Shown: positions 1-64,000 of the stretch, piece by piece
How the letters are laid out: each line of letters begins with the position of its first letter
How positions within the stretch are numbered: the first letter of the stretch is position 1
Source of the DNA: a bacterium
GTDB taxonomy: Bacteria > Chloroflexota > Dormibacteria > Aeolococcales > Aeolococcaceae
Assembly: GCA_021803465.1 (NCBI GenBank)
Contig: JAJZLL010000049.1
Span: 97,675-161,674, forward strand
Direction of reading: 5' to 3'
DNA: 64,000 bases
Notes under the pieces: generated by a model
Seen by the model: the letters and a program-made list of their open reading frames with translations, nothing else
What the model was told of the DNA's origin: nothing
The model's database searches: none
Translations under genes and position numbers: made by a program

Positions 1-2
1 AG

Positions 3-326
3 CGCATGAAAGAGTTCCTCCCAGTGTTTCATGAGGCGCTCATGGCATTCGAGGACATCCGGAGGCCAGGAACCGCGAGTCTTGACCTGACATTCACTGC
101 AGGCGGATCCAATGATGGATATTTCGAGCTCGGTCTTGGGCTCTGGGACATTGCGGCAGGAAGCCTTCTTGTCCGGGAGGCGGGTGGAATCGTCACGGAC
201 TGGGAGGGAAGCAGTACGGACGTGTTCGCAAGCGGAGACATCGTAGCCGGAAGTCCCCGCTTCCACCGGGCGATGATGGAGTGCATTGAGCGTGCCCGCA
301 CAAGCGACCACACGGCATTCCGCTAG
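3..326 (+). CDS. Inositol monophosphatase family protein, C-terminal part (5' end outside window)
   Basis: The reading frame is open from the window edge and ends at TAG 324-326, so this is the last ~107 residues of a longer protein. It shows the C-terminal signature of the inositol monophosphatase (SuhB/IMPase) family: a 'GxxDGYFELGLGLWDIAAG' stretch followed by 'LLVREAGGIVTDWEG' and 'DIVAGSPRF'. The WDxAAG Asp is the conserved metal ligand in this family. Likely a Mg-dependent phosphatase of inositol-1-phosphate or a related sugar phosphate. Substrate cannot be assigned from this fragment. fabI begins 12 bp downstream on the same strand. Confidence 0.85.
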   Translation, partial: RMKEFLPVFHEALMAFEDIRRPGTASLDLTFTAGGSNDGYFELGLGLWDIAAGSLLVREAGGIVTDWEGSSTDVFASGDIVAGSPRFHRAMMECIERARTSDHTAFR

Positions 327-338
327 GATAGAAGCACT

Positions 339-1145
339 ATGACCAATGCAGGTGTTCCCGGGATGCTCTCGGGAAAACGCATCATCGTCACTGGCGTTCT
401 CACGCCGAAAAGCATCGCGTACTGTGTTGCGGAGCAGGCGCTGCGGGATGGAGCTGAGCTCATTCTCACATCGTTCGGTCGGGCAATGAGCCTTACTGAG
501 CGGAGTGCGAAGCGGCTTTCCTCATCGGTGTCAGTGCTGGAGCTTGATGTCACAAAGTCCGAGAACTTCGCCTCGCTCAGGAAAGAGGTCGAGGCACGGT
601 GGGACCGTGTGGATGGCATTGTCCATGCCATTGGATTCGCTCCAAACGATGCGCTCGGGAAGGAGTTTCTTGCGACACCGTGGACATCTGTCGCAACCGC
701 CTTCCACATCAGTGCGTATTCCCTTGCTCCGCTTGTCCATGCATTCGCACCGATGATGACAAACGGAGGCTCCGTTGTCAGCCTGACCTTCGATGCCGCT
801 GTTGCCTGGCCGATCTATGACTGGATGGGACCAGCAAAGGCTGCACTTGAATCGATTGGCCGATACATCGCACGCGATCTAGGCCGGAAGAACATTCGCT
901 GCAACACGGTTGCTGCGGGACCGCTTGACACAGTTGCAGCAAAGTCCATTCCCGCCTTCAACTCCATCAAGGGAATCTGGAACTCCCAGTCCCCGCTGCT
1001 CTGGGACAGTGCGGATGCGGGTCCCGTTGCGGATGCAACAGTGTTCCTTCTCAGTGACAGGGCGAGGGCCATAACAGGAGAAGTGCTCCATGTTGATGGC
1101 GGGTATCATGCCATGGGTGCACCAATTCACGGAGCAGAATCATGA
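339..1145 (+). CDS. fabI: Enoyl-ACP reductase FabI, InhA-like
   Basis: 268-residue short-chain dehydrogenase that reduces trans-2-enoyl-ACP with NAD(P)H in the last step of type II fatty acid elongation. The N-terminus 'GKRIIVTGVLTPKSIAYCVAEQ' is the divergent FabI nucleotide-binding loop rather than the classical GxxxGxG. The FabI-type Y-x6-K dyad is present in 'YDWMGPAKAALES', and the surroundings resemble mycobacterial InhA more than E. coli FabI. The C-terminus 'ITGEVLHVDGGYHAMG' is typical. The stop overlaps the fabF start (ATGA, 1142-1145), so the two are translationally coupled. An AGGA lies about 9 nt before the ATG. InhA resemblance is a judgement by eye. Confidence 0.92.
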   Translation: MTNAGVPGMLSGKRIIVTGVLTPKSIAYCVAEQALRDGAELILTSFGRAMSLTERSAKRLSSSVSVLELDVTKSENFASLRKEVEARWDRVDGIVHAIGFAPNDALGKEFLATPWTSVATAFHISAYSLAPLVHAFAPMMTNGGSVVSLTFDAAVAWPIYDWMGPAKAALESIGRYIARDLGRKNIRCNTVAAGPLDTVAAKSIPAFNSIKGIWNSQSPLLWDSADAGPVADATVFLLSDRARAITGEVLHVDGGYHAMGAPIHGAES

Positions 1146-2395
1146 CAGAACAGATGCGATCCAGCCGAAGGGTTGTGGTTACAGGTCTTGGGGCAATCAC
1201 TCCCCTTGGCAATGATGTGGCAACGACTTGGGCGCACTGCAGGTCTGGCACCAACGGCATTGGACGGACCACCCTCGTCGAAACGGGCGATCTTGCTGCA
1301 CAGATTGCTGCAGAAGTGAAGGGATTTGATCCGGAAGAGGTGCTTGGCAAGAAGGAGACGAGAAGATCCAGCAGGTGCATCCAGCTTGCGCTTGTCGCAG
1401 CTAGGGAGGCCGTTGCGGACAGTGGTCTCGACATTGCAGCTGAAGGAAACGATGTTGGCGTGCTCATTGGATCGGGAGTCGGAGGGATCGAGATGCTGGA
1501 GCGTGCAGTGCTCGCACTCGACCATGATGGTCCCCGCCGCATTTCTCCCTTCACTGTTCCCGCCATGATTGCGGACATGCCCTCAGGAATGGTCTCCATC
1601 GAGTTCGGCGCGAAAGGGCCGAATTTCGCAGTGGTGAGCGCCTGCTCAAGTGGAGCCCATGCCATTGGTGAGGCAGCGGAGTGGATCCGGAGGGGAGATG
1701 CAGTGGCAGTCATAGCGGGAGGAGCGGAAGCTGCTGTTGCAAGGGTAGCCATTGCCTCGTTCTGTGCCATGCAGGCGCTTTCCACACGGAATGATGATCC
1801 GGAACATGCGTCGCGCCCCTTCGATGCGGGCCGTGACGGGTTTGTCATGGGCGAGGGTGCAGGAGTGCTCATTCTCGAGGAGTACGAGCATGCCCGTGCC
1901 CGGGGAGCGACCATCCATGCGGAGCTTGTGGGATATGGTGCGACTGCTGATGCAAACCACATCACTCAGCCCGCTCCCGAGGGAGAGGGCGCAGTCCGGT
2001 GTGTCGAGATGGCTCTCCGCCATGCGGAAAGGAGTGCGAGCGACATCGCGTACATCAATGCGCATGGAACATCCACCCAGCTCAACGATGCAGCGGAGAC
2101 CAAGGCGATCAAGCGTGTCTTTGGAGATGCAGCATATGGCATTCCCATGTCCTCGACAAAGTCGATGCATGGACATCTGCTTGGTGCTGCAGGAGCAGTC
2201 GAGTCCATCATTGCCATCTGCGCCCTGAAGGACCGGTTTGCGCCACCGACGATCAACCTCGCACAGCCGGATCCGGAATGCGATCTCGACTATGTTCCCA
2301 ATGTCGGAAAGGAGATCCGCGAAGGTGCAGTCATGTCAACATCCTTCGGCTTCGGAGGACACAACGCATGCGTAATCTTCGATCGGGTGGTCTGA
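1142..2395 (+). CDS. fabF: Beta-ketoacyl-ACP synthase II
   Basis: 417-residue condensing enzyme of fatty acid elongation; it condenses malonyl-ACP with acyl-ACP. The catalytic Cys168 lies in 'VVSACSSGAHAIGEA'. The decarboxylation histidines are H308 in 'INAHGTSTQLND' and H345 in 'STKSMHGHLLGAAGAVE', with K340 conserved. The N-terminus 'RRVVVTGLGAITPLGN' is canonical. Methionine 5 is an alternative start, but the first ATG overlaps the fabI stop. Only elongation genes are present here; no acpP, fabD or fabG is in the window. The macro-domain gene starts 9 bp after the stop. Confidence 0.96.
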   Translation: MTEQMRSSRRVVVTGLGAITPLGNDVATTWAHCRSGTNGIGRTTLVETGDLAAQIAAEVKGFDPEEVLGKKETRRSSRCIQLALVAAREAVADSGLDIAAEGNDVGVLIGSGVGGIEMLERAVLALDHDGPRRISPFTVPAMIADMPSGMVSIEFGAKGPNFAVVSACSSGAHAIGEAAEWIRRGDAVAVIAGGAEAAVARVAIASFCAMQALSTRNDDPEHASRPFDAGRDGFVMGEGAGVLILEEYEHARARGATIHAELVGYGATADANHITQPAPEGEGAVRCVEMALRHAERSASDIAYINAHGTSTQLNDAAETKAIKRVFGDAAYGIPMSSTKSMHGHLLGAAGAVESIIAICALKDRFAPPTINLAQPDPECDLDYVPNVGKEIREGAVMSTSFGFGGHNACVIFDRVV

Positions 2396-2403
2396 TCGGA
2401 ATC

Positions 2404-2982
2404 ATGGAGCGTGCGGTGTCAGGTACCCGCGTTCTCCGTCTGGTCCGCGGGGATATCACCCTTGTCGATGCTGATGCCATTGTGAACGCTGCGAATGCTG
2501 CACTTGCTGGCGGGGGAGGTGTGGATGGTGCCATCCACCGTGCAGGAGGTCCAGCCATCATGGAGGAGCTCCGTGCACAGTATGCTGGCTGTCCTCCAGG
2601 ATCGGCAGTCATGACCTCTGGAGGAAACCTTCCAGCCCGGCATGTCGTGCATGCTGTCGGTCCCATCTGGCAGGGAGGGGAGCACCATGAGGACGAAGTG
2701 CTCGCTTCCGCGTACACGACAGCATTCCATGTGGCAGCTGAATACGGCTGCAGAACGCTTGCCACTGTCTCCATCAGTACTGGTGTCTACGGCTTTCCCG
2801 TGCATCGTGCAGCACCCATCGCATGTGGAGCTGCCCTCAACGCCCTACTAGATCCACGCATCGATGTGGAGGAGATCACCTTCATGCTCATCGGGGACGA
2901 CCACATCATGGCGTTTCGGAATGCGCTTACCCGACTTGAGATTCCTGATGGACAATTGCCTCAGGGAGATGCTGCGGAGTGA
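2404..2982 (+). CDS. Macro domain protein (ADP-ribose / O-acetyl-ADP-ribose hydrolase type)
   Basis: 192 residues, a single macro domain. Visible motifs are 'GDITLVDADAIVNAANAAL' with the conserved N-A-A-N, the Gly-rich 'GGGGVDGAIHRAGG' and the distal loop 'SISTGVYGFPVHRAA'. This pattern is that of the MacroD/YmdB group, which binds ADP-ribose and removes it from proteins or deacetylates O-acetyl-ADP-ribose. The frame is open far upstream inside fabF, but ATG 2404 is the sensible start, 9 bp after fabF. Its stop overlaps the GTG start of the next gene (GTGA, 2979-2982). Its place inside a fatty-acid operon is unusual; a functional link is inference only. Confidence 0.93.
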   Translation: MERAVSGTRVLRLVRGDITLVDADAIVNAANAALAGGGGVDGAIHRAGGPAIMEELRAQYAGCPPGSAVMTSGGNLPARHVVHAVGPIWQGGEHHEDEVLASAYTTAFHVAAEYGCRTLATVSISTGVYGFPVHRAAPIACGAALNALLDPRIDVEEITFMLIGDDHIMAFRNALTRLEIPDGQLPQGDAAE

Positions 2983-4241
2983 GACGCGCGCAGTGGAGTG
3001 CTCTCCTCCTTGCTGCATGCGGGGCAGCAGCAGCAGCCCTCCTTGCAGAGACCATCCGTCTCTGGATCGGGTATCCCCGTCCACTCCTTGGCGTTACGGA
3101 TTTCTCCGCAGAATACTGCGCTGTGCGGATGGTGCTGGCAGGACATGCCTTCTGGATGTACTCCTTTGTCCACCAGCTGCAGTGCCATGCAGCCCTCGGA
3201 GCACCAGTTGGGAACCAGAACAATCCATTTCTCAACCCGCCCTCCTCACTGTTTCTTGTCCTGCCGTTCGCCCGACTGTCAACAGCAGCCGCTTATCGGG
3301 CATGGTCCATTGTGCAGGCATGCTGCACGCTTGGCACTGTGCTGTGGATCGTCCAGATCGAGCGGGAGCGGATCAAGAAGGTGGGGGTTCTCCAGCTGGG
3401 AGTCCTCATTCTTGCCATAGCAGGCAGCACTGCGTTTGCCCTTCTTGTCCTTGAGGGACAGTGGGATGGCCTTGATGTGTTTGCGCTTGGCGTGTACTGG
3501 TGGGGCCTCCGGAGAGGACACCCGATTGTGGGAGGAGGAGTGCTCGGCATCCTTGGCGTCATGACGAAGCCCCACCTGTTTTTTGGCATTGCCGCATTCA
3601 TCATTGGCACGAGAAGCTTCCGGACTGTAGCAGCTGCAGCAGTTGGCGGTGCAGCATCCTTCCTTGCAGGCGCAGCCTTTGGAGGCGTGGGAAACCTTGT
3701 TGGCTTCTTCCATGCGAGTGTTGTGTTCAATCCCCTGCCCGACTCTCTCGGCTGGCTTGGGGCAACGACCTCCTGGCTGGGAATGCAGCCAGCAAGCTGG
3801 ATTCTCACGGGCATTGGCTGTTTCATCTTCATCATGGCTCCGTGGGGACTGGGACATGCAGTGCATCGGAAACCAGCAGTACTCCCCCTCGCCTTCTCTG
3901 GAGCTGTCGCGTCCTCATTGCTACTTGCTCCACATGTGCTCGTCCATGACTGCATCCTGCTTGCCCTTCCCTTTGCTGTCCTTGCTCTCCAGACATGGGA
4001 AGGCGTTGGACTTGGCAATCATGCAGTGCGAGCTGTGCCGCTTCCGGCAGTTGCATACGCCGGCTGGTTCCTTCTCATCATCACGACCCGCTTTGATCTT
4101 GGCAACACGACACAGTCCCTTCCCGGACGTCTCACACCACTTGTTCTTGCAGCAATCGCCATCGGGTGCATGGCACTCATCCAGCCCACGCTTCTCGCCC
4201 GGAAGGGGAAGATGCAGGATCAGCGGGCTGCACCCACCTAG
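2979..4241 (+). CDS. GT87-like (DUF2029) integral membrane glycosyltransferase
   Basis: 420 residues starting at GTG that overlaps the macro gene stop. About ten hydrophobic segments begin with 'SALLLAACGAAAAALLAE'. The first outer loop carries the acidic 'GVTDFSAEYCAVRMVLAG', followed by 'NNPFLNPPSSLFLVLPFA'. This matches the GT-C family GT87 (DUF2029; PimE-type polyprenyl-phosphate-sugar dependent mannosyltransferases), where an Asp in the first periplasmic loop is catalytic. Likely adds a sugar to an envelope lipid or glycan; donor and acceptor are unknown. The 3' end overlaps the convergent gene by 4 bp. Confidence 0.75.
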   Translation: MRRAQWSALLLAACGAAAAALLAETIRLWIGYPRPLLGVTDFSAEYCAVRMVLAGHAFWMYSFVHQLQCHAALGAPVGNQNNPFLNPPSSLFLVLPFARLSTAAAYRAWSIVQACCTLGTVLWIVQIERERIKKVGVLQLGVLILAIAGSTAFALLVLEGQWDGLDVFALGVYWWGLRRGHPIVGGGVLGILGVMTKPHLFFGIAAFIIGTRSFRTVAAAAVGGAASFLAGAAFGGVGNLVGFFHASVVFNPLPDSLGWLGATTSWLGMQPASWILTGIGCFIFIMAPWGLGHAVHRKPAVLPLAFSGAVASSLLLAPHVLVHDCILLALPFAVLALQTWEGVGLGNHAVRAVPLPAVAYAGWFLLIITTRFDLGNTTQSLPGRLTPLVLAAIAIGCMALIQPTLLARKGKMQDQRAAPT

Positions 4242-4900
4242 AATGGGAGCCTGTCTGCAAGCTGGGGCGCGATCTTGAGGGTTGCCACGATGTGCTGGGC
4301 TATGTCAGTGAACACTCCTTCCCTGCTCACATTCACAAGCCATGAATGCTCTGCAGAGAACTTCTCGATGATGGTCGCACTGCCAATGACTGCCATGCCG
4401 ACATGGACACTGGGACCATTTCCATCGGGATACACCGTTCCAAAGAGCTGCTGCACGGATTCTACCCAGCCAGGCACCTCTGCAATGTTCTGGAGCTCAT
4501 AACCGCCATCCCCAAGGACGAACTCCACCTCGATCTCAGCGAGTGGATCCGGATCGATGAGCTGGTGGGGACAGTCATCAAGGTCCTCGTCATCGTGATA
4601 CAGCTCGCATTCCCTTCCTGGGCCATATGTCGAGATGAATGTCATGAGTGCATCCCAGGCGAAGCTGATGTGCGCATGGTATCTGGTGGGCGCATCAGGT
4701 CCATCGAGGCGGACTGTGCACTCGAAGCGCCGTTCTCCAATGCTTGGCTCCATGTCATGGCGCATGTCGTCAACACGGAGACCCGCATTGGTGACAGCCT
4801 CGAAGATGTCTGCCACAACATCCTCATACGCGAGGAAGTGGTGGTCGGCTGGACTCTCAGGTCCAGCATCGGTGAAGGGGTTGTCGAGTTCGTCTGTCAC
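4238..4900 (-). CDS. Hypothetical acidic cytoplasmic protein
   Basis: 220 residues. I do not recognise a family. There is no signal peptide or membrane helix. The composition is strongly acidic, including 'ELYHDDEDLDDCPHQLIDPDPLAEIEVEF', which falls around residues 98-127. Regular alternation of hydrophobic positions in the C-terminal half ('VHVGMAVIGSATIIEKF') suggests an alpha/beta fold. Its start overlaps by 4 bp the stop of the small membrane protein upstream, so the two are co-translated, downstream of pirin in a minus-strand run. Confidence 0.7.
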   Translation of the reverse strand: MTDELDNPFTDAGPESPADHHFLAYEDVVADIFEAVTNAGLRVDDMRHDMEPSIGERRFECTVRLDGPDAPTRYHAHISFAWDALMTFISTYGPGRECELYHDDEDLDDCPHQLIDPDPLAEIEVEFVLGDGGYELQNIAEVPGWVESVQQLFGTVYPDGNGPSVHVGMAVIGSATIIEKFSAEHSWLVNVSREGVFTDIAQHIVATLKIAPQLADRLPF

Positions 4901-5103
4901 GAGTTGGAAGACCCCCGATGAAAATAGGTGCGGGCGATTCCCTCAAGTGCAGTGACCACAATGAGCGCAATGAACGTGCCAACAAAGCCGAGCATGATGG
5001 TGGACTCGTCAGGTGCCAGTCCTTTGCCGAAAGTTGCTCCAACGGCTGCAAGGACAAGCTCGCACAGCATGGCCACAAGAAGGATGACTTGAAGGATGAG
5101 CAT
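4897..5103 (-). CDS. Small two-helix membrane protein
   Basis: 68 residues with two hydrophobic segments: residues 1-24 ('MLILQVILLVAMLCELVLAAVG' without charge) and about 37-55 ('IMLGFVGTFIALIVVTALEG'). A short loop with 'KGLAPDE' lies between them and a basic tail 'ARTYFHRG' follows, so both ends are probably cytoplasmic. No family recognised. It sits 9 bp after pirin and overlaps the next gene by 4 bp. A TAGACT hexamer lies 6 nt before its ATG, inside the end of pirin, so it may also have its own leaderless transcript. Confidence 0.65.
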   Translation of the reverse strand: MLILQVILLVAMLCELVLAAVGATFGKGLAPDESTIMLGFVGTFIALIVVTALEGIARTYFHRGSSNS

Positions 5104-5109
5104 AATTTC

Positions 5110-5115
5110 AGTCTA
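5110..5115 (-). promoter_or_regulatory. Candidate -10 box for leaderless start of the small membrane protein
   Basis: On the minus strand TAGACT is followed by exactly 6 nt (GAAATT) and then the ATG at 5103. That spacing puts the transcription start at the A of the ATG. It falls within the last codons of pirin. No clear -35 is seen, so this is a weak call on its own. It fits the pattern at several other genes in the window. Confidence 0.35.
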
Positions 5116-6117
5116 GCCAGATTCAGGGTGCCCTGTCGTTTCCTTGTGGTCTTCCAGGGTGGGCCGGAGCGCACCAGCAGGTATGGTGCCAATGCGCCCT
5201 GCCCGGAAATCCGAAAAAGCCTGTGCAAGCTCTGCGTGACTGTTCATGACAAACGGTCCAGCAAAAGCGATGGGCTCACCAATGGGAGCACCGCCAAGGA
5301 CGAGAGCATTGAGCTCAGGCGAGCGGGACTCCTGGGTGTCTGCTGCACCAAGGTCGATGGTATCGCCAGGTCCGAAGACGATGCAGTCCCCTGTCGTTAT
5401 GGCTACCTGTCTGGTACCGGCCCAGCCATTGCCGTGGAGCACATAGACAAGGGCATTGAATGTCGGATCCCATGGAATGGAGATCTGGGAACCCTGGGGT
5501 ACGCTCACGTGCGCAAGCGCGATGGGAGTGTGCGTGACACCTGGTCCACGGAATCCGTCTATTTCACCAGCAATCACCCGCAAGAGGGATGCGCCATCGT
5601 GTGAGCCAAGGAGAAGCACGCGGGAGGCACGGATGTCCTGATACCGTGGCGGCGACCATTTTTGTGCAGCAGGAAGGTTCACCCACAGCTGTATGCCATG
5701 GAAGAGTCCGCCAGAGGCAACGAGTTCCTCCGGAGGACGCTCTATATGAAGGATTCCCGCTCCTGCAGTCATCCACTGGGTGTCGCCGTTGGTGATGAGG
5801 CCACCTCCGCCGATGGAGTCCTGGTGCTGGAAGGATCCGTCCATCATGTAGGTCACCGTCTCAAATCCCCTGTGGGGATGCCAGGGCGTTCCCTTGGGCT
5901 CTCCGGGTGCATACTCGATCTCCCCAATCTGGTCCATGTGGAGAAAGGGATCGAGGAGTGCGAGATCGATGCCTGCGAATGCCCGACGGACAGGAAAGCC
6001 CTCACCCTCGAATCCCTGGGGCGCATGGGTGCGCTGGACCGCAGGGCGTGGCTTGCGTGCCATGTCTGAAGACAGGCGGGGAAGGACATCGATGTTGGGA
6101 ACTGTGACTGCTGGCAT
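5113..6117 (-). CDS. Pirin family protein (bicupin)
   Basis: 334 residues, two cupin halves. The N-terminal cupin holds the metal-binding signature: 'DPFLHMDQIGE', 'WHPHRGFETVTYMMDG' and 'GDTQWMTAGAGILHIE', giving the His-x-His, His and Glu ligands of pirins. Members bind Fe(II) or similar metals; some are quercetin dioxygenases and others act as redox-responsive regulators. The C-terminal half ('FNALVYVLHGNGWAG', 'FAGPFVMNSHAELAQAF') is typical, including the 'GPFVMN' motif. A GAGG lies about 8 nt before ATG 6117; Met19 is an alternative start. Probably cytoplasmic. Function beyond the family is not readable. Confidence 0.9.
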   Translation of the reverse strand: MPAVTVPNIDVLPRLSSDMARKPRPAVQRTHAPQGFEGEGFPVRRAFAGIDLALLDPFLHMDQIGEIEYAPGEPKGTPWHPHRGFETVTYMMDGSFQHQDSIGGGGLITNGDTQWMTAGAGILHIERPPEELVASGGLFHGIQLWVNLPAAQKWSPPRYQDIRASRVLLLGSHDGASLLRVIAGEIDGFRGPGVTHTPIALAHVSVPQGSQISIPWDPTFNALVYVLHGNGWAGTRQVAITTGDCIVFGPGDTIDLGAADTQESRSPELNALVLGGAPIGEPIAFAGPFVMNSHAELAQAFSDFRAGRIGTIPAGALRPTLEDHKETTGHPESG

Positions 6118-6197
6118 TGCAGGTACCTCGTTTCAGGAGACTCAGGAGTACTGTACCCGCGACCTCTTCCAGTGAAACGGCTCCTGCTGCTGAGCGC

Positions 6198-6938
6198 TCA
6201 GTGGGGAGCAGTGAGTGTCTTGATGTCCTCAACGATCCACCCCTGATGGGCAAACCACCAGACGTTCTCCATGAGGGTCATCTCACGGTCAATGGCGGAC
6301 GAGTCAACACGTGGATCCCGCCGGTAGGTCCACAGCTCATCCCAAGTGCGCACAGTGGTGTCACCACTCACAACAGCAAGGCTCGTGTCATCCCTTTCAA
6401 TCTGCTCGCCTTTGAGGGTGAAGTGCACTGCGATATGCTCAAGGCCACTGATGACACCTGCCTTTGTGATGCGCGCATCCTCGATTTCGAGACCAGGATA
6501 GAGGTGGTGGAGGTGGTGCGCCTGGTCCTCGGAGATCGCGGACTGGAGAGCAGCCTCCTCCTCGGGAGAGAGCTCATTTGTGCCAAGCTTCCCCTGCTGG
6601 CGCACACGGGCATTGTGGATGACCTCGAAGCACTCACGCGCAATCGAGACGAACTGGTGCTCGTCAAAGGTGCTGTCGACAGCCTTGACTGGAGCAAGAT
6701 CGACATTGCCCTCAAGGGCTTCCGGCTTCTTGAGGAATTCGAGCTGCATCTGCTTGTCCGCAGCAGCCTCTGCATTCATGTCCTGGACTATTTCGCCATA
6801 GTCACGGCTCAGCATGCCTGAAAGTGGCATGTGCTGTGCCAGGTTCGACAGCTGCTGGTGGGTTGCCACTTCCTGCTCGAATTCCTGCTCCGCTTTTGCG
6901 AGACGTGACTTCTCGTCGTCGTTTTCCACGTCGGTCAT
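6198..6938 (-). CDS. Tim44-like domain protein
   Basis: 246 residues. I chose ATG 6938 because GAGGAG lies about 10 nt upstream; the frame is open for 26 more codons to 7016 but that extension looks non-coding. The N-terminal ~45 residues are charged and likely coiled coil ('DDEKSRLAKAEQEFEQEVA'). The rest matches the Tim44-like fold: 'FVSIARECFEVIHNARVRQQ' early, then 'TTVRTWDELWTYRRDP' and the terminal 'NVWWFAHQGWIVEDI'. In bacteria such domains occur in membrane-associated or envelope proteins of mostly unknown role. No signal peptide is seen. It sits 80 bp upstream of pirin. Confidence 0.65.
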   Translation of the reverse strand: MTDVENDDEKSRLAKAEQEFEQEVATHQQLSNLAQHMPLSGMLSRDYGEIVQDMNAEAAADKQMQLEFLKKPEALEGNVDLAPVKAVDSTFDEHQFVSIARECFEVIHNARVRQQGKLGTNELSPEEEAALQSAISEDQAHHLHHLYPGLEIEDARITKAGVISGLEHIAVHFTLKGEQIERDDTSLAVVSGDTTVRTWDELWTYRRDPRVDSSAIDREMTLMENVWWFAHQGWIVEDIKTLTAPH

Positions 6939-7052
6939 GGTTCGGTTGCTCCTCTTCCACAGCTGTACTTCTCTGGTTAGGATAGGGCGCTCCAGTTGCA
7001 TGGGGGGAGCTGTCACAGGGACTTGACTCCGCTGTTACACACCATCTCCAGA

Positions 7053-7079
7053 TTGGCTGCCTGCAGTTGGGGGTAGTAT
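7053..7079 (+). promoter_or_regulatory. Promoter for the small Cys-rich gene, apparently leaderless
   Basis: TTGGCT (7053-7058) and TAGTAT (7074-7079) are separated by 15 bp, and the -10 is followed by exactly 6 nt before ATG 7086. No Shine-Dalgarno sequence is present near the start. This geometry predicts transcription starting at the ATG itself. Confidence 0.45.
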
Positions 7080-7085
7080 GGACAT

Positions 7086-7553
7086 ATGGATACAAACAAT
7101 GATGCCTATGATCTCAGCGGTCTGCACAGGGAATTTGACCTGCTGAAGAACAGGCTGTGCCGGTGCAACCACCAGGGGACATGCATTGCGTGCAAGGGGT
7201 TCGAGCTTCTGAGGGAGCAGTCGCAGATGGTGTTCGCTGCCGCAAGTCAGCCCGTCCTCATGCAGGTGGCACAGGAAGCTGCCATGAAGGATCTCATTGG
7301 CCAGATGGGTCAGCTGCAGACGAAGCTTGTGGGGGATCCTGAGGTGCAGACGCTCATGGAGCGGCTCATGGAACGGGTCCAGGAAGACATGGGCGGGCCT
7401 GAGGCGCTTGAGCAGTTCCTCTCATCGCTCGGGCTTCCGAACATGCCTTCCGAGGGATTTCCCAAGTGGAACACGGGCTTTGATGGCTTCGGAATACCTG
7501 AGGACAATCCTCCTGACGAAGATCCACCGAAGGACTCTCCACCTGCCTCATGA
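7086..7553 (+). CDS. Hypothetical protein with N-terminal CxC...CxxC motif
   Basis: 155 residues, no recognised family. Four cysteines at residues 25, 27, 33 and 36 ('RLCRCNHQGTCIACKG') could bind one zinc ion or form a redox pair. The middle (about 45-110) is predicted helical with many Met and Gln ('EAAMKDLIGQMGQLQTKL'). The last 30 residues are Pro/Asp-rich and probably disordered. No signal peptide or membrane segment. The 3' end overlaps the convergent response regulator by 6 bp. The predicted leaderless promoter supports the start. Confidence 0.65.
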   Translation: MDTNNDAYDLSGLHREFDLLKNRLCRCNHQGTCIACKGFELLREQSQMVFAAASQPVLMQVAQEAAMKDLIGQMGQLQTKLVGDPEVQTLMERLMERVQEDMGGPEALEQFLSSLGLPNMPSEGFPKWNTGFDGFGIPEDNPPDEDPPKDSPPAS

Positions 7554-7970
7554 CTCCGCTGCAGGTGGATCCTCCTCAAGGATGGCTTGAGACTGGGGCC
7601 GTCCAAGGACGTCAGACACGACGGAGACGAGGTCCTGGAGTGTCGATGGCTTAGTCACATACCGGGTTGCACCGGCTGCCATTGCTGCTTCGATATCTCC
7701 GCTTTCCGATTTCGCACTGAACATGACGACGGGAATGGATTTCCACTTGTGATGCTGGCGGAGCTGGCGGCACAGCTCAATCCCATCGACATTGGGGAGC
7801 ATGACATCAAGGATGACGATGTCGGGCAGGCGTTCCTCAATGCATCCGAGTGCATTCTCGCCATTCATTGCGGTTTCGACTGCGAAGCCCTCCATTTGGA
7901 GATAGGTGCTGAGGATGCGGATGATGCGAAGATCATCATCCACGATGAGGACATGGGGCTCGCTGGTCAT
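7548..7970 (-). CDS. Stand-alone response regulator receiver protein
   Basis: 140 residues, a single CheY-like receiver domain with no output domain. Acidic pocket D11-D13 ('LIVDDD'), phospho-acceptor D55 in 'IVILDVMLPNVDG', switch Ser85 in 'VVMFSAKS' and K107-P108 ('YVTKPST') are all present, so it should be phosphorylated by a histidine kinase. No kinase gene is adjacent; the nearest in the window is at 26 kb. A GGA-rich stretch precedes the ATG. A TACAAT box lies about 38 bp upstream within a palindrome shared with the divergent gene. Confidence 0.9.
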   Translation of the reverse strand: MTSEPHVLIVDDDLRIIRILSTYLQMEGFAVETAMNGENALGCIEERLPDIVILDVMLPNVDGIELCRQLRQHHKWKSIPVVMFSAKSESGDIEAAMAAGATRYVTKPSTLQDLVSVVSDVLGRPQSQAILEEDPPAAES

Positions 7971-7995
7971 GTCGGGATTCCATCCGTGAAGATTT

Positions 7996-8009
7996 GGGAC
8001 AATTGTACC
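7996..8009. promoter_or_regulatory. 14-bp near-palindrome between divergent genes
   Basis: GGGACAATTGTACC reads GGTACAATTGTCCC on the other strand; only one position pair breaks the symmetry. It lies between the response regulator (start 7970, minus) and the FolP-like gene (start 8062, plus). On the minus strand it contains TACAAT, a good -10 box. An operator or a bidirectional promoter core are both possible. Confidence 0.35.
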
Positions 8010-8061
8010 AGCGGATTGGATGTGGTCCAGTCACGGCATCGTGACAGTGAGGAGGAAAGGA

Positions 8062-9000
8062 GTGCAGCTGCACCACGTGATTAGGGCACTGCGTCCTGGT
8101 TCGGACGAGGTTCTCTGTGTCGAAGCGGAGCGCATCACGGGAAACCCTGCTGCGCGCGAGCTTGTTGCCCAGTATGGGACTGTGGAGGCAGTGTGCATCG
8201 CGAATCTCACCACGGACGAATGCCGGGTGCTGGAGCGGGAGTTCAGGAAGCGGGGCGGAACAGCGCTTGCAAACCCATCAGGGACGGAAGTTCTCCTTAT
8301 GGGGCCACTTCTTGGTCTCGGGGAGCTCCCTTCAGCTCTCCGTGCATGGGGACCAGCAACCGAGTTGCTTGGAAGCGAGCTCGAGAAGCTGCTCCGTGGC
8401 CGTGCGCACGTGCTTCTGCCATGGAAGTGCAGCGGGGAGATGCGTGGCGTGGGTGAGGATGTCCTAACCGTCATGCACCTGCCGGATGAGAAGGTGGAGC
8501 ATGGCAAGGACTTCACCATGACTGTGGAGCAGCAGCGTGGCGGCGATGAGAGCAGCCACTGCACATTCACCTGCGATGCAGTGTGCCTTGATGGAGGTGC
8601 GCGCCCAGGGGACGAGGAGCTGTCGCGCATTGCTTCGAGTGAGGCAGCCATCATGCTCTTCAGCACTGAACGGACAGCGCTTCCCCAACGGCTTGGCCAG
8701 TATCTTGCACAGCTCGAAATGGTCAATGCACGGCTTGGCTCGCTCGACCGGGTTGCAGCCACAGTGTGGGATGGGGAATGGGATCCGGAAATCGAGCTGT
8801 CACGGCTGGGAGAGTTTCTCTCTCTCGGAAGACCTGCTGGCATCCACGTGCATGGTTCGCCCGGGGAGGTAGGGGATACTGCGCTCCTGGGCGTTCTACG
8901 AGGGGCAGCGTTTGTTGCAGTGGCAGGCGACAGCAGTGGCTGGTCCTCGTGGCTCCGTACCCACAGCCGGCTCCTTGAGCGGTGGAACCATCTCGCGTAG
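8062..9000 (+). CDS. Divergent dihydropteroate synthase-like (pterin-binding) protein
   Basis: 312 residues. I chose GTG 8062 because AGGAGG (8050-8055) lies 6 nt before it; ATG 8020 in the same frame has no such site. Residues about 20-110 resemble the N-terminal extension found in some bacterial FolP proteins ('LEREFRKRGGTAL', then 'GTEVLLMGPLLGLGELPSAL'). Further on, 'DVLTVMHLPDEKVEHG' and 'CDAVCLDGGARPGDEE' sit where FolP has its NVTPDSFSDGG and D-x-GGESTRPG motifs, but key residues (the Asn, and Ser-Thr of the second motif) are missing. Either a very diverged FolP or a paralogue with another role. The assignment is tentative and made by eye. Confidence 0.5.
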   Translation: MQLHHVIRALRPGSDEVLCVEAERITGNPAARELVAQYGTVEAVCIANLTTDECRVLEREFRKRGGTALANPSGTEVLLMGPLLGLGELPSALRAWGPATELLGSELEKLLRGRAHVLLPWKCSGEMRGVGEDVLTVMHLPDEKVEHGKDFTMTVEQQRGGDESSHCTFTCDAVCLDGGARPGDEELSRIASSEAAIMLFSTERTALPQRLGQYLAQLEMVNARLGSLDRVAATVWDGEWDPEIELSRLGEFLSLGRPAGIHVHGSPGEVGDTALLGVLRGAAFVAVAGDSSGWSSWLRTHSRLLERWNHLA

Positions 9001-9113
9001 CATGCCACGCACGTTCCACTTTCCCCAATGAACTGGTACAGTACGAGTAGTTCGCAAGCGTGAGGACGCTTTTCCTGTCGTTTCATCCATTCCTCTGAGG
9101 AGCTTGCCCACCC

Positions 9114-10145
9114 ATGATGCATCCCCTGCGTTGTCCAGGTTGTGCGACACTGACAGACCCGTTTGAGACAAACTGCATTCGGTGCGGAACGGCTCTCGGA
9201 TCCACACCCGTGGAGGCACATGCTGCTTCGGTCGACGTGCCTGGCAAAGGCGGGGATTCTGGAGTGCATGTCAGGAAGGACCTACTGGAAAAGCATGATG
9301 TGCTGGCATCGGAAGAGCGAACCACCCAGTTCCAGGACGCCTTCTGCGATGCACTGCCAGTAGGGGCAGCTGCAGTTGATGAGCATGACAGCTGGCCACT
9401 TCCGAAGGAGCCGGAACAGCCTACTGGGGATATACCCTTCTGGGAGGATGATGCTGACGGCGAGGTTGTGGATGTCATTGGACATGCGACACGCCCGCAC
9501 CGGGCTGCTCCTGCCATTGACCTTGGGAAGCTACGTTCTGTCGCAAAGGAAACGGGCAGCCAGATCCGGGCTCGCCGGACTTGGGTTGCTGCTGGGGCTG
9601 CAGTCCTGCTGCTTGGCGGATGGATCATTGCTGCACTGACTGCGGAACCTTCCCTTGTCGGGTCCATGCCAATCCGCATCGGGGCATGGCAGTACAACAC
9701 TTCGCTCAGTGCGACTGCACGAGGGGATGCAACATCTCTCCTCTCAAGTGCCATACCGGGTCAGAACCCTGTGAAAAGGCTCGCAGGCGTGTATTCATTT
9801 GCCTCCTCGACAGTCAATGCGACAGATCCAGAGTCACTCATTGTCGCTGCAGATCAGGCACCCGCTGTCGGGCAGCAGTCGTTTGCTGGTGAGGAAAGCC
9901 GCATTATGGCGCAGGTCAATGGACAGGGCTTCCAGGCCGTTGGCCAGCCAGCCTCATCCAGCATGGGAGGGAGCACAATTTCCTGCTATGAGACAGTGGA
10001 TGGGAGCTTGGGCGTCAATGGCACTGTATGCGTCTGGCAGCACAGGGATGTTCTCGGTGTCACAGTCTGGGTGAGCCAGGTGACCCACAGCAGGGCCGCA
10101 GCAGCCAGAACCACTTCCTCCGTTGTCACTGCGCTCCTTCACTGA
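9114..10145 (+). CDS. Membrane protein with N-terminal zinc ribbon
   Basis: 343 residues. An N-terminal zinc ribbon has C7, C10, C21 and C24 ('RCPGCATL', 'NCIRCGTAL'). A ~130-residue acidic, probably disordered cytoplasmic linker follows, then one membrane helix at about 158-177 ('WVAAGAAVLLLGGWIIAALT') and a ~165-residue exported Ser/Thr/Val-rich domain with two late cysteines ('TISCYETVDG', 'GTVCVWQHRD') that may form a disulfide. GAGGAG lies 11 nt upstream of the first ATG; the second Met is equally possible. Family not recognised; zinc-ribbon plus single-TM architecture is common in Gram-positive-type envelope regulators. Confidence 0.7.
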   Translation: MMHPLRCPGCATLTDPFETNCIRCGTALGSTPVEAHAASVDVPGKGGDSGVHVRKDLLEKHDVLASEERTTQFQDAFCDALPVGAAAVDEHDSWPLPKEPEQPTGDIPFWEDDADGEVVDVIGHATRPHRAAPAIDLGKLRSVAKETGSQIRARRTWVAAGAAVLLLGGWIIAALTAEPSLVGSMPIRIGAWQYNTSLSATARGDATSLLSSAIPGQNPVKRLAGVYSFASSTVNATDPESLIVAADQAPAVGQQSFAGEESRIMAQVNGQGFQAVGQPASSSMGGSTISCYETVDGSLGVNGTVCVWQHRDVLGVTVWVSQVTHSRAAAARTTSSVVTALLH

Positions 10146-10152
10146 GGAGAGT

Positions 10153-10407
10153 CTATTCCGACGGTGCAGACTTTGGCTTCGGAATGAGGAGCGAGATGAT
10201 GCCAGCGAGAACGATCGCGTACAGAATGGAGCCGTACTTGCCGAGAAGAGAGCTCTTCCCGAAGAGGAGAAGCCCTATCTCTCCTCCGAGAAACGAGCCG
10301 ATGAGCGCAGCGATGATGCGGATTGCAAGGGCTGGTCCAGTAGCGGACCGTGCAAGGGTGAATCCGACCACAATGCCAATGACGAGAAAGGCAACGACGT
10401 GAAGCAT
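10153..10407 (-). CDS. GlsB/YeaQ/YmgE family small membrane protein
   Basis: 84 residues, three hydrophobic segments. The pattern 'FLVIGIVVGFTLARS', 'RIIAALIGSFLGGEIGLLLFG' and 'YGSILYAIVLAGIISLLI' is the transglycosylase-associated (GlsB/YeaQ) domain, with its Gly-rich second helix and the G-S-I-L-x-A motif. These proteins are linked to general stress responses; no enzymatic role is proven. I chose ATG 10407 because family members start right before the first helix; the frame is open to 10461. It converges with the zinc-ribbon gene. Confidence 0.75.
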   Translation of the reverse strand: MLHVVAFLVIGIVVGFTLARSATGPALAIRIIAALIGSFLGGEIGLLLFGKSSLLGKYGSILYAIVLAGIISLLIPKPKSAPSE

Positions 10408-10501
10408 GGAACGATACCCCGTGATGACGGAAACAGTGTGAACCGAGGGTGCACTGCACATATCCTACGCTCTTGTGTAAGAACGTGCGCACCAAGGAGA
10501 A

Positions 10502-12160
10502 TCATGCAGCAGAGGGAAGCGGCGGGACAGGACCATGGGAGAGCGCATCCGCATAGCTCCTGCTGATGAGCCCAGGGAGATTTCGGTGCCACACCTCAAT
10601 GAGAAGGCTGTTTACATGGTATGTTGCGGCAGGTGCGCCAAAGGAGTGCTCGAGCACAGCTGGCGTGATTCCGTACCCTGTCTCCTGGGGGTTGACGAGG
10701 ACAAACCATGTGCCTGAGGCTCCAGGTTTCCGCAGCCATGCTGAATCCGCAAGGAATGTCTGGGGCACGATGCGCGGCGTACTGCCAAAGGCAAAGACCG
10801 GAGTGATCGTCACTGTGTCCCGGGATGCGACAGTCACGGCTGCAGCATCCCAGTAGTCACTGAATCCCGATGACAGGTGGTGTGCAGTGAGGAAGGCAGC
10901 AGCAGCGGTGGCTGCTGTGTGGCTCCTGTGCACTGCTGGCGCATATCCTGCGAGCATGGTCATGCCAGTAAGCACGAGAACAGCTGGGAGCACCCAGGAG
11001 GAAAGCGAACGGGAAAGGAGCCATGATGCGCCGTAGCTCGCTGCAACTGGGAGGGAGAGTACAAGAACAAGAAGCACGTACCGCTCAGTGCCCTGCTGAA
11101 GCTGCTGGCTTGCAAGGAGTGCAAGGGTTGTGATGCCACATCCCAGGGAGAGCAGTGTTGCTGTTTCGGACGTGGACCTGCTGCGTAGCCATGCTGCCGA
11201 GGCTGCCACTACTGCGATGACGATGCCAAGAAGTAGGATGCCGTGGGCAAGGGCAACGAGAGTGGTGATGCTCCGGATGCTTCCACCCCAGAAGGGAGAG
11301 CCGGACACCATGAAAAGATACGTGATGAACCTGCCTGCGCGGAGGGGAACGGAGCTGAGTGCTGCGAAATGGGCAAGAGGCTGCTCAGTCGAGAAGCCTC
11401 CAAGGTGGTGGGCTGCGACAGGTAGCGCTAGGCCGGCGATGAGAGCGCAGATGACAGTGCATCCCTCACGGATGCGGAGGGGCGGGTGTGCTTTCAGGAT
11501 GGCGTCATGGCCGATCATGAGGAGAAAGGGAAGTCCAAACAGGAAGACTGCGAAAGGATCGCTGGCAGTGGTAAGGCCAAGGATGACACCAGCTCCTGCA
11601 GTGAGCAGTGCCCTGCTTCGACTGGAGCGCCCTCCTCGCATGAGGCGGAGCAGGAGCCATGAGAGAAGAATGCCGATGAGGGTTGCGACATGTTCAATGA
11701 AGACGATGGTGATACCTGGGTAGAGGCCCGCGCAGGAGGGGAAAAGGATGAGGAGGAGGAGAAGAATGGTCACAGTCCTTCTCTTTGGAACAGTGTTCTC
11801 CTCATACCGGGCATGCCAGACCATGAGGGCTGTGAGGATGCCAAAGAAGAGTGGTGGGAGCACATGGAATACGGTGTTGGATATTCCAAAGAGAGAGATG
11901 GCGATCGCATAGATGGGGATGCTTGTGAAAAGGAAGTTGTCTGCAGGGAGGACCCACCCATGGAGCAGCACATTTCCGTGCCGGAAGGCGTCTGCCTCAA
12001 GAAGGATCGATGCCTGGTCAGAGCTTATGGGAACATGGTACGAGGCAATGAGAGAAGTGATGACACTTCCCACGAACGCTGCCACGTACAGGCGGAGTGG
12101 AGGGGATCGCCACCACTGGGCAGGGCCGGAAGAAGTATGCGTTCCGTTCATTGTTTCCAT
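10502..12160 (-). CDS. Polytopic membrane protein, probable GT-C glycosyltransferase
   Basis: 552 residues with about 11-12 hydrophobic segments in the first 420 residues, then a ~130-residue exported soluble tail. The first outer loop has 'YHVPISSDQASILLEADAF' and 'HGWVLPADNFLFTSIPIYA', similar in layout to the acidic first loop of GT39/PMT-like glycosyltransferases that use polyprenyl-phosphate sugars. No exact family is assigned. No Shine-Dalgarno is visible; a stable hairpin (12167-12207) ends 7 nt before the ATG. It follows rpsR on the same strand but the hairpin probably separates it from the ribosomal operon. Confidence 0.6.
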   Translation of the reverse strand: METMNGTHTSSGPAQWWRSPPLRLYVAAFVGSVITSLIASYHVPISSDQASILLEADAFRHGNVLLHGWVLPADNFLFTSIPIYAIAISLFGISNTVFHVLPPLFFGILTALMVWHARYEENTVPKRRTVTILLLLLILFPSCAGLYPGITIVFIEHVATLIGILLSWLLLRLMRGGRSSRSRALLTAGAGVILGLTTASDPFAVFLFGLPFLLMIGHDAILKAHPPLRIREGCTVICALIAGLALPVAAHHLGGFSTEQPLAHFAALSSVPLRAGRFITYLFMVSGSPFWGGSIRSITTLVALAHGILLLGIVIAVVAASAAWLRSRSTSETATLLSLGCGITTLALLASQQLQQGTERYVLLVLVLSLPVAASYGASWLLSRSLSSWVLPAVLVLTGMTMLAGYAPAVHRSHTAATAAAAFLTAHHLSSGFSDYWDAAAVTVASRDTVTITPVFAFGSTPRIVPQTFLADSAWLRKPGASGTWFVLVNPQETGYGITPAVLEHSFGAPAATYHVNSLLIEVWHRNLPGLISRSYADALSHGPVPPLPSAA

Positions 12161-12166
12161 GATATG

Positions 12167-12207
12167 CCACAGCCTGACCGGCGTCCGTTGACGTGGTCAG
12201 GCTGTGG
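12167..12207 (-). terminator. Long hairpin at the end of the rpsF-ssb-rpsR operon
   Basis: Perfect 13-bp arms (12167-12179 and 12195-12207; CCACAGCCTGACC and its complement) enclose a 15-nt loop. It begins 17 bp after the rpsR stop. There is no T-run after it on the minus strand, so intrinsic termination is not certain. A role as attenuator or mRNA stabiliser, or in blocking ribosome access to the next ATG, is also possible. Confidence 0.55.
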
Positions 12208-12223
12208 GGTGATGCAGACTGGA

Positions 12224-12445
12224 CTACCTTACGACGAAGGGGAGCAGTGCGACATGGCGGGCACGCTTCAGGGCCTGTGCGAGAAGCCTCTGGTGACGGG
12301 CGCACGTTCCTGTCATCCGGCTGGGAAGGATGGTTCCCCGTTCGGAGATGTAGCGGCGGAGGCGGGTCACTTCCTTGTAGTCGATGACCCGTCGTTGGTC
12401 AAGGCAAAAGCTGCAGACTTTGCGGCGGCGCTGATGATCACGCAT
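12224..12445 (-). CDS. rpsR: 30S ribosomal protein S18
   Basis: 73 residues. '[27 protein letters not shown]' region and '[25 protein letters not shown]' region are the S18 signature. It binds the platform of the small subunit next to S6. The N-terminus keeps the C-x2-C pair at residues 11 and 14 together with C48, as in zinc-type (C+) S18 proteins. Third gene of the rpsF-ssb-rpsR operon, 28 bp after ssb; rplI (L9), often next, is absent here. Confidence 0.97.
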
Positions 12446-12473
12446 TGTTCTTGTACTCCTGGATGTTCACAAA

Positions 12474-12941
12474 CTAGAAAGGGATGTCGTCTGGATCAAT
12501 GTCGCCATTGGATCCAAAGACGTCAGGTGCTGAGGTTGTGGCAGCGGCTGGCACAGGGCTTCCTGTGAGTTCACTTGAGGAACCTTCCTGTCGGCTGTCA
12601 AGAAACTGCACATCGTTCGCATTGACTTCCGTCTTGTAGCGCTTCGTGCCAGTCTGCTGGTCGTCCCAGCTTCTCGTCTGGAGACGGCCCTCGACATAGA
12701 CAAGGCGGCCCTTCTGGAGATACTGGCCGCAGAGTTCTGCGAGCTTCCGGTTCCCCTGATTCCAGACAACGACATCGTGGTAGTCAGTGAACTCCTTCCG
12801 TTCTCCGCTCGTGGAATCCTGGCCGTACCGGTTGGTTGCCAGTGCGAGCTGGCACACTGCAGTTCCCGAAGGGGTGTACCGGAGCTCTGGATCGCGGGTA
12901 AGGCGACCGATGAGCATCACGCGATTGAGTGATCCTGCCAT
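12474..12941 (-). CDS. ssb: Single-stranded DNA-binding protein
   Basis: 155 residues. The N-terminal OB fold (about 1-110) contains 'LNRVMLIGRLTRDPELRYTPSG' features and the 'QYLQKGRLVYVEGRLQTRSW' strand. A short disordered linker then leads to the acidic tip 'DIDPDDIPF', which recruits replication and repair partners. It starts 2 bp after the rpsF stop, and its Shine-Dalgarno (AGGAGGAA) is formed by the poly-Glu codons at the end of rpsF, so ssb translation is tied to rpsF. Confidence 0.97.
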   Translation of the reverse strand: MAGSLNRVMLIGRLTRDPELRYTPSGTAVCQLALATNRYGQDSTSGERKEFTDYHDVVVWNQGNRKLAELCGQYLQKGRLVYVEGRLQTRSWDDQQTGTKRYKTEVNANDVQFLDSRQEGSSSELTGSPVPAAATTSAPDVFGSNGDIDPDDIPF

Positions 12942-12943
12942 GG

Positions 12944-13360
12944 CTATTCCTCCTCTTCCTCTTCCTCGTCATCATCTCTCGCAGCGCGCGGCGTGCGGGC
13001 TGGGGACTCGGATTCGTCCTCATCCTGAGTGCGCTCGCCACCTGCGCCTTCGCTCACAGACATGTCAGTCGTGGTGGAGCTCAGCACGATGAGGTGCCTG
13101 AGCACCTGCTCGTTGATGTGGAGAGTTCGCTCCATCTCCTTGAGCGCAGTCCCCTCTATATGGAAGCGGTCGATGATGTAATACCCTTCCTGATACCCTT
13201 CGATCTCATATGCGAGATGGCGACGGCCCCAGCGGGTAGTCTTGTCGACTGTGCCCGAGCCGTTCTCCACGAGTTCGTGAATGGCATCAAGCTCAGATTT
13301 CACACCATCCTCGTCCAGCTCTGGACGAAGAATGTACATTGCCTCATATTCTCTGACCAT
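12944..13360 (-). CDS. rpsF: 30S ribosomal protein S6 with encoded poly-glutamate tail
   Basis: 138 residues. The S6 core is residues 1-97 ('YEAMYILRPELDEDGVKSEL', 'DKTTRWGRRHLAYEIEGYQEG', 'INEQVLRHLIVL', each trimmed). S6 pairs with S18 on the platform. A 40-residue tail follows, Pro/Arg then acidic, ending in three Asp and seven Glu. E. coli S6 receives poly-Glu after translation by RimK; here it is encoded. An AAGGAGG lies 10 nt before the ATG. First gene of the operon with ssb and rpsR. Confidence 0.95.
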   Translation of the reverse strand: MVREYEAMYILRPELDEDGVKSELDAIHELVENGSGTVDKTTRWGRRHLAYEIEGYQEGYYIIDRFHIEGTALKEMERTLHINEQVLRHLIVLSSTTTDMSVSEGAGGERTQDEDESESPARTPRAARDDDEEEEEEE

Positions 13361-13545
13361 ACGAATATGTCCTCCTTCCTGTGGTCATTGGCACCAAGCA
13401 GGTCACGCAGTGGTGCAGGAAAGGTTAGTTCCTGCACATGAGTGTACCAATTCCCCAGGTATGACAGGGTGCCGCGACAGATGCATGGCGCGGTATGCGG
13501 AGTCCGGGATTGACGCATCGGGCAATCGCTGGCACGATATTCATC

Positions 13546-14541
13546 ATGGAGAGGGGGGAAACGTTGCAGCACATACCTGGGGGACCGTGGGTTCCCATCA
13601 AGGAGCGTGTGCTCGGGCGGGGGCATGTCTACAGGTCTCACGATGGCAGTAGCATCCTGCGGGTTGGGCCACGCAGGAGAACCCTAGCGGAAGGAAGGCA
13701 GACTGCCTGGCTTCATAGCGAAGGGTTCCCTGTGCCCCGCGTTCTGCATCTGGGCAAGATTGGTGAGGAAGGCTACTGGGTGGAAACCTCATCGGGAGTC
13801 GAGTCGCTTGGAGAGCGTTTCCGCACACAGTTCCATGGATTAGGACATGTGGAAGATGTGGATGCGGACAGTTTCCAGTCAACAATTGTCCAGTGGTTTG
13901 ATGCGCAGTTGAGGCTTGGAAAGCATCTGCCGAAGCGTGATGGACTGTACACCGGGCTCAATATAGGAAATGTTCTCGAGGAAAATCCGGATTTAGCTCC
14001 ATCTCTTGTGCGGAGTGCCCTGAGACGTGCGAGGAGGGAGCTTGCCTTGTATCCGTCCGCTCCGTCCCATGGAGATGCCAATGCATTCAACATGCTTGAC
14101 CGGGGAATCATCGATCTTGAGCATTTGTTCTGGGGACCAGCTGGGTATGACTCAGTGAACGCCATCGACTTCACCGAATTTTTTGCCCTTGAGTCTCCAG
14201 TGAAGAATCACCTGGCATACCGACTCGCTGATGAGCAAAGGGACCGCTGTCTTGCTGCGCTTGACAAGAGTGCTGCTGCGCATGGAGTTCCACCAGTCAC
14301 AGAGCATTTCGACGATTTCTTCATTCTCAAGGTGCTCTGGGCGCTATCCCACATGCGGGAGCTCATTCCCGCCCGCCCGGATGGCGAGTATCTCTGGCAC
14401 TGGAGGCGTGGCGTCGCACAGCATGCACTCGACCGATACCTCTCGCACGAGGCGATTGATCCACAGTCATTCGCACGCATTGCGCCACTTGTGCCTCAGC
14501 TGAAAGACAGCTCCCTGCCCAGGAGCGGAATCGAAACATAG
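13546..14541 (+). CDS. Aminoglycoside/choline kinase-like phosphotransferase (APH fold)
   Basis: About 331 residues. The Brenner motif 'SHGDANAFNML' (catalytic Asp and metal-binding Asn) and the following 'GIIDLEHLFWGPAGYD' (DFG-like Asp/Glu) mark an APH-type kinase. The N-lobe 'SSILRVGPRRRTLAEG' and 'PRVLHLG' are consistent. The small-molecule substrate cannot be predicted. Start is uncertain: ATG 13546 has no Shine-Dalgarno, TTG 13564 has AGAGGGGGG 5 nt upstream, and the frame is open from 13495. It is divergent from the rpsF operon across about 185 bp. Confidence 0.75.
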   Translation: MERGETLQHIPGGPWVPIKERVLGRGHVYRSHDGSSILRVGPRRRTLAEGRQTAWLHSEGFPVPRVLHLGKIGEEGYWVETSSGVESLGERFRTQFHGLGHVEDVDADSFQSTIVQWFDAQLRLGKHLPKRDGLYTGLNIGNVLEENPDLAPSLVRSALRRARRELALYPSAPSHGDANAFNMLDRGIIDLEHLFWGPAGYDSVNAIDFTEFFALESPVKNHLAYRLADEQRDRCLAALDKSAAAHGVPPVTEHFDDFFILKVLWALSHMRELIPARPDGEYLWHWRRGVAQHALDRYLSHEAIDPQSFARIAPLVPQLKDSSLPRSGIET

Positions 14542-14580
14542 AATGCGGGAGATGAAATGGTCCATTGGATTGCGCAATAG

Positions 14581-14613
14581 TTAGTTTAGGAAACTAATTG
14601 ATATACTTGTCGT
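14581..14613 (+). promoter_or_regulatory. MarR-type operator and leaderless promoter
   Basis: TTAGTTT-AGG-AAACTAA (14581-14597) is a perfect 7-bp inverted repeat typical of MarR-family operators. A consensus-like TATACT (14602-14607) follows and lies exactly 6 nt before the marR ATG at 14614. A repressor bound here would cover the -35 to -10 spacer, which suggests autoregulation of marR and the overlapping exporter gene. No Shine-Dalgarno is present. Confidence 0.7.
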
Positions 14614-15042
14614 ATGGCAAGAACAACGATATCCGCAGTGGCACAGGCAGTCCGGTTTTCCGTCATGCGGCTGAGTCGCACACTTCGCACGGAACATTCG
14701 GATCCATCAATTTCTCTGACAGAGAGAAGTGTGCTTGCTGCGCTTGGACGGAATGGAGCCATGACGCCGTCCGCGCTCGCAGAGCGGGAACGGATGAAGG
14801 CTCCCTCGATGACCCATGTGCTGGCAGATCTCGAGAGCAGGCGGCTTATCAGGCGGATTCCGTGGGAGTCCGACAGGAGATGCGTGGACATTGCGCTTAC
14901 TGAGGAAGGAGTCGCATTCGTGCATGGGGAACAGCGGCAGCGAACTGAATGGCTCTCAGAACGGATCAGTCAGCTTTCCCATGAGGAGCAGGAGATTCTT
15001 CGCATTGCTGCACCCATACTCGAGAAGTTGAGTGCATCATGA
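14614..15042 (+). CDS. MarR family transcriptional regulator
   Basis: 142 residues with a winged helix-turn-helix: 'LTERSVLAALGRNGAMTPSAL' and recognition helix region 'RMKAPSMTHVLADLESRRLI' (trimmed), then the wing 'WESDRRCVDIALTEEG'. Such dimers usually repress a neighbouring transporter and release DNA on binding a phenolic or other small ligand. The stop overlaps the MFS start (ATGA), so the pair is one transcript. The operator at 14581-14597 overlaps its own promoter. Confidence 0.92.
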   Translation: MARTTISAVAQAVRFSVMRLSRTLRTEHSDPSISLTERSVLAALGRNGAMTPSALAERERMKAPSMTHVLADLESRRLIRRIPWESDRRCVDIALTEEGVAFVHGEQRQRTEWLSERISQLSHEEQEILRIAAPILEKLSAS

Positions 15043-16328
15043 GCGAGATGTTTCGTTCGCTTCGCGTGCGGAACTACCGCCTTTTCGCTTCTGGACAGCT
15101 TGTTTCCCTTGCAGGCACCTGGATGCAGCGGACAGCGCAGGACTGGCTTGTGCTCCGACTTTCGCACAACAGTGGAGCAGCAATTGGCATTACGACTGGC
15201 CTCCAGTTTCTTCCACTCCTTCTCTTTGGCCTGTACGGTGGTGTCATTGCAGACCGTTTTCCCAAGAGGAAACTCCTTGTGGGTACGCAGAGCTTCATGG
15301 CGCTGTGTGCCCTTGCGCTAGGCATTCTTGATGCAAGTGGCCAGGTAACGCTGTATGAAGTGTATGTGCTTGCGTTCCTGCTGGGAGTGGGAACTGCAGT
15401 CGACAACCCTGTGCGTCAGGCTTTTGTGTCGGAGATGGTGGGTGTTAGGGATGTGGCAAATGCGATATCCCTCAACAGTGCGACATTCAACACATCACGC
15501 ATCATAGGTCCAGCGCTTGCGGGAGTGCTCATCGAGTCTGTGGGTACCTCGGTTCTATTCTTCTGCAATGCGGTTTCTTTCTTCGCAGTCATTGCGGGAC
15601 TTCTTCTCATGCGCGAGGAGGAGCTTCACTCGAGAGCAAGACTGAAACGAGCAAAGGGCCAGCTCCGTGAGGGCCTCAGGTATGTCTGGTCACGAAAGGA
15701 GCTTCTTGTTCCCATATTTCTTGTAGGCGTTGTGGGCACGTTCGGGCTCAATTTCCAGGTGACACTTGCCCTTATGGACAAGACAGTATTTCACCGAGGA
15801 GCTGCGGGATATGGCTTCCTGACAGCCATCATTGCCCTTGGGTCGCTTGCAGGAGCACTTGCAGGAGCACGCCGTGAAAGGCCGAAAATTGCGACACTTC
15901 TCGCTACTGTGGTTGCATTTGGGGCTGCGGAGATCGCCTGTGGTCTCATGCCAAGCTATCCGCTGCTTGCACTCCTTCTGCTGCCGTCTGGATTCTTTGT
16001 CATCAGCTTCTCCACTGCTGCCAACTCCTTTGTTCAGCTCAACTCCGATGGAGTCATGAGAGGAAGGGTCATGGGTGTGTACATGCTGGTTTTTCTCGGC
16101 GGAACCCCTCTTGGAGCACCCGTCATTGGATGGCTCTCCCAGAGTTATGGTGCACGGTGGGGACTCATCATTGGAGGTCTCTTCTCGCTGGGAGCAGGGG
16201 CTCTTGCAGCTGGAGCGATTGCACTCCATCGGCGTGACAAGTTTGGCCGTGCACGGAAATCCCGCGCTGCAACCGCACGTGATGCAGGAAACCTTCCAGC
16301 ACCGGTTCCGCAGGATGTCCAGCCCTGA
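15039..16328 (+). CDS. MFS efflux transporter (EntS/MFS_3-like)
   Basis: 429 residues, 12 predicted helices. 'MFRSLRVRNYRLFASGQLVSL' region and 'GTWMQRTAQDWLVLRLS' are typical of the EntS-like MFS_3 group of drug or siderophore exporters. The loop 2-3 motif A-like 'GGVIADRFPKRKLL' is present, with a shorter copy later. Being translationally coupled to MarR it is very likely the regulated exporter; the substrate is probably the MarR ligand. Cytoplasmic tail basic, rich in Arg and Ala. Confidence 0.88.
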   Translation: MSEMFRSLRVRNYRLFASGQLVSLAGTWMQRTAQDWLVLRLSHNSGAAIGITTGLQFLPLLLFGLYGGVIADRFPKRKLLVGTQSFMALCALALGILDASGQVTLYEVYVLAFLLGVGTAVDNPVRQAFVSEMVGVRDVANAISLNSATFNTSRIIGPALAGVLIESVGTSVLFFCNAVSFFAVIAGLLLMREEELHSRARLKRAKGQLREGLRYVWSRKELLVPIFLVGVVGTFGLNFQVTLALMDKTVFHRGAAGYGFLTAIIALGSLAGALAGARRERPKIATLLATVVAFGAAEIACGLMPSYPLLALLLLPSGFFVISFSTAANSFVQLNSDGVMRGRVMGVYMLVFLGGTPLGAPVIGWLSQSYGARWGLIIGGLFSLGAGALAAGAIALHRRDKFGRARKSRAATARDAGNLPAPVPQDVQP

Positions 16329-16349
16329 CCTGCGGCTATGGCCTTACAA

Positions 16350-16381
16350 TTAACGCAGTAGTTATATAAGCTACTAGTTAA
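16350..16381. promoter_or_regulatory. Nested inverted repeat, candidate ArsR operator and promoter
   Basis: Outer arms TTAAC (16350-16354) and GTTAA (16377-16381) flank inner arms AGTAG (16357-16361) and CTACT (16371-16375). Between them lies AT-rich TTATATAAG, which can serve as a -10 region. It is 27 bp upstream of the arsR ATG, which has AGGTGG 6 nt before it. The symmetry suits the small dimeric ArsR repressor encoded next. Confidence 0.6.
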
Positions 16382-16407
16382 TAGCAACACGCAACAGGTG
16401 GACAAGC

Positions 16408-16788
16408 ATGGCAATGACAAACCCGGCTCAATTGGAGCTCGACAGGACATTCGCAGCACTTGCGCATCCTGTCCGGCGCGCAATGCTGCAGCGCCTTGCA
16501 TTGGGACCAGCATCCCCTTCAGAGCTTGCAGCTCCATTCCAGATGAGCCAGCCTGCGATTTCGCGGCATCTTCGTGTGCTCGAGGGGGCCGGGCTCATCA
16601 CAAGGGAAAGGAATGCCCAGTGGCGACCCTGCGTGCTGCAGAGCGAGCCTCTCCAGGAGGCTGACACCTGGCTTTTGGAACTGCGCCGCATCTGGGAAGA
16701 CCGGCTCGACCGACTTGACACATACATTCAGCACCTGCACGAAGGTGGGGAATCAACGACCAACAGGGAGCACGGAGATGGCGGATAA
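16408..16788 (+). CDS. ArsR family transcriptional regulator
   Basis: 126 residues with a winged helix-turn-helix: 'FAALAHPVRRAMLQRLA', 'SPSELAAPFQMSQPAISRHL' and 'LEGAGLITRERNAQWRPC'. It belongs to the ArsR subgroup regularly paired with AHSA1/SRPBCC genes. The usual metal-binding Cys of ArsR/SmtB sensors are absent, so it probably does not sense metals. Its last 11 bp overlap the start of the AHSA1 gene. Start supported by AGGTGG 6 nt upstream; ATG 16414 is an alternative. Confidence 0.92.
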   Translation: MAMTNPAQLELDRTFAALAHPVRRAMLQRLALGPASPSELAAPFQMSQPAISRHLRVLEGAGLITRERNAQWRPCVLQSEPLQEADTWLLELRRIWEDRLDRLDTYIQHLHEGGESTTNREHGDGG

Positions 16789-17719
16789 CACACAGATGAT
16801 TGATGTAGTCGCGGAACGGGAGATCATGCTCACGCGGCACTACCTGGCAACGAAAGAGACGATGTTCGCACTGTGGACTAAAGCTGAGCATCTTGCCATG
16901 TGGTGGGGGCCCGATGGCTTCAGCTGCACGAAAGTGGAATCGGATCCCAGACCCGGGGGCAAGCTCATCATTGTCATGGAAGGTCCTGGTGGTTTCATGG
17001 AGACCATGACCTCGACCTACCGCGAGGTGCTTCCCCCCGAACGGATCGTTGTCGATTCCGAAGTCACCATGCCGGATGGCACGAAGGTGATCACCTCCTC
17101 CTACATGGTCACGTTCAGGAGCGCTGGGGAGGGGACTGATGTCACTGTGCAGGCGAAGGCAGGGGTGTACCAGGAGGCAGGGAAGCTCGCTCTTGCAGGC
17201 ATGAAGGCCGGCTGGAACCAGAGCCTCCAGTGTCTTGATGACGCACTCCAGGGTGCCACGGACCGGGAGCTTGTGTTCACCCGGCTGTACGATGCTCCAC
17301 CCGACAAGGTGTTTCCGCTTTGGACAGAGGAGGAGCACCTGGCGAAATGGTGGGGCCCAAACGGCTTTTCCATCTCCGTGGAGTCAATCGATGTGCGGCC
17401 GGGAGGCAGGTGGGTATTTGTCATGCATAGTCCAGATGGGAAGGACTACCCGAACCGCATCACGTACGATGAGGTCATCTTCCCGGAACGCATTGTTTAC
17501 TCGCATGAAGGGCCAGATTTGGCCAATGCACAGTTCCATGCCATTGTCACCTTCGATGAGATGGCGGGGAAAACCGCTCTTTCCATGCGGCTCATCTTTC
17601 CAAGTGTGGAGGCAAAACGTCTGAACATCGATCAGTACCATTCAGATGTTGGAGGCATCGAGACGCTTTGCAGACTGAAAGGCGTAGTAGACACTTTGCG
17701 GCATCACGAACAAAAGTGA
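16778..17719 (+). CDS. Tandem SRPBCC/AHSA1 (activator of Hsp90 ATPase-like) protein
   Basis: 313 residues made of two AHSA1 domains in one chain. Domain 1 is about 10-155 and domain 2 about 165-310. Each starts with the same pattern: 'TRHYLATKETMFALWT' with 'HLAMWWGPDGFSC', then 'TRLYDAPPDKVFPLWT' with 'HLAKWWGPNGFSI'. Both have the 'RPGG' turn and 'PPERIV/FPERIV' strand. The family binds hydrophobic ligands in a helix-grip fold. ATG 16778 has GGAG close upstream and overlaps arsR. Most relatives beside arsR are single-domain (~150 residues), so this is an internal duplication or fusion. Confidence 0.88.
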   Translation: MADNTQMIDVVAEREIMLTRHYLATKETMFALWTKAEHLAMWWGPDGFSCTKVESDPRPGGKLIIVMEGPGGFMETMTSTYREVLPPERIVVDSEVTMPDGTKVITSSYMVTFRSAGEGTDVTVQAKAGVYQEAGKLALAGMKAGWNQSLQCLDDALQGATDRELVFTRLYDAPPDKVFPLWTEEEHLAKWWGPNGFSISVESIDVRPGGRWVFVMHSPDGKDYPNRITYDEVIFPERIVYSHEGPDLANAQFHAIVTFDEMAGKTALSMRLIFPSVEAKRLNIDQYHSDVGGIETLCRLKGVVDTLRHHEQK

Positions 17720-17763
17720 ACCGCATGTCTTCGCGAGGAGAGCGTCGTGTGGCAACGCACGTG

Positions 17764-18279
17764 CTACGGGTAAGCAGGGTCTGGGTTTGCTGGGGACTGT
17801 ATGAATTCATAGTCCACGCTTCCGGACTGCGCATCTACGACAACAAAGTCGCTCCACCCAAAAGCATTTCCATCTTTCACTCTCGTGAGATTGACAATCC
17901 ATACAAGCCTGCCTTCAGCGGGCTTGCCCAGAGGGGAATGCTCCTCAGCAAGAACAGCGCTTTCCTTTATTGATGAAGGGTGGGGCAGCTGAGCGAACGC
18001 ATTTGCAGTCTGCAATGCCTTTTGCATGGAGACATGCGTTGTTCTGCCGGGTTCAGTCGTCAGAGAGATTCCCGCATGAAGAAACACCTGATCGGGAATC
18101 GAGAACATGTGGAGTGGTTTCTCTCCCAACGCAAGTTCTTGAGGGGTAATACAGAAGGACGCGCCCTGGTGAAACTGCTGGAGGGATGCAGGACAGGTCG
18201 TCGTTGTAGGGAGCATCGCTGTGCAAAGTGCAGACCCAACAAGTGCAGCGACTGCAATCCAGGAAGCTCGAATGTGCAT
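17764..18279 (-). CDS. Secreted or membrane-anchored hypothetical protein
   Basis: 171 residues starting at ATG 18279. The N-terminus is a signal peptide ('RASWIAVAALVGSALCTAML'), possibly uncleaved. The rest is soluble; the end ('GRLVWIVNLTR', 'SDFVVVDAQSGSVDYEF') resembles the strand pattern of PepSY/YpmB-like domains, though I would not assign one. The frame is open upstream to 18873, but that part is the antisense of pepN. The upstream region holds three inverted repeats. Divergent to pepN. Confidence 0.6.
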   Translation of the reverse strand: MHIRASWIAVAALVGSALCTAMLPTTTTCPASLQQFHQGASFCITPQELALGEKPLHMFSIPDQVFLHAGISLTTEPGRTTHVSMQKALQTANAFAQLPHPSSIKESAVLAEEHSPLGKPAEGRLVWIVNLTRVKDGNAFGWSDFVVVDAQSGSVDYEFIQSPANPDPAYP

Positions 18280-18294
18280 CTCGCATACAAGTAT

Positions 18295-18380
18295 CACATC
18301 CCACCCTGGGATGTGAAAGAGCTGTGAATGGCCCGTTGCACGTTGTACGTGCAGTCTTATTCGTTCCTTGCAAGAAGGAA
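18295..18380. promoter_or_regulatory. Three inverted repeats between divergent genes
   Basis: A perfect 9-bp dyad CACATCCCA-CCC-TGGGATGTG (18295-18315), a 6-bp dyad GCACGT-TGT-ACGTGC (18338-18352) and a 6-bp dyad TTCCTT-GCAAG-AAGGAA (18364-18380) are packed into 86 bp. The first ends 16 bp upstream of the minus-strand ATG at 18279. Since both flanking genes point away, terminators are unlikely and operators more plausible. Confidence 0.45.
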
Positions 18381-18502
18381 GATCTTCCAACATGATGGCA
18401 ATGCACAGTGGCATCTTCTCTTCCACGCATCCAATTACCTTGGGGTATGATGAGTTCCTGATCCCGGGTTTGGTCGTGGTGTTCCACGCAGGAGGAACTG
18501 GA

Positions 18503-21100
18503 ATGACGGAAGTGCGCATCCCGCCACTCACTCGCACGGAAGCCGAAGCACGGAAACGTTCAATCCTCGGGAATCCCACGTACCAGGTGCATCTGACGCT
18601 CGGTGAGGGCGACGAGCAGACTGCATTCCGCTCGGAGACGACCATCTCCTTCGATGCGGTTGAGGGAAGCTCCACGTTCATTGACCTTGTTGCTGAATCT
18701 GTGGAAGAGATTGTGCTCAATGGCAAAGCACTCCCCCCCTCAGCATGGAAGGACGGAAGGATTGCCCTGGATGGTCTTGGCGCAGCGAACACGCTGAAGG
18801 TTGTTGCGCGATGCCCGTACCGCCAGGGTGGCATGGGCATGCAGCGAACCATTGATCCAGAGGATGGCAACACGTACCTCTACACGCAGGGTGAGGCATT
18901 CGAGATCCACTCGGTTTTTGCCTGCTTCGACCAGCCGGACATCAAGGGAACCTTTGATCTCGCAGTGACAGCACCTGCAAATTGGACTGTGGCAACGAAC
19001 ACGCCCGAAGCACGGAAAGAAGCTGCACCGGATGGATCCATTGCAACCTGGACGTTCGACCGCAGTCCAGTCATGTCGACATATCTTGCGACCTTCCTTG
19101 CGGGCCCATACCACAAGGTGACGGACTCCTCCTACACATACCCGATGGAGCTGTACTGCAGAAAGGCGATGGCGAAGTACCTCACGCCAGAACCAACCTT
19201 CCAGACAATGCGGATGGCAGTCGACTACTACGAAAAGCGGTTCGGACTTCCCTACCCCTTCCCGAAGCTGGGACTTGCATGGGTGCCGGACTTCACGTTT
19301 GGCGCCATGGAGAATCCTGGACTCATGACGTTCGTTGAGCGGACGCTGCCCCGTGGCGCTGTGTCAGCAACGCAGCTCCAGTACCAGATCAATGTGCTCT
19401 TCCATGAGCTTGGTCACATGTGGTTTGGCGACAGGACAACGATGCAGTGGTGGAATGACCTGTGGCTCAATGAGAGCTTCGCAACCTTTGTCTCCCATCG
19501 GGGACAGGATGAGGCAACTCCCTTCAAGGTGGCAGCTGTCGACTTTGCAACACGCTCGAAGGCAGCTGCATCCGCAGCGGACCAGAAGCCTTCCACCCAT
19601 CCCATCTCCGTCCCTGTCGAAGCCACAAACGAGATCTGGTCGAACTTCGACCGCATTACCTATGAGAAGGGAAGCTCTGTGCTCCAGCAGCTCGAGCGGT
19701 ATGTGGGAGACGCCTTCTGGAAGGGGATCCACACATACCTCGTGGACCGGTCCTACAGCAATGCAACACGGGACGACCTCCTCCATCATCTCGAGAAGGC
19801 TTCTGGTGTCTCGCTTGCGAGGTGGGCAAAGGTGTGGCTCGAGGAGCCTGGCATCAACACCCTCCGTGCTCAGTTCACTGCGAAGAATGGTGTGTATGAT
19901 CGGTTTGTCATTGAGCAGGGAGCTGCGAAGAAGGAATACCCCACGCTTCGCCCACACCGCCTCAAGGTTGGCCTCTACGACCTCACGAGTGAGGACAAGC
20001 TTGTCCTCCGGGAATCCATCCCAGTCTCTGTCGATGGTGCATCAACGGTCTGCAAGGAGCTCGTGGGAAAGAAGACTGCGGACCTCGTGCTGCTGAATGA
20101 TGATGACTGGACATTCGCGAAAGTTGCGTTCGATCCTGCCTCCCTTGCTGCCGTGAAGAAGGCGATTCACACCCTCGACTCTCCACTTGCCCGGACACTC
20201 TGCAACAGCACGCTCTGGAACATGACCCGTGATGGAGAGTTCCCAGTGCGCGAGTTTGTCGATGTCATGTGCGCCCAGGCGCACGAGTCCGTCCCCTCTG
20301 TGCTTGAGGCGCTACTCGCACGGGCCCAGACAGCAATTCGCCTCTATGCGGATCCAGACGAGCGCGATACCCTGCAGGGAAAGCTCCATGACACCGCCTC
20401 TGCAATGCTCAAGGAGTCGGAGGGAACACCGTTCCACATCTCGTGGTTCGAGGTCTATCTCGCAACCGCAAGTGCACAGAAGGACATTGCGCACCTCAAG
20501 CATCTCCTCACAGGAAAGGAGACTCTTCCTGGAATCGTGCTCGCACCGGGCAGTGATGGCCAGGTGGACCAGGACATGCGGTGGAAGATCTTGGGCAGGC
20601 TTGCTGCACTTGGTGCAGTGACAGACAGCACCATCCGCAAGGAGGAGCTTGGCGACGACTCCGTTCTTGGCCGGGTGCAGGCTCAGGCAGTGCGGGCTGC
20701 ACGGCCAACAGCAGCAGCCAAGCGGCAGGCATGGAAGGAGCTCATGGCGGATGGCATAACGATTGCCGAGGCAAGGGCAGTTGGACAGGCATTCTGGCAA
20801 CCAGAACAGGAAAACCTCCTGCGTCCCTACTACGGGAAGCTTGCGGCAGCGATCACGACCTGGAACGATCGCCGTGAGGAGCAGACACTCGACAATCTCG
20901 TGTCCTATGCCCTCCCCCTCCAGCCGGATGCGGCTGTGGTGAAGGAGATCACGACAGCCCTCGCAGTCCCGAAAGTGAGTGAGGCAGTTAAGCGCCAGCT
21001 CCGCGATCTCAGGGACGATATCGAGAGGGCGCTCCACTGCCGTGAGGAGAACACACTTGATGGCAAAGGAAGCCGCTCGATGGGTGACACGAAGCAGTAG
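18503..21100 (+). CDS. pepN: Aminopeptidase N (M1 family)
   Basis: 865 residues; ATG 18503 has AGGAGGA about 6-7 nt upstream (the frame itself is open from 18368). Cytosolic zinc aminopeptidase that removes N-terminal residues from peptides. The exopeptidase motif GAMEN is at 267-271. The zinc site HELGH is at 301-305, with the third ligand E324 in 'WLNESFATF'. The N-terminal beta domain (1-190) and a C-terminal helical ERAP1-type domain (about 520-855) complete the fold. No signal peptide. Its size and 'YYEKRFGLPYPFPKLGLAWV' region fit the actinobacterial-type PepN. Confidence 0.96.
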   Translation: MTEVRIPPLTRTEAEARKRSILGNPTYQVHLTLGEGDEQTAFRSETTISFDAVEGSSTFIDLVAESVEEIVLNGKALPPSAWKDGRIALDGLGAANTLKVVARCPYRQGGMGMQRTIDPEDGNTYLYTQGEAFEIHSVFACFDQPDIKGTFDLAVTAPANWTVATNTPEARKEAAPDGSIATWTFDRSPVMSTYLATFLAGPYHKVTDSSYTYPMELYCRKAMAKYLTPEPTFQTMRMAVDYYEKRFGLPYPFPKLGLAWVPDFTFGAMENPGLMTFVERTLPRGAVSATQLQYQINVLFHELGHMWFGDRTTMQWWNDLWLNESFATFVSHRGQDEATPFKVAAVDFATRSKAAASAADQKPSTHPISVPVEATNEIWSNFDRITYEKGSSVLQQLERYVGDAFWKGIHTYLVDRSYSNATRDDLLHHLEKASGVSLARWAKVWLEEPGINTLRAQFTAKNGVYDRFVIEQGAAKKEYPTLRPHRLKVGLYDLTSEDKLVLRESIPVSVDGASTVCKELVGKKTADLVLLNDDDWTFAKVAFDPASLAAVKKAIHTLDSPLARTLCNSTLWNMTRDGEFPVREFVDVMCAQAHESVPSVLEALLARAQTAIRLYADPDERDTLQGKLHDTASAMLKESEGTPFHISWFEVYLATASAQKDIAHLKHLLTGKETLPGIVLAPGSDGQVDQDMRWKILGRLAALGAVTDSTIRKEELGDDSVLGRVQAQAVRAARPTAAAKRQAWKELMADGITIAEARAVGQAFWQPEQENLLRPYYGKLAAAITTWNDRREEQTLDNLVSYALPLQPDAAVVKEITTALAVPKVSEAVKRQLRDLRDDIERALHCREENTLDGKGSRSMGDTKQ

Positions 21101-21110
21101 TCGCTGCTTC
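21091..21110 (+). terminator. Hairpin overlapping the pepN stop
   Basis: GAAGCAG-TAGTCG-CTGCTTC, perfect 7-bp arms with a 6-nt loop that contains the pepN stop TAG. It is followed by the pyrimidine-rich TCCATCTCTG rather than a clean T-run, so termination strength is uncertain. Confidence 0.4.
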
Positions 21111-21319
21111 TCCATCTCTGTTCGGCTCCAGGCTGTCTGCGTGCGCGAACGGGCTCTGTGAGCATCGTGCTCTTGAGGCATGCAGGTACGCGCATGCGTG
21201 CATGATCATGTTCTCCATTCCGTGGAGGGTCTTCACGCGCGCATGGCAGCAGCGACAGGCTGTTGTCGCGGACCCATGGAACAATGCTCCTGTGGTGAGG
21301 GGGGAACAGGAGGAGCCCC

Positions 21320-21502
21320 ATGGCAGCAGTCCGTACACCCGACGAGCACGACAGTTTTGGCATCCGCGCGCTCCTGGTCGTCTGCATTGCAGGAGCGAGC
21401 CTGCTGTGCGGTGAGGCTGGAGTGTGGATTGGCAGTGCGCTTGCGCACGCCCTGCATCAGGAGATACTTCGCCTCTGGAACCGAGCATCCTGCGCTGCAT
21501 GA
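21320..21502 (+). CDS. Small single-helix membrane protein
   Basis: 60 residues with one hydrophobic helix ('ALLVVCIAGASLLCGEAGVW'), a basic/acidic N-terminus and a short tail ending 'LWNRASCAA'. The support is a strong Shine-Dalgarno, AGGAGG placed 6 nt before ATG 21320, in an otherwise empty 500-bp stretch. No family recognised. It could be spurious, but the ribosome-binding site and the helix favour a real gene. Confidence 0.45.
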   Translation: MAAVRTPDEHDSFGIRALLVVCIAGASLLCGEAGVWIGSALAHALHQEILRLWNRASCAA

Positions 21503-21546
21503 GGATAGGAGCGTGATCCGGCATGGTGAAGATTGCCACAGCACGC

Positions 21547-21591
21547 TACAATAGCAGAAGGGCACCCTTCGGGTGGCATAGGGTGCACCAG
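21547..21591 (+). promoter_or_regulatory. -10 box and short leader hairpins before the HesB gene
   Basis: TACAAT (21547-21552) is a good -10 hexamer. The transcript would then begin with CACCC-TTC-GGGTG, a 5-bp hairpin, whose 5' arm can alternatively pair with GGGTGC at 21581-21586. The leader of about 50 nt ends at GAGG (21598-21601), 8 nt before ATG 21610. Two exclusive pairings could matter for regulation, but they are short. Confidence 0.3.
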
Positions 21592-21609
21592 CTATATGAG
21601 GACATGCAC

Positions 21610-21987
21610 ATGATTACCGTTTCAGATTCCGCACGGACACAGCTCACGAGCCTGATTGACCAGCAGTCACAGGAATCCCCTACTGCAACCAAGGTGGCAC
21701 TGCGGGTGTTCATCGAGCCAGGTGGCTGCTCAGGGTTCTCGTACGGCATGGGATTCGATGACCAGCAGCCGTCCGCGGAGGACCAGATCATTGATCTGGA
21801 CGGTCTTACCGTGTATGTCGACTCGTATTCCGCCCAGTATCTCGAGGGTGCGGAAATCGACTACGTTGACCAGCTGATGGGCGGCGGTTTCACGATCCAC
21901 AATCCAAATGCTGTCCGTTCATGCAGCTGTGGACACAGTTTCCAGACTGCTGATGGTGCGGGAGAAGCGCGCGCCTGCTCCCACTAG
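21610..21987 (+). CDS. HesB/IscA/ErpA-type iron-sulfur cluster carrier
   Basis: 125 residues. The three conserved cysteines of A-type carriers are present: one in 'EPGGCSGFSYGMGFD' and two in the late 'RSCSCGHSF' (the usual C-G-C here written C-S-C-G). These bind a [2Fe-2S] or [4Fe-4S] cluster and hand it to apo-enzymes. ATG 21610 is chosen because GAGG is 8 nt upstream; ATG 21604 is too close to it. The C-terminal ~15 residues extend past the family end. No isc or suf genes are nearby. Confidence 0.92.
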   Translation: MITVSDSARTQLTSLIDQQSQESPTATKVALRVFIEPGGCSGFSYGMGFDDQQPSAEDQIIDLDGLTVYVDSYSAQYLEGAEIDYVDQLMGGGFTIHNPNAVRSCSCGHSFQTADGAGEARACSH

Positions 21988-22002
21988 GCGGTCCCAGAGA
22001 CC

Positions 22003-22566
22003 ATGGATCTCATCGGCAGTACAGTTCGGCTCAGAGGACTTGTCGAAGAGGATGCTCAGGAGATTTCCCGTCTTGTGAGCCACCCTCGTGTGGGGCGGTA
22101 TGTGGGGGAATGGGCATGGCTCCCCAACAGTCCTGTTACAGCGAAGCAGTTCATCGATCAGGTGCATGCGGGCGGAAACGGCATCCACTGGGCAATCGAG
22201 GTGAAGACCAGTGGCGTCTTCCTCGGAGTGACTGGTCTGAGCGGAATATCCTCCATCAACAGAAATGCGTCGTGGGGCATCTGGATTGGTCCCTCGACCA
22301 TGTGGGGGCAAGGGTATGGCAGTGAAACCTGCAGGCTGGTCGTGAGCTTTGCATTCCGTGCCCTTGGCCTCGAGAAGGTGTACCTCCATGTCCACGAAGG
22401 AAATGATGCGGCCCACCACGTGTACGAAAACGCCGGGTTCGTTGTGGAGGGTACGTTGAAACGGCACACATGGATTGATGGCGCGTTCCGGGATACGGAT
22501 GTCATGGCTGTCTATAGGGACCACCCGCTCTATGCGACACCCCACTTCTATGAAGTGGATGAGTGA
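22003..22566 (+). CDS. GNAT family N-acetyltransferase (RimJ/RimL-like)
   Basis: 187 residues. 'GSTVRLRGLVEEDAQEI' opens a typical RimJ/RimL-type domain. The acetyl-CoA loop reads 'WGQGYGSETCRLVVSFAF', and the end is 'LHVHEGNDAAHHVYENAGF' followed by 'VEGTLKRHTWIDG'. Substrate may be a ribosomal or other protein N-terminus, or an antibiotic; unknown. Follows the HesB gene by 15 bp. Its last 19 bp overlap the convergent methyltransferase gene. Confidence 0.9.
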   Translation: MDLIGSTVRLRGLVEEDAQEISRLVSHPRVGRYVGEWAWLPNSPVTAKQFIDQVHAGGNGIHWAIEVKTSGVFLGVTGLSGISSINRNASWGIWIGPSTMWGQGYGSETCRLVVSFAFRALGLEKVYLHVHEGNDAAHHVYENAGFVVEGTLKRHTWIDGAFRDTDVMAVYRDHPLYATPHFYEVDE

Positions 22567-23291
22567 TCCTTTCCTGCAGCCGTGTTGTCCGCGCTCCTGG
22601 TGGCGATGAACTGACCCTTCGGCCCTGATGATGGTTCGAAATCCGCGGACAATCCAGCCGAGGCAAATGCCAAGAGGTATTCCTCCCTTGAGAAGAGGCC
22701 CATTGTATGGTGTTCACGGAATGTGGTGATGGATCCTGGCTTGCCTACCATGTACACCATCTCCATGCGGGATCTGTTCCCCGCGCGTGATGTTGAAGTC
22801 ATGCGCGAGACTTTGAGGTCAGGGAAGTCGAGCGTTTCGTGCGCAATGAGGCCAGGAAGCCACGCATCCCTGAAGAACCACGGTTCAAGGATGAGGATGC
22901 CGTCACTCCGGAGATGCTGGCCCATGGTTCTAAGTGCTTTGATGAGGTCCTTCCTTGTTCGCATGTAGCCTATTCCGCCAAAGAGGCAGGTGATGACATC
23001 GAACCGTTCCTGAATGGCAAAGGAACGCATGTCTCCCTCCATGAGGGGTATGCCATTGAGCCTGTTCCTGGCAACGGCAAGCTGCCCTGGGCTCAGGTCG
23101 AGACCGGTGCAGTGGAAGCGGTGCTGGAGGTATGACAGGTGAAGTCCTGTGCCGCAGCCCACATCAAGCAGGGATGACGCATCAGGAAGGCGCGCATCGA
23201 TGAGGGAGATGATGCGTGCTGCCTCCTTCCCGTAGTCCTTCATTGCCGCATAGAGGAGATCGTAGATCTCAGGATGGTCGTATGCTGACAT
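22548..23291 (-). CDS. SAM-dependent methyltransferase (class I)
   Basis: 247 residues. SAM-binding motif I is 'SLLDVGCGTGLHLSYL', motif II 'CTGLDLSPGQLAVA', then 'MEGDMRSF' and 'FDVITCLFGGIGYM'. This resembles the small-molecule N- or C-methyltransferases annotated as daunosamine-type, with the 'ILEPWFF' segment. Substrate unknown. GAGGAG lies 5 nt before the ATG. It is transcribed from just after the tRNA-Val gene on the same strand. Confidence 0.88.
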   Translation of the reverse strand: MSAYDHPEIYDLLYAAMKDYGKEAARIISLIDARLPDASSLLDVGCGTGLHLSYLQHRFHCTGLDLSPGQLAVARNRLNGIPLMEGDMRSFAIQERFDVITCLFGGIGYMRTRKDLIKALRTMGQHLRSDGILILEPWFFRDAWLPGLIAHETLDFPDLKVSRMTSTSRAGNRSRMEMVYMVGKPGSITTFREHHTMGLFSREEYLLAFASAGLSADFEPSSGPKGQFIATRSADNTAAGKDHSSTS

Positions 23292-23322
23292 GCCGTCTCC
23301 TCGGAGGGGATCAAGGGGGCAG

Positions 23323-23399
<77 letters not shown>

Positions 23400-23438
23400 A
23401 TACTCATTCAATGTACCCGAACTGCAGGGTACTTCGGG

Positions 23439-23822
23439 CTACTGGCCCTGTGCCCGGGTCTCGTATTCCTCATGTGTGAGGAGTGGGGTGTCGGGAAGGC
23501 TGAACGGCTGCACCCTGAGGAGCCAGCCATCGTCGTATGGGTGCGCATTGATGAGCTCCGGCGCATCTGTCAGGGCAGTATTTGTTTCAAGGATCGTTCC
23601 AGAGACGGGAGCATAGAGGTCACTTGCTGCCTTGACCGATTCGATTGTCCCAATACGCTCACCTGCTGACACCACCCTCCCCGCTTTCGGAAGATCCACG
23701 AAGATGACGTCTCCAAGCTGGGACTGGGCATGGTCAGTGATGCCCACAGTTGCTGTCTCGCCTTGTACATCCACCCATTCATGCGTCTCAGTGAACCGAA
23801 GATTGGAAAGATCACTTCCCAC
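23439..23822 (-). CDS. gcvH: Glycine cleavage system H protein
   Basis: 127 residues from GTG 23822, preceded by AAGGAGG with 6-nt spacing. The frame is open upstream but that is the gcvT C-terminus. It is the lipoyl carrier that shuttles the aminomethyl group between P, T and L proteins. The lipoylation site is K64 in 'GTIESVKAASDLYAPVSG'; 'THEWVDVQGETATVGITDHA' is also typical. Starts inside gcvT (11-bp overlap). gcvP is not in the window. Confidence 0.96.
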   Translation of the reverse strand: MGSDLSNLRFTETHEWVDVQGETATVGITDHAQSQLGDVIFVDLPKAGRVVSAGERIGTIESVKAASDLYAPVSGTILETNTALTDAPELINAHPYDDGWLLRVQPFSLPDTPLLTHEEYETRAQGQ

Positions 23823-24933
23823 GGGATTCCTCCTTGCTTTGTGTCTGGGCTCGCCGGTAGAACGGAAGGGGCACCCGTTCGGCCGTTTCCACGGTATCAC
23901 GGATGGCAATGTCATACGTAGGAAGCTTCGCATGTTCGTGGTCCACCCGAGCTGTCGCTATGGGGTATCCAAGGCTGAAGCTGAAACCGCCACTCGTTAT
24001 CGTGCCAATGCGCACATTGTCATGGAAGACGGCATTGCCGTGACGGGGTATTGTCCGACCAGAGAAACGGAGTCCAACGAAGGAGGAGTGGGAATCTGAT
24101 GCGTGGATCTGTGCAAGCGCATCGCGTCCGATGAATGCCTCTTTGCCAAGCTTCACTGTCCATCCAAGTCCTGTGTCGTATGGAGAGTTTGTCATGTCCA
24201 TGTCTGAGCCATACAGCCTGAGTCCTGCCTCAAGCCGCAGGATGTCCCGTGCACCAAGACCACACAGCCTGCCGTCATCCTCCGCAAGGAGCGAGGCACA
24301 GGCTTCCCACACGGGAAGAGCCCTGCTGCCAGGGACGTACATCTCGAAGCCGTCTTCACCGGTGTAGCCCGTCCGTGAGAGACGAACAGGAATTCCCTGA
24401 AGTTCCATGTCGACAAAGTGGAAGGGAGTGGGCTGCTGTGAGGGAGAACACCCCATTTTGCCGATGACAGCTGCAGCGCTTGGACCCTGGACAGCTATGA
24501 GCGCTGTCTCATCCGAAAGATCGGCAACGCGGATAGTGTCATCCGCATTCTGCTGCATCCAGGCAATGTCCTCCGCTGTTCTGCTCGCATTGATGACGAG
24601 ATACATGCTTTCATCCGACTCGCAGTAGACAAGGAGATCATCAATAATTCCACCAGTCTGCGTGCACATCGTTGTGTAGCAGACACTACCAGGTGTGAGC
24701 TGCAGAACGTCATTTGTGACGAGCTCATGAACCCAGATCTTTGCGGACGGTCCTGTGATGCGAACTTCGCCCATGTGGGACAGATCGAACATTCCCACTG
24801 CAGACCTGACTGCACGATGCTCATCCCGGATCGACGTGTACTGCATTGGCATTTCGTAGCCAGCGAACGCGCTCATGTGCGCACCCTGCTCACGATGCCA
24901 GAGCGTCATGGGAGTCATCTTCATGGGCATCAT
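23812..24933 (-). CDS. gcvT: Glycine cleavage system T protein (aminomethyltransferase)
   Basis: 373 residues. Transfers the methylene of the aminomethyl-lipoyl group on GcvH to tetrahydrofolate and releases ammonia. Family marks are 'FAGYEMPMQYTSIRDEHRAV', 'GMFDLSHMGEVRITGP', the 'NASRTAEDIAWMQQ' segment and 'SRTGYTGEDGFEMY'. Several N-terminal Met are possible starts (residues 1, 2, 4, 6). There is no ordinary Shine-Dalgarno; the only candidate (AGGCGA) lies within the hairpin at 24938-24966. Overlaps gcvH by 11 bp. Confidence 0.95.
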   Translation of the reverse strand: MMPMKMTPMTLWHREQGAHMSAFAGYEMPMQYTSIRDEHRAVRSAVGMFDLSHMGEVRITGPSAKIWVHELVTNDVLQLTPGSVCYTTMCTQTGGIIDDLLVYCESDESMYLVINASRTAEDIAWMQQNADDTIRVADLSDETALIAVQGPSAAAVIGKMGCSPSQQPTPFHFVDMELQGIPVRLSRTGYTGEDGFEMYVPGSRALPVWEACASLLAEDDGRLCGLGARDILRLEAGLRLYGSDMDMTNSPYDTGLGWTVKLGKEAFIGRDALAQIHASDSHSSFVGLRFSGRTIPRHGNAVFHDNVRIGTITSGGFSFSLGYPIATARVDHEHAKLPTYDIAIRDTVETAERVPLPFYRRAQTQSKEESRGK

Positions 24934-24937
24934 CGTA

Positions 24938-24966
24938 TCGCCTGAAAGGGCAGCTCTGCCAGGCGA
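24938..24966 (-). other. Hairpin just upstream of the gcvT start
   Basis: TCGCCTG (24938-24944) and CAGGCGA (24960-24966) form a perfect 7-bp stem with an inner GCAG/CTGC pairing. It fills the 39-bp gap between the exonuclease stop and gcvT, ending 4 nt before the gcvT ATG. It may be the terminator of the exonuclease gene (no T-run) or a structure hiding the gcvT ribosome site. The gap is too short for a glycine riboswitch. Confidence 0.4.
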
Positions 24967-24972
24967 CAGCTC

Positions 24973-25953
24973 CTAGAGGGTTCGGCCCGCTCCAGTAGCC
25001 TGTGCACGGAGAGCAATCCTCTTCGGGGGCTGCCCAATCTTGCGCTTTGCAACAACATGATGCATGAGAGCTGGTGGGCAGCGACGGTAGACTGTGCGCT
25101 TTGGTCGCCTTCCTCTCCGGGGAGCTTCTGAAGCTGCAGGAGTGTCTCCCTGGCGCATTCCAGGCGTGGGACGCTTGAGGCTTACAAGGTTCGAGAAGAA
25201 CTCGTGAAGGGACGTGTTCTGCTGCACATCCGTGTCAGCCCGGAGGGCTGCAATTTCCGCATTTGGGAGCTCATGAGCACGCTTGAGGAGCTTCCGGAAA
25301 AGGGAAGCAGTCGCTTGCGCATCGCTCCAGGCACGGTGAGGATTCGTGTGCCTGGCACCAACGAGCTTCGCGAGATTCTCGAGCGTGTATCTGCCACGCT
25401 GGACGAGTTTCTTGTCAATGCAGGTTTGGGCGAGCTCCTCAAAAGTGTACTGCCCCTGCGGAATGAGGTTGCCATCAATGAGCAGCTTGGTGAGCGCAGG
25501 AAGCGTGTACGTTCCCGCCTGGATGCGCTTCTTGTTCGCAAGCAGTTCTGTGAGAGTTTCGATGTTCGGGATGGTCTCCACTGGCGTGTAGAGTTTCTGG
25601 GAGATCTTCTGCGTGTCGAAGACGATGGAGTTTTCAAAGGCTCCTTTGACTATTGCCTGGCAGAAGCCGACATCGAACGAAACACCATGACCAACGATGT
25701 AGTCATCCTTGCAGAAGTCGAGCAGAATGCGGACAGCCTCCTCCTGGGTGAAACCACCGCGCACATCCTCGTCACGGATGTGCGTGAGCGTGGAAACGAC
25801 TTCCGGGATGGGTCCGCCAGGATCGATGAGAAGGGAGAGACGTCCCAGCTCATGCCCGAAGCGATCGAATCGGATGGCGCCAATCTCGATGATTGAGGCT
25901 TTCCGTGGGTCGAAACCAGTGGTTTCGAGATCGAAGGCCACGAAGTTCTTCAT
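24973..25953 (-). CDS. DnaQ-like DEDDh 3'-5' exonuclease with 20-residue internal repeats
   Basis: 326 residues. All five DEDDh residues are seen: D8 and E10 ('FDLETTG'), D94 ('GHGVSFDVGF'), H206 and D211 ('HRAWSDAQAT'), so it should be an active single-strand exonuclease. Between ExoII and ExoIII lie near-identical 20-residue units starting with YT at residues 149, 169 and 189, plus a degenerate unit at 129. The last unit is the element normally present once. A basic tail (about 265-326, 'RRGRRPKRTVYRR') may bind nucleic acid. TACAGT lies 6 nt before the ATG, suggesting a leaderless transcript. Confidence 0.88.
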   Translation of the reverse strand: MKNFVAFDLETTGFDPRKASIIEIGAIRFDRFGHELGRLSLLIDPGGPIPEVVSTLTHIRDEDVRGGFTQEEAVRILLDFCKDDYIVGHGVSFDVGFCQAIVKGAFENSIVFDTQKISQKLYTPVETIPNIETLTELLANKKRIQAGTYTLPALTKLLIDGNLIPQGQYTFEELAQTCIDKKLVQRGRYTLENLAKLVGARHTNPHRAWSDAQATASLFRKLLKRAHELPNAEIAALRADTDVQQNTSLHEFFSNLVSLKRPTPGMRQGDTPAASEAPRRGRRPKRTVYRRCPPALMHHVVAKRKIGQPPKRIALRAQATGAGRTL

Positions 25954-25959
25954 ATGGGT

Positions 25960-25965
25960 ACTGTA
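25960..25965 (-). promoter_or_regulatory. -10 box for leaderless exonuclease gene
   Basis: TACAGT on the minus strand is followed by 6 nt (ACCCAT) and then ATG 25953. No Shine-Dalgarno is present. Geometry predicts a transcript beginning at the start codon. Confidence 0.4.
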
Positions 25966-26129
25966 CGAAAGCGATGATGCCTTCGAAAAGGGGGTGATTT
26001 TTCCATGCGGTTAATGGTAAGGTTTGATCTTGCGTGTCTCCATCGCACCCGGATGCATATCCGAGCAGTTGCGTGGTAACTCATGTGCAATGCGCCACCT
26101 GTTTTGTGATCCGTCGTATTCTTTGTGGC

Positions 26130-28481
26130 ATGGGATCTGCAGCTGGACGACACGAGCAGCACAGCATCGGAATGAGCTTCGCAACAAAGCTTCTCCTTGC
26201 AGGCATCACGCTGTCACTGGTGCTCATCCTCGGGATAACAAGCGCAATCATTGTCAGCCGCAACAACCAGACGAGCTCTGCTGCACTCTCCAATGCGGAT
26301 AACAGGGCCCATGTCATTCGCGGTGTGCTTCAGAACATCACGACGCCGCAGGAGCAGTTTGCTGCGCAGCAGATAGTCGCACTTCCTGATGTTGTGCAGG
26401 GAGTGCAGCTTCCCACCACTGGGACAGGCAATGCGACAGCAGCCGTGTCTGCTGCGCTTTCCAGCACAGTGAGGCTCCAGCTCCCAGGCGAATACATCAT
26501 GGTGTTCAATCGGGAAGGGGAAGTCGTTTATTCGACAGTGCCCAAGGGCAATCCCATGCTCACAGCGAAGGATGCATCCACTTCACAGGCACTGCAGGGA
26601 GTCAGCGTGGAGGGAGTGGAGTTTCTTGGAAACACGGAACCTGCATACGATGTTGCCATTCCCATCTGTCCGCTCCCTGTGAGGCTTCCCGTGCCAGGCT
26701 GCGCGCCATCAAGCGTGCTGGGTGCACTTGTGTATGTAGCGCCCCTCCCATACCAGCTGCACCTGTACTCGAGCATTGTGGGACAGTACCAGACGAGCTT
26801 TGTGTATTTCATCGGGAAGCAGGGATACATCCTTCGTCCACACTGCACGACATCCTCGTGCACGACAATCCAGACAAGTGCTTCACCACTTCCAGCAGCG
26901 CTTGCTGGACAGTACCACCGCGGTGTGGACAGCTTCGGAGCACTGTACACGAAGTCAGGTTCTGGACCTACTGCAGGTAGCTTTGTCGCAGTTGCGGGGC
27001 CTGGTGCCGCCAGTAGTGCTGCCATTGTGGGCTATGTGGGAGTCGAAGTTCCAGTATCGGATTTTGCTGGGAGCCAGGTCCAGGACGACCTGCTCATCCT
27101 GGGACTTGCACTTGTGGGAATACTGGTGACGACATTTGGCGTGCTCCTGTTCGTACACAGGTTTGTGGGACGTCCCATTGCCGTTCTTGAGCAGAGTGTG
27201 AGGAAGATTGCGGAGGGCGACCTTGCAACGGAAGTTCCTCACATCTCCAATGATGAGCTTGGAGAGCTTGCAGACAATGTCAACATCATGAGGGGCCAGC
27301 TCTCCGACTACATCCATCACATCGATGCCTCACTCACACGGCTTCGGGATGTGTCCCAGGCGCTCACAACCACCACGACAGGTGAGGAACGCCTTGGAGA
27401 GGCAGTCATACGGGCTGCGGAGCGCATTGTTGGCGAGGGTAGCAGCTGCGCCCTCTTCCAGATTGCACGCCACAGTGAGCAGCCAGCAGAACCAGTCTGC
27501 ATTGCAGGTTCCTCAACGCTTCTTCCCCGCCTCCCGGGGAATCTCCTTGAAGAGCTTTCCCGGGAAAGCATGGTTACCACTGCATACAATGACATGTCGA
27601 TCCATCTGTTCTCCATGGTGTTCCAGAATGCTGTCAGGGGTGCCATCGCTGTTCAGTCGCCAAAGGAGCTGAGTGACACGGATGCACGTGCACTAGCAGC
27701 ACTTGCGAACTATGCAGCAATTGCCTTTGAGAATACGAACCTGTATGAGCAGGAGCGTGCAACGGTGGAGCGGCTCAGGGAGTTGGACAAGCTGAAGTCG
27801 GACTTCCTGTCGACTGTCCAGCATGAGATGCGGACGCCTGTCATGACCATCATGGGCCAGTCTGAGCTCATGGAGCTTGGCTGGGATGCGTGGGATGACA
27901 CGATGAAGAAGAATCTCATCAGGGAACTCAACGTCTACAGCCGCCAGCTCAACGACATAGTACAGACGCTTGTCGATTTTTCCCTTCTGAGTGCAGACAC
28001 GCTGACAGTTCGACCCACAGCCATTGCTCTCAAGCCAGCGCTTGAGCAGGCGATCGACGATGCGAAGGGACTCTTCCAGTCGGATCTTCAGATCACAGTG
28101 CAGCTTGCATGTCCCACAGATCTCAGGGTGCAGGCGGAGGCGCAGAGATTCGAGCAGGTCATAAGGGCGATTGTCCACAATGCGATCAAGTTCAGCAATG
28201 AGTCGGGCCACATAGAAGTCGTAGGCAGTCGGGAAGGCGACACCTGCCATATTGCAGTCACAGACCATGGCATTGGCATCTCCCAGGAGGCTTTGCCTCA
28301 TGTATTTGAACAGTTCTATCAGGAGAACAACTCAAAGACACGGAGTTATGGAGGAATGGGCATGGGACTGTCCCTTGCGCAGCGTCTGGCTGAGGCGCAG
28401 GATGCGACGATCAGCATCTCCAGCACCCTGGACGAGGGGACGACAGTCGATGTGTTCTGGCCCTGTGCAACTGATTCGTGA
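26130..28481 (+). CDS. Membrane sensor histidine kinase
   Basis: 783 residues from ATG 26130; ATG 26172 is an alternative and neither has a clear Shine-Dalgarno. Order: membrane helix about 19-42, extracytoplasmic Cache-like sensor about 43-317 with four Cys, second helix about 320-342, HAMP about 343-393 ('RPIAVLEQSVRKIAEGDLAT'), GAF-like domain about 413-538, HisKA with H565 in 'STVQHEMRTPVMTIMG', and HATPase with N box 'IVHNAIKFSN', G1 'DHGIGIS' and G2 'GGMGMGLSL'. Orphan: no response regulator adjacent. The signal is unknown. Confidence 0.92.
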   Translation: MGSAAGRHEQHSIGMSFATKLLLAGITLSLVLILGITSAIIVSRNNQTSSAALSNADNRAHVIRGVLQNITTPQEQFAAQQIVALPDVVQGVQLPTTGTGNATAAVSAALSSTVRLQLPGEYIMVFNREGEVVYSTVPKGNPMLTAKDASTSQALQGVSVEGVEFLGNTEPAYDVAIPICPLPVRLPVPGCAPSSVLGALVYVAPLPYQLHLYSSIVGQYQTSFVYFIGKQGYILRPHCTTSSCTTIQTSASPLPAALAGQYHRGVDSFGALYTKSGSGPTAGSFVAVAGPGAASSAAIVGYVGVEVPVSDFAGSQVQDDLLILGLALVGILVTTFGVLLFVHRFVGRPIAVLEQSVRKIAEGDLATEVPHISNDELGELADNVNIMRGQLSDYIHHIDASLTRLRDVSQALTTTTTGEERLGEAVIRAAERIVGEGSSCALFQIARHSEQPAEPVCIAGSSTLLPRLPGNLLEELSRESMVTTAYNDMSIHLFSMVFQNAVRGAIAVQSPKELSDTDARALAALANYAAIAFENTNLYEQERATVERLRELDKLKSDFLSTVQHEMRTPVMTIMGQSELMELGWDAWDDTMKKNLIRELNVYSRQLNDIVQTLVDFSLLSADTLTVRPTAIALKPALEQAIDDAKGLFQSDLQITVQLACPTDLRVQAEAQRFEQVIRAIVHNAIKFSNESGHIEVVGSREGDTCHIAVTDHGIGISQEALPHVFEQFYQENNSKTRSYGGMGMGLSLAQRLAEAQDATISISSTLDEGTTVDVFWPCATDS

Positions 28482-28616
28482 CATGTGCGCGTGACGTTGG
28501 CGTTCATGATCACATTAGGCATAAGCCTTCTTGTGTAACGCCTTTGTGGGCATTCAGACGGTTCGTTACGGGGGTGTCACAGCAACGCCACGTATCGTGG
28601 AACGATCGATGGTACG

Positions 28617-28643
28617 ATCACCCCATCAGCGTCATGGGGTGAT
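28617..28643. promoter_or_regulatory. Perfect 10-bp inverted repeat upstream of the Ig-repeat gene
   Basis: ATCACCCCAT-CAGCGTC-ATGGGGTGAT is a perfect dyad with 7-nt spacer, ending 18 bp before ATG 28662. Just upstream lies ATCGT-GGA-ACGAT and a repeated ACGATC. A regulator operator is likely. A hairpin in the 5' leader is equally possible. No convincing -10 is visible next to it. Confidence 0.5.
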
Positions 28644-28661
28644 GCAGTGGTTGGACGAGAA

Positions 28662-31600
28662 ATGCAGTCGCAACGTCGATGGATCGCGAAGTGCATGCGC
28701 ATTGTCAGTGCATGCAGCGCCTGTGCTGCGCTCATTGTGTATGGTGCAAGCACTGCTGTTGCAGGCTCAACCACCTCCACCTTCACCACAACGACACTGA
28801 ATCCCGCGTATTACGGGTCCACCATTGAGCTCATAGCTTCGGTCACAACCGCATCGGGTGCAGCTGTCACAACTGGATCAGTCACCTTCTACAATGGCAA
28901 TGCCGATCTCGGGTCAGTGGCTCTGGATTCGTCCGGCTACGCAGTGCTCACCCTCTCAAACCTGCCAGTCGGGTCGTACGACATCAGTGCGGTTTTCAAT
29001 GGAACAGCCGCGTACAACCCCAGTGCCTCAGCGACCTTTGTTGAATCTGTCCAGCTCAATCCAACGTGGGTTGTCCTGTCAGCATCACAAGCATCACCCC
29101 CATATGGTGCTGACGAGACGTTCACTGCGCAGATTGGAACGGGAACAGGGACGGGCGCCACCCCAACAGGAACAATGACGTTCCTGGATGGGAGTGCGAC
29201 CATCGCCTCTGTGGCTGTCAGCGGGTGGAGTGTGTCCGCAACAGTGGACACACTCCCGCTGGGCAGCAACTCCATAACAGCTTCGTACAGTGGAAATCAG
29301 GGATTCGAGCCGAGCACCTCTCCAGTGACCAGTGTGACAGTTGGTCAGGCGACAGCATCCATTGCTCTCTCCTCTTCGCCTGCCTCTCCCACCTGGGGCT
29401 CTCCCGTCACCATCACAGCGGCTGCAAGTGCCCAAGGGAGCGTTCTTCCACCCACGGGTTCAGTGTCCTTCACCCTGGACGGCTCGGCTGCTGGCACTGC
29501 AACACTATCGGGCACTGGAAGCGCCAGCCTCACGCTGCCAGCATCCCTCGCAGTTGGAAGCCATGCCATTGGAGCGAGCTACGCAGGCAATGCGGACTTC
29601 ACTGCTGCCACAGCAAGCGGCATATCCGTGAATGTTGCACATGCTTCGACAGGAACAGCGCTTACTGCTTCCACGGCAAGTGCAACGGTTGGAACAGCAG
29701 TCACATTCACAGCTTCAGTGCAGCCAACACTGGATTCCACACCGCCGTCAGGGACAGTCACGTTCTACGACGGCACTTCCATCCTTGGAACAGCAGCAGT
29801 GACCTCTCAGGCCACAGCAAGCTTAACTACTGCAGCACTGGCAGTGGGAACACATGCCATCACTGCCAAGTACAGTGGTGACGCGAGCTATGCTGGCAGC
29901 ACTTCCTCCGCGTACACGGAGACGACAACCCTCATTCCGACAACTGTGTCGTTGAGCGCATCTCCCTCCACTTCGGCATATGGGACACCGATTTCGCTGT
30001 CCGCACACGTGCAGGGAAGCGGTGGAGCTGCAGTGACCACTGGGACAGTGACGTTTTCAAGTGGCAGCACTGCTCTAGGCTCTGGGACAGTCGGGACCAG
30101 TGGTTCTGCCACTCTCACGCTGTCCGGACTTGCCGCAGGTTCGTACTCCATCACAGCCGCGTACTCTGGATCCGGAGTGGATGGATCCGCCTCATCATCA
30201 GCACTCACCATTGCAGTGACCAAGATTGCCACGGGCACATCACTCTCCCTTTCCGCAACATCTGGCACGTACGGCACCATCATCAGCGCATCAGCATCAG
30301 TGACGGATGCGTCTGGAGCCGCTGTCCCGTCCGGAAGCGTCACCTTCGCAGACGGAACTACAGTGCTTGGGAGTGCATCTCTCAACACCCAGGGGACTGC
30401 GACCCTTTCTCTCGGAACTCTCGCAGTGGGCCAGCATTCCATCACGGCAACCTTCTCGGGAAATGCGAACGATGCGGCAAGCGTCTCGGCAGCGACTGGC
30501 GTGAGCATTGCGCAGGCTCCAACGAGCCTCAGCCTCACACCAAGTGGCAGCACTGTGCAGCTTGGAAACAGTGTGAGCTTCACTGCATCCCTGACAGCGG
30601 GAGTCAATGTTCCTGCGCCAACTGGAACAGTCACATTTGCTGATGGAACCACAAACCTTGGGACAGCAAGCCTGAGCAGAGGTTCTGCAACCTTCTCCAC
30701 AGCAGCGCTCGCTGCTGGAGTGCATGGCATCACTGCCACGTACTCTGGAGATGCCACCTATGGGGGAAGCACATCCGCCACTGTGGATGTCACAGTCGAG
30801 GCAGCTGCAACAACGACTTCCCTTACTGATTCTCCCTCCGCACCCATCTATGGGGAGAGCGTGACCCTGACAGCATCAGTCTCCGGATCCCAGGCAGGAT
30901 TTCCAATCAGTGGAACAGTATCCTTCCTTGATGGATCAGCTGTCCTGGGTACTTCAGATCTCACCTCGCAGGGCACGGCAACCCTGACCGTGAACAGTCT
31001 TGCGCTTGGCTCCCATCTGCTCTCAGCGCAGTACAACGGTGCGAAGGACTATCTGGCAAGCAGTTCCGCCCAGACGACCCTCACCGTTGGAATCGCAGAC
31101 ACGGCTACTGCCCTTGCTGCATCCTCCGCGACCGAGCCATTTGGCAGTGCAGTGACGTTCACTGCAACCGTGACATCACCGTACGCAGCCCCGACTGGCG
31201 GGTCTGTGACGTTCAGTGAGGGAAGCACTGCACTTGGGACAGTCACACTTGGCGCGAATGGCACGGCCTCCCTGACGACAACAGCCCTTGGAGTGGGATC
31301 CTACACCATAAGCGCATCGTTCAGTGGCGTTCCCGACTTTGCAGCAAGTTCGTCTGCCGGTGTTGCGTTCTCCGTCTCGAAGGATGCAAGCAGCACGGCA
31401 CTGTCCGTCACTCCGCAGGGCGGAACATATGGCACTTCTGTGACAATCACTGCGAATGTCACAGCTGCTGACACTCCCACTGGCACAGTCACTTTCACTG
31501 ATGGGAGTGCGACACTTGCCACTGTGCAGCTCAGCAGCAATGGTGCGTCGTACACGTTCGTGCCTGCGGAAGGGAGCCACAGCTTTGGCGCAGTATACAG

Positions 31601-32489
31601 TGGGGATGGCTCCACAAGCGGAAGCACTGCAGCAGTTGTGGCCGACACAATTGGCGCAGCCACCCCTGGCGTGTCACTTGCGATCAGTCCAGAGCCTGCT
31701 CTCGTCAATGAGCAGGTTGTCGCGACTGCATCGCTTGCTCTGCCAAATGGAGCTACTGCAGCTCCATCTGGAACCTTCGCATTCGCAGTGAATGGAACGC
31801 CAATTGCCTCCTGCGCAGCAGTTGCGCTCTCGAATGGGGTAGCCCAATGCACTGGCGTACTCCCAGTGGGCACGGATTCAATTACTGCAACGTACAGTGG
31901 CGACACAACGTACACGTCAGCATCAGCAAGCGGCAGTGACACTGTGGAAGAAGTTCCAACCTCTGTTGCCCTCACATCGGCACAGCAGTCGCTCCAGCCA
32001 AATGTGCAGGACACGCTCACTGCAGTTGTGACACCCTCTGTGACCTCCCTTGGCACGCCAGCAGGAACAGTGAGCTTCTCAGCCAATGGCACTGCCATTC
32101 AGGGCTGCGTGAACGTTGCACTTGTGAGTGGAAGCTCCACCTGCAGCTACACTGCGGGATCGCCAGGAACAGTAGCACTCACGGCAGCGTACAGCGGTAA
32201 TGGGGAGTTCCTTGCAAGTTCCGGGAGCATCAGCCTCCAGGTGGGTTCAAACCGTTGTGACCTGCCAGGGAGAGGATGGCATTTCGGTGAATTCGAGCAT
32301 CTCTTTGATCATTCCGACTGTGGCTCACAGCCTGGACGGTGTGATCTGCCACACATCTGGCAGTGCATCGACTACTGGATTCATGTGGCACTGCATGATG
32401 GTCACTTCAACAACGGGGATCATGGCAGCGAGCGTGACAATGCTGACTTCAACCGTTCATCGGGAATACACTTCCGTAGCACGCGCTAG
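28662..32489 (+). CDS. Giant secreted protein with 12 Ig-like (Big_3-type) repeats; 3' frameshift suspected
   Basis: 1275 residues as read. A signal peptide ('RRWIAKCMRIVSACSACAAL' then 'VAG') is followed by about twelve ~95-residue Ig-like repeats. Each has a 'GTVTFxDGSxxLG' strand and an 'AxYSGDxxY' end. Such repeats form extended stalks on surface adhesins. After residue ~1193 the composition changes abruptly to His/Asp/Phe/Trp-rich. The +1 frame from there (32243 on, to 32535) gives Ser/Thr/Val-rich sequence with a hydrophobic stretch and an Arg-rich end. An extra G in GGG 32243-32245 would explain this. Start ATG 28662 chosen over GTG 28647. Part of an envelope cluster. Confidence 0.8.
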   Translation: MQSQRRWIAKCMRIVSACSACAALIVYGASTAVAGSTTSTFTTTTLNPAYYGSTIELIASVTTASGAAVTTGSVTFYNGNADLGSVALDSSGYAVLTLSNLPVGSYDISAVFNGTAAYNPSASATFVESVQLNPTWVVLSASQASPPYGADETFTAQIGTGTGTGATPTGTMTFLDGSATIASVAVSGWSVSATVDTLPLGSNSITASYSGNQGFEPSTSPVTSVTVGQATASIALSSSPASPTWGSPVTITAAASAQGSVLPPTGSVSFTLDGSAAGTATLSGTGSASLTLPASLAVGSHAIGASYAGNADFTAATASGISVNVAHASTGTALTASTASATVGTAVTFTASVQPTLDSTPPSGTVTFYDGTSILGTAAVTSQATASLTTAALAVGTHAITAKYSGDASYAGSTSSAYTETTTLIPTTVSLSASPSTSAYGTPISLSAHVQGSGGAAVTTGTVTFSSGSTALGSGTVGTSGSATLTLSGLAAGSYSITAAYSGSGVDGSASSSALTIAVTKIATGTSLSLSATSGTYGTIISASASVTDASGAAVPSGSVTFADGTTVLGSASLNTQGTATLSLGTLAVGQHSITATFSGNANDAASVSAATGVSIAQAPTSLSLTPSGSTVQLGNSVSFTASLTAGVNVPAPTGTVTFADGTTNLGTASLSRGSATFSTAALAAGVHGITATYSGDATYGGSTSATVDVTVEAAATTTSLTDSPSAPIYGESVTLTASVSGSQAGFPISGTVSFLDGSAVLGTSDLTSQGTATLTVNSLALGSHLLSAQYNGAKDYLASSSAQTTLTVGIADTATALAASSATEPFGSAVTFTATVTSPYAAPTGGSVTFSEGSTALGTVTLGANGTASLTTTALGVGSYTISASFSGVPDFAASSSAGVAFSVSKDASSTALSVTPQGGTYGTSVTITANVTAADTPTGTVTFTDGSATLATVQLSSNGASYTFVPAEGSHSFGAVYSGDGSTSGSTAAVVADTIGAATPGVSLAISPEPALVNEQVVATASLALPNGATAAPSGTFAFAVNGTPIASCAAVALSNGVAQCTGVLPVGTDSITATYSGDTTYTSASASGSDTVEEVPTSVALTSAQQSLQPNVQDTLTAVVTPSVTSLGTPAGTVSFSANGTAIQGCVNVALVSGSSTCSYTAGSPGTVALTAAYSGNGEFLASSGSISLQVGSNRCDLPGRGWHFGEFEHLFDHSDCGSQPGRCDLPHIWQCIDYWIHVALHDGHFNNGDHGSERDNADFNRSSGIHFRSTR

Positions 32490-32501
32490 GAGGATGACAG
32501 T

Positions 32502-34115
32502 ATGGCGCGGAAGGATGGAAGTGTCTCTGCACTGAAGCTTTGTGGATCAGTGGTTGTCACATGCGCGCTCATCGTGCTCTGCACTCTTGGATCTGCACGT
32601 GTTCTTGGAGCCGAAGCCCTGACAGCGTCATCCGGCGAGTATGTTGTGATGAAAACCTACACCCCAACATCCGTGCAGTGGAGCTGGGCTGCCACGGGCG
32701 CATGTCCAGCAGGTGTTCCCACGTTTGCATACAACAGCACTGGAGGGTCTTCCTTCAATGCTGTTCAGTCTGGATCAGACTGTGTGGCTGCAAACGCTAC
32801 TCTCATCAACTCCGTACCCACAGGAGCAGCGACCATTCTCTGTCTTCTCCCATCTGGCACAGCATGCAACGGCAACAACGCTCCTGCTGCGACTGTTCTT
32901 GTCACCAAGCCAAGCGCACAGATTGTCCCGACGACCATAGCCAATGGCTATGTCGAGTCAACCTACACGGTAACCTCTTCTGGAGTAAATGACACAAATG
33001 CGGGAAGCATCTGCATCACAGCTTCATCGAGCACTCCTTGCAGTGGCACACCCATTCCGGTGACCCCAGTGGGAAGCGCTACACAGCAGGTGGTTCGGGT
33101 ACCGCTTTCCACTCTCGCAGCTGTTCTCTCCCAGACTTCTGTCTATCCCGTAATAACCTCGGGATATCAAATCTTTCCTGAATATACGAATTCCAACATT
33201 GTGGGCCAGGGAGGCAATATTCTCACACCCGCAGCGCCTACCTTCGGTGTGACAATCACCACCTCGACGACAGCCACGGCTGTGCACCTGGGAGCATCTT
33301 CCATTGTCGCTGGATCGACTGTTTCTCTGTCCGCCTCTGTCACTTCAGCGACAGCAGGATCCGTCAACTTTAGTGACAATGCTGGCTCGCTTGGATCATG
33401 CTCCCTTTCCGCATCAGGTTCCGGAAGCGGCTGCTCCATCCAGAGCAGCGCATTCTCGTATTCTGGAACCTACACCATCACAGCATCGTATCAGGCAGCG
33501 TTTTCCAACACGAGCAGTGGAAAGGCAACGACCCTGTTTCTGGGATCTGCGGGTTCCACGACACTCACTGTGACAGCTCCGTCCACACCCACACCCACAC
33601 CTGCGCCCACACCCACTTCCACAGCGATACCAACACCCACCCCAACGTCCACCCTCTCCCCTACACCCTCACCAGCCCGCTCTTCTACGCCAGTGCCCAC
33701 ACCAAAGCCCACGCAGAAGGGCACTGCAGCCACACCCACTCCAACCCCAGCACCGACACCAACACCAACGCCTTTGCCGACAGCCACGCCGACTGTTCCG
33801 CCGAGTCCCACTGCCACAACGTCCACCAGCGTACTCCCGCTGCCGTTTGCTCTTTCATCCACTTCCGGTGGAAACGGGAGCAGCCATTCTGGGAGCTCCA
33901 CAGGGGGTTCCTCCAGCGTTGTCCCCCAGGCAATCTACGCGACAGGCCTTCCCATCGTGCTCCCCATCTCCATCATTGGGGGACTCTTCTTCGGTCCCTC
34001 CCTGCTGCATGTCCTCTATGGATACATGCTGTTCGCAGTCGCACTCCTTGCGCTCGGCATCATCGGTGAAGAGGCCAGATGGTACGTCATCATGCGGCAT
34101 CTTGTTCGCCGGTGA
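32502..34115 (+). CDS. Surface protein with Ig-like domain, Pro/Thr stalk and C-terminal membrane helices
   Basis: 537 residues; AGGAGG lies 8 nt before ATG 32502. A signal peptide (about 10-37, '[20 protein letters not shown]') comes first. An exported beta-rich region (38-350) follows, with several Cys pairs and one late Ig-like domain. Residues ~358-450 are a '[10 protein letters not shown]' stalk. Two hydrophobic helices come last (about 477-525), ending 'MRHLVRR'. The stalk probably spans the cell wall. No catalytic domain visible. It follows the giant repeat protein by 12 bp and likely shares its transcript. Confidence 0.75.
33581..33830 (+). repeat. Low-complexity ACACCC repeat encoding the Pro/Thr stalk
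   Basis: About 250 bp of imperfect CACACCC/CCAACACC repeats code for Pro-Thr-Pro-Thr with scattered Ala and Ser. Such tracts change length easily by replication slippage, so the stalk length may vary between strains. Confidence 0.7.
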
Positions 34116-34126
34116 GGAGCATTCAT

Positions 34127-34789
34127 TTACTGCTTCGCTGTGCAGAGTCCAGGGAGAGCTGCGACTCTGGGTCCATGCACCCAGAGCACGACACCGTTCG
34201 TGGTGACTGCTGCACAATCGAAGTTCTGGGAGAAGGCTGCCAGTGCTGTGCTGGACTGGAAGAGCGTAGCTACAGGATTTGATTTCGCAATTGCAGAGCC
34301 GAGGAATGCGACCAGGCCAGTGGGAAGGCTGAAATTTCCTATTCGGATTGCTGTGAGTGTTGGTGTTACCAGAGGAAGTGTATTGCCAGAGGAGAGGGTG
34401 AAATAGCCTGCCCTCCAGATACCTAGGGGACCTATGTGGATGACATCGGCAATGACAATCTTGCCATCCCATGTGGTCACCTGGAGTGACGTGTCGACGC
34501 CGGAAGGCGTTGCTGCAGTGACGGACTGTGCGAGCACGGTCAGATCACTTTCCGTGAGAACGATCCGGGCATGGCCAGTACTGGGAAGCTGTGACTGCAC
34601 GGAACTTCCCACAGCAGCAATGATGCCCGCTGCTGTAGGAGCCGTGGGAGGGCCTGTGGGAGAGGTGACCCCAGGAGGAGTCGTGTGGGCATTCCAGAAG
34701 AGAAGGCCCCCTAGCAGAATGATTGCAGCAAGGAGCGTGCCACAGCAGCACCCCCGGATACTTCCGCGCTGCGCAGTTCGTGAAGCCAC
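34127..34789 (-). CDS. Membrane-anchored extracytoplasmic hypothetical protein
   Basis: 220 residues from GTG 34789 (GGGGG 8 nt upstream). A short basic N-terminus with 'CCCG' leads into one helix (about 15-32, 'CGTLLAAIILLGGLLFW'). A Pro/Thr-rich linker follows, and then a ~170-residue soluble domain rich in beta strands ('RIVLTESDLTVLAQSV', 'KIVIADVIHIGPLGIWRA'). The layout recalls YpmS/LmeA-like lipid-binding envelope proteins, but I would not assign it. Two late Cys. Converges with the stalk protein; last gene of the minus-strand run from the acylase. Confidence 0.6.
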   Translation of the reverse strand: MASRTAQRGSIRGCCCGTLLAAIILLGGLLFWNAHTTPPGVTSPTGPPTAPTAAGIIAAVGSSVQSQLPSTGHARIVLTESDLTVLAQSVTAATPSGVDTSLQVTTWDGKIVIADVIHIGPLGIWRAGYFTLSSGNTLPLVTPTLTAIRIGNFSLPTGLVAFLGSAIAKSNPVATLFQSSTALAAFSQNFDCAAVTTNGVVLWVHGPRVAALPGLCTAKQ

Positions 34790-34813
34790 AAGGGCAACCC
34801 CCGTGTGCGATGT

Positions 34814-35317
34814 TCAGCCGATGTTGGAACGAATGATGAGTACAGTGCCTCCAACGCCGAGGAGGATGACAATCATCACAATAAACACTCCCTGCCAGCT
34901 TGTCGACCCATTTCCCGGGACGATGGACTGCGGGACTGAGGCAAGGTTGTAGGACGGCTGCGCAACAAACGATGGAGGGAGGTGGACAGGAATGCTCGAG
35001 GTGAAGCCTCCCCCAGCGCTCATTGTGGAGATGGGAGGAGCAGTGGGAGGAACGGTTGGAGTCGGGTATGCGCTTGAAGAGGGAAGGAGGATGGTGACAG
35101 GTGTCGCAGTGGGTGACAGCGACACGGTGGGCGAAGGTGTGGCTGTCTGAGTGAAGGATGGTGGTGGTGGCGGAGTGGGCTTGTCGTGGGCAGCATGCAC
35201 GACTGCACCTGGAAGAAGAAGCAGAAACCCGCCAGCCAGGAGAAGCGCGGTTCCGCAAAGTGCGCCCAGTCGACGTGCTTGTCGTGTGCTGCGGAGTGCA
35301 AGGTGAGCTGCTCGCAT
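34814..35317 (-). CDS. Small stalked membrane protein (signal peptide, Pro/Thr region, C-terminal helix)
   Basis: 167 residues from ATG 35317, with AAGGA about 10 nt upstream; the longer open frame to 35548 is antisense to the acylase gene. A signal peptide or first helix (about 17-38, 'LGALCGTALLLAGGFLLLLP') precedes a Pro/Thr/Ser-rich exported stretch and a C-terminal helix ('GVFIVMIVILLGVGGTVLII'). No enzymatic motif. It begins 14 bp after the acylase stop and likely shares its mRNA. Confidence 0.6.
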   Translation of the reverse strand: MRAAHLALRSTRQARRLGALCGTALLLAGGFLLLLPGAVVHAAHDKPTPPPPPSFTQTATPSPTVSLSPTATPVTILLPSSSAYPTPTVPPTAPPISTMSAGGGFTSSIPVHLPPSFVAQPSYNLASVPQSIVPGNGSTSWQGVFIVMIVILLGVGGTVLIIRSNIG

Positions 35318-35331
35318 CAGGGTGAAGTCCT

Positions 35332-37734
35332 TCAGACCGTGTCCGGTGTCAATATGAGCGTACTCTTGATGGCAGCTTGGACGTTTGTGGTCGTCCAGGG
35401 AAGCGGAAGCTGCTCGTTCCGAAGCCAGCGCTTCATGAGGTCGCGGTAATGCCTGGAGCCGGGCTGTCCGGACTGTCCAGGATAGTGGATGCCACTTGAG
35501 AGGTCCCAGTTGCCTGGATCGAGGATCTGTCGCCATGAGGGAGCCCACATGGTTGTGGCAAACGGTTCACGGGGATTGAAGGCGCTGGCAGCAACAGTGT
35601 CCGTGCTTCCGGGCATGGGTACAGGTCCCACGTTGAAGATGAGGCGCAGAAACCACCGCTCGCCAAAAGGGTGAAGAAGCGTGAGGTGGTGGATGCGTCC
35701 CCACTTCTTCGAATGCACTCGTTTCGCAAGTGACTGATGGTCCGTGGCAGCATCTCCCAGCGCATGCTCAACCACCTGGCTCCATGATGTGACGCCCTGA
35801 AAGAGCTTTGTGTCATCCGATGCCCAGAGGCTCAGGAGATATGGTGTGAACCGTCCAATGGTGTTGCCCGGATACCCGAACACAGGGTGAGTGAGCGAGA
35901 ATCCGGCTACTGCTGTCCATGCATCGCCACAGAAGGGCACAAGAGCATGCTCGTGGAGTCGGCGAAGGAAGCATTCGAACAGGGCCGGTTCCTCCTTCCC
36001 AGGGTCCATGGCCCCATCCCAGGCGATGAGCTTCTGTCGGACCGTTTCCGCATTGCCACTGCAGGTGAGGCCCCGGAGGAGACGAATGCTCTCCTGTGCT
36101 GGGAGCGAGATGATGTCTAGCTGGAGCTCCTTCATGTCCTGCGCTGTGAGGTACCGTCTGTCGAGAAGAGAGGCAATCCGTTTTGCACGGTAGCCGTTCA
36201 TGTAGTCATTGCCAATGTACTTGGGGAACCCGTCCCCGACGATCTGGTTGTTTGCAGTGATGATGCATTCTTCAGGAGGGTCGAAAAGCTGGGGAACTTC
36301 CGCATCGCTGAGAAAGCGCTCCCAGAGCGCATCTCCAGTCCATCCAGGAACGGGAAGACCGCTTGGCCTGCGCTTCCGCACGGGAATCCTGCCACAGGTG
36401 AAATAGCCGATGTGCCCTTCCGTATCCGCGTAGACGACATTCTGCGATGGAGCATCGAGGAACGCATGCGCCTGGCGGAAGGACTCCCAGTCCTTGGCCC
36501 GCTGTGTCCGGAGCATCGCTTCCGCATTCCGTCCAGGGGGATTTGCTGTCCATTGCAGTGCCAGTCCTTTCCAGCTTCCCCTGTCGGATGCGTCAATGCG
36601 CTCAACGACGGGTCCGTGGCGAGTGACAATGACATCCTCGACGACATCCGAGCTGTCACGGACACGGATGATCTCGCGGATGATCTTGCTGGGCCGTGCC
36701 CCCTTCTCTGTGCGGTATCTGCGATACCCGGGTCCATCGAATTCCTCGACAACCAGGTCCTGGGCATCTGCGAACGAGTTCGTGTAGCCCCATGCGCAGT
36801 TCCTGTTGTGCCCAATGAGGGTGAACGGCATTCCGGGAAAGGTGACACCAGTCGACTCGAAGTCCTTTTCCACCTGGATGTGGGCTCCATACCACTGTGA
36901 GGGCACAGAGGGAAGAAGGTGGGGGTCATTGCACAGCAGCGGACTTCCTGACTCCGTCCTGCCTCCTGCAAGGACCCACGAGTTGCTCCCTCCCTTACCG
37001 AAGTTGAGCCAGCGGTCAGCCTCCTGGAAAAGGTTCCGGGCATTCTTGAGCTTGGCTCCTGAAAGATGCCGGACTGTGTCCTGAAGAATGGTGGGGTTCG
37101 CCTCTGGATACAGCACATCGAGTTCCGCTGCCTTCTCTGGTCCAAGAAGCTGAAGCACATCGAGCCGCTGCTTCTCGACATCCCAGTTGAGCGAGAGGCT
37201 GAGTCCCAGAAGCTTCACTATCGCAAGGGAGTCCACGGGTGTCCAGGGTTCTGGCTCGAGTCCCCGGAGAAGACGGAATTCGAGGGGCAGACGGCGAGCA
37301 GTTCTGCGGGCTGCATTCACTCCGGCTGCATACGCCTCGAGCATGACCTTCGCATCACCATTTGTGGATGTCCATTCCTCCTCGGCAAGCCGTCGGAGTC
37401 CCACCCGCCGGAGAAAGCGGTCAGCCTCGACTGTCGCAGTTCCTGCAAATTCACTCAGCCTGCCTCCAGCAACACGCCGGGCAAGCTCGAGCTGCCAGAG
37501 GCGATCCTGTCCATGGAGAAATCCCATGGTGAATGCCCCATCGTGCATAGAGGCGGCAGTGATGTTGGGGACGCCATGGGAATCGAAGCCTATGGTGACA
37601 GGCGCATCGAGCTCAGTGAAGCTGAGCGTTCCTGTCTTCAGAGGAAGTGCCGATTTGAAGAGCCACCACCATCCATATACGCCTCCCGCCAGCAGGAGTG
37701 CAATGATGATGATGAGAATGAGTATGGTGAGCAT
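35332..37734 (-). CDS. Penicillin acylase family Ntn-hydrolase
   Basis: 800 residues. A membrane helix at 2-24 anchors the protein outside. Family proteins are made as precursors and self-cleave before a nucleophilic Ser: here S250 in 'GKGGSNSWVLAGGRT'. Other marks are 'DSHGVPNITA' in the alpha part and 'NDPHLLPSVPSQWYGAHI', 'MPFTLIGHNRNCAWGYTN' in the beta part. Substrates include beta-lactams, acyl-homoserine lactones and other N-acyl compounds; this one is unassigned. No clear Shine-Dalgarno before the ATG. First gene of a three-gene run with two membrane proteins. Confidence 0.9.
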   Translation of the reverse strand: MLTILILIIIIALLLAGGVYGWWWLFKSALPLKTGTLSFTELDAPVTIGFDSHGVPNITAASMHDGAFTMGFLHGQDRLWQLELARRVAGGRLSEFAGTATVEADRFLRRVGLRRLAEEEWTSTNGDAKVMLEAYAAGVNAARRTARRLPLEFRLLRGLEPEPWTPVDSLAIVKLLGLSLSLNWDVEKQRLDVLQLLGPEKAAELDVLYPEANPTILQDTVRHLSGAKLKNARNLFQEADRWLNFGKGGSNSWVLAGGRTESGSPLLCNDPHLLPSVPSQWYGAHIQVEKDFESTGVTFPGMPFTLIGHNRNCAWGYTNSFADAQDLVVEEFDGPGYRRYRTEKGARPSKIIREIIRVRDSSDVVEDVIVTRHGPVVERIDASDRGSWKGLALQWTANPPGRNAEAMLRTQRAKDWESFRQAHAFLDAPSQNVVYADTEGHIGYFTCGRIPVRKRRPSGLPVPGWTGDALWERFLSDAEVPQLFDPPEECIITANNQIVGDGFPKYIGNDYMNGYRAKRIASLLDRRYLTAQDMKELQLDIISLPAQESIRLLRGLTCSGNAETVRQKLIAWDGAMDPGKEEPALFECFLRRLHEHALVPFCGDAWTAVAGFSLTHPVFGYPGNTIGRFTPYLLSLWASDDTKLFQGVTSWSQVVEHALGDAATDHQSLAKRVHSKKWGRIHHLTLLHPFGERWFLRLIFNVGPVPMPGSTDTVAASAFNPREPFATTMWAPSWRQILDPGNWDLSSGIHYPGQSGQPGSRHYRDLMKRWLRNEQLPLPWTTTNVQAAIKSTLILTPDTV

Positions 37735-37811
37735 GGTTGTTCAGGACAGGAGCTTACAGCCAGGTCAGGGAAACGCTCCTACGTTTCACCACGATACGCT
37801 CTCGGCGCAGC

Positions 37812-38756
37812 TCAGTGTGCATGTTGGCTGGACAGATCATGCTTCATCTGGAAGAATGCTGCGGTTGCATCGATGCCATCCGCAAGGGAAACGCGTGGAG
37901 TCCAATGGAGCACATCCCTGGCACGCGAGATGTCGATGCATGATCTCCGCTGCTCTCCAGGCTTTGCTGCATCATGCGCTGCAGTCTCAGGACCTCCACA
38001 CCTGCGTGCAATGACACCATAAAGCGCATTGACAGACGTTTCGAGACCCGTGCCGATATTGAAGATGCCAGGTGCCCTGGCGTCCAGGGCAGCACAGTTC
38101 GCTGCGACAACATCAGTCACAAAGACGTAGTCCCGGGTCTGTTCCCCATCTCCATGAATGGCAAGGGGCTCATGCCCGAACAGGCGGCTGCAGAAGATGG
38201 CGACCACACCTGCCTCCCCATGAGGGTCCTGCCGTGGTCCATAGACGTTTCCATAACGGAGCGCAGTGAAGAGCATGGGATGCTGCGCAGCAACCATCAT
38301 GCCGTATATCTCCCCAGCACGCTTCGCTGCACCATAGAAGGAAAGCGGTGCGTTCGGATGGTCCTCCGGGGTCGGAATGACATCGCTTTCCCCATACACC
38401 GTTCCTCCGCTCGAGGCGAAGATGACCTGACCTGCTCCCGCCTCAGCGCATGCTGTAAGGACATTCACGGTTCCCAGCACATTGATGGTCGTGTCGTGCA
38501 GGGGATGTTCCATGGACTGGCGCACGTCTATTTGCGCAGCAAGATGGATGACTGCTTCCGGCCTGAAGTCCAGGATGGCTTCCCGTGCTGCAGTGTCCAC
38601 TACTGAGCTGGTGAAAAGAGTCACACCTTCGGGGACGTGTTCCCGCTTGCCACTACTGAAATCATCGAGAATGGCTACTGTATCACCTCTGCGGAGGAGT
38701 TCCTCCACAAGATGCGAACCAATGAAGCCAGCACCACCTGTGACAAGAATGCGCAT
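37812..38756 (-). CDS. NAD-dependent epimerase (UDP-glucose 4-epimerase-like)
   Basis: 314 residues from ATG 38756 (GAGG 9 nt upstream); GTG 38771 is in frame but less likely. Extended SDR: 'MRILVTGGAGFIGSHLVEEL' holds GxxGxxG. The catalytic 'FASSGGTVYG' Ser and 'YGAAKRAGE' Tyr-x3-Lys are present, and 'RYGNVYGPRQDP' is typical of GalE-like enzymes. It probably interconverts nucleotide sugars for envelope glycans. The 3' end is 77 bp from the acylase start on the same strand. Confidence 0.9.
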   Translation of the reverse strand: MRILVTGGAGFIGSHLVEELLRRGDTVAILDDFSSGKREHVPEGVTLFTSSVVDTAAREAILDFRPEAVIHLAAQIDVRQSMEHPLHDTTINVLGTVNVLTACAEAGAGQVIFASSGGTVYGESDVIPTPEDHPNAPLSFYGAAKRAGEIYGMMVAAQHPMLFTALRYGNVYGPRQDPHGEAGVVAIFCSRLFGHEPLAIHGDGEQTRDYVFVTDVVAANCAALDARAPGIFNIGTGLETSVNALYGVIARRCGGPETAAHDAAKPGEQRRSCIDISRARDVLHWTPRVSLADGIDATAAFFQMKHDLSSQHAH

Positions 38757-38798
38757 TAAGAATGACCTCACGATTGCGGAACATTGGTGGGAGATGGA

Positions 38799-38836
38799 AA
38801 ATCGGTGACTGCTTCACACGAAACAGTCACCGATTT
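38799..38836 (-). terminator. Intrinsic terminator of the H1-like gene
   Basis: Perfect 13-bp arms (38799-38811 and 38824-38836; AAATCGGTGACTG and complement) with a 12-nt loop, starting 18 bp after the gene's stop. On the minus strand the stem ends in TTTT. It separates the basic protein from the epimerase gene downstream. Confidence 0.8.
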
Positions 38837-38853
38837 GGCTTGAGAGTTACAGA

Positions 38854-39492
38854 CTAGTTGACACTCACCACAGAGGACTCGTCCGCGTGAGGAGTTTCGA
38901 CAGGAACGCGTCGGGTGATTTTCTTGACCTTGGGAGCTGCAGGACGGGGTGTGGCCTTCTTTGCGACAGGTGTGCTCCGTGGTGCAGCCTTCGGCTTTGC
39001 TGCTGCGGGCGAGGATGTGGAACTCACTGTCGCTGCCGAGGACTTTGGTGCTGACGATTTCGGTGCTGCTGCTCGGCTGCGGGTTGTCTTTGCTGAAGCA
39101 GTGCGGGAAGGAGTGCTCTTCTTGCCACTTCCAACAGGACGGCCACGCTTTCTCGGAGCTGGCGCAGCAGGAGATGAAGGATTTGGTGCACGCATGACAC
39201 CTACACGGGCAAGCGCCTTCTGCACCTCATTGCTCAGCGACGAGACGGATTTCTCAAGTCCAGCCATGCGCTTTTCAAGCTCGGCGACAGGAAATGCCTT
39301 GACGAAACCCTGCACAGCCTTCACAAGGTCGTTGCCATTCTGGCTTGCCTTTGTCGCACTGCGCTGAGCAGTGCGGACGGATTTCTGGGCAGTGCGGACA
39401 GACTTTTTCACATCTCGGACAACTGTCTTTTTGACATCCCTTACAGTTGCTTCTACCTGCTTGTTGAGTGGAGTTGCTTTGCGCTCAGGCAT
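38854..39492 (-). CDS. Histone H1-like basic protein with AT-hook
   Basis: 212 residues from ATG 39492 with AAGGAGG 10 nt upstream. The N-terminal ~60 residues hold near-repeats ('VRDVKKTVVRDVKKSV', 'RTAQKSVRTAQRS'), then a predicted coiled coil (about 65-105). An AT-hook 'RKRGRPVGSGKK' follows at about 123-134. The C-terminal 90 residues are Lys/Ala/Pro/Ser-rich like H1 tails. Likely a nucleoid-associated DNA-binding protein. Low complexity makes homology hard to judge. Transcribed alone, ending at a strong terminator. Confidence 0.7.
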   Translation of the reverse strand: MPERKATPLNKQVEATVRDVKKTVVRDVKKSVRTAQKSVRTAQRSATKASQNGNDLVKAVQGFVKAFPVAELEKRMAGLEKSVSSLSNEVQKALARVGVMRAPNPSSPAAPAPRKRGRPVGSGKKSTPSRTASAKTTRSRAAAPKSSAPKSSAATVSSTSSPAAAKPKAAPRSTPVAKKATPRPAAPKVKKITRRVPVETPHADESSVVSVN

Positions 39493-39755
39493 GAGAATTA
39501 TGCCTCCTTCCTGTAGTACATCCAAAGAGTCAGTACGTCCAGCATACAGCAAAGATTTCGCCTCAGTAGGATCATGCGTTTATGCACAAGAAAATCGGAA
39601 CGTTATTACATCCTCAGCAGGTGCGTAAAGGCACCATTTTCGCACTGAGTGGCTGGTCAAAACTTCATGGTGCATGGACGCTCGAATTTCGTGATTCAAG
39701 CGAAGGAAATTCCATCTGCCCAGAGCGCCTGGAAAGTTGGTATGGTGATGGTGCT

Positions 39756-41063
39756 ATGCCAGGTACACATATCCCCTCCCAGCAGTCGACGAAATCGTCT
39801 GCACATCCGCCCCGCAATGATCATGCGGCACTCATCGATACAGTCCTTCATCGCACGCGCCAGGCTGCAAGGCGTCTTGGTCTCGATGACTCCACGGAAT
39901 GCGTGCTTGAGCGCGTGAAGAGGGAGCTAGTCGTGCACTTTCCTGTGGAGCGTGATGATGGGAGCTTCACGATGATGACAGGATTCCGGGTGCAGCACAG
40001 TGTAACCCGTGGTCCCTGCATTGGGGGGCTCAGGTATCGCGATGCCATGGGCATTGACGATGCGCGGGCCCTTGCCATGCTTATGACGTGGAAGACAGCA
40101 CTTGTCGGACTTCCGTTTGGGGGTGCTATGGGAGGCGTTTCATGCGATCCGCGCACGCTCACCGAGGCAGAGCTTGAGCGCCTGACACGACGCTTCACGA
40201 CTGAGGTTGCCCTTCTTCTTGGCCCTAACAGGGACATTCCCGCACCCGATCTGGGCACTTCCCCACAGGTCATGGCCTGGATCATGGATACCCTGTCGAT
40301 GCACAGCGGATTCTCCATTCCTGCATCCGTCACAGGAAAGCCGCTGGACATCGGGGGATCCGAAGGCAGAATGACTGCGACTGGACAGGGCATTGCCATC
40401 GTTGCAAGGGAGGCGCTCGCGCTCAAGGGGGACACTCTCACTGGAAAGCGCGTCGCAGTGCAGGGGTTTGGACACACGGGACAGACAGCAGCAAGGTACC
40501 TTGAGGAGGCAGGCGCAGTCGTCGTTGCAGTGAGTGACACGTCGGCCGCCATTCATGCTCCCCAGGGACTGCCTGTGGCCGATCTCGTGGCACATGTGGA
40601 CCGCAAAGGCAAGCTTGCGCATGCGAAGCATGGTGACAAGATCAGCAACGCGGACCTTCTCGCCCTTCCTGTGGACATTCTTGTGCTTGCTGCGCTGGAG
40701 TCACAGGTCACAGCGCACAATGCAAGTTCGATCAAGGCCCAGCTTGTCATCGAGGGAGCCAATGGTCCCACGGATGTTGCTGCTGACGAGATTCTTGCTG
40801 CAAAGGGTGTCACGATCATTCCCGACATCCTTGCCAATGTCGGAGGCATCATCGTCTCCTACTTCGAGTGGGTGCAGGATCTCCAGGCGCTGTTCTGGAC
40901 GGAACGTGAGGTGGAGCACAAGCTCGATGCAGTCATGGTTCGTGCATTCCAGGAGACTGCGGAGTATGCGCGCCAGCATGGCGAGACACTTCGGGATGCA
41001 GCATATGAGATTGCCGTGAAGAAGGTGGCAAGTGCGATGGCAGTTCGGGGCATCTACCCGTAG
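39756..41063 (+). CDS. Glutamate dehydrogenase-like protein lacking two active-site lysines
   Basis: 435 residues, clearly of the hexameric Glu/Leu/Phe/Val dehydrogenase family: 'GLPFGGAMGGVSCDP', 'NRDIPAPDLGTSPQVMAWIM', 'VAVQGFGHTGQTAARYL' (NAD fold), 'LVIEGANGPT' and 'VSYFEWVQD'. By alignment from memory, the substrate lysine in 'GPxKGG' is I89 and the catalytic lysine in 'GGAKGG' is M125. K113 ('TWKTA') and D165 ('PAPD') remain. Normal glutamate deamination is therefore doubtful. Start ATG 39756 is uncertain; the frame is open from 39582 and no Shine-Dalgarno is seen. The next gene follows by 19 bp. Confidence 0.85.
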   Translation: MPGTHIPSQQSTKSSAHPPRNDHAALIDTVLHRTRQAARRLGLDDSTECVLERVKRELVVHFPVERDDGSFTMMTGFRVQHSVTRGPCIGGLRYRDAMGIDDARALAMLMTWKTALVGLPFGGAMGGVSCDPRTLTEAELERLTRRFTTEVALLLGPNRDIPAPDLGTSPQVMAWIMDTLSMHSGFSIPASVTGKPLDIGGSEGRMTATGQGIAIVAREALALKGDTLTGKRVAVQGFGHTGQTAARYLEEAGAVVVAVSDTSAAIHAPQGLPVADLVAHVDRKGKLAHAKHGDKISNADLLALPVDILVLAALESQVTAHNASSIKAQLVIEGANGPTDVAADEILAAKGVTIIPDILANVGGIIVSYFEWVQDLQALFWTEREVEHKLDAVMVRAFQETAEYARQHGETLRDAAYEIAVKKVASAMAVRGIYP

Positions 41064-41082
41064 GGACAGCGGAGGAAGGAGC

Positions 41083-42189
41083 ATGGCAGCGAACGAAGGA
41101 CAGGGGCGGCGAATCCTCATCACGGGCATCTCGCGGTTCCTCGGGACAGGACTGGCAGCGATACTTGAACGGCATCCCGATGTTGACCTCATCGTGGCCG
41201 TGGATCGGAACGGTCCCGTACGGGAACTCGCCAGGACAGACATCATTCAGTCGGATCTTTCCCACTCTCTCATCCGGAAGCTTGTGCGGAAGCTCGACAT
41301 CGACACGGTTGTCCATGCCACCATGTCTGGAGACACCACACGTCACAATGTGCGCCAGCTTCATGACGCAAACGTCATAGGAACGATGAACGTCCTTGCA
41401 GGGTGCTCAGGCACGGACAGTCCAGTCCGCAACGTCGTCATGCTGTCAGATACTGCGATCTATGGCGGTGGGCCGAAGAACCCTGCATTCTGGGCAGAGA
41501 GCATGGCCCTTCCTGCGACTCCGAGGACGTGGTACGAGCGGGATCTTCGTGAGGCGGAGCGGTATGTGAACGACTTCAGGGCAATGCAGCCCAACACTGA
41601 AGTTGCCATTCTCAGGTTCTGCGAAGTGGTTGGACCGGATTCCGAATCGCTCATGACAGAGTATCTGGCACTTCCAGCAGTACCTACAATGGTCGGCTTT
41701 GATCCCGTGCTCCAGGTCCTGCACCAGGAAGATGCTCTTGATGCGCTCGCAAAGGCGACCCTCATGCCGAAAAGCGGGCTGTTCAATGTCGCTCCGCACG
41801 GCGTTGTCCCCCTCAGCCAGATCATCGAAATGATGGGAAAGATGGCGCTGCCCATCATTCCATTCGCTGGCCAGGAAGTGTTCGTGCAGACTGCCCTCAG
41901 ACTCCTTCGCCGGCAGTTTCCATCGCACTTTCTCCGGCTCATCCAATATGGGTGGGCAGTAGACTCCCACCTCTGGGAGCGCACCTGGGGCACGAGGCCG
42001 CAGTACACGGCGCTCGAGGCAGCAGCGCTCTTTTCCCGGCAGTACCGGACCCGGAAACTGCAGGAGGAGCAGACGCCATACGTGTATGAAGCCCAGCTCG
42101 AGGAGTTCCTTCGCTCGAAGGGAAGGCAGCATGCCAAGGATGTGGCGAAGAAGGAGCTGGAGCATCAGGGAGGATCGCATCGTGGCTGA
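41083..42189 (+). CDS. NAD-dependent epimerase/dehydratase-like SDR
   Basis: 368 residues from ATG 41083, preceded by GGAGGAAGGAGC. Extended SDR fold: 'RRILITGISRFLGTGLAAIL' contains a G-x2-x-x2-G variant and 'VVMLSDTAIYGGGPK' carries the Ser/Tyr region. The usual Tyr-x3-Lys is not obvious ('WYERDLREAER' follows), so classical SDR catalysis is unsure. The C-terminal 100 residues are basic. It overlaps the acyltransferase by 8 bp. This SDR plus acyltransferase pair recurs in Actinobacteria-type genomes as far as I recall, suggesting lipid metabolism. Confidence 0.8.
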   Translation: MAANEGQGRRILITGISRFLGTGLAAILERHPDVDLIVAVDRNGPVRELARTDIIQSDLSHSLIRKLVRKLDIDTVVHATMSGDTTRHNVRQLHDANVIGTMNVLAGCSGTDSPVRNVVMLSDTAIYGGGPKNPAFWAESMALPATPRTWYERDLREAERYVNDFRAMQPNTEVAILRFCEVVGPDSESLMTEYLALPAVPTMVGFDPVLQVLHQEDALDALAKATLMPKSGLFNVAPHGVVPLSQIIEMMGKMALPIIPFAGQEVFVQTALRLLRRQFPSHFLRLIQYGWAVDSHLWERTWGTRPQYTALEAAALFSRQYRTRKLQEEQTPYVYEAQLEEFLRSKGRQHAKDVAKKELEHQGGSHRG

Positions 42190-43117
42190 GCAGACAGTGA
42201 TTGGAAGGAAGGCATCGCAGTCAGGCGCAGCACGGAGGACTGCTCCCAGAAAGCGCACTGAGGAACGCAGTGCCATCTTCGACATGTTCCGATCTATGAG
42301 ATCCGGTCTCGCGGATCTCCATGAGCAGAGAATCAGGGGCGAGTACACCACGGATGACTTCGGCTTTGATCCTGCATGGACGGAGACGATACTTCCCGTG
42401 GCGAAGCTTGCCTATGACCACTACTGGCGGGTTGAGGTGAGCGGTGTCGAGAACATTCCTCTTGAGGGAGGTGCACTCCTCGTGAGCAACCATGCGGGCG
42501 TGTTTCCCTTCGATGCAGCGATGATCAAGGTGGCTGTGCTTTCAGAGGGACCATCCCGCCATGTCCGTGCACTCGTTGCGGACTGGATGTTCAACACGCC
42601 ATTCCTCTCCTGGTTCATCCGCAGGGCAGGGCAGACGCTCGGCCATCCGGATGATACATTCCGTCTTCTCTCGGCGCACCAGCTCGTGCTCGTCTTTCCG
42701 GAAGGCATCAGGGGAACAGGCAAGCCGTTCTCTGAACGGTACCGGCTCAGGAGATTCGGACGTGGCGGTTTTGTCGAGGCTGCAGCGCGTGCCCATGTGC
42801 CGATCATTCCCGTGTCGGTCGTCGGTTCCGAGGAGACGTATCCCATGCTTGGAGAGGTTCCGTATCTCAACAAGCTCATGGGTGTGCCGTATGTTCCCAT
42901 CACGCCCACATTGCCACTTCTCGGACCACTCGGACTCGTTCCGCTTCCCAGCAAGTGGAGCATCAACTTCCATCCGCCCATCCAGACAGACACTCTTGTC
43001 TCGACGGGCGCATCACGGGCTGCGGACATCATGGACGTTACGGAACTCGTACGGGGAACCATCCAGGATGGTCTTCGCCAGCAGCTCATGGACCGTCGCT
43101 CCGTCTTCTTCGGATGA
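42182..43117 (+). CDS. Lysophospholipid/glycerol-phosphate acyltransferase (PlsC-like)
   Basis: 311 residues from GTG 42182, with GGGAGG 8 nt upstream, overlapping the SDR stop. Motif I is 'SNHAGVFPFDAAMI' (His with a longer spacing to Asp than the usual H-x4-D) and motif III is 'VFPEGIRGTGKPF'. 'ARAHVPIIPVSVVGSEE' matches motif IV. The family acylates glycerol phosphate or lysophospholipid on the cytoplasmic membrane. The N-terminal 45 residues are basic. Substrate unknown. The H-x6-D spacing is seen in a known subfamily, so activity is likely. Confidence 0.88.
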   Translation: MAEQTVIGRKASQSGAARRTAPRKRTEERSAIFDMFRSMRSGLADLHEQRIRGEYTTDDFGFDPAWTETILPVAKLAYDHYWRVEVSGVENIPLEGGALLVSNHAGVFPFDAAMIKVAVLSEGPSRHVRALVADWMFNTPFLSWFIRRAGQTLGHPDDTFRLLSAHQLVLVFPEGIRGTGKPFSERYRLRRFGRGGFVEAAARAHVPIIPVSVVGSEETYPMLGEVPYLNKLMGVPYVPITPTLPLLGPLGLVPLPSKWSINFHPPIQTDTLVSTGASRAADIMDVTELVRGTIQDGLRQQLMDRRSVFFG

Positions 43118-43160
43118 CCACTTCCAGCAGGCGGAAGCATGGAACGGAAGAGCGCTCCGG

Positions 43161-43166
43161 TACAAT
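43161..43166 (+). promoter_or_regulatory. -10 box before the carboxyltransferase-like gene
   Basis: TACAAT overlaps the first possible ATG (43165) and lies 7 nt before the second in-frame ATG (43174). If this is the promoter, the transcript starts at or just before 43174 and the protein begins MNQISLV. No Shine-Dalgarno is present. Confidence 0.4.
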
Positions 43167-44982
43167 GCAAGACATGAACCAGATATCTCTCGTCGATACA
43201 TCTCTCCGGTGGGGACAGGAAGCACTCCTTGTGAGCCGTCTCCGGAGCAGACATGCAGTGCAGGTCGCCCGTGCTCTTGATGGATGCGGGTTCGCGGCAC
43301 TCGATGTCATGGGAAGCGCAGCGTTCGAGGCATCGCTCCGGTTTCTCGGAGAGGATCCCTTCGAGCGGCTCAGCGAACTCCGGCAGGCAATCTCCAGCAC
43401 TCCCATGATGGTTACCCTTGGTGGCCAGGTGGGCTTCAGCCATCACCATCTTCCTGATGATGTCATTGACATGATGGTCAAGGAGCTCCGCAACCGTGGG
43501 GTCGACTGGATCCGCGTCTATGACAGTCTCAACCGCCTTGATTCTGTGCAGCACCTCATTGAGCGTGCACGGCATGCGAAGCAGCACGTTGACGGTTTTG
43601 TCGTTTACAATCCCACTCCTGCCTATACAGCAAAGAAGCTTGCAGCATTGGCAAAGGCCATGTCCGAAGCTGGATGTGAGCGGATCACCGTGTATGATCC
43701 CCTTGGCATCCTTAGCGAGCATCAGGCACGGGAAGTGGTTGCTGCATGTGTAAAGGCTGCAGGAGTTCCGTGTGGCATTGCATCGTCGATGATTACCGGC
43801 ATTGCTCCACTCGCGTACTCGGGCGCCATTGATGCGGGTGCAACGTTTGTGGACACCTGCCTACCCGCACTCTCAAGCGCGGCATCCGCTCCAGCAGTGG
43901 AAGCTGTCATTCACGGTCTTGAGACAAAGGTCACTTTCGCTGCAGGCAATGCGGATGCGCGGCATGCGGCGGAGGAGGCAACCGAGTCCATGCTCGGTCT
44001 GTACGAGGAGGTTCTCGATCCATTCCGCTGGAGGCATGACACTGCACCCCTTGAGGGCGCACTTCCAGTAAGCAGCATTCCCGCAGTGCTCGAGCATCTC
44101 CAGTCACTTGAGGAGCTCAGCGGAGAGAGGCTGGCAGCGATAGCACGGGAAGCTGCTGCAGTAAGCGAGGACATGGGCGAACCCAGCTGGGTGACACCGC
44201 TGCGGGAGATCGTTGCCATGCAGGCGACATACAACGTTGTTGAGGGAGACAGGTATGTCCAGATCTCCCAGGAGATCAAGGACTACTTCCTTGGACTCTA
44301 TGGCCATCCTCCAGGAGCAGTGAACCCATCAGTGGAGCGGACAGTCAACGGCATGGAGGAGCCCATTACCTGCAGGCCAGCAGACGTACTTGAGCCAGGC
44401 ATTCCCCATGCAAGAAAGATGCTCGAAGCGGAGGATGTGCCAGTGACGGACGCGTCCACAGTCATGTACGCAATGTATCCATCGCTGTATCTCGCATATG
44501 CCCGTGGAGAGCTCCTTCCCGAGCGGCTCCCTGACGATGCAGTCGTAGTGGAGGATGCGCTCCAAGCTGGGGAAACGCTGGAAGCGGAAGCAGCGGAAGG
44601 GGCAGCTCCTGTAGAGGAGATTGTGGAGGAGGAATCCTTCGAGGAGATGACTGTCGAGGTGGATGGCGAGACCTACCACGTCCGTATTCTCGAGCGGTCA
44701 GGTGTCGCAGCCATTGTTGAGGGAAGCACACCTGTCGCAGCTCCGAAGCCAGCTGGTGGAAAGAGGAAGGAAGGCACAGTGGTGGCCCCCATGCAGGGCC
44801 TCATTCTCAAGGTGCATGCCACTCCTGGAGCGAAGGTGAAGATGGGCGACGTGGTGGCTGTCCTTGAAGCCATGAAGATGCAGAACGACATCGTTGCGAC
44901 AAGGGACGGTGTCGTGAAAGAGGTGTACGTCAAGGAAGGCAGTGTTGTGAAGCCGGACGATCCAGTCGTCCTTGTGGAGTAG
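43165..44982 (+). CDS. Carboxyltransferase-BCCP protein (PycB/OadA-like) with degenerate metal site
   Basis: 605 residues. Residues 8-290 align along their length with the TIM-barrel carboxyltransferase of pyruvate carboxylase B and oxaloacetate decarboxylase. However, the metal Asp ('TLRDAHQ') is W16, the substrate Arg ('LLRGQ') is G86, the carboxylated Lys ('KDMAGLL') is Y177 and the two metal His ('HxHTH') are A206 and S208. A helical domain and an acidic linker (about 450-500) follow, then an intact biotin carrier domain with K571 in 'VLEAMKMQND'. ATG 43174 is an alternative, leaderless start. The biotin carboxylase follows after 3 bp. Normal pyruvate carboxylation is doubtful. Confidence 0.85.
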   Translation: MQDMNQISLVDTSLRWGQEALLVSRLRSRHAVQVARALDGCGFAALDVMGSAAFEASLRFLGEDPFERLSELRQAISSTPMMVTLGGQVGFSHHHLPDDVIDMMVKELRNRGVDWIRVYDSLNRLDSVQHLIERARHAKQHVDGFVVYNPTPAYTAKKLAALAKAMSEAGCERITVYDPLGILSEHQAREVVAACVKAAGVPCGIASSMITGIAPLAYSGAIDAGATFVDTCLPALSSAASAPAVEAVIHGLETKVTFAAGNADARHAAEEATESMLGLYEEVLDPFRWRHDTAPLEGALPVSSIPAVLEHLQSLEELSGERLAAIAREAAAVSEDMGEPSWVTPLREIVAMQATYNVVEGDRYVQISQEIKDYFLGLYGHPPGAVNPSVERTVNGMEEPITCRPADVLEPGIPHARKMLEAEDVPVTDASTVMYAMYPSLYLAYARGELLPERLPDDAVVVEDALQAGETLEAEAAEGAAPVEEIVEEESFEEMTVEVDGETYHVRILERSGVAAIVEGSTPVAAPKPAGGKRKEGTVVAPMQGLILKVHATPGAKVKMGDVVAVLEAMKMQNDIVATRDGVVKEVYVKEGSVVKPDDPVVLVE

Positions 44983-44985
44983 GTC

Positions 44986-46431
44986 ATGCTGTCATCCGTC
45001 CTCATAGCCAACAGGGGCGAGATAGCCTGCAGGGTCATCCGTGCCTGCAGGGATCTTGGCATCCGGAGCGTTGCAGTGTACAGCGAGGCCGATGCACGGG
45101 CACCGTTTGTCGCACTTGCGGACGAGGCGTACTGCATAGGTCCGCCACAGCCTCAGCAGTCGTATCTCAACATTGAGGCAATACTCGATGTTGCGAGGAA
45201 GTCGGGAGTCGAAGCCATCCATCCCGGATACGGCTTTCTCAGTGAGAACGCGAAGTTTTCCGCAGCATGCCGTGATGCGGGCATCACCTTCATTGGCCCC
45301 ACGCCCGAAGCAGTCGAAGCCATGGGGGACAAGGTGAGCGCACGGGAGCGGATGCGTGTTGCGGGTGTCCCCATTGTTCCAGGCAGCGGATTTCTCACCT
45401 CTGTTGAGGAGGCGCAGGCTGTCGCGGGGGATGTTGGCTACCCCATCCTCCTCAAGGCGAGCGCAGGTGGTGGTGGCATTGGGATGCATGTCGCAACAAC
45501 GCCAGAGGAGCTCGCACGACTGTTCGAGACAGCCCAAAGCCAGGCGCTCCGCGCATTTGGCAATGGTGCCCTTTTTCTTGAGAGGTATGTTGCGGAACCG
45601 CGGCACATCGAGATCCAGATCATAGCGGACACCCATGGCAATGTCGTCCATCTTGGAGAGCGGGAATGCTCCATCCAGAGGAGGCACCAGAAGATTGTTG
45701 AGGAGACACCGTCAGTTGTCATCACTGATGAGCTCAGGGAACAGATGGGTGCAGCTGCAGTGAAGGCTGGTGCGGCTGTGGGCTATGTCAATGCGGGCAC
45801 AGTAGAGTTCATCTTCAGCAGGGGGGAGTTCTTCTTCCTGGAGATGAATACCCGTCTCCAGGTTGAACATCCCATAACGGAAGCTGTCACAGGCATTGAT
45901 CTTGTGGAAACGCAGCTTCGTGTCGCATCAGGGGAGAAGCTTCCCTTCACGCAAAAGGACATCCGCCGCAATGGACATGCCATTGAATGCCGTGTGAATG
46001 CCGAGGCATACGCCCAAGGCTTTCTCCCGGCTCCTGGAACAGTCCGCGGCTATCATGCGCCAGAAGGACCGGGAGTGCGTGTGGACAGCGCCCTTGCGGG
46101 ACCAGGCACAGTCTCTCCCCATTACGATCCCATGGTCGCAAAGCTCATCGTCTGGGGAAGCACACGGGAACAGGCGCTCAACAGGATGCAGCGTGCGCTC
46201 TATGAATACGTCATCACGGGCATGACCACGAACATTCCCTACCATGCAGCAATCATGCAGAACGAGGAGTTCCGCAGGGGAACATACACGACAGCGTTCA
46301 TCGAGGAGCATCCGGAACTCATCGCCATTGCGGATGCGTGGGACGCAGCGCGGAACGTGCAGGATCTCGTCGACGATCCGAGGAAGAGAGCAGCAGTCAT
46401 TGCAGCAGTTGTGGCAGCGCAGCGGGCATAG
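44986..46431 (+). CDS. Biotin carboxylase subunit (PycA/AccC-type)
   Basis: 481 residues. ATP-dependent carboxylation of biotin. All main residues look present: 'MGDKVSARERM', the Gly-rich 'KASAGGGGIGMH' (an Ile replaces the usual Arg after the glycines), 'ERECSIQRRHQKIVEETPS', 'FLEMNTRLQVEHPITEAVTG' and 'IECRVNAE'. The start 'MLSSVLIANRGEIACRVIRA' is canonical. It sits 3 bp after the carboxyltransferase-BCCP gene and must be its partner. Could in principle also serve acyl-CoA carboxylases. GGAG/AGG lies in the preceding stop region. Confidence 0.93.
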   Translation: MLSSVLIANRGEIACRVIRACRDLGIRSVAVYSEADARAPFVALADEAYCIGPPQPQQSYLNIEAILDVARKSGVEAIHPGYGFLSENAKFSAACRDAGITFIGPTPEAVEAMGDKVSARERMRVAGVPIVPGSGFLTSVEEAQAVAGDVGYPILLKASAGGGGIGMHVATTPEELARLFETAQSQALRAFGNGALFLERYVAEPRHIEIQIIADTHGNVVHLGERECSIQRRHQKIVEETPSVVITDELREQMGAAAVKAGAAVGYVNAGTVEFIFSRGEFFFLEMNTRLQVEHPITEAVTGIDLVETQLRVASGEKLPFTQKDIRRNGHAIECRVNAEAYAQGFLPAPGTVRGYHAPEGPGVRVDSALAGPGTVSPHYDPMVAKLIVWGSTREQALNRMQRALYEYVITGMTTNIPYHAAIMQNEEFRRGTYTTAFIEEHPELIAIADAWDAARNVQDLVDDPRKRAAVIAAVVAAQRA

Positions 46432-46449
46432 CTGTTCTGGGACAGCATC

Positions 46450-47088
46450 ATGGGCATCCTCTACGACCGTGCATGTGTTGCTCCTCTCATTGAGGCGATT
46501 GATGGTCTTCAGCGTGCACGGGCTGTCTGGATCACGAATGTTGGCTCCATCATTCCAGCACTGACACTTGCACGGATGGGAGGAGACTCCCTTGATGAGG
46601 TTGTTGTCCATGTTGCAACACGGCTGGAGCAGGAACGCTGGAATGCTGCGAGGGCCAGCCAGCCCCACGCTGGTCACATCCGGTGCGAGACGGATCCGGA
46701 TCCTTCCGGAAGGGCGTGGACTGTTCTTGTCGGTGATGAGCCGGGAGAACCCCGACTTCCTGACGAGTGGAGCACCATGTACATGCTATCCCACGATGTG
46801 GCTCCAGCAGATGTCTTTTTTCATGAGGAGCTGGGACTCCCAATGTCCCCGCTGGCCTTTCCAGGAAGCACCACGAAAATGTCGCTCAGGGACACCATAG
46901 TGCTGAGGCATGCAGCAGAATTCGTGCAGCTCATGGAGGATGCCCATCCCCGTGCAAGCGGGATGCCACTGCTCCAGGTTTCCAATGCGGAGCTAGCATC
47001 GGCATGCGATGGAATGGTGCTGCCGGATGGAACCGTGCGGCTGAGAATTGAACGTACCTGTGCAGTGTCCCTACGGGAGGGCGCGTAG
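46450..47088 (+). CDS. Hypothetical protein at the end of the biotin-enzyme operon
   Basis: 212 residues, family not recognised. No signal peptide or membrane helix. A first alpha/beta region ('PLIEAIDGLQRARAVWITNV', 'LARMGGDSLDEVVVHVATRL') is followed by an acidic Pro-rich stretch and a mixed C-terminus with 'LSHDVAPADVFFHEELGL' and 'SLRDTIVLRHAAEFVQLMED'. It begins 18 bp after the biotin carboxylase stop with GGGA about 8 nt before the ATG, so it is probably co-expressed. The small hairpin GCTGT/ACAGC in the gap could couple translation. Confidence 0.6.
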   Translation: MGILYDRACVAPLIEAIDGLQRARAVWITNVGSIIPALTLARMGGDSLDEVVVHVATRLEQERWNAARASQPHAGHIRCETDPDPSGRAWTVLVGDEPGEPRLPDEWSTMYMLSHDVAPADVFFHEELGLPMSPLAFPGSTTKMSLRDTIVLRHAAEFVQLMEDAHPRASGMPLLQVSNAELASACDGMVLPDGTVRLRIERTCAVSLREGA

Positions 47089-47101
47089 AGGGCAGTATGG
47101 G

Positions 47102-47123
47102 TGACGGGGGCAATGTCCCGTCA
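47102..47123. terminator. Bidirectional terminator between convergent genes
   Basis: TGACGGG (47102-47108) and CCCGTCA (47117-47123) form a perfect 7-bp stem with an 8-nt loop. The right arm includes the stop codon of the minus-strand anti-sigma-like gene. No T-runs, so efficiency is uncertain. Confidence 0.45.
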
Positions 47124-49418
47124 TGACACACTGAGCGCAATGGGCGCTCCGGCCCGGGCGCCATTCGTGTCCTGAAGGGATGCTCCTATGACCACAGTTG
47201 CAGTGGGAGGAATGGGAGCCTCCGCTGTCACAAGAATCGTGTGCGCGGAGGCATCATAGCTCACAATGGCCGGAAGGGCAGCCCCACCCTCCAGAAGGGA
47301 CACTGCGGAAGGAACGGAGCCTGGGACAAGATCGCCATCAACGATAAGGGCAAGGGAGTTCGCATTGATGGGATATTCCGTGAGCACATGGGGTCCTGCT
47401 GACAGACCTGTGACTGCAGTCGCTGTAGCCTTTGAGAGACTCCAGCTTCCTCCACTTTTCACCACAGTGATTTGCTCGAAGCGCACGGCTCCATTGGGAT
47501 ACGAGGAGGAGGGCAGGCCAGTGAAGCGGAGCTCTGCAGTGATTTCGGAAGCTGAGACGGCATGTGCCTGGAGAATCATGCCTGTGACGATGATGGGATC
47601 CTGCTGCACAGAGGCGAGTGCAGGATACGAAGTGGGCGAGCCGTGTCCTGTCTGGGAAGCGATGATGCTGTTGATGAGGGTGAGGGCAGCTGGATCGACA
47701 GGCCATGTGGCTTCTGCAACTACGGGAAGAGCTGCAGTGACGAGCTCGTCTGTCTGGGCGACAATGTTCGAAGTCTGGGCAACAAGCTTGGTGCCGAGTG
47801 CATTGAAGAGGGGTTCCATGGCCCCGGGAATGGTCCCAATGACTGTGCCGGTGGTGGTTGTGACGACCGTTTCATAGCCAGCCTGGGTCTGTGTGGTGTA
47901 GGCAACAGTGGTGCCGCTGTTGGAGATGGCGAGGCTGCCTCCAGCCGAATCCAGCGTGCCTGTGACCTGTCCAGGCACAGGAGTGCGATCACGTGGCGAG
48001 GAGGTGAGTGCAGTGCTGAGTGTGTTTCCCACAAGGAGAATCATGTGGGAACCATCCTCGCTGAAGGCAGGTGTGGAGCCAGCAGGAAGCTGGAGCACAC
48101 TGCTGCCATCCTGGGCATTGAACAGCTCACCAGGCTGGAGGTGCGGAATGCTGGACTGTGCGGCTGGTCCAGTGGCAGGGGGGACTGTGGACTGTGAAGG
48201 AATGACTGCGCAGAGAGTGCGGAATGGGGCGCACAATGCGGATGTGCCATCAGGGAGGAGTGCGAGAGGTGTGGTTGTTCCCGTTGCAGGAGCATACGAC
48301 ATGAGCTCATTGCCATTCTCGTAGAGGATGCCGTTTGAAAGTGTCCAGTCAAGAAGAGACTGGGAGTTCGCCTGCACTGAGGTTGAGGTTGGTTGTCCTC
48401 CTGAGGCTGGAAGCAGTTCGAGCGTAGCAGTGCCTCCCGAGCCAGGAACGAGAACCGCGTACGTGGTGCCGTCAGGCGAGCGCACTGCAGCGAGTGCCTG
48501 GGGAGCAAGCACTGCCCGTGAGGACGTGGCTGAGAGGGAGACATCCACGAGGCTGCCTGTGGCTGGCGAAGGTGCAGCGGCTACAGCAGGAGCAAGCGAG
48601 GGAGATGTCGAGCCACCAGCTGGCGCAGTTGTGGTGCTTGCGGACGTGGAGGGTGTGGGCTGCGCTGTAGGTGAGCTTGATGGTGTTCCAGCAGCACCAG
48701 CAACAAGCACGTGGTCATTGATTCCTATGGTGTACTGCGCTCCAGGCAGGATGGACAGCAGGTTGGCCGCTGCAAGCTGGGGTGGCGCAGCTCCCGGAGT
48801 TGGAAGTGGTGCAGCCGGAGTGGTTCCTGCTGTTGTGAAGGCAATTGTGGCAGGAGAAGACGCATGGGCCCCTGTGGTCGTGACAAGCGCCTTGGGAGCA
48901 ATGGTGATGAGGTAGGGGGTGTCTGGTGCAAGGGGATGGGATGGCTTGATGACAAGATTGTTGCCCTGCCATACCGTTGTGACTGCCATGGCAGGCTCGA
49001 CATGGATGCCCTGGACAACGGATGAATGGTTCATGGGCACATTGAACGAGACTGTGATGTGCTGCTGCGAAGGAGCGACTGTCGTTCCATTGACAGGCGA
49101 CGATGCCAGGACTGTGGCCACTGGCGCAGGACGTCCAATGGGAATGTTGAGGCCGACAGCGAGGGCAAGGAGAATGACTGCTGCAGCGACCATGCCAAAC
49201 GGCAGTGAGATGGGGAGATGGGGCGTTTTGCGGTGGGCAGGGATGTGGGGAGTGCGTGTCTCAAGCAGGAGGTCCTTCCGCAGCCGGGTGACATACAGTG
49301 GGTCAGGGGACTCATGCTGGACGGCCTTCCTGAGACGTTCCGCAGTATCGAGAAGTTCGGGATCTCCCTGAAGAGCATCCCAGAGCTCCCTGTCAGGGAG
49401 ACGACGGATGTCGCTCAT
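47121..49418 (-). CDS. Membrane protein, likely anti-sigma/sensor partner of the ECF factor
   Basis: 765 residues. A 70-residue cytoplasmic N-terminus ('RELWDALQGDPELLDTAERL') precedes one helix (about 74-93). Outside are a Big_5/SbsA-like Ig domain (about 103-195, 'ASSPVNGTTVAPSQQHITVS'), a Ser/Thr/Pro-rich linker (about 225-300) and a large region that looks like WD-type repeats ('LAAVRSPDGTTYAVLVPG', 'PAFSEDGSHMILLVG'). Overlap of 4 bp with the sigma gene suggests it controls that sigma factor. There is no clear zinc-binding anti-sigma motif, so the role is inferred from context. Confidence 0.65.
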   Translation of the reverse strand: MSDIRRLPDRELWDALQGDPELLDTAERLRKAVQHESPDPLYVTRLRKDLLLETRTPHIPAHRKTPHLPISLPFGMVAAAVILLALAVGLNIPIGRPAPVATVLASSPVNGTTVAPSQQHITVSFNVPMNHSSVVQGIHVEPAMAVTTVWQGNNLVIKPSHPLAPDTPYLITIAPKALVTTTGAHASSPATIAFTTAGTTPAAPLPTPGAAPPQLAAANLLSILPGAQYTIGINDHVLVAGAAGTPSSSPTAQPTPSTSASTTTAPAGGSTSPSLAPAVAAAPSPATGSLVDVSLSATSSRAVLAPQALAAVRSPDGTTYAVLVPGSGGTATLELLPASGGQPTSTSVQANSQSLLDWTLSNGILYENGNELMSYAPATGTTTPLALLPDGTSALCAPFRTLCAVIPSQSTVPPATGPAAQSSIPHLQPGELFNAQDGSSVLQLPAGSTPAFSEDGSHMILLVGNTLSTALTSSPRDRTPVPGQVTGTLDSAGGSLAISNSGTTVAYTTQTQAGYETVVTTTTGTVIGTIPGAMEPLFNALGTKLVAQTSNIVAQTDELVTAALPVVAEATWPVDPAALTLINSIIASQTGHGSPTSYPALASVQQDPIIVTGMILQAHAVSASEITAELRFTGLPSSSYPNGAVRFEQITVVKSGGSWSLSKATATAVTGLSAGPHVLTEYPINANSLALIVDGDLVPGSVPSAVSLLEGGAALPAIVSYDASAHTILVTAEAPIPPTATVVIGASLQDTNGARAGAPIALSVS

Positions 49419-49981
49419 GATGGGGAACCCTCCTCATGTGGCTCAGCCTGGAGCATGCCCTTGAGAGTCGTCATGCCACGGTGGATGAGCAGTTTCACAG
49501 CGCCCTCGCTCTTTCCCATGATCTCCCCGATCTGTGAGAGCTTGAGGTCCTCACCGAGCTTGAGCGTGAGGGCAGTGCGCTGCTGGGGTGGAAGGGTGTC
49601 TATATAGCCCCAGATGCGTCGCGCCTCCTCGCGCGCAGTGACCTCGTCACTTACAGGGCGGGATGGATCCCGGAGCGCGAGGGCATCATCGATGGGGGTC
49701 ATCACATGGTGGGAACGGTAATAGTCCGTAATGGCATTCGAGCTGATCTGGTACAGCCAGGCACTGAAGGGCGAGCCACTTGGCTTGTACCGGCCAATGG
49801 CACGGAGCGCCTTGAAGAACACATCGGAGGTGATGTCCTCAGCGACTTCATGCGAATGGACGCGGCTGTAAATGTATCGGTACATCTGATCAACGTAGCG
49901 GTCGTAGAGCTTCCCAAAAGCTTCTGGATTGTGCTGAGCGTTGCGAACAAGCTGCTCTTCTTCGTCGCGTGATACAGCCAT
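49415..49981 (-). CDS. ECF-type RNA polymerase sigma factor
   Basis: 188 residues. Region 2 is about residues 20-90 ('FGKLYDRYVDQMYRYIYSRV', 'AEDITSDVFFKALRAIGRYK', 'FSAWLYQISSNAITDYYRS'). Region 4 is about 125-178 ('YIDTLPPQQRTALTLKLGED', 'LSQIGEIMGKSEGAVKLLIH'). No regions 1.1 or 3, as in group IV sigma factors. It overlaps the downstream membrane gene by 4 bp, the usual arrangement for sigma and anti-sigma. Regulon unknown; envelope stress is a guess from the partner's exported domain. Confidence 0.93.
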   Translation of the reverse strand: MAVSRDEEEQLVRNAQHNPEAFGKLYDRYVDQMYRYIYSRVHSHEVAEDITSDVFFKALRAIGRYKPSGSPFSAWLYQISSNAITDYYRSHHVMTPIDDALALRDPSRPVSDEVTAREEARRIWGYIDTLPPQQRTALTLKLGEDLKLSQIGEIMGKSEGAVKLLIHRGMTTLKGMLQAEPHEEGSPS

Positions 49982-50072
49982 GAGCGGTGTTCTCTCTACT
50001 CTGTAGGCGAAACGGCCAGATCCTGCCTGTGGTTACGCAGGAATGCCGATGCTGCATGCGAAGGACCTGGCG

Positions 50073-50840
50073 TCATGCGAGTCCCTCTCCCTGTGGGGCC
50101 TTCCTGGCATCGAGGCGGTCCCTGATGATGCGTGCCACATCGGGCCTGTCCGTGATGATGCCCCGCACCTTCCGGTCCCCGAGCATCCGTGACAGGCTCC
50201 TTCTGTGGTTCACAGTCCAGACAAGAAATGGGACATGGTCCACCTCAAGCTGCCTGATGAAGGTGGGCCGGAGCCTGTACAGCGAGCGCTGGATGACAAG
50301 ATATTCCGCACCGCATGCAATCCGCCGTTCCAGCAGGGACTTTGATGGCTGGCGCGGAGACCGTGTTCGTGGCATGTCGAGGAGGAGCCCAGTGTGCCAC
50401 GAGGGATCGAGCGTCGTGACTGTGGCGAGGACTGCATCCTTGAAGGACGTGATGAGCACCTGCGAGCGGAGAAGGTGCTTGTCCAGCATTGCGAGCACTG
50501 CCCGTTCATACCCACCTTCCTTGAGCTCAAGATCAAGAAGCATGCCTGTCGCAGTGCAGAAGCTGAGGACTTCCTCGAGTGTCGGAGGTACTGCATCAGG
50601 AGGGCAAGACGCCTTGAGCTCGTCATAGGACATCGTGCGGAGAAGCTTCCGTCCCACAAATCCGTCATGCATGATGACAAGTGTGCCGTCTCCCAGCATC
50701 CGGAGGTCGCATTCAATCATGTCCGCACCACAGCTGCGTGCCTCCTCGAATGCGCGCATGGTGTTTTCCGGTGCGCGCTGGCGTGCGCCTCGATGGGCAA
50801 CAATGAGCTGGGGATGCGGTTGAGCGAGTGCAGTCGTCAT
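50073..50840 (-). CDS. Glycerophosphodiester phosphodiesterase
   Basis: 255 residues from ATG 50840; the longer frame to 50933 has no support. GDPD TIM barrel: 'LIVAHRGARQRAPENTMRAF' (catalytic His, Arg and metal Glu), 'DMIECDLRMLGDGTLVIMHD' (Glu, Asp and second catalytic His) and a late 'VWTVNHRRSLSRML'. It hydrolyses deacylated phospholipids to glycerol-3-phosphate and an alcohol, in the cytoplasm since no signal peptide is present. Ends 91 bp before the sigma gene start (upstream on the same strand). Confidence 0.93.
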   Translation of the reverse strand: MTTALAQPHPQLIVAHRGARQRAPENTMRAFEEARSCGADMIECDLRMLGDGTLVIMHDGFVGRKLLRTMSYDELKASCPPDAVPPTLEEVLSFCTATGMLLDLELKEGGYERAVLAMLDKHLLRSQVLITSFKDAVLATVTTLDPSWHTGLLLDMPRTRSPRQPSKSLLERRIACGAEYLVIQRSLYRLRPTFIRQLEVDHVPFLVWTVNHRRSLSRMLGDRKVRGIITDRPDVARIIRDRLDARKAPQGEGLA

Positions 50841-51071
50841 GCACAGATCCAAAGTGGAGAGCCGATTCTTTCGTAAGCATACTGAATCCAGGCTGCCTCC
50901 AATTGGGAACGCTTGAGTCAATGATGCGTGCACCTTACAGTTGGGTAAACGCAGGGTTCACGCTGGGGCGGCACGGGTAGATTGAGAAAGATCCCCTGTG
51001 GACCAGTCGTTCCACATGCACGATGTCGTACCATGACCGGGATCACAGGACCCAATGGAGGAGTGGACCCC

Positions 51072-52275
51072 ATGACCCCACTTGTGGGTACTGCCCTTGC
51101 AGTCCTTGCTGTCTCAGCCTTCGCTGCACCGCTTCTTGCCGAGAGAATCGGCATTCCTGGGGCTGTGCTCGAGCTAGTCGTTGGACTTGCGCTCGGCTGG
51201 GTGCTGCCCGCCTCCACCTATGCCTCCGGGACGTTCATCGCATCTCTTGGAGCGCTTGGGTTCATCATTCTCATGTTCCTCGTTGGAGTGGAGCTTGACC
51301 TGCGGTCCATCTGGAAGGGATCCAAGACATCCATTGTCGCAGGAGTGCTCCTGTTTGCAGTGAGTCTTGCTGCCTCGCAGCTCCTCCTGGGAAGCGTGCT
51401 CAATGCCTCTCCATTCTGGGTGCTGTGCGGCGCTGCTACGTCCGTTGGCATCACTGCTCCCGTTCTGTATTCCCAGGGCATCCTCAGTTCCCCATTCGCA
51501 AAGGAGGTGCTCCTTGTCGGATCCGTCGCAGAGTTCATCTACATCGTTGCGTTGAACTTTGTTGCAGCTTCAGTCGGACACAGTCTCCACACAGTCGCCT
51601 TCACAGTCGGTGCGAGGACTGCGGCGCTTGTCCTCCTGACGGTTGCTGTCGCTGTTGTCATCCGGAGACTCAGGACGCACATTCCCCCACCATTTCCAGC
51701 GTTTTTTCCGCAGGGACGATCCCCTTGAGCTTGGACTCCGGGGGACATTTGCCCTCCTGTTCCTCTTCGTCGCAGGAACATCCATCATCCACATACCGGA
51801 TGTTCTGGGAGCGCTCATGGCAGGCATCATCTTCCGGACTGTGATGGGAAACGCGAAGGCCATTGTCGAGCGGCTCACGAGTGTGGCGAACAGCTTCTTC
51901 ATACCGCTGTTCTTTCTCTCGGTCGGACTGCAGACACCTCTCCACCTCAGCATCCTTGGACTTCTTCCCCTTGTCGGACTGGTGCTTGTCGTGCTCTTCC
52001 TGCCAAGACTCCTGCTCATCCCCTTCCTCATGTGGCGTGGCCATTCGTTCCGTCTCAGTTCAGCCGGATCCATGCTGCTCATGGCCCCACTTACCCTCCT
52101 CATCACGACAGCGGAGCTTGGCAGGTCCGCTGGCATTCTCTCAGCCCGCAACGGAGCTGCCATGATCCTTACAGCAACACTCTCCGCACTTGTCTTTCCT
52201 GTCATTGGCAAGAGACTTCTGCCCACCGAGGAACGAAGGGCAGAGCCAGTGGGAGAGCAGACGGCACCCGTCTAG
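51072..52275 (+). pseudogene. Cation/proton antiporter (CPA2, KefB-like) split by a frameshift
   Basis: The N-terminal half (51072-51728, from ATG with GGAGGAG upstream) and the C-terminal half (frame ending 52275) together form one CPA2 antiporter of about 400 residues. Helices start with 'VGTALAVLAVSAFAAPLLAE', and the ion-binding region 'LVGVELDLRSIW' and 'TSVGITAPVLYSQG' lie in the first half. The frames meet at a run of five C (51684-51688). With four C the reading continues 'RTHIPHHFQRFFRRDDPLEL' without interruption. So either a sequencing indel, a phase-variable tract or recent inactivation. Divergent to the phosphodiesterase gene. Confidence 0.8.
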
Positions 52276-52381
52276 CGGAAGCTGCTGCAGCATGATAGCT
52301 GTAACGGAACTGGTGTGATGGGGAGGTGTCTGGCGCAACCGTGGGATGCTGGCATCAGAACGGATCAGGGAGATGGAGCGC

Positions 52382-52738
52382 ATGGCACGGAACATCCTGC
52401 GCCTGGGGGTGAAGCTCCTTGTAGGAGCTGCCATTGCAGCGATGGTGTATGTGGGGGGGCGACTTGTGCCGGTCATTTTCCATCATGGCTATCTTGCAGT
52501 GCAGCAGGAGGGATGCAGTGCGACTGTCCAGCAGGAGAAGGCGCAGGGGCTCTCTCCTCCCTTCCAGTCATTCCAACCCGGAGAGGGAACGCACATGCTG
52601 TTTCTTGCGGATGGCGAGTACGAGGTGAGCTTCGTGTGCCCGCAAGGGAGCAGTCGGGGAATGAATGTTGCTGTCCATGCAGGTGCGACCACGGATGCTG
52701 CGCCTTCCCTTGTGCCCAGCAATGTTGGCCACATATAG
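52382..52738 (+). CDS. Small membrane-anchored hypothetical protein
   Basis: 118 residues from ATG 52382 (GGGAG 9 nt upstream; ATG 52346 is in frame). One N-terminal helix ('LGVKLLVGAAIAAMVYVGG') then an exported ~85-residue beta-rich domain with two cysteines ('QEGCSATVQQ', 'VSFVCPQGSS') that could form a disulfide. 'PGEGTHMLFLADGEYEVSF' suggests a small sandwich fold. No family recognised. Confidence 0.6.
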   Translation: MARNILRLGVKLLVGAAIAAMVYVGGRLVPVIFHHGYLAVQQEGCSATVQQEKAQGLSPPFQSFQPGEGTHMLFLADGEYEVSFVCPQGSSRGMNVAVHAGATTDAAPSLVPSNVGHI

Positions 52739-52804
52739 CAGGTACGACTGGGACCAGCCTGTTTGGCAACCTGCTATCGGTGGGCGTTGGGATTGCCTGG
52801 AGTA

Positions 52805-53584
52805 CTAGAGCATCGGCTCTGTTATGCGCACTCCTGGAGTGCGTGACACTGGACTTGGCGCACCCTGGGCAAAACCCTTGGGAAGGCCATGCTCGTGGGA
52901 CCACGCCTTCCAGCGTGCAACCGCTTCCGCAATGTCAGTGGGGGATGTTGTGCGAATCCACGACTGCCCATTGGCAGCAATGGAGATGTTGAGCACCTTC
53001 ACTTTGAGAAGACTCAGGCTGAAGAGATCCGGACTGCCAGGGGGGAAGATGCGCCTGTCACCGAAGTACTCCGCGTATTGGTAATACTCGCCTGTGAAGA
53101 ATGTCCTCCGCACATCCCTCCAGCTCCTTGCGGGAGAGGCGACATACGGCGGGGGAAGCTTCTGCACGGTGGGAGGCATGGGGATGAAGTGGAGATGCGC
53201 ATGGTGCACGCTCTGCCAGGCGCCACCGTTCTCCCAGAGCATGGGCTCCTTGCCATATGCATCGCGGAGGAACGCCTTGAGCACATTCTGGGCTTCCTCG
53301 AACTCGCCATAGAGCGAAGGCGAAAGCGCTGCCCAGCATGGGAGGTGGTGCTTCGGAATGAGCAGGATGTGGCCAGCTGTGATGGGAAACTTGTCAGGAA
53401 CCGCATAGAAGTGTGGTGTCTCGAACAGTACGGGAGGCTGCGTGTCCCTGCCCTGGCAGAACACGTCTGTTGCATCGGGTAGCCAGTGTGGAGGAGTGGT
53501 ATGCGCATGCACCCTGCGAAGGAATATGCGACGTATGCGGAAGCCAAGCGGCTCTCCAGGAACGCCCCCCACGAGTGACTTCAT
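52805..53584 (-). CDS. HIT-family nucleotide-binding protein
   Basis: 259 residues. The histidine triad H128-x-H130-x-H132 lies in 'SVHHAHLHFIP', preceded by 'FYAVPDKFPITAGHILLIPK', as in HINT/Fhit-type nucleotide hydrolases. The protein is longer than a plain HIT protein (~120 residues): about 120 extra residues follow the triad, so it may be a variant with an added C-terminal domain. Possible substrates are AMP-lysine type or dinucleoside polyphosphates. TACAGT lies 7 nt before the ATG. Divergent to purB. Confidence 0.8.
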   Translation of the reverse strand: MKSLVGGVPGEPLGFRIRRIFLRRVHAHTTPPHWLPDATDVFCQGRDTQPPVLFETPHFYAVPDKFPITAGHILLIPKHHLPCWAALSPSLYGEFEEAQNVLKAFLRDAYGKEPMLWENGGAWQSVHHAHLHFIPMPPTVQKLPPPYVASPARSWRDVRRTFFTGEYYQYAEYFGDRRIFPPGSPDLFSLSLLKVKVLNISIAANGQSWIRTTSPTDIAEAVARWKAWSHEHGLPKGFAQGAPSPVSRTPGVRITEPML

Positions 53585-53601
53585 AGTCTGAACTGTAGAC
53601 T
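53585..53601. promoter_or_regulatory. Leaderless promoter and small dyad before the HIT gene
   Basis: On the minus strand TACAGT (53592-53597) lies 7 nt before the ATG at 53584, and TTCGAA sits 16 bp further upstream. AGTCT-GAACTGT-AGACT (53585-53601) is an inverted repeat overlapping this -10 in the 51-bp gap shared with purB. A repressor site is possible; arms are only 5 bp. Confidence 0.4.
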
Positions 53602-53635
53602 ATTTGGGGCAGGTTCGAAAAGTGAGGGAGCAACC

Positions 53636-54952
53636 ATGATCGAGCGGTACAGCACAAAGGAGATCCGTGACTGCTTTTCCGAGGAGGCAAAGTATGCAGC
53701 ATGGCTCGAAGTGGAACAGGCAATCCTTCAGGGCTGGGTGGAACTGGGAGTGGCTCCAGAAGGTGCGCTTCAGGCTGTATCCCATGTTGCGGCAGATCCT
53801 GCAAGGATAGCGGAGCTTGAGCGGGTGCAGCGCCATGATGTCGCAGCATTTGTCACCCACATTCAGGAGCAGATGGGTGACCACGGAAGGTTTCTGCATC
53901 TTGGTGTCACCTCGTCCGATGTGCTCGACACAGCAGCTTCGCTCGTGATTCGCAGAGCCTCAGCCTGCATTGTCCATGCATGTGAGACGCTTGGTGAATC
54001 GCTTGCAGGAGTAGCGAGGGACCACGCATTCACATGGTGCATTGGGCGCACGCATGGCATGCATGCGGACGTGGTAACAGTGGGCATCCGCTTCGCAACA
54101 CTTCGTGACGAGTTGCTTAATGCCTCCACACGTGTGGAAAGCGCACAGCGGGAGATGTGCGTGGTGAAGGTGCGTGGTGCAGTGGGAACGTATGCGACTG
54201 TTCCCAGGACTGTCGAGGAATCCGTTGCAAGACAGCTTGATCTGCCACAAGTATCCTCTGCGACACAGGTCGTTGCGCGGGACAGGTACGCATCCTTTGT
54301 CTGCGCCCTCGCAATGCTTGGCAGTGTGATGGAGCGCATTGCGGTTGTCATCCGTCTATCCCAGCAGCCGGAACTGGGGGAGCTCATGGAGCCGTTTGGC
54401 GCGCACCAGAAGGGTTCTTCGGCCATGCCGCACAAGCGGAATCCTGTCAGGAGCGAACGGATTGCTGGACTTGCCAGGGTGCTGAGGGGTCATGCGGCTG
54501 CAGCGCTTGAGGATATTCCCCTGTGGTTCGAGCGGGACATCTCCCATTCGTCCGCTGAGCGGATCATCCTTCCGGATGCCTGCGCACTTGTCACGTTCAT
54601 GGCGACGGATCTCCGGGATGTCGTGGAGAACATGACTGTTGACACTGCGCACATTGCCCGCAATCTTTCCCTTGGGCATGGCACAGCATTCTCCCAGCAG
54701 CTGCTCTTTGCGCTCATTGACAAGGCCCGCTGGTCACGGGAGGATGCGTATGCCAAGGTGCAGGAGCTCGCATTCCTGGCAATCTCCAGTGAACGGGATT
54801 TTGCGCAGTGTGCTCGGGAGGACACTGCGGTTATGGAGGCCCTTCCCCAGGATGTTCTCGAGAAGTGCTTCCAGGCACCTCTTGATCCAGGGGAAGTGGA
54901 ACAGCTGCTTCGGGATCTTGGCATCGGGGGAGAGCTCCAGAGGAGGGCATGA
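53636..54952 (+). CDS. purB: Adenylosuccinate lyase
   Basis: 438 residues. Cleaves SAICAR and adenylosuccinate, giving fumarate, in purine synthesis. Catalytic loop 'GSSAMPHKRNP' is at 260-270. The general acid/base histidines are H68 ('VQRHDVAAF') and H140 ('IGRTHGMHADV'), and 'HLGVTSSDVLDTA' binds phosphate. GAGGGAG lies 5 nt before the ATG. Length and motifs are normal for bacterial PurB. No other pur genes adjoin it. Divergent to the HIT gene. Confidence 0.97.
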   Translation: MIERYSTKEIRDCFSEEAKYAAWLEVEQAILQGWVELGVAPEGALQAVSHVAADPARIAELERVQRHDVAAFVTHIQEQMGDHGRFLHLGVTSSDVLDTAASLVIRRASACIVHACETLGESLAGVARDHAFTWCIGRTHGMHADVVTVGIRFATLRDELLNASTRVESAQREMCVVKVRGAVGTYATVPRTVEESVARQLDLPQVSSATQVVARDRYASFVCALAMLGSVMERIAVVIRLSQQPELGELMEPFGAHQKGSSAMPHKRNPVRSERIAGLARVLRGHAAAALEDIPLWFERDISHSSAERIILPDACALVTFMATDLRDVVENMTVDTAHIARNLSLGHGTAFSQQLLFALIDKARWSREDAYAKVQELAFLAISSERDFAQCAREDTAVMEALPQDVLEKCFQAPLDPGEVEQLLRDLGIGGELQRRA

Positions 54953-55034
54953 CCGTGCAGGAATGTCACAACTGTTCATACAGCAGCAGCAGAGACCAGA
55001 TGAGCCAGTATGCTAGTCCCATCACTAGAGCAAC

Positions 55035-55724
55035 ATGATGGATTCCGAGGAGGTTGGGACCTTCCGTATGAGCACTGACACAGCACCCACTCTTTCCCGT
55101 ACGCGATGTTTCCGTTACGGCTGTCTCAACCCTGTCATTGACCAGTGTGAGTTCACTGATGCCAACGGAAACCAGTGCGCATCCGTGTGGTGTGCGGATC
55201 ACCGGCTGGAAGTGAATGGACACATGTACTGTGTTCGGCATGCGGGAATCGCCCGTGCTCTTGATGAGAATGTTGAGGAGACGGACCGTCCAGCGCTCAA
55301 CCTTCGTGCGCCAGCTCTTGCAGTCTGGGTGGGAGACCATGTGGATGACCATGTGCGCATGTATCTGCTTGCCCTTGGGAGTGAAATGGAGCAGGCGACA
55401 ATCCAGGTGTACGCCATTCGCCGTGCAGTGGGAGTCTCCGGATCTCCAAGGTGGGAACGGAAATGGACCCTTCGGGCTGATGGCAAGAATGTCGTGAGCG
55501 TTGCGATCGCTGTCGATGAGCACCACGATTCCGTCGTTACTGCCCGGGTCAATGATGGTGTCGTAGTGCGGAGAATGGCTCCGTGGATCCGGCACCGTGT
55601 CGTTGCGGAATGGAGTGACCCAGCCCAGGAGGCAGAGGAGCGCCAGGCTTTCTATGACGGGCTTGTGGATGTCATAGTGCGGACTGTGAATGCATCGATA
55701 CCACAGAAGCGGGAAGCATCCTGA
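55035..55724 (+). CDS. Hypothetical protein with N-terminal Cys/His zinc finger
   Basis: 229 residues. Cysteines 25, 30, 38, 48, 53, 66 with H56 and H69 (pattern C-x4-C-x7-C-x9-C-x4-C-x2-H-x9-C-x2-H) look like a double zinc-binding finger similar in spacing to B-box or AN1 fingers. The remaining ~160 residues form a mixed alpha/beta domain ('WERKWTLRADGKNVVSVAIA', 'DGLVDVIVRTVNASI') without known motif. Start uncertain: ATG 55035 or 55068. No export signal. Family not recognised. Confidence 0.6.
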   Translation: MMDSEEVGTFRMSTDTAPTLSRTRCFRYGCLNPVIDQCEFTDANGNQCASVWCADHRLEVNGHMYCVRHAGIARALDENVEETDRPALNLRAPALAVWVGDHVDDHVRMYLLALGSEMEQATIQVYAIRRAVGVSGSPRWERKWTLRADGKNVVSVAIAVDEHHDSVVTARVNDGVVVRRMAPWIRHRVVAEWSDPAQEAEERQAFYDGLVDVIVRTVNASIPQKREAS

Positions 55725-55748
55725 GCAGTGCGTCCACTGGGAGGATGC

Positions 55749-55827
55749 TGGCGACCCCGATCGGATTTGAACCGACGTTCTCCACCTTGACAGGGTGGCG
55801 TGTTTGACCAGGCTACACCACGGGGCC
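55749..55827 (-). tRNA. tRNA-Asp (anticodon GTC)
   Basis: A 76-nt cloverleaf plus encoded CCA. Acceptor GGCCCCG pairs with CGGGGTC (one G-T pair). Discriminator G73 is the Asp identity base. Anticodon stem CCACC/GGTGG carries loop CTGTCAA, anticodon GTC. T-stem GTCGG/CCGAT with loop TTCAAAT. Single gene, no neighbouring tRNA. Its 3' end is 24 bp from the convergent zinc-finger gene stop. Confidence 0.95.
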
Positions 55828-55930
55828 ACTCGTTGACGCTTGTTGGCGCCAGCTTATCGTACAACATGTGCGCAGCATGGGTCGCACCCTTTTGGGGCAT
55901 GGAACACCCTTCCAGTGCGGGAGCAGAGCG

Positions 55931-56818
55931 CTACCCGAGAGCAGGAATGATGTCATCCCGAACCAGGCTGAACGGCTCCTCGCTTGTCACGTTCCTGAAA
56001 CTCGTGATGACATGGCTCACTCCCAGTTCAGCAAGCGGTTCGAGAAGCGCAAGGAACTGCCCGGGCGTGGTCGAACCGTCATGGCCATCCCGTGTGAGGT
56101 TGGCAGGAAGAAGGACTGTCTTTTCGATGTCGTCGTAGTTCCTGTGTTCGCGCTCACAATGCTCCCTGAGGACAGAGAGCTTGTGGGCAATGACTTCAGG
56201 ACCAGCACGGCCGAAGAGGTTGCAGGCATCAGCATATTTCGCCACAAGCCGGAGGGTCTTCTGCTCACCAGATCCCCCAATGAGGATGGGAGGATGGGGA
56301 GCATGAAGGGGCTGGGGATGGTTGAGTGGACGTTCCAGCGTGTAGTGCTGTCCGTGGAAGGGAGCATCGTCATCCCTCCACATCTGGTGGACAATCTGGA
56401 GTGCCTCCTCAAGACGCTCAAACCGTTCACGAAGAGGCGGGAAGGTAAAGCCGTATCCGCTGTGCTCCTCCTCGTTCCAGGCAGCTCCAATGCCGAGATA
56501 CGCCCGTCCCTTGCTCAGCACGTCAAGCGTTGTCGCAATCTTCGCGAGATGGGCAGGGTTGCGGTAAGTGACTCCAGTCACCATCGTGCCAAGACTGATC
56601 CGGGAAGTGATTCCTGCAACGAATCCCAGAGTTGTCCAGCCTTCAAGCATGTCCTCCTCTGCGGGCCCGACCATCGAGATCTGGAAGAAGTGGTCCATGA
56701 ACCAGATGCTCGACATTCCTGCTTCTTCCGCACGGAGGGCTATGGCACGGAGATGGTCAGAAGTGCGGGAATGGCCGCCTTCCCATGTGAAGTTGGGAAC
56801 CTGAAGTCCAAGTCTCAT
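55931..56818 (-). CDS. LLM-class (luciferase-like) flavin/F420-dependent oxidoreductase
   Basis: 295 residues from ATG 56818, with AGGAGG 6 nt upstream; the longer frame to 56941 is not supported. TIM-barrel marks: 'MRLGLQVPNFTWEGG', 'LRAEEAGMSSIWFMDHF', 'LGTMVTGVTYRNPAHLAKIA' and 'RAYLGIGAAWNEEEHSGYGF'. The late 'PPILIGGSGEQKTLRLVAKY' is typical of the F420-dependent subgroup. Cofactor (FMN or F420) cannot be decided. Substrate unknown. Single gene between tRNA-Asp and the cysteine ligase. Confidence 0.9.
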   Translation of the reverse strand: MRLGLQVPNFTWEGGHSRTSDHLRAIALRAEEAGMSSIWFMDHFFQISMVGPAEEDMLEGWTTLGFVAGITSRISLGTMVTGVTYRNPAHLAKIATTLDVLSKGRAYLGIGAAWNEEEHSGYGFTFPPLRERFERLEEALQIVHQMWRDDDAPFHGQHYTLERPLNHPQPLHAPHPPILIGGSGEQKTLRLVAKYADACNLFGRAGPEVIAHKLSVLREHCEREHRNYDDIEKTVLLPANLTRDGHDGSTTPGQFLALLEPLAELGVSHVITSFRNVTSEEPFSLVRDDIIPALG

Positions 56819-56904
56819 ACAGTGCCTCCTGAATGTCTTCTTGATCTGACTGGTCGTGTCGCGTTCTAGTATCCCATGTGAGCTCACGTACAATGGAGCT
56901 GCAC

Positions 56905-58137
56905 ATGGAACTCTACAACACGGCAGCCGCAGCGAAGGCACATCTCGACCTTGGGCCTGAGGTCTCCCTCTACGTGTGTGGCATCACCCCATATGCTGCG
57001 ACACATCTTGGACATGCCTTCACGTACCACACGTTTGATGTGCTGACGCGACTGCTCATGCACGATGGACATACCGTGCGGAGTGTTCGGAATGTCACTG
57101 ATGTGGATGATGACATCTTCCGTGTGAGCAGGGAGCGGAATGTTCCTGTCGACCAGCTTGTGGCATCGGAAATGGAGATTTTCCATACGGACTGCCATGC
57201 GCTCAACATGATTCCCGTCACGCATGAGCCGTACGCTTCTGAAGCCATTGATGCCATGATTGCCCGCATTGCCGAGCTTGTCGCATGCGGAGCTGCATAT
57301 GTGGTCAACCGAACCGTGTACTTTGCCATTGATGCGTTTCCCGCATACGGGCAGGTATCCCATTATGACATCCCCACCATGATTGCCCTATCGAGGGAAC
57401 GTGGTGCAAACCCGGATGACCCGGACAAGAGGAATCCCCTCGACTTCATCCTCTGGCAGCCGGAAGCGCCAGGCGAAAAGAGCTGGGATGCTCCCTGGAG
57501 CAGAGGAAGGCCTGGCTGGCACATCGAGTGCTCCACCCTCGCGGAGACGCTTCTGGGACTCCCTGTCGACATCCACGGTGGCGGAGAGGATCTCATCTAT
57601 CCCCACCATGAGTCCGAGGCTGCCCAGGCGGAGGCATGCCGAAAGGGTGTTCAATTTGTCCGGTACTGGGCGCATGTGTCCCATGTCGGCTACGAGGGAG
57701 AGAAGATGAGCAAGTCGCTTGGGAACCTCATCTTTGCCCGGGATCTTCGGTCACGGAAAGGAGCGCGGGCAGTCAGGCATTTCCTTGCGCAGTACCACTA
57801 CCGCACCTCATGGGAGTATGAGGACGCGAAGTGTGAGGAAGCCAGTGACGAGTTTGCGCGGCTCGATGCGCTCTGTGATGGCGATGTGCGAATTGAGGAT
57901 GCAGCAGCGGAAGCCCTCGCATCCGAGGTGCTGCACCATCTCCGGAATGATCTCGATACTGTTGGCGCCTCCCTCGCGATCGCGAACAGCATTGAACGTG
58001 CGCATGCTGCGAACGTGTCCACAGGAAGACCGCTCAGGGCAGTGGTTGAGCCTTTGTGGGAGCTGTTTGGCATTGCACCTCCCTCACCCGCAGCCACCTC
58101 AGCACACGGAGCACGCCAGCATGGAACAGACGCATAG
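56905..58137 (+). CDS. Cysteine ligase of the CysRS/MshC family
   Basis: 410 residues from ATG 56905. HIGH-type motif HLGH 34-37 ('VCGITPYAATHLGHAFTYHT'), KMSKS 267-271, zinc ligands C25, C209, H234 and E238 ('WHIECS', 'YPHHESE'). It activates cysteine with ATP. The 'CGITPYxATHLGHA' and 'SLGNLIFARDL' stretches and the short length (410) resemble MshC, which makes the mycothiol precursor, more than typical CysRS (~460 with full anticodon domain). It could be the only CysRS of the genome or a thiol-synthesis enzyme. GGAG lies 6 nt upstream, and TACAAT 10 nt upstream. Overlaps cdd by 17 bp. Confidence 0.85.
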   Translation: MELYNTAAAAKAHLDLGPEVSLYVCGITPYAATHLGHAFTYHTFDVLTRLLMHDGHTVRSVRNVTDVDDDIFRVSRERNVPVDQLVASEMEIFHTDCHALNMIPVTHEPYASEAIDAMIARIAELVACGAAYVVNRTVYFAIDAFPAYGQVSHYDIPTMIALSRERGANPDDPDKRNPLDFILWQPEAPGEKSWDAPWSRGRPGWHIECSTLAETLLGLPVDIHGGGEDLIYPHHESEAAQAEACRKGVQFVRYWAHVSHVGYEGEKMSKSLGNLIFARDLRSRKGARAVRHFLAQYHYRTSWEYEDAKCEEASDEFARLDALCDGDVRIEDAAAEALASEVLHHLRNDLDTVGASLAIANSIERAHAANVSTGRPLRAVVEPLWELFGIAPPSPAATSAHGARQHGTDA

Positions 58138-58570
58138 GGAAACCCTCCTCGCACAGCTCACAGAGCTCGACGACCCTGTCTGGAGGGACCTTGGAGCAAG
58201 GGCAGTCGCAATGAGCGACCATGCGTACATCCCCGCATCAGCATTTCCTGTTGGTGCTGCACTGCTCACTACTGAAGGAGCAGTCATCGGCGGGTGCAAT
58301 GTCGAGAACGGAAGCTATGGACTCACTGTCTGCGCCGAGCGCACAGCAGCATTCGCTGCAGTGGCTACGGAAGGCCCAACCATGCGGATTGCCCGGATTG
58401 CAGTGTATGGCACTGCGTTCACGACTTCACCGTGCGGTGCCTGCAGGCAGGTCATTGCGGAGTTCGCAGGACAGGACACTCCCGTGATGTTCGTTGAGGA
58501 GGGAAAGTGGCACATCCATCCACTCTCCGATCTCCTGCCCATACCCTTTGTCTTCTCACGGAGTCGCTAA
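58121..58570 (+). CDS. cdd: Cytidine deaminase
   Basis: 149 residues from ATG 58121 (GGAG 9 nt upstream). Converts cytidine and deoxycytidine to uridine forms. Zinc ligand C71 and proton shuttle E73 are in 'VCAERTA', and C105 and C108 in 'PCGACRQV'; 'FPVGAALLT' and 'GCNVENGSYG' bind nucleoside. It overlaps the cysteine ligase by 17 bp and ends 7 bp before the convergent nucleoside phosphorylase, forming a pyrimidine salvage cluster with that gene and udp. Confidence 0.95.
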   Translation: MEQTHRETLLAQLTELDDPVWRDLGARAVAMSDHAYIPASAFPVGAALLTTEGAVIGGCNVENGSYGLTVCAERTAAFAAVATEGPTMRIARIAVYGTAFTTSPCGACRQVIAEFAGQDTPVMFVEEGKWHIHPLSDLLPIPFVFSRSR

Positions 58571-58577
58571 CAGGATC

Positions 58578-59888
58578 TCACGCACCGATCATCTCGAGGA
58601 TTGGCGATGGTGCAGCGTGGGAGGGCATCTTCTCCAGCGGGCAGGCAGCACGGAGCTGCTCGACCCACTGCGACTCGTCCCCAGTCAGGCTGGTGTACAG
58701 CGTTGCCATGACATCGCCAGCCCTGACTGCCGTTCCTGGAGTCACGTGGAGAACAATGCCTGCACTCGGATCGATGGAGTCTTCCTTGGTCTCCCGGCCT
58801 GCACCAAGAGTCATTGCGAGGTGTCCGAGCATGAGGGCATGGACAGCGCTGATCGTTCCATCATGCGGAGCGGCCACATCAATGGTGCGGGATGCCTGGG
58901 GAAGAAGGGAGGGATCATCGAGTGTCCGGACATCTCCCCCCTGGGCAGCGATCCACTCCCGGAATACGCTCCATGCGCGTCCGGATGCGATGGCATCCCT
59001 GATGCGGGAAATCCCCTCCTCCTCGTTGAGTCCTGGTTCGAGCGCATGGAGCATCGAGAGTGCAGCGGACTCGCAGACAGCGACGAAGTCTTCGGGACCC
59101 ATTCCATGCAGGGTGGCAATTGCCTCCTGGACCTCAAGCGCATTGCCTATCGCATGCCCAAGGGGAGCATCCATGGCGGAGAGCATGCAGTGTACCCTCC
59201 GTCCCATCGTGTCGCCAATGCGGATGGCAAGGTGGGCAAAATCCCTGGCCTCAGCGATTGTGTGGAAGAATGCTCCCTCTCCCACCTTCACGTCAAGCGA
59301 GATGGCATCGGTCGCGACAGCAAGCTTCTTGCTCATGATGGATGATGCGATGAGGGGAAGCGAGCGCACTGTGGCAGTCGCATCGCGGAGCGCATAGAGG
59401 AGCTTGTCCGCAGGAACGATGTTCTCTGTGGGGCTTGCGACAGCGACTCCAATGCGCTGGACGATTCCAAGAAAGGTTTCCTGGTTGAGGGATGTCCTGT
59501 AGCCTGGTATCGACTCAAGCTTGTCAATCGTTCCTCCCGTGTGCCCCAGGCCCCTTCCGCTGAGCTTTGGCACCGCATAGCCAAGCGATGCGACAAGCGG
59601 TGCGACAACAAGCGTCGTCTTGTCGCCAACACCACCAGTGGAGTGCTTGTCAATGGACTTCTTTCCGAGTCCCCTGCAGTCGATCGTGTCTCCGGAGTCG
59701 ATCATGGCTTCCGTAAGGGCAAGAGTCTCCTCAAACGTCATGCCATGCCAGACAACTGCCATGGCGAATGCTGCCATCTGGTAGTCGGGAATTGTGCCCT
59801 CGCAGTAGCCTTCGACAAGGAAGTGGATTTCGTCAGCTGCAAGAACCCCGCCATCACGCTTCTTTTCAAGAATTTCCACTGTCCGCAT
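58578..59888 (-). CDS. pdp: Pyrimidine-nucleoside (thymidine) phosphorylase
   Basis: 436 residues from ATG 59888 (AAGGAG 8 nt upstream). Phosphorolysis of thymidine, deoxyuridine and perhaps uridine. The family signature 'SGRGLGHTGGTIDKLES' is at 110-126, and the phosphate loop 'KHSTGGVGDKTTLV' and 'SSIMSKKLAVATDAISLDVK' are present. A C-terminal barrel-sandwich domain follows. Pdp versus DeoA cannot be split by eye. Divergent to udp over 57 bp that holds a dyad, so the two salvage genes may be co-regulated. Confidence 0.93.
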   Translation of the reverse strand: MRTVEILEKKRDGGVLAADEIHFLVEGYCEGTIPDYQMAAFAMAVVWHGMTFEETLALTEAMIDSGDTIDCRGLGKKSIDKHSTGGVGDKTTLVVAPLVASLGYAVPKLSGRGLGHTGGTIDKLESIPGYRTSLNQETFLGIVQRIGVAVASPTENIVPADKLLYALRDATATVRSLPLIASSIMSKKLAVATDAISLDVKVGEGAFFHTIAEARDFAHLAIRIGDTMGRRVHCMLSAMDAPLGHAIGNALEVQEAIATLHGMGPEDFVAVCESAALSMLHALEPGLNEEEGISRIRDAIASGRAWSVFREWIAAQGGDVRTLDDPSLLPQASRTIDVAAPHDGTISAVHALMLGHLAMTLGAGRETKEDSIDPSAGIVLHVTPGTAVRAGDVMATLYTSLTGDESQWVEQLRAACPLEKMPSHAAPSPILEMIGA

Positions 59889-59914
59889 GTCACCTGCTCC
59901 TTTCATGACAGCAC

Positions 59915-59938
59915 TGTCCAGGAGAAAATGTGGACAAT
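59915..59938. promoter_or_regulatory. Dyad and -10 box between pdp and udp
   Basis: TGTCCA (59915-59920) and TGGACA (59931-59936) form an inverted repeat with a 10-bp spacer. The right arm overlaps GACAAT (59933-59938), which is 7 nt before the udp ATG and serves as a leaderless-type -10. A regulator here could govern both divergent genes. Confidence 0.45.
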
Positions 59939-59945
59939 AGCCTGT

Positions 59946-60734
59946 ATGAAGGAATACCACATCCAACTTGCCAAGGGTGATGTCGGGAAGTACGTCCTCC
60001 TTCCAGGTGACCCAGCCCGGAGTGCACTCATAGCTGCGCACTTTGACGATGCACGGCATGTTGCCTCGAACCGTGAGTTCACGACCTACACGGGAGCACT
60101 TGATGGAGTTCCTGTGAGCGTGTGCTCCACAGGCATTGGAAGCGCATCCACAGCCATTGCAGTGGAGGAGCTTCTCCGTTGTGGAGCCGACACCTTCATC
60201 CGGGTTGGAACATGCGGTGGACTGGATCCTACACTCCGGAGGGGCGAGCTCATAGTCATGCAGGCTGCTGTCCGGGCTGAGGGCACATCGAAGCAGTACG
60301 TGCCTGTTGAGTTTCCCGCAGTCGCAGACACGGCTGTCACAGCAGTGCTCGAGAGGGCATGCAGGGAAACGGGGGCGCACTACAGGATTGGGACAACAGT
60401 GTCCGTGGATTCGTTCTACAGCGAAATACAGCCAGAGACCATTCCCATAGCGCAGGAGATGGAGGCGGCGTACGAGTCATGGAAGCGGTCAGGGGTCATT
60501 GCTGCGGAAATGGAATGCGGCGTCCTGTTTCCCCTTGCGCACATCCGTGGAGCCCGTGCTGGGGCACTCTGCGTGATTGTTGACGAGGCGGAGGATGAAA
60601 CCATGCCCGCACATGACGTGCTGCCAGTGGACAGGCTCCTCTCCACAGTGACTGTGGCTCTCCGCAATCTCATTGTGTATGACAGCGAGAAGGAGCATGC
60701 GAGCCTTCTTTCCTACCGCGAATCGGGCATGTAA
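59946..60734 (+). CDS. udp: Uridine phosphorylase
   Basis: 262 residues from ATG 59946. Phosphorolysis of uridine to uracil and ribose-1-phosphate. Family motifs: 'YVLLPGDPARSALIAAHFDD', 'REFTTYTGALDGVPVSVCST' and 'GIGSASTAIAVEELLRCGAD', then 'FIRVGTCGGL' and 'AAEMECGVLFPLA' with the ribose-binding Met-Glu. Hexameric cytoplasmic enzyme in the family. No Shine-Dalgarno is seen; GACAAT 7 nt upstream suggests a leaderless mRNA. Pairs functionally with cdd and pdp. Confidence 0.93.
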   Translation: MKEYHIQLAKGDVGKYVLLPGDPARSALIAAHFDDARHVASNREFTTYTGALDGVPVSVCSTGIGSASTAIAVEELLRCGADTFIRVGTCGGLDPTLRRGELIVMQAAVRAEGTSKQYVPVEFPAVADTAVTAVLERACRETGAHYRIGTTVSVDSFYSEIQPETIPIAQEMEAAYESWKRSGVIAAEMECGVLFPLAHIRGARAGALCVIVDEAEDETMPAHDVLPVDRLLSTVTVALRNLIVYDSEKEHASLLSYRESGM

Positions 60735-60774
60735 CAGATGGCTCACGTGCCGGAGATGGGCAGGATTCTCCCGC

Positions 60775-60963
60775 TATACTGAACGGTATCCGGAACACGG
60801 ATGCGGCCCCGAGAGGGGGCTCGTCCTGTACTGGGGGGTGGTGATCTGGGGCGCTGCGCCCTGATCTGACGCATGATTCCCGACCGTGGAGGGTACGATA
60901 CCTAGAGAGACGTGAACTGCTGCGTTCCGATGGATCGTGATGCAGCTGAGAGGACTCCAGGGT
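60775..60963 (+). promoter_or_regulatory. Promoter and structured 5' leader of the YHS permease gene
   Basis: TATACT (60775-60780) is a strong -10 box, with no clear -35. The predicted leader of about 175 nt holds three consecutive hairpins: ATCCG-gaaca-CGGAT (60788-60802), GCCCC-gagag-GGGGC (60806-60820), and a 10-bp GATC..GGGCG-ctg-CGCCC..GATC stem (60843-60866). The leader ends at AGAGGA (60949-60954), 9 nt before ATG 60964. A metal-responsive riboswitch or attenuator is possible. It matches no class I recognise. Confidence 0.45.
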
Positions 60964-62724
60964 ATGTGGTCAGTCATTGAAGGAATCGGTGGGGGGATCG
61001 GAAGAGGTCTCCTTGATGCCCTGGAAATGGTCTGGGCAACAGGGTGGGTGCTCATTCTCGGGTTTGCCCTTTCAGGAATTGTCCAGTCCTTCGTGAGCCG
61101 TCACACGATGGAACGCATGCTTGGAAACCATGGACCAGGCGCGACTCTTCGGGCATCGTTCTTTGGCATGATCTCGTCATCGTGTTCCTATGCAGCTTCA
61201 GCCATGACACGCGCACTCATTTCCCGTGGTGCGGACATGGTCGCAGCGATCGAGTTCATGGTTGCCTCCACGAATCTCGTCATCGAGCTCGGACTCGCTC
61301 TTCTCATTCTCATGGGATGGCAGTTCCTTCTTGGCGAGTATGTTGGGGGAGCCATCATGATTGCCATCATTGCCCTTCTTGGGACAGTGGTCCTCCGGGG
61401 CAGGGCTGTTGCTTCCACGAGAGTACGGCTCCGTGAGCAGGATGCGCGGATCCATGTCGATCTTCCTGCAGTGGATGCAGCGGGAAGTTCCCTTCATGAC
61501 CGTCGCAAGTGGGTGGATGCTGCGACCTACACGATTGCGGATCTCACGATGCTCAGAAAGGAGCTCCTCATCGGATTTGCTGTTGCAGGGCTCATCATGG
61601 CCAATGTGCCAAAGGAAGCCTGGAATGCAGCCTTCCTCCATGGCCATGGGATGCTGACGCTCATCGAGAATGTCATTGTGGGTCCTGCCATTGCTGTGGT
61701 GAGCTTCGTCTGCTCTGTCGGCAATGTGCCGCTTGCTGCTGCACTCTGGGTGGGGGGCATCAGCTTTGGCGGAGTCCTGAGCTTCATCTTCGCTGACCTC
61801 ATTGCCTTCCCCCTCATTCTTGCCTACCGGAAGATGTACGGCTGGAGGGTCGCTCTGAGAATCGTCCTCCTCCTGTGGGTGACAATGTCGATCGCAGGGC
61901 TCGTGACGGATCTCATCTTCTCCGCCTTCCATCTCGTTCCAGGCTCGCACGAGCTTGCAGCCTCGATAGCCTCTCCTGGTGTTGGCACTGCGCTTCTCAA
62001 TGTCGTGGGGATACTCGTGCTCGGAACGCTTTTCTGGCTCTCCCGGAAGCGTGAGTGGGCTACGGAGGGCCAGTACGCGAGGGATCCTGTCTGCGGCATG
62101 CAGGTCGAGCGTGCACTTGCGCCAGCCACAGCAACAGTGGAGGGACATGCGTGGTTCTTCTGCAGTGATGGCTGCATGGAGCAGTTTCTTTCGGAGCACA
62201 CAATGGACAGAGAATCGCCACGCCACCAGCACCCTGCTGCGATGGCTACGGACCCCATCTGCGGCATGTCCGTGGATCCTGACTCGCATCCTGCAGCACG
62301 AGTGTACGGAGACACGACATACTATTTCTGCAGTGACAGTTGTGCAGCTGCATATGATGCACAGCATGCAACGGGAACAGCCCACCTCAAGGAGACTGCC
62401 ATGAATGCGCTTCCCGCATCCGCCATTGATCCCATATGTTCAATGACTGTGACACCAACGCCCACAACTCCCATGAGGGAGTTTGAGGGAACGGCATACT
62501 ACTTCTGCTGTGAGGGATGTGCATCTGCCTTTGATGCCAGCCATCCGGCATCTGGGGGGGAACTCCCTTCCGAGGTGAAAGACCCCATCTGTGGCATGAC
62601 AGTGACGCCGGATGCTGCCACGCCCATGCGGATGCGGGATGGCAAGGCGTTCTACTTCTGCTGTGAAGGGTGCGCAAGGATGTTCGAGGAGCAGACGAAG
62701 CCCGTAGTTCATGATCACAGCTAG
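60964..62724 (+). CDS. Permease (DUF318/ArsP-like) fused to four YHS metal-binding domains
   Basis: 586 residues from ATG 60964 (GTG 60937 and ATG 60940 are in frame). The first ~380 residues have about 8-10 helices typical of the DUF318 permeases ('ATGWVLILGFALSGIVQSFV', 'SSSCSYAASAMTRALISRGA', 'CSVGNVPLAAALWVGGISFG'), with conserved-looking Cys in 'SSSCSYAA' and 'FVCSVGNVP'. The tail has four YHS domains, each 'DPICGMxV ... YFCxxxC', starting near residues 376, 432, 490 and 540. YHS domains bind copper or other soft metals; the permease likely exports a metal or organoarsenical. Substrate unproven. Confidence 0.85.
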   Translation: MWSVIEGIGGGIGRGLLDALEMVWATGWVLILGFALSGIVQSFVSRHTMERMLGNHGPGATLRASFFGMISSSCSYAASAMTRALISRGADMVAAIEFMVASTNLVIELGLALLILMGWQFLLGEYVGGAIMIAIIALLGTVVLRGRAVASTRVRLREQDARIHVDLPAVDAAGSSLHDRRKWVDAATYTIADLTMLRKELLIGFAVAGLIMANVPKEAWNAAFLHGHGMLTLIENVIVGPAIAVVSFVCSVGNVPLAAALWVGGISFGGVLSFIFADLIAFPLILAYRKMYGWRVALRIVLLLWVTMSIAGLVTDLIFSAFHLVPGSHELAASIASPGVGTALLNVVGILVLGTLFWLSRKREWATEGQYARDPVCGMQVERALAPATATVEGHAWFFCSDGCMEQFLSEHTMDRESPRHQHPAAMATDPICGMSVDPDSHPAARVYGDTTYYFCSDSCAAAYDAQHATGTAHLKETAMNALPASAIDPICSMTVTPTPTTPMREFEGTAYYFCCEGCASAFDASHPASGGELPSEVKDPICGMTVTPDAATPMRMRDGKAFYFCCEGCARMFEEQTKPVVHDHS

Positions 62725-62795
62725 CATGTGGAAGCAGTCGCTAAGGATGGCTGAGTGGCATGTGCATCCTGAAGCGGATGGTTTGAGGCATTGCG

Positions 62796-63989
62796 ATGTC
62801 TGAAGCTGCTGCAGTGGGAGATGGAGCTGGAGGAACTGTCCGTATACGGACACGGCTCATCACGCTCACCTGGGCGCACCTACTCAACGATGGCACATCG
62901 AACTACCTTCCAGGTGTGCTTCCAGCAGTGCTTGTCGCTGTGCACGGGAATGTGCATATGGCAGGTGTGCTCATGGCAGCGCTTACTATCGGGCAGGCAT
63001 TCCAGCCAGTTGCAGGTTGGCTTGCAGACGGGACTGGAGGACGGTGGTTTGTTGCGCTGGGGCTGCTTTTCAGCTCGCTTGGAGGTGCCCTTCTTGGCGT
63101 GACGGACAGCCTCGGACTTCTCATAGTCATCCTCCTCATGATTGGCCTGGGGAGCGCTCTCTTCCATCCCCAGGCGCTTTCCGGAGTGCGGAGCATGCTG
63201 CAGGGCCGGCATGGCCTCTACACTTCCGTTTTCCTTGTCGGTGGAGAGATGGGAAGGGGAGTATGGCCAACAGCTGCAAGTCTTGTTGCTGCTAATCTTG
63301 GGCTCCACTACCTGTGGATAGTCGCGATACCTGGACTCCTGACTGTGGCTGCAGTCCTCCGGTATGCGCCAGCACTCCCGCCAAAGCCACGATCCAAAAG
63401 GCCAATACGACTGAGGGCGCACAGCAGGCCGCTCCTCCTGCTGCTTGGCTACCGCTCCATCCGTTCACTCACGATCTCAGGACTCGTCACATTCATTCCC
63501 ATCCTCTGGCATCTCCATGGAGGAAGCCTTGTTGGTGGAGCCACGATCATCTCCACACTCATTGTGGTGGGTGTTGTTGGGAACCTCTTTGGAGGCCATC
63601 TCGCTGACAGGCTGGGGAGACGGATTGTGCTGGTTGCGTCCACGCTCGCCACGGCTCTCCTTGTCGTGCCAGCAGCCTATGCGGGTGGGGTATGGATCTG
63701 GGTGCTTGCAGCAGTGCTGGGACCACTCCTGTTTCTTACTGCCTCAACAACCATTCTCATTGGCCAGGACATCTTTCCGGAGAACCGGTCAATGGGATCG
63801 GGCATAGCGCTTGGACTGGCAAACGGCATTGGTGCACTCCTTGTGCTCGTCATTGGCTTTCTTGTGAATGACACCGATGTCATGATCGTTTTCTGGGTGC
63901 TTGCTGGTCTGAGCATTGCAGCAGTCATTCCTGCACTGACACTTCCGAGGGAACTCATGGGGAAAACCACGCAATCGGAAGTGTCCTGA
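62796..63989 (+). CDS. MFS transporter, fosmidomycin-resistance (Fsr)-like
   Basis: 397 residues, 12 helices. 'LTWAHLLNDGTSNYLPGVLP' near the start, 'FQPVAGWLADGTGGR' after helix 2 and 'LFGGHLADRLGRRIVLVAS' in the second half match the Fsr-like MFS subgroup of drug exporters. GAGG lies 7 nt before the ATG. It follows the YHS permease by 71 bp on the same strand and may share its transcript. Substrate unknown. Confidence 0.82.
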   Translation: MSEAAAVGDGAGGTVRIRTRLITLTWAHLLNDGTSNYLPGVLPAVLVAVHGNVHMAGVLMAALTIGQAFQPVAGWLADGTGGRWFVALGLLFSSLGGALLGVTDSLGLLIVILLMIGLGSALFHPQALSGVRSMLQGRHGLYTSVFLVGGEMGRGVWPTAASLVAANLGLHYLWIVAIPGLLTVAAVLRYAPALPPKPRSKRPIRLRAHSRPLLLLLGYRSIRSLTISGLVTFIPILWHLHGGSLVGGATIISTLIVVGVVGNLFGGHLADRLGRRIVLVASTLATALLVVPAAYAGGVWIWVLAAVLGPLLFLTASTTILIGQDIFPENRSMGSGIALGLANGIGALLVLVIGFLVNDTDVMIVFWVLAGLSIAAVIPALTLPRELMGKTTQSEVS

Positions 63990-64000
63990 GCAAGATGCCA

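Follow-up and report, generated by a model that had tools for sequence, protein, structure and literature searches.

An array of 20-residue units inside the catalytic domain of a predicted DnaQ-type exonuclease

DEDDh exonucleases and the protein of this locus

DnaQ-type exonucleases are widespread, and members of this group have usually gained new properties through domains added at their ends. MrfB of B. subtilis, in the domain description given in PMC11194089, likewise combines a DEDDh exonuclease with helical repeats, which are 34-residue TPRs at the C terminus, whereas the protein described below carries 20-residue units inside its catalytic domain. For ExoX of E. coli, the substrate-binding passages of PMC3753628 assign Lys111, Tyr112, and Asn114 of the α5-α6 loop to binding of the substrate strand, and Lys101 and Arg104 of α5 to holding of the complementary strand; these residues were confirmed in the K-12 exoX translation (220 aa).

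We analyzed a 64,000-nucleotide stretch of bacterial DNA (the window), in which a gene on the minus strand (24973..25953; all features below lie on the same strand) encodes a protein of 326 aa. By sequence and predicted fold, this protein is a DEDDh (DnaQ-type) 3'-5' exonuclease, since it matches RNase_T (E 2.2e-24; 87.3 bits against a cut-off of 24), the sole Pfam family above cut-off in the open reading frame (ORF), its modeled core resembles known members of the group, and the five catalytic residues are present. The AF2 model of the core matched PolC, E. coli epsilon, S. aureus DinG, S. thermophilus DnaQ, and ExoX, with Z scores of 17-22 over 138-198 residues (VIA). Residues D8, E10, D94, H206, and D211 are all intact and invariant across a 20-row alignment, in agreement with an initial annotation of the DNA that had listed the five DEDDh residues as retained. 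The first part of the exonuclease core (residues 1-126; 25576..25953) contains Exo I (D8 and E10), Exo II (D94), and a helix ending near K120, and AF2 modeled it as a block with a pLDDT of 93-98 up to about residue 120; ExoIII extends from H206 to D211 (25321..25338). A basic C-terminal tail (residues 264-326; 24976..25164), with 16 Lys/Arg against 2 Asp/Glu, is predicted by AF2 to be disordered. The last 52 residues of this tail gave an 88% match to the sister species and weak matches only elsewhere, and its stretches RRGRRPKR and KRKIGQPPKR presumably recall AT-hooks. The PADLOC DEDDh model also matched the protein (1.2e-30), as expected of any DEDDh, and no cas genes were found among the six neighboring ORFs scanned.

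ExoDinG was the best-matching family among class relatives (the DinG of the source genome, G000:C2), and S. aureus DinG was matched with a Z of 21.9 over 198 residues. Unlike ExoDinG, the window protein is not fused to a helicase, as Pfam detected no C-terminal SF2 helicase domain and the ORF stops at 326 aa, and it contains an insertion that is absent from all aligned DinG-type domains. The PolC exonuclease domain was the best Foldseek match and shared the top Z (22.2 over 174-175 residues), but the window protein has no polymerase part and, again, carries the insertion. ExoX shares the fold (Z 19.4 over 159-160 residues) and the catalytic residues, and it lacks the insertion. The protein also departs from MrfB, in that its repeat is internal with a period of 20 and no TPR match was obtained in Pfam at E 10. 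In NCBIfam, the DNA polymerase III epsilon family model (TIGR00573) reached 59.8 bits against a cut-off of 71.5, and every one of the 25 models listed remained below its own cut-off, the best being the PolC model, far under; this failure concerns the curated models and not the function. Two further RNase_T loci are present in the source genome, the DinG (C2) and a 269-aa frame (C46). In a tree of 23 core sequences, the window protein grouped only with its sister (100/100), and L026 and L030, the two remaining stand-alone members of this family, had long branches and positions that the tree did not resolve.

The insertion and its repeated units

Alignment with 18 insertion-free relatives located extra residues between the helix that follows DT113-114 and the YTL element, with MAFFT breaking the insertion gap into two pieces around a few loop residues. 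The insertion (residues 127-187; 25393..25575), missing from the relatives, lies between the helix on the Exo II side and Exo III and consists of three units, which are followed in the same register by the native YTLENLAKLVG helix. Without residues 127-187, the core stretch comprises 168 residues, as in most relatives, the range among the 18 relatives from class genomes being 166-169; the net insertion therefore amounts to 61 residues, to within one or two, which equals three units and one further residue.

When residues 121-204 were compared with themselves without gaps, a period of 20 scored highest (BLOSUM62 sum 55, 18 identities over 64 positions), and 1000 shuffles of the same residues reached at best 20 over periods 5-44, with a mean of -13.5. 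This period corresponds exactly to the unit starts proposed in the initial annotation (residues 149, 169, and 189, and residue 129 for a weaker copy). Unit 1 (residues 129-148; 25510..25569) is the weak copy, and its head lacks Tyr-Thr; unit 2 (residues 149-168; 25450..25509) is the best match to the profile of the native helix; unit 3 (residues 169-188; 25390..25449) is identical at the protein level in the sister species. The native element before ExoIII (residues 189-200, YTLENLAKLVGA; 25354..25389) completes the series. At the protein level, the copies starting at 149 and 169 share 7 of 20 residues, those at 149 and 189 also 7, and those at 169 and 189 share 5, while the weak copy at 129 shares 6, 6, and 3 with those at 149, 169, and 189, respectively. 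Position 6 of the unit is Leu in all four copies, the Tyr-Thr head and a Gly at position 19 each occur in three of the four, and positions 3, 10, and 16 are mostly hydrophobic.

The 60-bp DNA period that the initial annotation had described is weak. Copies of GTGTA lie at 25385, 25445, and 25505, spaced by 60 bp, where the 5-mer represents the TAC-AC of the Tyr-Thr codons, and a fourth occurrence at 25586, 81 bp off, corresponds to Y122, outside the array. This recurrence alone is weak evidence for a repeat, because the 5-mer is over-represented throughout the window (74 observed against 39.6 expected from dinucleotide shuffles). The units are identical at 25-32 of 60 bases, and Tandem Repeats Finder, at a score of 30, detected no 60-bp array. 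Given this low identity in DNA, the 3-7 of 20 residues shared in protein, and the absence of an array call, the duplication that produced the units appears to be old.

Mapped on ExoX, the insertion enters the α5-α6 loop, by which ExoX holds its substrate strand, according to alignment A4 and to the part of the ExoX structure paper that describes this loop (PMC3753628). In this alignment, Tyr112 of ExoX fell on Y189, for which the Tyr counterparts in the units are Y169 and Y149. The KYSN of ExoX lies beside RYTL (188-191), so that the Lys-Tyr of its strand-binding loop before α6 aligns with Arg188-Tyr189, with a small ambiguity in that Lys111 is one gap from R188. The unit heads TYTL (148-151), QYTF (168-171), and RYTL (188-191) echo the Tyr-Ser/Thr of ExoX, and a basic residue matching Lys111 is absent from units 2 and 3, that is, from two of the three Tyr-headed copies.

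Origin, predicted structure, and conservation of the array

The units may have arisen by duplication of the native element. A 13-position profile of this element, derived from the 18 relatives without the insertion, scored 11.7 at the native site, 10.9 at unit 2, 0.95 at unit 1, and -1.3 at unit 3, and among 2000 shuffles of the inserted residues a fraction of 0.0005 reached the score of unit 2. Unit 2 therefore resembles a duplicate of the native element, with units 1 and 3 tied in through the 20-residue period. The profile does not prove that all units descend from the native helix, because units 1 and 3 score low and an unrelated core site at residue 33 reaches 9.4. Of the earlier proposal that the array grew from the substrate-binding helix, the location between the catalytic motifs, the proximity to an ExoX-like substrate-binding site, and the resemblance of the units to the helix before ExoIII were supported.

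Structure prediction, which the initial annotation had suggested, gave a helical array and not a regular element of the DEDDh fold; the outcome it had named as speaking against its reading, a standard fold insertion seen in many DnaQ proteins, was not found. In the full-length AF2 model, the array region contained helices at 131-139, 152-160, 171-180, and 191-197. The placement of the array relative to the active site is not fixed by this model because residues 121-190 had a pLDDT of 44-72, against 85-98 for the core block. When residues 122-204 were modeled alone, from an input of two sequences, helices were predicted in register at 131-140, 151-160, 171-180, and 191-198, with a block pLDDT of 82-89 over approximately 132-181. 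Both models therefore predict one short helix per unit. An LRR-like reading of LTKLLIDGNLIP was dropped, as both models formed helix over most of that stretch. Foldseek searches of PDB folds with the isolated array model yielded no match at E 0.001 and none under E 6.9, which does not imply a novel fold, and its best VIA match, at a Z of 2.3, was one chain of 66, the FADD DED, which is not evidence of kinship. A Pfam search of the insertion at E 10 returned at best DUF2911 (0.0086, with the sister sequence), under the cut-off, and a sequence search of PDB returned five matches, none with an E value better than 0.04 and the best three being designed helical repeats, which do not constitute evidence of kinship either.

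The array is so far known, from sequence searches, in two closely related species of one genus. Whole-protein searches matched 57 of 61 genomes, with full-length matches in two, the source genome and a congeneric one. At the level of the class, a 134-residue query covering the insertion region matched 26 of 110 genomes, only G000 and G001 over the whole query, and a profile of the array (A2) matched two of 400 sampled genomes of the phylum, both from the same genus. In the source genome, a 52-residue query matched only itself. A scan of genome contigs returned 22 stretches and two relatives, with only the sister record, and not the Bacillota record L022, at full length. Sequence searches did not find the array in viral contigs or plasmids; among phages, 56 records matched, none over 80% of the query, and none of the three that were translated had the insertion. 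No description of such an array was found among the open-access papers listed for DEDDh/DnaQ proteins with insertions or with tandem or helical repeats.

The comparison of copy number across relatives, also suggested earlier, supported the claim that the element before ExoIII is normally single: all 18 aligned relatives (alignment A1), among them the stand-alone exonucleases L026 and L030, carry a single such element and lack the array, and the sister protein, 91% identical, keeps the same number of units. Within the insertion (codons 125-188), the two species differ by 9.5 amino-acid-changing and 36.5 silent differences (proportions of 0.065 and 0.79), and omega is not quotable here because silent sites are saturated. 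Unit 3 showed 0 changing against 13 silent differences, and unit 2 was the most changed (6.5 changing). For comparison, the changing and silent proportions were 0.014 and 0.37 in the core (1-124), 0.010 and 0.89 in codons 189-232, and 0.088 and 0.62 in the tail. The retention of unit number at saturated silent divergence, with few amino-acid changes, indicates that the array is old and selected, although conserved less tightly than the catalytic core. It is a genuine and conserved variant of an enzyme type that is very common.

Possible roles of the array and its genomic context

We tentatively favor, at somewhat less than an even chance, a stand-alone relative of the DinG and PolC exonuclease domains; in this enzyme, in-frame copying of the loop and helix before ExoIII would have given three extra 20-residue units, forming a helical arm that guides the strand. 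Each unit, a short helix and a turn, would help to build a small arm at the α5-α6 loop, beside the strand entrance, while the 3' strand would be trimmed by the usual two-metal chemistry. By extending the surface beside this entrance, the arm would most likely guide or retain the strand, or possibly dock a partner; this function is what we infer, and the basic tail could supply non-specific affinity for nucleic acids. A clamp over DNA, which had been considered in the initial annotation, is not favored because the insertion is near neutral in charge (7 Lys/Arg against 6 Asp/Glu in 61 residues), and units 2 and 3 lack the basic counterpart of Lys111.

Possible too, and almost as likely as the strand-guiding arm, is a protein dock, in which the array would be a short solenoid that binds a helicase, SSB, a polymerase, or a second copy of itself and leaves the strand untouched. 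It owes this standing to the neutral charge of the array together with its regular hydrophobic positions, and it is consistent with the strong conservation of unit 3 and with MrfB, whose C-terminal TPR domain accompanies a DEDDh exonuclease and whose TPRs are termed scaffolds in the relevant passage of PMC11194089. However, the insertion is located at the strand-binding loop and not at a terminus, and the six neighboring ORFs scanned (GcvT, GcvH, a methyltransferase, a histidine kinase, an Ig-like protein, and an acetyltransferase) point to no partner.

More doubtful is a multiplied substrate grip, in which three in-frame copies of the strand-contacting loop-helix would make up an alpha-solenoid of 20-residue units with one helix each inside the catalytic domain, which would meter or retain the strand and thereby alter the processivity of the DnaQ fold; if true, it would be a new way to change processivity in this fold. 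A conserved array within the catalytic domain, apparently derived from the substrate-holding element, would be a natural experiment on the evolution of substrate handling. A near-neutral spacer, that is, a past expansion that folded harmlessly and was kept since its removal would break the fold, seems improbable: the occurrence in one genus only, the unit without a Tyr-Thr head, and the low AF2 confidence in the full-length context would fit it, but the equal number of units in both species despite saturated silent divergence, with few amino-acid changes, argues against it. Although both genomes are draft assemblies and at least one is a MAG, an assembly or sequencing artefact can be practically dismissed, as it is refuted by the second genome, with its extensive silent differences and a frame that is open in both.

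Between the two species, silent changes are rare at the 5' end of the gene (25774-25953, codons 1-60), affecting 8 of 57 same-residue degenerate codons, against 16 of 20 for codons 181-200. The two DNA sequences were 92-97% identical at 25773-25972, including the leader just upstream, and 73-80% identical over the 3' half. Local recombination could explain this low silent divergence, as could an overlapping or regulatory element; neither Rfam searches nor RNA folding of the conserved 5' part yielded a convincing result.

The exonuclease gene lies 39 bp upstream of gcvT, which is followed by gcvH on the same strand. Together with gcvT and gcvH (23442-24933) it may form an operon, the functional link not being obvious. 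Elsewhere in the neighborhood, the ORF at 28647-32489 contains 12 stretches of Big_3_5 (a bacterial Ig-like domain) and adjoins a HAMP/HisKA histidine kinase, and these two genes are adjacent in the sister contig as well.

Follow-up and report, generated by a model that had tools for sequence, protein, structure and literature searches.

What can a carboxyltransferase subunit do for a cell when every ligand of its metal has been replaced, while its biotin site and the biotin carboxylase (BC) encoded beside it are intact? This question is raised by a gene pair in the 64,000-nucleotide stretch of DNA analyzed here (the window), which belongs to a 2.03-Mb, 73-contig metagenome-assembled genome (MAG) estimated to be 91% complete (G000); the gene counts reported below for G000 come from searches of this assembly.

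A PycB-like protein encoded beside its biotin carboxylase

An uninterrupted frame of 605 codons at window positions 43165 to 44982 encodes a protein of the PycB/OadA type (P0001), and the BC gene begins 3 bp past its stop codon. The features of the pair are as follows:

43165..44982, + strand: PycB-like protein with a putatively dead carboxyltransferase barrel (P0001, 605 aa), from the open reading frame (ORF), homology, and domain matches
43180..44064, + strand: TIM-barrel part, about residues 6-300, with an AlphaFold2 fold like those of OadA and transcarboxylase 5S
44122..44679, + strand: PYC_OADA conserved domain, residues 320-505, including beta strands that hold the BC subunit in two-subunit pyruvate carboxylase (PC)
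44776..44979, + strand: biotin carrier domain, spanning residues 538-605 and containing EAMKM (codon of K571, 44875-44877)
44986..46431, + strand: BC subunit, 481 aa, intact, the sole PF00289 match in the genome
46372..46428, + strand: Ala-rich C-terminal tail of the BC, located where two-subunit PC has its assembly helix

A first, sequence-only reading of this DNA had assigned the barrel to the PycB/OadA type, and end-to-end phmmer matches bear this out: residues 6 to 602 of P0001 align to the beta subunit of two-subunit PC (5ks8_C; E value of 3e-79), and OadA (2nx9) and S. aureus PC (3ho8) match as well. Homology therefore runs across the carboxyltransferase (CT), conserved carboxylase, and carrier domains, as it should in a PycB. 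The NCBIfam PycB model PRK09282 scores 393 bits on P0001, slightly below its cutoff of 402, and the oadA model TIGR01108 scores 361 bits against a cutoff of 756.5; P0001 has neither the score nor the metal site of an OadA. The EAMKM biotin site with K571 is intact, as had been claimed, and in combination with the adjacent BC gene it is again what a PycB would have; the BC, likewise described as intact, matches all three biotin-carboxylase Pfam domains.

Loss of the metal and pyruvate ligands

Residues were mapped in a MAFFT alignment of P0001 with genome homologs and three PDB sequences, using the usual residue roles and R. etli PC numbering of pyruvate carboxylase. The alignment identified the following codons:

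43210..43212, + strand: W16, in place of the metal Asp (D549 of R. etli PC)
43420..43422, + strand: G86, in place of the pyruvate Arg (R621)
43693..43695, + strand: Y177, in place of the carboxylated Lys (K718)
43780..43788, + strand: A206 and S208, in place of the metal His pair (H747 and H749)
44194..44196, + strand: T344, equivalent to the essential Thr882, kept (Ala in families f3 and f4)

The losses named by the sequence-only reading are thus placed at these very sites: all four metal ligands (W16, Y177, A206, and S208) and the pyruvate Arg (G86) are replaced, and P0001 lacks both the metal site and the substrate Arg expected of a PycB. Asp, Lys, and His ligands could have lain elsewhere in the sequence, a point on which that reading depended; no compensating conserved set of these residues was found in the clade alignment. 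A congener (L002, from G001) that is 88% identical carries the same five residues, so the changes are not a sequencing artifact, and alignment error or a frameshift was ruled out given an unambiguous alignment across all motifs.

Other parts of the active site are retained. R15 (R548) is kept, and position 19 (Q552) is E in P0001 and Q in nearly all relatives. The catalytic Thr expected of a PycB is present as T344, which corresponds to T882 of R. etli PC and T908 of 3hbl; the column was checked using the sequence from 3hbl, an S. aureus structure with the T908A change. Thr882 has been termed catalytically essential (PMC5895798).

A metal-less clade and its sister families

All 27 sampled proteins from the window protein's own family (f1) and a sister family of the same order (f2) in this Dormibacterota class fall into one metal-less clade with branch support of 100, in a short-search tree where a long branch (1.65) leads to the window protein and its congener and where the clade is defined by metal-ligand loss itself. 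The loss is graded, with f2 and two f1 genera keeping H206 and R86 without the Asp, the Lys, or the second His, and the remaining f1 genera having lost all five residues. The earlier suggestion that W16, Y177, A206, and S208 might be conserved in a clade holds for the loss, which is clade-wide, and fails for the replacing residues, which vary: position 16 is H, Y, W, Q, L, A, or S, and position 177 is H, Y, F, Q, L, or R. Residues this diverse point to sites freed from their former role more than to a new catalytic site common to the clade. Throughout the clade, R15 is invariant, Q19 is nearly so, and position 344 is T or S, while G17 and P179, both beside lost ligands, are newly fixed; with R15 invariant and these two residues fixed, the pocket is not entirely free to drift. 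Of 117 canonical invariant positions, 58 remain as they were; V497 and G501, in the linker strands that bind the BC, belong to these, and so does the carrier motif, whose conservation is partly selected because that motif was among the search patterns for homologs.

In the sister families the active site is altered differently. In family f3, Lys718 is replaced by Glu and Thr882 by Ala, and f4 keeps the D/K/H/H metal site with Thr882 changed to Ala and the motif VAPIRQ instead of VTPTSQ (members L018, L019, L023, L025, L031-L034, and others; L023 and L109 lie on one contig, that of G057). The Asp and both His are kept in f3 members L028, L039, L046, L051, L056, L057, L064, L065, L067, L069, and L073 (L046, L056, and L064 share their contig coordinates with G060, G058, and G054, respectively), and the Glu in place of the carboxylated Lys could be a mimic of carboxylysine. 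The full canonical residue set was present in no Dormibacterota protein sampled, and it is present in archaeal and Dehalococcoidia homologs. One protein from a Bacillota-labeled MAG (L075) has Asn where the carboxylated Lys would be, Ser at the position of Thr882, and His instead of R548.

Selection and predicted fold

The sequence-only reading had argued that random decay could not explain the changes, and measures of constraint agree. Pairwise Nei-Gojobori comparison of the window barrel with that of the congener gave a dN/dS of 0.049, a rough value because the synonymous distance is high (about 1.2); other metal-less pairs gave 0.05 to 0.13 for the barrel, compared to 0.009 to 0.030 in f3/f4 pairs. 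An AlphaFold2 model built on 43 aligned sequences reached a pLDDT of 87, with the barrel and carrier mostly >90 and the linkers disordered, and strands were predicted at residues 492 to 509, where the conserved V497 and G501 lie. Set against known structures, as had been proposed, the model appears intact: Foldseek aligned it to the V. cholerae OadA carboxyltransferase with a TM score of 0.92 and 2.1 Å over 453 columns. Purifying selection and the predicted intact fold together indicate that the barrel is a maintained domain.

Carriers, biotin carboxylases, and carboxyltransferases across genomes

Searches of G000 recovered one PF00289 BC N-terminal domain, which is the neighbor of P0001, and one PYC_OADA protein, P0001 itself; a separate canonical PycB, which the first reading had proposed looking for, was not found in the 91% complete assembly. 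The EAMKM motif occurs once, in P0001, and four PF00364 domains were recovered at E values up to 1, namely, two E2-type lipoyl domains (DKVD and DKVN), GcvH, and P0001. The GcvH match (window positions 23439 to 23933, beside GcvT at 23812 to 24933) is the fourth and a weak one, and GcvH is not a biotin carrier. Four PF01039 matches comprise AccA, AccD, a PccB-like protein, and an MccB-like protein, encoded at a fabH-accD-accA locus on contig C50, at a methylmalonyl-CoA mutase-PccB locus on C61, and beside an HMG-CoA lyase-like gene on C15 (MccB-like). No BC or carrier gene was found beside any of these carboxyltransferase genes in G000, and a BirA homolog is encoded on C50. Within the 91% complete assembly, a sole BC and a sole carrier therefore stand amid several acyl-CoA carboxyltransferases, as would be expected of a shared donor. 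AccDA-based fatty acid synthesis requires carboxybiotin, for which the P0001 carrier and its BC are thus the only source found in G000; at 91% completeness, the assembly may lack a further carrier or BC.

Exactly one BC was counted in 47 of 61 genomes and additional BCs in a few, and almost all of the 61 have several acyl-CoA carboxyltransferases. A small ESMKM biotin carrier (70 to 100 aa; L157-L168), often beside an MccB-like carboxyltransferase, is present in most f1, f3, and f4 genomes, and we accordingly dropped the idea that a P0001-type protein is the sole carrier in every relative. The ESMKM query had no match in G000, in the congener genome G001, or in 15 of the 18 f2 genomes. In genus g13, about 4 kb separates the BC gene from the barrel gene, and accDA, which might have been expected in between, was not among the ORFs there. 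No PEP carboxylase match was recovered in G000, G001, G005, or most f2 genomes; this enzyme was considered as replacement anaplerosis and set aside, since roughly half of the relatives have it but G000 does not.

Discussion

Taken together, these results make it probable that a dead barrel has been retained as a scaffold and biotin carrier that supplies acyl-CoA carboxyltransferases with carboxybiotin in trans; the residue loss and the gene counts are observed, and the delivery is what we infer from them. P0001 would descend from the beta subunit of a two-subunit PC, and because its barrel lacks the known means of binding metal or pyruvate, it would be inactive toward pyruvate and make no oxaloacetate. 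It would have been kept as the bearer of biotin and as a BC-binding scaffold, with BC and P0001 presumably still assembling into a complex. BirA would biotinylate K571, the adjacent BC would carboxylate the biotin using ATP and bicarbonate, and the carrier domain would swing to hand carboxybiotin in trans to the AccD-AccA, PccB-like, and MccB-like enzymes, with the barrel serving in dimerization and carrier placement. Since a single BC and no other biotin carrier were found in the genome, P0001 most likely serves acyl-CoA carboxylases. One counterpoint is that, given the ESMKM carriers and extra BCs in relatives, a P0001-type protein is not always the sole carrier.

Elements of this arrangement are known from other systems. 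In M. flagellatus PC, a C-terminal helix of the BC and a beta sheet of the linker between CT and carrier hold the subunits together, and assembly is abolished when an Ala of that helix is changed to Arg (PMC5059739). The window pair resembles this two-subunit PC (PycA/PycB; 5ks8) in its gene pair, CT-linker-carrier order, and overall fold (PMC5059739) and in having a separate BC with an Ala-rich C-terminal tail, but P0001 differs in lacking the metal ligands and pyruvate Arg and is predicted not to carboxylate pyruvate. Its barrel fold is shared with OadA (2nx9) and transcarboxylase 5S (1rqb), with TM scores of 0.90 to 0.92 by target length; unlike both, it lacks the metal site and has its own BC neighbor, as in carboxylases. 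A single carboxybiotin donor for several acyl-CoA carboxyltransferases has a parallel in M. tuberculosis AccA3, proposed to serve three carboxyltransferases (PMC5407890), although in AccA3 BC and carrier are fused, whereas here they are separate and the carrier sits on a putatively dead PC barrel. Chloroflexus aurantiacus acetyl-CoA carboxylase likewise has an unusual BC/carrier arrangement, a BC1-BCCP fusion that works with separate CT-alpha and CT-beta (PMC11077971), but it has no PC-derived subunit. A literature search covering few subscription journals returned no prior description in Dormibacterota and no named pseudoenzyme of this type.

The sequence-only reading had offered altered chemistry or a structural barrel carrying biotin for another enzyme. 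Genome context favors the structural barrel. Altered chemistry is the less likely option, since the residues now standing at the ligand positions vary among clade members. It is unlikely, though deserving of consideration, that the barrel still transfers carboxyl, either without metal or to a new acceptor, via Arg15, Gln/Glu19, Thr344, Gly17, and Pro179. The retention of R15, Q19, and T344 and the fixation of G17 and P179 could reflect a remodeled but used pocket, and purifying selection on the barrel is strong; on the other hand, positions 16, 86, 177, 206, and 208 hold many unrelated residues in the clade, the barrel is less constrained than its counterparts in the sister families, and the barrel gene has no linked acceptor gene or pathway. 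We regard as improbable a version in which the barrel is noncatalytic and P0001 and its BC serve one partner, such as only PccB or only AccDA, while the remaining carboxyltransferases rely on carriers that the assembly lacks. The 91% completeness and the small ESMKM carriers of relatives, with their frequent MccB-like neighbors, would allow for this, but such a carrier was absent from G000 by both PF00364 and the ESMKM query, from G001 by the latter query, and from 15 of the 18 f2 genomes.

Very little probability attaches to P0001 being a normal PC subunit whose metal site is formed by other residues or obscured by misalignment. The lack of a PEP carboxylase match in G000, and so of a replacement source of oxaloacetate from this enzyme, is the main point for residual PC activity; PEP carboxylase is also missing from many f1/f2 genomes, and overall similarity to PycB is considerable (393 bits for PRK09282, near the 402 cutoff). 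Against this stand the unambiguous alignment over all motifs and the failure of any alternative Asp/Lys/His set to be conserved. Recent decay to a pseudogene, which the lost catalytic residues alone might suggest, can be dismissed given an open frame, a dN/dS of 0.05, an intact adjoining BC, and the same state in 27 sampled clade proteins.

If P0001 is indeed a carrier scaffold, then "pyruvate carboxylase subunit B" is the wrong name for these proteins across a class of soil bacteria, metabolic models credit these bacteria with an anaplerotic reaction that they lack, and a carboxyltransferase pseudoenzyme has been retained for its carrier arm. The series f4, f3, f2, f1 would then record, in graded form, a multidomain enzyme losing one activity while that arm is reused. 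We tentatively extend this to the whole class, which may have dropped pyruvate carboxylation via different mutational routes (the metal site in f1/f2, Lys718Glu plus Thr882Ala in f3, and Thr882Ala in f4), either retaining the two-subunit enzyme as an all-purpose BC-plus-carrier module in acyl-CoA carboxylation or turning the barrel to an undescribed metal-free carboxyl transfer.

Neighboring genes

Just downstream of the BC gene, a 212-aa ORF (window positions 46450 to 47088) has no Pfam or NCBIfam match. A PlsC-type acyltransferase gene and an epimerase-like gene lie upstream of the P0001 gene in the window, and in several relatives (L003, L004, L007, L008, L013, L023, L031, L033, and L039) purD and/or purE is located just upstream of the PycB-like gene.
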